Assembly (NCBI GenBank): GCA_021157815.1
Contig: JAGGVT010000047.1
Location: 1 to 12,963 of the forward strand
Source: a bacterium
GTDB lineage: Bacteria > JAJVIF01 > JAGGVT01
Length of the DNA: 12,963 nt
Direction of reading: 5' to 3'
Under the pieces are notes generated by a model that had not been told where the DNA came from, made no database searches, and saw nothing but the letters and a program-made list of their open reading frames with translations. Position 1 is the stretch's first letter, and each line of letters starts with the position of its first letter. Shown piece by piece: positions 1-12,963 of the stretch. The position numbers and the translations under genes are program-made.

Positions 1-1
1 A

Positions 2-1033
2 GGCGGCGGTGGCTACAGCAATTCGCCATACCTCGATGGAAATACTGATTTCTCCCAACCGATCAACTTAACTGCTGCATCTCAATTTGAAGCATTTGGC
101 CAGAATTTTAACGGTTCGCCTGAACCCATGCAGTGGGGCGGCGGCGGTTCCGGTGGCGGCGGCTCCGGCGGCGGTGGCGGCGGATTTGGCGGCGGCCAGC
201 CTTACACTGCCAAGGGTGGCGTTATTGCCATTATGGCTACACAGGAAATGCACGATACAATCGAACAGGCGCTTAACCAGGTTGACAAACCGCCTAAACA
301 GGTTTACATCGAAGCTATCTTTATTAATACAGATAAAAACCCAATTCAAACACCAAGAGTATTCGGTGTTGAGAATTTCGGACAGTGGGCTTTCGAGGGC
401 GGCGGTGACCGCTTCTTCGGACAGTTCGACGTAACAGGAACCGAGGGTCTTGTATTCTCAATCCTGCCGAAAAATCAGAGTGTGCCGTACGATGACTTCC
501 GTATGAGATTCCAGTATCTGTTTGATGACCGATACGCAAGAATCGTAACAGCTCCGCGTGTTGCCGTTATTGATGGCTACACCGCGACTATCAGCGTTAA
601 TGAAAGCCGACCGTTCATCATTGATGGCGGTATAGTCATCGACCAGTTCGGTAATGCTATTCCCGCTCCGGATCAGGTTACAATGATCCCGACAGGTACA
701 ACGCTGACAATTACTCCGTTTGTTGATGACTATGGCAATATCACGATGAACTTATCGCCAAACCAGAGCCAGATGCTTGGTGAACCGCAGATGGTTAACG
801 GAAATCTTATCTGGGGTACCGTGAACAATCAGGTATCAACAACTCTTAGATTGCGTGATGGCGAGACAATCATTCTCGGTGGTATGACAACGAGAAACCG
901 CGACGTCAACAAGAAGTATCTCCCACTGCTTGGAGATATCCCGTTGATTGGTCAATTCTTTGGCCGTAAGTCCGTTATAGAAACTGAGAGCCAGTTGGTT
1001 ATTCTTTTGACAGTACATCTGGTTGGTAATTAA
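2..1033 (+). CDS. Secretin, C-terminal part (PilQ/GspD family), 5'-truncated by window
   Basis: This is the 3' part of an outer-membrane secretin gene, the pore of a type IV pilus or type II secretion machine. The frame is open from base 2, so the ATG at 128 is internal and the true start lies upstream. A Gly-rich stretch (about 137-199) precedes a segment typical of the last secretin N-domain, with VIAIMATQEMHDTIEQALNQ then VDKPPKQVYIEAIF. The C-terminal beta-barrel domain follows, with the family signature near the end: LRDGETIILGGM, then YLPLLGDIPLIGQFFG and a closing ESQLVILLTVHLV. The protein stops right after the barrel, so no long C-terminal S-domain for pilotin binding is present. It lies upstream of PilMN-, PilO- and PilP-like genes, whereas pilQ is usually last in pilMNOPQ. 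Family assignment is firm; choosing between PilQ and GspD is not possible here. Confidence 0.93.
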   Translation, partial: GGGGYSNSPYLDGNTDFSQPINLTAASQFEAFGQNFNGSPEPMQWGGGGSGGGGSGGGGGGFGGGQPYTAKGGVIAIMATQEMHDTIEQALNQVDKPPKQVYIEAIFINTDKNPIQTPRVFGVENFGQWAFEGGGDRFFGQFDVTGTEGLVFSILPKNQSVPYDDFRMRFQYLFDDRYARIVTAPRVAVIDGYTATISVNESRPFIIDGGIVIDQFGNAIPAPDQVTMIPTGTTLTITPFVDDYGNITMNLSPNQSQMLGEPQMVNGNLIWGTVNNQVSTTLRLRDGETIILGGMTTRNRDVNKKYLPLLGDIPLIGQFFGRKSVIETESQLVILLTVHLVGN

Positions 1034-1063
1034 TTTATATTGAGACCTAACGAGTGAAATATT

Positions 1064-1117
1064 ACGGTCACCCTTAATCCTGTTTCGTTATGGGGCAGGG
1101 TGACCGTTTCTTGATTT
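1064..1117 (+). terminator. Hairpin with T-rich tail after the secretin gene
   Basis: An 11-bp perfect inverted repeat, ACGGTCACCCT at 1064-1074 and AGGGTGACCGT at 1097-1107, is followed by a T-rich run (1107-1117). The loop is long (22 nt), so termination may be partial. It suggests that the downstream PilMN-like gene has some transcription of its own. The rest of the 1034-1304 gap shows no convincing promoter boxes. Confidence 0.6.
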
Positions 1118-1304
1118 ATGCTTAGAAATAATGTTGTACCAGTTAAAAGGGGATAGTGTCTTATTTATTAAACAATGTTGATATCTGGCCGATGATTTAT
1201 CAGTTTATTTCTTTATCCCCATTATTTGTTCAAACGGTCAGAAAAGGTAGAAATATTGCCTGTGTCAACACCGCTAACACATTAGATTGTGAGGTGTACC
1301 GCTA

Positions 1305-3323
1305 ATGGCGGAAAAGAAAATTATTGGACTGGATTTCACCAACAACGAGATCCGAATGGTCCAGGTTTCAGGTAAAGGGAAAAACGTCATGCTGGAACGT
1401 TATGCTGTAGGAGCAATTCCAGCGGGTGTTTTCCAGGGAGGACGGGTTGTTGAAACCGCCAGATTCGCAGATGTTGTCAAGGAACTGTATCGCACCCATA
1501 AATTTACATCCAAAAAATGCATTGTTGGCGTTTCAGGGAAATATGGCGTTACGCGTCTGATTACACTGCCCAAGATGAGTGCAGCGCAGACAAGAGATGC
1601 CATATCACTGCAACTTAACCAATATGTTCCGTTCCCACCGGGCGATACGCTTTTTGATTACAAAGTGCTTCGGGAAATCAAGGATGATGAAACGTTAAGC
1701 CAGGAAATTCTTCTGGTTGCCACTCGACGAAGCACCATGCAGCCTATTCTAAACGCGCTGAAAAAAGCGGGTTTGAATGTTGCCGGCATTAAAATCACAA
1801 CCCTCACCGGGTTTACCCTTTTTGAAGAGCAATATTTTGATGCTGATCAGGCCGTTGCTTTTGTGGATGTTCGCGATGCTGTAACCGACATCGCGTTCAT
1901 TTCGGAAAACTTCTTCCGCCTTTCAAGATCAATCGAATTTGGAAATACTCTTGTCGCTGATAAAATCAGGCAGAAGATTGGTGGAACTTATGAGGATGTC
2001 GAGGATTACCTCGCTCTGAATAAGATTGATCTCCAGGAAACATATCAACCCACTATGACCGTTGATGACGACGAAGGAGAAGAGGTTGACAGCGATGATG
2101 TTTCTCCACTGGAGCGTCAGGCGAAAGCCAAGGGTGAAACCTCGGAGAAGGCAGTTCGGGATTCGGTAATAAGGATTCTGGGCGCGTTTGTCAACGAGTT
2201 GATGCGTTCGATTCGATACTTTGAATCACAGCAGAAACGACGATCAAGAGTCGGCAAAATCGTATTATTTGGCAATATCGGATATCTTGAAAATCTGAGA
2301 GATTATATAGCCGAACAAACCGGCCTGGATACTGTTGTTATCAAAAGCGCGCCTGATTCAATTGAAATGGGGCTTGCCGGAATTGACCTTCAGATGTTTG
2401 AAGGCAATGAGGCAAAAGGGATTGTCCCTATCTCACTTGCTTATGAGGGTGTCAGGTCAAAGAGAATTGAACTTAATCTTGTTCCACGTGAAACCGTGGT
2501 TCGAAAAAAAGCTTTCAGCGCGATTAAATATGTAATTGTTGGATATATTGTTATGTTGGCATGGATGGCTATCTGGTATATAGGAAAGGATCAGGAATCT
2601 CAGGATGTCAAGGCGCATGTTCAGGAATGGGACAGAAAAATAAATCAGATTCGCCCGTTCTACGATGAAACTGAAGCTGTAAAGTCTGATATCAACGATA
2701 TCGCTCCCAAAGTGCAGGGTGTTCTCACCATTGTCCAGAAACAGGTGGCGTGGATTCCAATCCTTGAGGAAATTGGGCTTGTGCAGATTCCAGCCACATG
2801 GATAAATGAGTTTGCATTTGATGCGAATGGAGGTGCGGTTACGATTCATGGCTTTGGTTTTAAAACATCCAACGTACAGCGATTCTGCGCGATTCTTTTC
2901 TATTCAAATGTGTTCGAAATTGGTGATGTTGATGTGAGTGCCAGCTCTACGTCATCATCCACAAGTGAAGATTCGATGAGCGGTGGAGGAGGCACGTCAT
3001 CCTCCGGCGCTATGGATATGCCAATGCCAATTCCGGACATGATGGGCGGAACAGGAGATAGAATTCCTGATGACTGGTCAGCGGACAACTATCGCAATAA
3101 CAACATCAGAAATGCCGGCAGTCCGCGAGGGTCCTGGGGAGCGGAACCGATGTATGGTTTGCCTGATCTTCCACGAGGCGCGAGATCAATTGAGAGTTTC
3201 TGGGAGGGCAGAACAATTATCTGGCCGATTGGCTATGAGTTTGAATTCGAACTTACAGTTGTTCCGCAGGTCATTGATACAAGCAGTGCTGCGTTCGAAG
3301 GGTTAAGCAACCTTTCCGTTTAA
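1305..3323 (+). CDS. PilM-PilN fusion protein (GspL-like architecture), type IV pilus/T2SS inner-membrane platform
   Basis: The 672-residue protein joins two components that are separate in most type IV pilus systems. Residues 1-380 resemble PilM, the cytoplasmic actin-fold protein: IIGLDFTNNE near the start, QYVPFP at 106-111, DVRDAVTDI at 188-196, and ELMRSIRYFESQ at 298-309. Residues 388-396 read IELNLVPRE, which matches the conserved N-terminal PilN motif (INLLPxR) that docks on PilM. A transmembrane helix (about 408-426), a helical stretch (429-480) and a PilN-like periplasmic domain (about 481-656) follow. That domain is interrupted by a roughly 82-residue low-complexity insert (546-627). 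An acidic insert lies at 254-265. Separate PilM and PilN total about 550 residues. GspL has the same fused layout. Start: ATG with GAGGTG eight bases upstream. It would couple the cytoplasmic motor side to the PilO/PilP-like proteins. Confidence 0.9.
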   Translation: MAEKKIIGLDFTNNEIRMVQVSGKGKNVMLERYAVGAIPAGVFQGGRVVETARFADVVKELYRTHKFTSKKCIVGVSGKYGVTRLITLPKMSAAQTRDAISLQLNQYVPFPPGDTLFDYKVLREIKDDETLSQEILLVATRRSTMQPILNALKKAGLNVAGIKITTLTGFTLFEEQYFDADQAVAFVDVRDAVTDIAFISENFFRLSRSIEFGNTLVADKIRQKIGGTYEDVEDYLALNKIDLQETYQPTMTVDDDEGEEVDSDDVSPLERQAKAKGETSEKAVRDSVIRILGAFVNELMRSIRYFESQQKRRSRVGKIVLFGNIGYLENLRDYIAEQTGLDTVVIKSAPDSIEMGLAGIDLQMFEGNEAKGIVPISLAYEGVRSKRIELNLVPRETVVRKKAFSAIKYVIVGYIVMLAWMAIWYIGKDQESQDVKAHVQEWDRKINQIRPFYDETEAVKSDINDIAPKVQGVLTIVQKQVAWIPILEEIGLVQIPATWINEFAFDANGGAVTIHGFGFKTSNVQRFCAILFYSNVFEIGDVDVSASSTSSSTSEDSMSGGGGTSSSGAMDMPMPIPDMMGGTGDRIPDDWSADNYRNNNIRNAGSPRGSWGAEPMYGLPDLPRGARSIESFWEGRTIIWPIGYEFEFELTVVPQVIDTSSAAFEGLSNLSV

Positions 3324-3409
3324 GCGTGGCTTTTGAATTTGGATTTATTTACTTATTATAGTTTTTATACATTTATTCGTTACGCGTACTATCAAGGAGC
3401 GTAATTCTT

Positions 3410-4414
3410 ATGGACAAGATGTCAAAATCCGGTCAAGATGTAACAATTGCGATTGTTATCACAGTGATCGTATTCCTTGGATCCGCTGCGGCTTTTCACC
3501 AGTATTTTTATATCACCAAACTTGCGGAAATTGACAGTTTGAAAGCTCAGCGAACCTCCAAAGAACAAACCTTTAATAACTATAAAAAAGTGATTGAGGA
3601 AAAACCAAATTTTGAAGAACAGCTGGTTGCTCTTCATGCAACCTGGGATAATAACAAACACTATTTCGTAAATGGAATGGTTGACTGGGATGATATCGAG
3701 GAAATTCGCCAGACCCAGTTCACAATCTTCCAGCTTTATGAAAAGGTTATAGAGGCCGCGGTGTTTGCCGGTATTGAGGTTGAACATCCGGTTGAGCAGG
3801 AATTTGCAATTATGATCACAGAGGAACTTCAATTCCATCCTGATGATGAACCATTTGATTTTCCTCCACATTTCCTTTTCCTTGTGAACAACTGGTCATT
3901 TATACCATCGGAGAGATTTCCTGATGCAGATTCTGAAAAGGGCGCGGCTGATGTCGGCGGAAGTTCGTCAGGCTCATCTGGTGGTTTTGGATTTGGTACC
4001 GGAGGCGGTTCGTCAGCAAGCGCTGGCGGAGCCGTTAAAAATCTTTTCAGCGCGCATGATTTTACCGTTGAATTCGAGGCGACATACGATCAACTTAAAA
4101 AATTCATTGAGATAATGCAGGACCTTGAAGGCGATGAGGCATGGGTTATTTCGGTGCACTGCTTTGAAACAAGTGGCGACCCGATATTCTTCGGATTCCC
4201 GGCAACTCTTTCAGGTGATATTGTTTATACGGATGTTAAGATTCCGATGGAAATGTTCTGTACCGCTTATGAGCTTTATGAGCCGGGCGCGACCAACATT
4301 CCACCCAATCTGCCCGGAGAAACAAGCTGCAGCCCGTCAGGAGGCGGTGGCGGCGGTGGTAGCAGCAGCGGTGGCGGCGGAATTGGCGGCGGTGGCGGTG
4401 CTGGATTTAGCTAA
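3410..4414 (+). CDS. PilO-like inner-membrane alignment-complex protein
   Basis: This 334-residue bitopic protein is the likely partner of the preceding PilN-like domain. A short cytoplasmic start is followed by one transmembrane helix (about 11-34) and a helical, probably coiled-coil segment (36-75). A periplasmic region then contains a PilO-like alpha/beta fold around 215-285 (FTVEFEATYDQLKKFIEIMQ, then DIVYTDVKIPMEMF). Sequence similarity to PilO is weak, so the call rests on topology, length and gene order. Two Gly/Ser-rich stretches are unusual: residues 182-208 between coiled coil and globular domain, and a C-terminal tail (309-334) of almost only Gly and Ser. The start has a good ribosome site (AAGGAG, ending ten bases before ATG). 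A second ATG three codons later is possible. GspM is the type II equivalent. Confidence 0.75.
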   Translation: MDKMSKSGQDVTIAIVITVIVFLGSAAAFHQYFYITKLAEIDSLKAQRTSKEQTFNNYKKVIEEKPNFEEQLVALHATWDNNKHYFVNGMVDWDDIEEIRQTQFTIFQLYEKVIEAAVFAGIEVEHPVEQEFAIMITEELQFHPDDEPFDFPPHFLFLVNNWSFIPSERFPDADSEKGAADVGGSSSGSSGGFGFGTGGGSSASAGGAVKNLFSAHDFTVEFEATYDQLKKFIEIMQDLEGDEAWVISVHCFETSGDPIFFGFPATLSGDIVYTDVKIPMEMFCTAYELYEPGATNIPPNLPGETSCSPSGGGGGGGSSSGGGGIGGGGGAGFS

Positions 4415-4496
4415 TCTTTATTTCCGTCAAAACATGAATGAATTATTTGGATAATTATTTGTAATTAATATAGAAAGCATTACAGGAGTTAATTTA

Positions 4497-5375
4497 ATGA
4501 ATGACAATGGTAAACTGAATCTGGGATTAATTCTAATCGGACTTATATCCCTTACAATAATATCACTTGGTATTTTCACCGTGGCATCACGCGCTCAGGA
4601 TGGCGCAATACCAAAAGCGCCGATTCTACAGGCTGATCCGGATACTCCGCCGGAAAGTCCGCCTGGTGATGAACCGGTTGACATCACCGATACAAGTGAG
4701 CAGGCTGATGATAATGAGGAAGGGAACATTCCTCCGCCAGCCGATGTGGAAGAGACTGAAGAAACCTATATAAGCCACAGGGACAGCACACCACGTGAAC
4801 TGACAGAGCTTGGCATTTACTACAAGGATGATGAGGGAAGCCCTGTCGCTGAGCGAACGAAACTGATTAATAATGTGAATCTTCCATCCGCGATGATGAG
4901 GAAAAATGATCAGGCTCGCTCTTTCCAGACAATGAACACAGAAGGGCGTTTTGACCCGTTGTTCGTTACAGACATGATTCCGGAAGGACTCAGGCCGGAA
5001 CTTGAGGGTGAGGGTATCAGCGGCGCTGTCGATTCAGGTCTTATTGATCAACTAATCCAGACTAAAATCAGCACTTTCTTCAAGTATTTGCCTATTCAGA
5101 TAATCGGAACAATGCAAAATGGGCCCTATAAGAGCGCTTTGATTAGCATTCGGACTCTGGGCTACTATAAAATCCTGAAAGAGGGACAGGGTGACAGGAT
5201 TGTGGCTTTCGGAGGAGATGAAGGTTACTATGTTGTCGGAATGACAGTTACCAAAATTTCAGAGGACCATGTAACAATTAATATTTCTGCAACACTGATA
5301 GACTATATTTACAATCGAGCGCTGTCAACCACACCAACCGTTACCAGGCATTTCTACGTTCGCAGATATAATTAG
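4497..5375 (+). CDS. PilP/GspC-like periplasmic linker protein
   Basis: This 292-residue protein has one N-terminal hydrophobic helix (about 9-30), then a Pro- and acid-rich linker (36-100). A C-terminal domain (about 196-264) has the beta-rich pattern of PilP/GspC homology regions: IQIIGTMQNGPYKSALISI, then YYKILKEGQGD, then YYVVGMTVTKISEDHVTINI. Upstream, GRFDPLF at 150-156 recalls the GRRDPF motif that precedes this domain in PilP. PilP is normally a lipoprotein, but no Cys follows the hydrophobic segment here, so it is either anchored by its helix as GspC is, or cleaved near SRAQ (residues 31-34). In the family this domain binds the secretin, so it would bridge the PilN/PilO-like proteins to the upstream secretin. 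Ribosome site CAGGAG is well placed. Last gene of the module. Confidence 0.75.
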   Translation: MNDNGKLNLGLILIGLISLTIISLGIFTVASRAQDGAIPKAPILQADPDTPPESPPGDEPVDITDTSEQADDNEEGNIPPPADVEETEETYISHRDSTPRELTELGIYYKDDEGSPVAERTKLINNVNLPSAMMRKNDQARSFQTMNTEGRFDPLFVTDMIPEGLRPELEGEGISGAVDSGLIDQLIQTKISTFFKYLPIQIIGTMQNGPYKSALISIRTLGYYKILKEGQGDRIVAFGGDEGYYVVGMTVTKISEDHVTINISATLIDYIYNRALSTTPTVTRHFYVRRYN

Positions 5376-5396
5376 TCTCATTTAAATAGAAAAATC

Positions 5397-5427
5397 AAAA
5401 AAGACCGCGATTAGCGGTCTTTTTTTT
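5397..5427. terminator. Strong bidirectional intrinsic terminator
   Basis: An A-rich run leads into AAGACCGC, a five-base loop (GATTA) and GCGGTCTT followed by eight or more T. Because A-runs also precede the left arm, it can stop transcripts from both sides: the pilus module on + and gcvT on -. Confidence 0.92.
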
Positions 5428-5553
5428 GTTATGTTTCCTAACTTCGCATCAACCTTGACTACATGGTTATAACCTCTGTACTAATGCTGTTTCCATTTGT
5501 ACAATTGGTGCTGTAAATACGATGTCAGGTCAAGAAGCCCGTCATTCCCGCGA

Positions 5554-5773
5554 AAGAGTCTGTTGGGAAAGGTTGTTTTTACATTTCATCCCCCCCCTTT
5601 AACCCCCCGCGAGCGGGGGGAGATTTATTTTGTATTATAAACACAATATCTGATCTATATACTATCGAAGGGGAGAAACAACATTCTCCCTCCCCGCTCG
5701 CGGGGAGGGCTGGGGTGGGGGCTTCCTGTTTGCGATGCCTTTCCTGACAGCCTCTAAAACCCTCTGCTATTTT
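5554..5773 (-). mobile_element. MITE-like element, copy A (left inverted repeat truncated)
   Basis: This non-coding element is the reverse-complement homologue of the copy at 9318-9555. Its right end (5737-5773) carries the 37-bp terminal repeat ending in CTCTGCTATTTT. Its left end begins only at AAGAGTCTGTTGGGAAAGGT, lacking the outer 17 bases of the repeat. Inside are two GC-rich perfect palindromes: arms CCCCCCGC/GCGGGGGG (5603-5620) and arms CCCTCCCCGC/GCGGGGAGGG (5688-5709), each with a 2-base loop. The element ends 11 bases from the gcvT stop codon. Open frames across it give Pro/Gly/Arg-rich peptides and are not genes. Confidence 0.85.
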
Positions 5774-5784
5774 GTCAAACTTAT

Positions 5785-6915
5785 CTACTTTTTCGTATGC
5801 GGCTGAACAAACGGTGTGGACACGACTGGCGCATCAACAATCTTGTTCCTTATTTTAACCTGAACAATATTTCCAACCTCAGCGTGCTCTTTAGGAACAA
5901 ATCCCAGTGCGATATTCTCATTAATTGACGGTCCAAACGACCCGCTTGTGATAAAGCCGATTTTTTCATCGTTTAGGAGTATTTCATCATGATGCCGAGC
6001 CGATGCCTTATGCTGAGGCTTCAACCCGACAATCTTGCGAGTTACGCCATCTTTCTTGATTTGCCTGATAATTTCCGATGATGAAAATTCACGTTTTTTC
6101 AGTTTAACAACCCATCCGAGATTTGCTTCAAACGGGTTTGTAGTGTCATCGATATCATTCCCGTAAAGCGAATAACACATCTCCAGACGTAGTGTATCGC
6201 GTGCGCCGAGTCCGATTGGCTTGATATTGTCCCCGCCTATTTCAAACAGCTTGCGCCACATATCAACAGCCTGGTTGTTTGAGAGAATGATCTCAAATCC
6301 ATCCTCACCTGTATATCCTGTTCGTGCGACTGTCAACCAGTTGTCATCGTCCTGTCCAACCCACTTAAGCCCGAAGTAGTTCATATCCTTCACCTGAGCT
6401 TCAGGAATGGCTTTGTCGACTATGGATTCCGCTTTGGGGCCTTGTACGGCGATAAGGGATGTGTGATACGAACGATGGCGCCATACGCTGTCATCATCGA
6501 CCTTCGATTTAATCCACGCGACATCCTTTTCGACATTCGCGCCGTTAAACACCCATAGATAAACTTCTTCAGCAAGGCGATAGACAATCAAATCATCAAC
6601 TATACCGCCGCTGTCGTTCATAAGAAGCGTGTAATGAGCCTGCCCGACTGCAAGCTTGCGCGGATTGTTTGACAGAAGTTTGTCGATTGTGTCGAGAGCT
6701 TTCGGTCCCTCAAATATCGCCTCACCCATGTGTGTAATGTCGAATGCTCCGCAACTTTCGCGTGTGAATTTGTGCTCCTCAATTTGAGATGTGTACCAGA
6801 CCGGGAGTTCATAACCGGCGAATGTGACAATTCGCCCTCCCATCTTGACGTGTTCATCATAAAGAGGGGTTCTGCGAACTCCCTCGCTATTGATTGAATG
6901 TTCTTCTAAAGACAT
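5785..6915 (-). CDS. gcvT: Aminomethyltransferase, T protein of the glycine cleavage system
   Basis: The 376-residue product matches GcvT in full length. It takes the aminomethyl group from the lipoylated H protein, releases ammonia and passes the one-carbon unit to tetrahydrofolate in the cytoplasm. Visible family motifs are TPLYDEHVKMGG near the start, DITHMGE at 59-65, GGIVDDLIVY at 103-112 (Asp107 is the likely catalytic acid), TGYTGEDGFEI at 199-209, GLGARDTLRLEMCYSLYGND at 235-254, and a C-terminal GFITSGSFGPS around 320-330. The ATG start has a modest AAAGGG ribosome site eight bases upstream. No gcvH or gcvP gene is in the window, so it is either a single-gene locus or separated from its partners. 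I see no glycine-riboswitch core upstream. Transcription ends at or near the repeat element and terminator downstream. Confidence 0.96.
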   Translation of the reverse strand: MSLEEHSINSEGVRRTPLYDEHVKMGGRIVTFAGYELPVWYTSQIEEHKFTRESCGAFDITHMGEAIFEGPKALDTIDKLLSNNPRKLAVGQAHYTLLMNDSGGIVDDLIVYRLAEEVYLWVFNGANVEKDVAWIKSKVDDDSVWRHRSYHTSLIAVQGPKAESIVDKAIPEAQVKDMNYFGLKWVGQDDDNWLTVARTGYTGEDGFEIILSNNQAVDMWRKLFEIGGDNIKPIGLGARDTLRLEMCYSLYGNDIDDTTNPFEANLGWVVKLKKREFSSSEIIRQIKKDGVTRKIVGLKPQHKASARHHDEILLNDEKIGFITSGSFGPSINENIALGFVPKEHAEVGNIVQVKIRNKIVDAPVVSTPFVQPHTKK

Positions 6916-6970
6916 ATCCAGACCCTTTCAATGAGAATAGAAATCCGTAATATAATGGCATGAAAGGATT

Positions 6971-6999
6971 ATAATTCCACTAGATTTGTGCTTTGTCAA
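6971..6999 (-). promoter_or_regulatory. Probable sigma70-type promoter of gcvT
   Basis: Read on the minus strand, a perfect TTGACA (6994-6999) is followed after 17 bases by AATTAT (6971-6976), a 4/6 match to the -10 box. An alternative TATAAT at 6968-6973 has a 20-base spacing. It lies 53 bases upstream of the gcvT start codon. Confidence 0.5.
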
Positions 7000-7101
7000 G
7001 TAAAAAGAGCAATCAAAATCAATGATTGGATATCCTTGTAGCGGTTGCTAATACGTTTATAATATGTTTGTTAATAGCAGATTGCATAATAATACATAAC
7101 A

Positions 7102-7137
7102 GGTGTCAGCCGTGGTGACAGCCACGGTGTCAGCCCA
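7102..7137. repeat. Three tandem 12-bp units with GGTGTCAGCC core
   Basis: GGTGTCAGCC (7102-7111), GGTGACAGCC (7114-7123) and GGTGTCAGCC (7126-7135) are spaced by two bases each. The spacing bases make CCGTGG...CCACGG (7110-7127), so a small hairpin overlaps the direct repeats. It sits about 100 bases upstream of the gcvT promoter candidate. It could be an operator array or a short intergenic repeat. The rest of 6916-7198 shows no gene. Confidence 0.7.
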
Positions 7138-7198
7138 GATCGTGTAATATAGCGTTATATGCATGTGTTAATCTAACATGTAATGTGGCGATTGAAAC

Positions 7199-7238
7199 AA
7201 AAAAAACACCGGGATTCAGATAAAATCCCGGTGTTTTT
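7199..7238 (-). terminator. Intrinsic terminator of the lytic transglycosylase gene
   Basis: A perfect 15-bp inverted repeat (7202-7216 and 7224-7238, GC core CACCGGGATT) has a 7-base loop. On the minus strand it ends in eight T. It lies 24 bases beyond the stop codon. Confidence 0.92.
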
Positions 7239-7262
7239 AAAATCTCAGAGAAGAATGAACCG

Positions 7263-8471
7263 TTACTTGTTCGCGTTATGTCCTCGTTTGTAATACCGTG
7301 TCTGATGAAGCAGCTTTTCCTCTTTTTCTTCTTCCATAAGGAGCTGGGTATAGATATTTATAATCTTCGGAACGTATTTCTGTGTTTCCTTGAACTTGGG
7401 GATATTGTTATTAGCTTTCCTTACCGCTTCCGGACCCGCATTATATGATGCCAGGACGAGGTCAAGCGGATATCGTTTGCCTTCCCATCTCTTGAATTCG
7501 CGGTCAAGGTAGATAAATGTGCCGCGTATATTTTCCGAGCAGTCGAAAGCGTCATCAACATTCAAACCTCTTGCGGTGTGGGGCATTAACTGGCCAAGGC
7601 CTCTGGCACCCTTATGAGAGACAGCATCTGGCCTGAAATTGGACTCCACAGCAAACAGCGCCATAACCAGGCGGGCATCAACGTTTGGATATTCAGTATG
7701 CAAAGCGGCGATTGACCAGTAGATTTCATCCGCGGTTCTTTCATCCAGCGATTCGTTGAAATATCTCATCACAGCGATATATTTTTCTTCAATCGACGAG
7801 TGTTTATTTTCACTCGTTTTTGAGGTTGCTTTATTAATATTGCTGAATCCGGGGTTTCGATTATAACTGCGGGATGCCAGCTGGATTTTATTTGATATCT
7901 TTGAATCGACAGATGAAGTGATTGGTGTCGCGTTTGGACGGCCATCCGGATTATTTCTAATGAAATCCATGATTCTTTGAAGCATTGCGGTGCCGTTCTC
8001 ATCGAGCTCATCGACTGTGTGATGTTTCATCATCTGTGCGCCAAAGAAATATGCCGCGACCGCGGTAACGGGATCATTATCGAAAGTCTCCATCTGGTTG
8101 GCGAGAGCGCGTGCGACACAGTCAATATCGCTGAAAGGTGACGGCAGCGATTTAACCTTGTCATGCGATACAATAATTCCACGGTCAACGTTGTGCATGT
8201 AAATATGCGAGTGTGCGAATCCGGGGAACCTGGTCTCCTCATCCATTACCGCGATAAGAAGCACGAGATTTATTTCATAATCAGATTCCGCTTTTTTTAT
8301 CTGGTCTGATATTGTGGAAATTTCAGATAACGGGCGATTAACTTCCACAAGCAGGCGTTTTATGAGGTCGGTTGTTGGGTCTGCTGTATTATTGGAAAAT
8401 ACTTTAGCGGTAGCGCTGCCTGCCAATCCAATTATCATGATTATTGCCAGTATTAAAGTGATTTGTTTCAT
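7263..8471 (-). CDS. Secreted lytic murein transglycosylase (SLT domain) with degenerate N-terminal SLT-like repeat
   Basis: This 402-residue protein would cleave peptidoglycan glycan strands in the periplasm with formation of 1,6-anhydro ends. A signal peptide (1-22, cleavage after SATA) lacks a lipobox. Residues about 255-375 are a canonical SLT domain: AVESNF with catalytic Glu276 and Ser277, GARGLGQLMP at 288-297 and ASYNAGPEAV at 341-350. Residues about 65-150 follow the same order in weaker form: IAVMDEETRF (Glu79 at the catalytic place) and AAYFFGAQMM (139-148) where NAGP is expected, with no GLGQLMP. A linker rich in Ser/Asn/Lys joins the two. The C-terminus is charged. Start: ATG at 8471 with AGGAG 11 bases upstream; a TTG at 8477, five bases from AGGAG, is the alternative. 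Lies 108 bases or so after the SCP2-like gene on the same strand. Confidence 0.93.
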   Translation of the reverse strand: MKQITLILAIIMIIGLAGSATAKVFSNNTADPTTDLIKRLLVEVNRPLSEISTISDQIKKAESDYEINLVLLIAVMDEETRFPGFAHSHIYMHNVDRGIIVSHDKVKSLPSPFSDIDCVARALANQMETFDNDPVTAVAAYFFGAQMMKHHTVDELDENGTAMLQRIMDFIRNNPDGRPNATPITSSVDSKISNKIQLASRSYNRNPGFSNINKATSKTSENKHSSIEEKYIAVMRYFNESLDERTADEIYWSIAALHTEYPNVDARLVMALFAVESNFRPDAVSHKGARGLGQLMPHTARGLNVDDAFDCSENIRGTFIYLDREFKRWEGKRYPLDLVLASYNAGPEAVRKANNNIPKFKETQKYVPKIINIYTQLLMEEEKEEKLLHQTRYYKRGHNANK

Positions 8472-8482
8472 ATTCAATAAGT

Positions 8483-8487
8483 CTCCT
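8483..8487 (-). promoter_or_regulatory. Ribosome binding site of the lytic transglycosylase gene
   Basis: AGGAG on the minus strand, 11 bases from ATG (8471) and 5 bases from TTG (8477). It fits either start; ATG is preferred for codon type. Confidence 0.55.
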
Positions 8488-8585
8488 GAATCTCAATTTC
8501 AGTTTCAAATTCACATTGTAATGCCATTATCCTGTTATGTGACACGCATTAAAATATATATCGGCATTTTTTTGTTTGATCGATA

Positions 8586-8987
8586 TCAACTGTCAAAGTG
8601 TTTTAACACAACCTGCTTGTATATTGCCGATGTCTCTTTAAAAAGAGGTTTCAGATCAAGCAGCGCGGCTGCGTCTCCCTTTATCCTGATTCTCTGGTCA
8701 AACAGTGCGCTGATTGTATCAAGGTCTCCCATCCAGAATTTATGGGCTGTTTCCCAGTCCATCATGATTGTGACATCAGGCTTGTATGTCCCATCCGTGC
8801 CGGGTAAAAACCTGGCTTCATCAGTGCGGCATTCCAGAATAAAACTCATTTCAGGTTTCCTGTAAGCTATCTCAATTACTTTATCGAGACTTCTGAAGCC
8901 TTTGTTCAGGCTATCATTGGCGAATACGGCATTGAAGAAATCCTGGAACAGATTCTGAATTATTTCCGGGTCGCTTGTTAGCGGCAT
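8586..8987 (-). CDS. SCP2 sterol-binding-domain-like protein
   Basis: This 133-residue soluble protein has the layout of a stand-alone SCP2-like domain: an N-terminal helix, then beta strands (FILECRTDEARF), DVTIMMDWETAHKFWMGDLD (71-90) and RIRIKGDAAALLDLKPLF (99-116). The last two correspond to the family pattern of a polar strand, a helix, then a Gly-Asp turn before the C-terminal helices. SCP2 proteins hold lipids or acyl chains in a hydrophobic pocket; bacterial single-domain forms mostly have no assigned substrate. The frame extends to a TTG at 9017, but the ATG at 8987 has AAGGA nine bases upstream and fits the fold better. It lies between the tRNA gene and the lytic transglycosylase gene, all on the same strand. 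No functional link to either is evident. Confidence 0.75.
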   Translation of the reverse strand: MPLTSDPEIIQNLFQDFFNAVFANDSLNKGFRSLDKVIEIAYRKPEMSFILECRTDEARFLPGTDGTYKPDVTIMMDWETAHKFWMGDLDTISALFDQRIRIKGDAAALLDLKPLFKETSAIYKQVVLKHFDS

Positions 8988-8996
8988 ATCGACATG

Positions 8997-9001
8997 TCCT
9001 T
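8997..9001 (-). promoter_or_regulatory. Ribosome binding site deciding the SCP2-like start
   Basis: AAGGA on the minus strand, nine bases before the ATG at 8987. The upstream TTG (9017) and GTG (9014) codons have no comparable site. Confidence 0.6.
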
Positions 9002-9051
9002 GATCTGTAATCACCAAAACGCATCTTCAGGATTACATCAGTGTAATCCAA

Positions 9052-9124
9052 TGGAGCGGATCGGACTCGAACCGACAACCCCTACCGTGCAAGGGTAGTG
9101 CTCTACCAATTGAGCTACCGCCCC
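9052..9124 (-). tRNA. tRNA-Ala (anticodon TGC)
   Basis: The 73-base cloverleaf folds fully. The acceptor stem is GGGGCGG/CCGCTCC with the G3-U70 pair that identifies alanine tRNA. The D arm is GCTC/GAGC, the anticodon arm CTACC/GGTAG with loop CTTGCAC, and the T arm GTCGG/CCGAT with loop TTCGAGT. Discriminator A73. The 3' CCA is not encoded, so it must be added enzymatically. It is transcribed toward the SCP2-like gene. Confidence 0.96.
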
Positions 9125-9317
9125 TCAATGAAATTGATATACCATCAACCCGAGCTGCGATAAATAACCCCACGCACCGGGTTCAGATTATATTTCTGAT
9201 AACCATGTTATCCTCATTACTAATTCTAACCGATTTCAAATGGTATTTCAAAAGAAAGGTAATTTGCTTTGTGAAGATTAGCAAATGAGCGAGGACCAGG
9301 AAATTCTGGAGAGGTTG
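9125..9317. other. Intergenic region between tRNA-Ala and MITE copy B
   Basis: No gene can be supported. Small frames starting here run into the repeat element and are artefacts of it. The region should hold the tRNA promoter on the minus strand, but I see no convincing pair of boxes. Confidence 0.4.
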
Positions 9318-9555
9318 AAAATAGCAGAGGGTTTAAGAGCGTGTCGGGAAAGGTATCGCAAACAAGTTCTCCCCCACCCCAGCCCTCCCCGCGAGCGGGG
9401 AGGGAGCATATTGTCTTTTCCCTTCGCAAGTGTATGGATCGGATATATTGTTTGCAAACGCAGAAAATATTTCCCCCCGCTCGCGGGGGGATTAAGGGGG
9501 GGATGAGATATAAAAACAACCTTTACCGACAGGCTCTTAAACCCTCTGCTATTTT
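9318..9555 (+). mobile_element. MITE-like element, copy B (complete)
   Basis: The element is 238 bp with terminal inverted repeats of 37 bp at 35/37 identity (9318-9354 and 9519-9555), starting AAAATAGCAGAGGGTTTAAG. The outer AAAATA/TATTTT leaves open a TA target duplication with the repeat proper starting at GCAGAGGG. Inside are two perfect GC-rich palindromes: arms CCCTCCCCGC/GCGGGGAGGG (9384-9405) and CCCCCCGC/GCGGGGGG (9473-9490). No transposase is encoded. Copy A at 5554-5773 is in the opposite orientation. Confidence 0.88.
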
Positions 9556-9572
9556 TATTCTGCTCTTTCATT

Positions 9573-10637
9573 ATGATAAAATACTCATTCATGGATGCCT
9601 CTGACGCAGATATGGTTTCCAAAACGCTGATGGATGTCCCTGACAGCCGCGACACATTGTTTGCGCGCTGGATTCTGTATGCGATTTTGATTCTGGCAGC
9701 GTATATCTCGGTCAGTTACGCTTTCAATCTGATGATCTCTCAACCGCTTTCAGATACTCGTCTTGGAATTCATAAGATGGTAATCACAGGAATAGCGCCA
9801 AAGCCTGTTCAATACAGGATTCTGACATATTACATCGTCGAGGGAGCTCATCGTATAACCGGTATGGCAATCTGGCGTCTCGATTTGGTTTTGCGGTTTA
9901 TCTTCACATCTCTGGCGCTGATATTTATGTTCAAATTCCTGAGGCGCTGGTTCGATTTCGCTGTCAGCGCGATAGGACCGTTGATAATACTAGCGGTGCT
10001 CCCTGTTACATATATAGATTACATCCACCAGCCGCATGACATTCCAAACCTGTTTTTCACAATTCTGGCGCTGGGATTCATTCGAGATAAAAAAGAGGCG
10101 TGGATGATTCTGCTGATTCCGATTGCAATGCTTAACCGTGAATCGTTTATTTTCGTCATATGGGCGTGGTTTTTCTATAACTATGACCGCCTGCCATTCA
10201 AACTATTATTAACTGAATTCACTCTTCTTGCTTTGATTGCGCTTGCAATCTATTTTACGCTGCCTTATTACTATGGGCCACGCCTGAATCATGTCGATAT
10301 GATTCAGCTTAAAAACAACCTGAATCCTGGAATGATGTTTAAATGGTTATCTCGGCTTGTGGCGTTTGTAGGGCCTCTGGTGGTGGCGTCATTCGTGCGG
10401 TTCAAATCAAAACCGCTGTTCCTGCGTCGCTCAATGGGATATGTCGCTGTTTTCATGATTGCTAATTTCATCGTGGGGAAGTATCAGGAAACCCGATTAT
10501 TTCTACCGATTCTGCCGGTTTTGATTCCGCTCGGGCTGGCTGCGATATTCCCGGTTTCCCCGGCGAAGGGACGCCGGGCTACGATTAGTGATGAGGACAG
10601 TTCTCATCGGAATACAACATCCGGGGAAATTGTGTAG
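9573..10637 (+). CDS. Polytopic membrane protein, possible GT-C-type glycosyltransferase
   Basis: The 354-residue product has about eight to ten hydrophobic segments from residue 30 to 328. I do not recognise a named family with certainty. The motifs HQPHDIPNLFF (152-162), MLNRES (186-191) and GKYQETRLFLPILP (302-315) have conserved-looking polar or charged residues at membrane edges, as in polyprenyl-sugar-dependent GT-C membrane proteins. The start is uncertain: no ribosome site precedes ATG 9573 or later ATGs at 9591, 9612 and 9630, and MITE copy B ends 17 bases upstream. After the last hydrophobic segment, residues 327-337 are encoded inside a palindromic repeat unit, and the TAG stop lies inside the next unit. 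The true C-terminus may therefore have been altered by repeat insertion. About 137 bases separate it from the next gene. Confidence 0.6.
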   Translation: MIKYSFMDASDADMVSKTLMDVPDSRDTLFARWILYAILILAAYISVSYAFNLMISQPLSDTRLGIHKMVITGIAPKPVQYRILTYYIVEGAHRITGMAIWRLDLVLRFIFTSLALIFMFKFLRRWFDFAVSAIGPLIILAVLPVTYIDYIHQPHDIPNLFFTILALGFIRDKKEAWMILLIPIAMLNRESFIFVIWAWFFYNYDRLPFKLLLTEFTLLALIALAIYFTLPYYYGPRLNHVDMIQLKNNLNPGMMFKWLSRLVAFVGPLVVASFVRFKSKPLFLRRSMGYVAVFMIANFIVGKYQETRLFLPILPVLIPLGLAAIFPVSPAKGRRATISDEDSSHRNTTSGEIV

Positions 10638-10763
10638 CCCGGGAATCCATTTCCCGGGGAAAACGGTGCTAATTCGCGTAAAGCCCCGGTTAATGAGAAA
10701 CCGGGCTACGGGATATTGACAGTTAGACTATGCAACCCGGTTTCCCTTAACCGGGGAAAAAGG
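10551..10763. repeat. BIME-like array of four alternating GTAGCCCGG hairpin units
   Basis: Four units of about 32 bases share the plan GTAGCCCGG, variable stem bases, a loop near TCCCTT, then CCGGGGAAA. Unit 1 (10551-10582) is on -, unit 2 (10634-10666) on +, unit 3 (about 10680-10709) on -, and unit 4 (10732-10763) on +. The inner stem pairs differ between units (CG/CG, GAA/TTC, TT/AA) but stay complementary. Unit 1 lies in the coding end of the upstream membrane protein and unit 2 contains its TAG. This matches REP/BIME organisation; no RAYT transposase is present in the window. Confidence 0.85.
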
Positions 10764-10777
10764 TTAATCCAATTTTG

Positions 10778-12142
10778 ATGAATTTCAATGTCATATTCGC
10801 GCTTATAATATTACCCGCAGCGGCAGTATTAATAAGCCTTGCGCTTAACCGCCTTGCGGGAAGAGATAAGGAAAACGAGACTGGAAAACCTCAGGATAAG
10901 AGCAAATCTGCCGGAGCGTTTGAAATCGCGCTTGCCGGAACATGCTCAATTCCGGGCGTGATGTTTCTTACTGTTTTTTATGCTTTATCCTATTCTTATG
11001 GATTATCAATTGCATTCCCGGCATTCGGATATCTAATGGGGCTGATTATCTCATTTGCGATTGCCATTGTTAATCATGGAAACAAAGAGAATAGGGGAGT
11101 TTCATCGCATCCGTTTCTCTTCCCTGAGATTATCAAATCGAAACTGGCATCATTTATATTTCTACTTCCTGTGATTGCTGTTTTAGCGTTTAATGTCGCA
11201 TACCAGATGAGAAATATTCATGTACCGATTCTAATGTGGGTGCCTATGGGAGGGATAATACTTCTTGTTCTAATCTGGATTGCACTTTTCTTTGGCGGCA
11301 GGCGATTACGAAATTACATTCAAGTTGTGTCTTTATCGTTTTGTGTGTTTGTTTCAATGGCAGCCATTATACAAATTCTGTTCCATCAGGGAGGATTGCA
11401 CGGGCTGATTGACTTGGCAAGCCGTGAGAATCCCCAGCTTCTTGCGCTGAATAATCCGGATGTGGCTTTTATCACCGGTGGGATATTCCTGGGGCTGGCT
11501 GTTTTCGGACAACCTCAGTTCATATCAGTATTAGCAAATGCTCGAAGTAAAAAGGACATAGCGACAGGTGGGATAATCGCTGTTTGTTTATCAACAATAA
11601 TTATCTGGGGGAGCATTTATTTCGGTGCATTTGATTTTACTCAGTATATCGAATCTGCCATGGGACCAATAATTGCCAAGCCTGACAACTTTAGGGCTTT
11701 ATTCGGGATAGCTCATCTGTTGATGGCTGTTTCTCTTGTCGCTGCACTGTTAGTCTATATGAATGGCCTGCTCTCGAAAAAGGCTACATTTGAATCAAAT
11801 CGAACATTAAGCACATATCTTGTTGGTTTTCCCGGTTCAATATTAGTATTTATCCTGATTGCAATTGCGTATTTACTTGGTTTAAATCATGAACAAAACC
11901 CAATATTGCCTTTGGCATTAGCCGGATGCGCCTTCGGGCCAGCGTTTCTAATGCGCAGTGTGAAAAAAGTTACCGCTCCCGCATTGCTCTGTGGAATCTA
12001 CTCCGGTTTGATTTTCACAATCGCATGGCATATATTCAGAATTCAGGGATACCGTCCATGGGGCTATCCCATGATTAACGGGATAATCCCCGGATTCATT
12101 TTCAGCCTCCTGGTTATCGCGATTGTGAATAGAAGACGTTAG
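10778..12142 (+). CDS. Probable sodium:solute symporter (SSS)-family transporter
   Basis: The 454-residue product is an integral membrane protein with roughly 11 to 13 hydrophobic segments, the size and topology of the SSS (PutP-like, LeuT-fold) family. The best marker is GIFLGLAVFGQPQFISVLAN around residues 235-254, which resembles the GYFGQPH segment of PutP. It is preceded by a GGRRLRNYIQVV stretch (173-184) at the place of the family's GG...DxxQ segment. Substrate cannot be told. Residues 28-45 form a charged loop after the first helix. The hydrophobic start of the protein suits ATG 10778; the TTG just before it is unlikely. The ribosome site is weak (AAGG about 15 bases upstream), and the array of hairpins ends just upstream of it. 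The stop codon TAG overlaps the start of a tandem repeat. Confidence 0.6.
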   Translation: MNFNVIFALIILPAAAVLISLALNRLAGRDKENETGKPQDKSKSAGAFEIALAGTCSIPGVMFLTVFYALSYSYGLSIAFPAFGYLMGLIISFAIAIVNHGNKENRGVSSHPFLFPEIIKSKLASFIFLLPVIAVLAFNVAYQMRNIHVPILMWVPMGGIILLVLIWIALFFGGRRLRNYIQVVSLSFCVFVSMAAIIQILFHQGGLHGLIDLASRENPQLLALNNPDVAFITGGIFLGLAVFGQPQFISVLANARSKKDIATGGIIAVCLSTIIIWGSIYFGAFDFTQYIESAMGPIIAKPDNFRALFGIAHLLMAVSLVAALLVYMNGLLSKKATFESNRTLSTYLVGFPGSILVFILIAIAYLLGLNHEQNPILPLALAGCAFGPAFLMRSVKKVTAPALLCGIYSGLIFTIAWHIFRIQGYRPWGYPMINGIIPGFIFSLLVIAIVNRRR

Positions 12143-12206
12143 CAGGTTAGTAAGTTAGCAAGTTAGCAGGTTAGTAAGTTAGCAGGTTAGCAGGTTAGCA
12201 GGTTAG
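12141..12206 (+). repeat. Eight-copy tandem repeat of AGCAGGTT
   Basis: Eight imperfect 8-base units (AGCAGGTT, with AGTAAGTT and AGCAAGTT variants) begin at the AG of the transporter TAG stop codon and run to 12204, plus AG. The unit junction TTAG gives TAG or TAA-type stops every 8 bases on the plus strand, and TAAC gives stops on the other strand. Confidence 0.95.
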
Positions 12207-12234
12207 AAAGAACTGAGAATACTTTACGATGGTA

Positions 12235-12348
12235 GTAAAAAGGGGACTGTCCCAACCAAGTGAATAAGTACTGTATAAATGAGGGTTTGCAGTATGGTAT
12301 ATTGATAACATCAGATTTGAAGCCTGTTGTGGACTGTCCCCTTTTTAC
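12235..12348. mobile_element. Short element with 13-bp perfect inverted ends (GTAAAAAGGGGAC)
   Basis: GTAAAAAGGGGAC at 12235-12247 is mirrored by GTCCCCTTTTTAC at 12336-12348. Similarity continues inward to about 17 of 19 bases. Each end is itself nearly palindromic (GGGACTGTCCC). The 114-bp element has no coding potential. It looks like a non-autonomous mobile element or REP-type sequence. It could also act as a transcription terminator, since the right arm ends in CCCCTTTTT. Confidence 0.65.
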
Positions 12349-12400
12349 GGATAGAACGATTCGATTTTAACTTACGATTCATTTCTGATGAATATCTGTC

Positions 12401-12963
12401 ATGGAAAATATCAACGTAGAAAAAATACTAAAACAAGCCGCGGAACTGGATTCCAAATACTCCGCGAACATAATCAACGCTTTTACCGAGATAGCATCAC
12501 GAGAGCCAATCACCGATGGCAACTGCGATTTCGAGGACATCCCGTGGCATGATGATGATTTCTCCCGACGCATTCTCCCATTTGCCACACGATCATCCGA
12601 GCAGACAATAATCGAGGCGGATTTTATCGAACGAACATGCAGTCTTAAACCGGACATGCGCATTTTGGATATCGCTTCTGGAGATGGCCGGTTATCTCTT
12701 GAATTCGCGCGACGAGGCTATTCCACATTTGGAATAGATAAAGGAAAAGCGGGGATTGAACATTCACAAAAAATTGCGCAGTCGGAAAAACTGGCAGGAT
12801 GTGAGTTCATTCAAGGTAACGCATCCGATGTTGAAATTCCCGGACAGTTCGACCTCGCGATAATTATTTTCGGTGCGCTCGCTAATTTCACATCAGATGA
12901 GGCATCCCGTCTGATTGGTAAATTATCGAACGCTGTCAAACCGTCAGGGCATCTTATAATCGA
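12401..12963 (+). CDS. Class I SAM-dependent methyltransferase, 3'-truncated by window
   Basis: The frame is open from ATG 12401 to the window end, giving 187 residues without a stop. An N-terminal helical region (1-80) precedes a Rossmann-type core. Motif I is ILDIASGDGRLSLEFARRGY (88-107), followed by the acidic end of strand 2 at FGID (110-113). GNASDVEIP (139-147) and FDLAIIIFGALANF (150-163) match motifs II and III of class I methyltransferases, which bind S-adenosylmethionine. The substrate cannot be inferred. An in-frame TGA at 12389 makes 12401 the first possible ATG. No clear ribosome site is seen. The gene starts 52 bases after the inverted-end element. Opposite-strand frames over this segment are shadows. 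Confidence 0.88.
   Translation, partial: MENINVEKILKQAAELDSKYSANIINAFTEIASREPITDGNCDFEDIPWHDDDFSRRILPFATRSSEQTIIEADFIERTCSLKPDMRILDIASGDGRLSLEFARRGYSTFGIDKGKAGIEHSQKIAQSEKLAGCEFIQGNASDVEIPGQFDLAIIIFGALANFTSDEASRLIGKLSNAVKPSGHLII

Follow-up and report, generated by a model that had tools for sequence, protein, structure and literature searches.

The stretch of DNA analysed here (the window, 12,963 nucleotides) begins with the C-terminal part of a secretin gene and continues on the same strand with a gene for a protein that joins a PilM-like and a PilN-like half, followed by genes for a PilO/GspM-like protein and, more weakly assigned, a PilP/GspC-like protein (Table 1). PilM and PilN are usually two separate proteins of the pilus machine; here they are encoded by a single unbroken ORF of 672 codons.

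Table 1. Features of the window, and of two related loci where the PilM and PilN genes are adjacent in one frame
Feature	Position	Strand	Evidence or remark
Secretin (PilQ/GspD-type), C-terminal part, 5' end cut by contig end	2..1033	+	PF00263 E 2e-33
pilMN fusion gene	1305..3323	+	672 aa; ORF, domain models, profile comparisons
PilM (actin-like) domain, residues 1-380	1305..2444	+	PF11104, TIGR01175; hhalign 100% to 20 free-standing PilMs
PilN N-terminal docking motif IELNLVPRE, residues 388-396	2466..2492	+	aligns with free-standing PilN from residue 2; ~7-residue linker before
Predicted transmembrane segment, residues ~409-427	2529..2585	+	hydropathy maximum 1.86 over 19 residues
PilN-like periplasmic domain, residues ~428-545	2586..2939	+	PilN profile matches, window and relatives
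Gly/Ser/Met/Pro-rich low-complexity stretch and C-terminal tail, residues ~546-672	2940..3320	+	sequence; poorly conserved
PilO/GspM-like bitopic protein	3410..4414	+	position after pilMN; G002 orthologue T2SSM E 0.011; own profile
PilP/GspC-like periplasmic protein, weak assignment	4497..5375	+	position; profile finds equivalent in L084, L085, L087
In-frame pilM/pilN separated by TAG	L086 7690-9078 and 6751-7683 (G085); L059 (G355)

The N-terminal half is PilM-like, as the first-pass annotation had proposed, and exceeds the curated cut-offs of both PilM models, PF11104 (PilM_2; E 5e-31, 108 bits for a cut-off of 27) and TIGR01175 (144.5 bits for a cut-off of 133). Compared by hhalign with 20 free-standing PilMs, the N-terminal halves of the fused proteins scored 100%, and a profile of three fused proteins searched against the PDB matched Myxococcus PilM at E 3e-28, GspL chains not being among the matches. 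The sequence motifs lie where they had been read, QYVPFP at residues 106-111, ELMRSIRYFESQ at 298-309 and IELNLVPRE at 388-396.

For the C-terminal half, Pfam PilN (PF05137) stays under its cut-off of 22.8 bits in the window protein (14.1 bits, E 0.05-0.14), but the assignment is supported by the equivalent region of the fused relative L083, which reaches 41.7 bits, above the same cut-off, and by hhalign, which aligned the C halves of six fused proteins with 17 free-standing PilNs at 99.4% (E 4e-21). Moreover, positions 387-527 of the three-protein profile matched Myxococcus PilN in the PDB (3jc8_Na, residues 3-142, E 9e-5). This half thus belongs with PilN and not with an unrelated family. 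T2SSL (PF05134) gave no match at E <= 1 in the window protein and none in the four genomes of the phylum present in our collection (G000-G003, the window's own included). Together with hydropathy, these comparisons bear out the succession described by the first-pass annotation, in which the motif is followed by a hydrophobic segment and then by a periplasmic domain, as in PilN.

The stretch from residue 385 matches the free-standing PilNs of about 20 other genomes, whose genes lie directly 3' of pilM. These matches begin mostly at PilN residue 2, which aligns with residue 388 of the fused protein. By this alignment the boundary is exact: PilM ends at about residue 381, some seven residues follow, and PilN starts at its own second residue. 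Both domains match those of type IVa pili (M. xanthus 3jc8, T. thermophilus 2ych) over the conserved parts, with the motif in the same place; type IVa pili, however, have separate pilM and pilN genes, whereas the window protein is one polypeptide with a longer Gly/Ser-rich tail. Conservation measured over nine residues between 381 and 672 peaks at 388-396, where five of nine residues are invariant in three species; in the remaining C half the figure is 38 of 276. A motif that had lost its docking role would not be expected to stay so conserved, and the docking peptide thus seems to be still in use. Two AlphaFold2 models built from three-row alignments had mean pLDDT values of 41 and 46, too low to place the motif relative to the PilM groove.

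The frame is open throughout residues 370-390, with neither stop nor frameshift, and no in-frame ATG, GTG or TTG occurs in the window from 20 codons 5' of the motif to 4 codons inside it. All four phylum genomes carry the fused gene, at full length in G001 and G002 (45-47% identity); in G003 it is broken by contig ends only, being split across two contigs, and the junction itself is present. An assembly or frameshift artefact was rejected on these grounds, the junction being kept in four genomes and the fused gene complete in two. When genome contigs were scanned with the single protein as query, no match was obtained, and with an alignment only G002 and G003 were found. Around the junction 71 of 109 codons differ between G002 and G003, 46 synonymously and 25 non-synonymously; in the stretch that begins 20 codons ahead of the motif start and ends 8 codons past it, the corresponding numbers are 14 and 5. 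To judge from these counts, the junction codons are under purifying selection.

The secretin gene is complete in G001 and G002 (962-1012 aa). In other genomes, the profile of the PilO/GspM-like protein picks up the gene following pilN, and the PilP/GspC-like protein had no Pfam match. No ATPase or PilC gene was found in the operon stretches read. In G001, the genes 5' of the secretin encode a prepilin peptidase and GspH-like and GspJ-like proteins, and both G001 (L014 22-4668, the frame extending upstream) and G002 (L015 1895-6712) have in this position a giant (~1,600 aa) GspK/PilX-like minor pseudopilin. That of G002 carries inserted TolB/PD40-type beta-propeller repeats and a sub-threshold T2SSK motif. 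By their resemblances, these pilin-like genes fit minor pilins of T4P or T2SS alike. The propeller-bearing pseudopilin might act as an adhesin at the tip, and is perhaps more out of the ordinary than the fusion itself.

Further downstream, several distant genomes of the window's clade have a NuoN/antiporter-like gene next after the pilP-like one, in L015 (14561-16303), L084 (3964-5568), L086 (2854-4797) and L087 (2542-4518), called by Pfam for L084 and L086 and by look for L015 and L087; the window lacks it and has gcvT on the opposite strand instead. Between the tRNA-Ala and the next gene of the window, at 9226-9655, overlapping Pro/Gly-rich ORFs lie on both strands, and this segment has the look of an intergenic G+C-rich repeat, not of genes.

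Each of the four phylum genomes also has a second, free-standing pilM (~400 aa). In the window's genome it lies inside an ordinary pilM-pilN-pilO-pilP-pilQ run, after a row of pilin-like genes; pilM and the secretin of this run were named by profile and the other genes by position and look. The row comprises about 12 pilin-like ORFs (L018 1090-8519, G000:C80) and lies immediately 5' of this operon.

The first-pass annotation had called for a survey of relatives for fused and split genes. Among 385 genomes spread over Bacteria, both states were found: inspection showed PilM continuous with a PilN-like half in eleven further genomes, from nine GTDB families, and split pairs in others. Against the PilN set, the fusion groups tested separately gave hhalign values of 89-99%; E. 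coli GspM, GspL, HofO and GspK served as negative controls and HofN as positive control. Some candidates (among them L092, L093, L097, L099, L088 and L101) had frames that extended upstream or crossed stops, and were counted as split. Searching with the GspL domain revealed a second population of proteins of 500-670 aa, with matches to PilM profiles and, for several of them, to PilN profiles as well.

On a first tree, built from 47 PilM domains, seven changes are needed to account for the fused state, five to seven in the bootstraps, and at least four are forced by strong branches; E. coli HofM formed a very long branch there and was dropped from the second tree. A single clade for all sampled fused proteins is rejected (AU p = 6e-7). 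Read from these trees, the PilM-PilN fusion arose several times in bacteria. The window's clade is made of the four phylum genomes, three fused proteins of families f19 and f158, and family f85, and in all loci read from it the secretin gene is 5' of pilM. Family f85 has both states: G226 is fused, and G085 and G355 have pilM and pilN in one frame with a TAG between. In G085 the junction reads LATEAL*VMSKQLKVFNLLPRE (asterisk, stop), the pilN ATG being preceded by just the stop and one codon. To go by their sequences, such pairs are what the pre-fusion step would look like; alternatively, they may be the product of fission. We propose that the fusion would have arisen within the PilM lineage and independently of the GspL of T2SS; the simplest route would be that the stop codon separating two neighbouring genes in one frame was lost.

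Taken from sequence comparison, the locus most probably (roughly 85%) encodes a natural PilM-PilN fusion in a T4P-type inner-membrane platform, within an operon secretin - PilMN - PilO - PilP. The way this protein would work can be proposed from the T4P machine (reviewed in PMC4471445). The PilM domain would lie under the inner membrane as a cytoplasmic ring, touching the motor ATPase and the platform protein, and the LNLxP motif would still occupy a PilM groove, either that of its own chain (in cis) or that of the neighbouring protomer in the ring. The membrane helix and the periplasmic domain would pair with PilO and reach the secretin through PilP. Being one chain, the protein would lock PilM and PilN in a 1:1 ratio, with no free exchange or departure of PilM.

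Natural fusion of these two proteins is already described, and the window protein adds another example. PilM and PilN are fused in C. difficile (PMC6916266), and pilM and pilN are fused in most T4P clusters of Campylobacterota (PMC11870540). The same two proteins are joined in these cases, which belong to other lineages and are likened here by description only; the gene order in Campylobacterota is pilMNOPQ, whereas the operon of the window has the secretin gene first. The Akkermansia MUL2 locus (amuc_1099-1102) has also been described, with Amuc_1101 termed a PilM protein (PMC13174399). The Amuc_1101 (MUL2B) family, PilM-like, is probably a PilM-PilN fusion too, as judged from the sequence of one close relative, L100, which scores 618 bits over the whole Amuc_1101 model (NF045709) and is itself fused, with a PilN-like C-terminal half.

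Several other explanations were weighed. The first-pass annotation had noted a GspL layout and suggested a form intermediate between T4P and T2SS platforms. The layout is real: as in GspL/PulL of T2SS, a cytoplasmic actin-like domain precedes a single membrane helix, with a periplasmic domain beyond it, and the genes upstream in G001 and G002 resemble GspH, GspJ and a giant GspK. The PilM half, however, kept the pilus-type look attributed to it: in a tree including GspL and the GspL-like fused proteins of 500-600 aa, the window's clade nests within ordinary PilMs (SH-aLRT 91), apart from both. Neither the T2SSL model nor E. coli GspL gives a detectable sequence match, hhalign to the latter (one sequence) reaching 0.3% for the N half and 0.1% for the C half, where PilM and PilN gave 100% and 99.4%. 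No match to T2SSG (PF08334), the domain of the major pseudopilin GspG, was found in any of the four phylum genomes, which likewise have no T2SSL, and the single origin of the sampled fusions is rejected. A true evolutionary intermediate between the T4P platform (PilM and PilN) and the T2SS platform (GspL) is thus highly improbable, and that part of the first-pass annotation was not sustained, although there may be deep homology with GspL. Membership of the locus in a T2SS was itself rejected, GspG and GspL matches being lacking in the four genomes. The related idea of a divergent, lineage-specific T2SS, in which the fused protein would act as GspL and the operon would secrete proteins via a short pseudopilus, we consider unlikely. 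It would account for a secretin, H/J/K-type minor pseudopilins and a GspM-like protein in one stretch of G001 and G002, and the same genome has a second operon, pilMNOPQ, which is clearly of T4P type, has many pilins and would leave the fused copy free for another task; yet the same lack of GspG and GspL domains speaks against it, T4aP also has minor pilins of the H/I/J/K type, and GspE, GspF and GspG were not found in the operon stretches read.

The direction of change could also be turned around: fusion would then be the original state, from which PilM and PilN were split later, and the window protein and others like it would be secondary re-fusions. This reading comes from the PilM/GspL tree, where most deep branches are fused (500-670 aa) with GspL as outgroup; support for the deep forks there is weak and some of the joins involve long branches, and we find this reading very doubtful. 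As to function, the platform might serve a pilus that binds or takes up macromolecules, like Akkermansia MUL2. The NF045709 profile indeed aligns across the junction in G001 and G002, and the relative of Amuc_1101 mentioned above is fused, but the window protein scores 106 bits, far under the equivalog cut-off of 650, the gene order differs, and the protein sits on another branch of the PilM tree. A role of this kind is accordingly quite unlikely.

The fusion in a T4P-type platform adds a phylum-wide case to the natural PilM-PilN fusions. It also indicates that PilM and PilN can give rise to the GspL layout time and again, and the layout by itself is therefore no evidence of T2SS ancestry. The fused copy and its in-frame split relatives in family f85 provide a natural test of whether PilM must leave PilN during the pilus cycle: in a machine with the fused copy only, PilM should be unable to detach from PilN.
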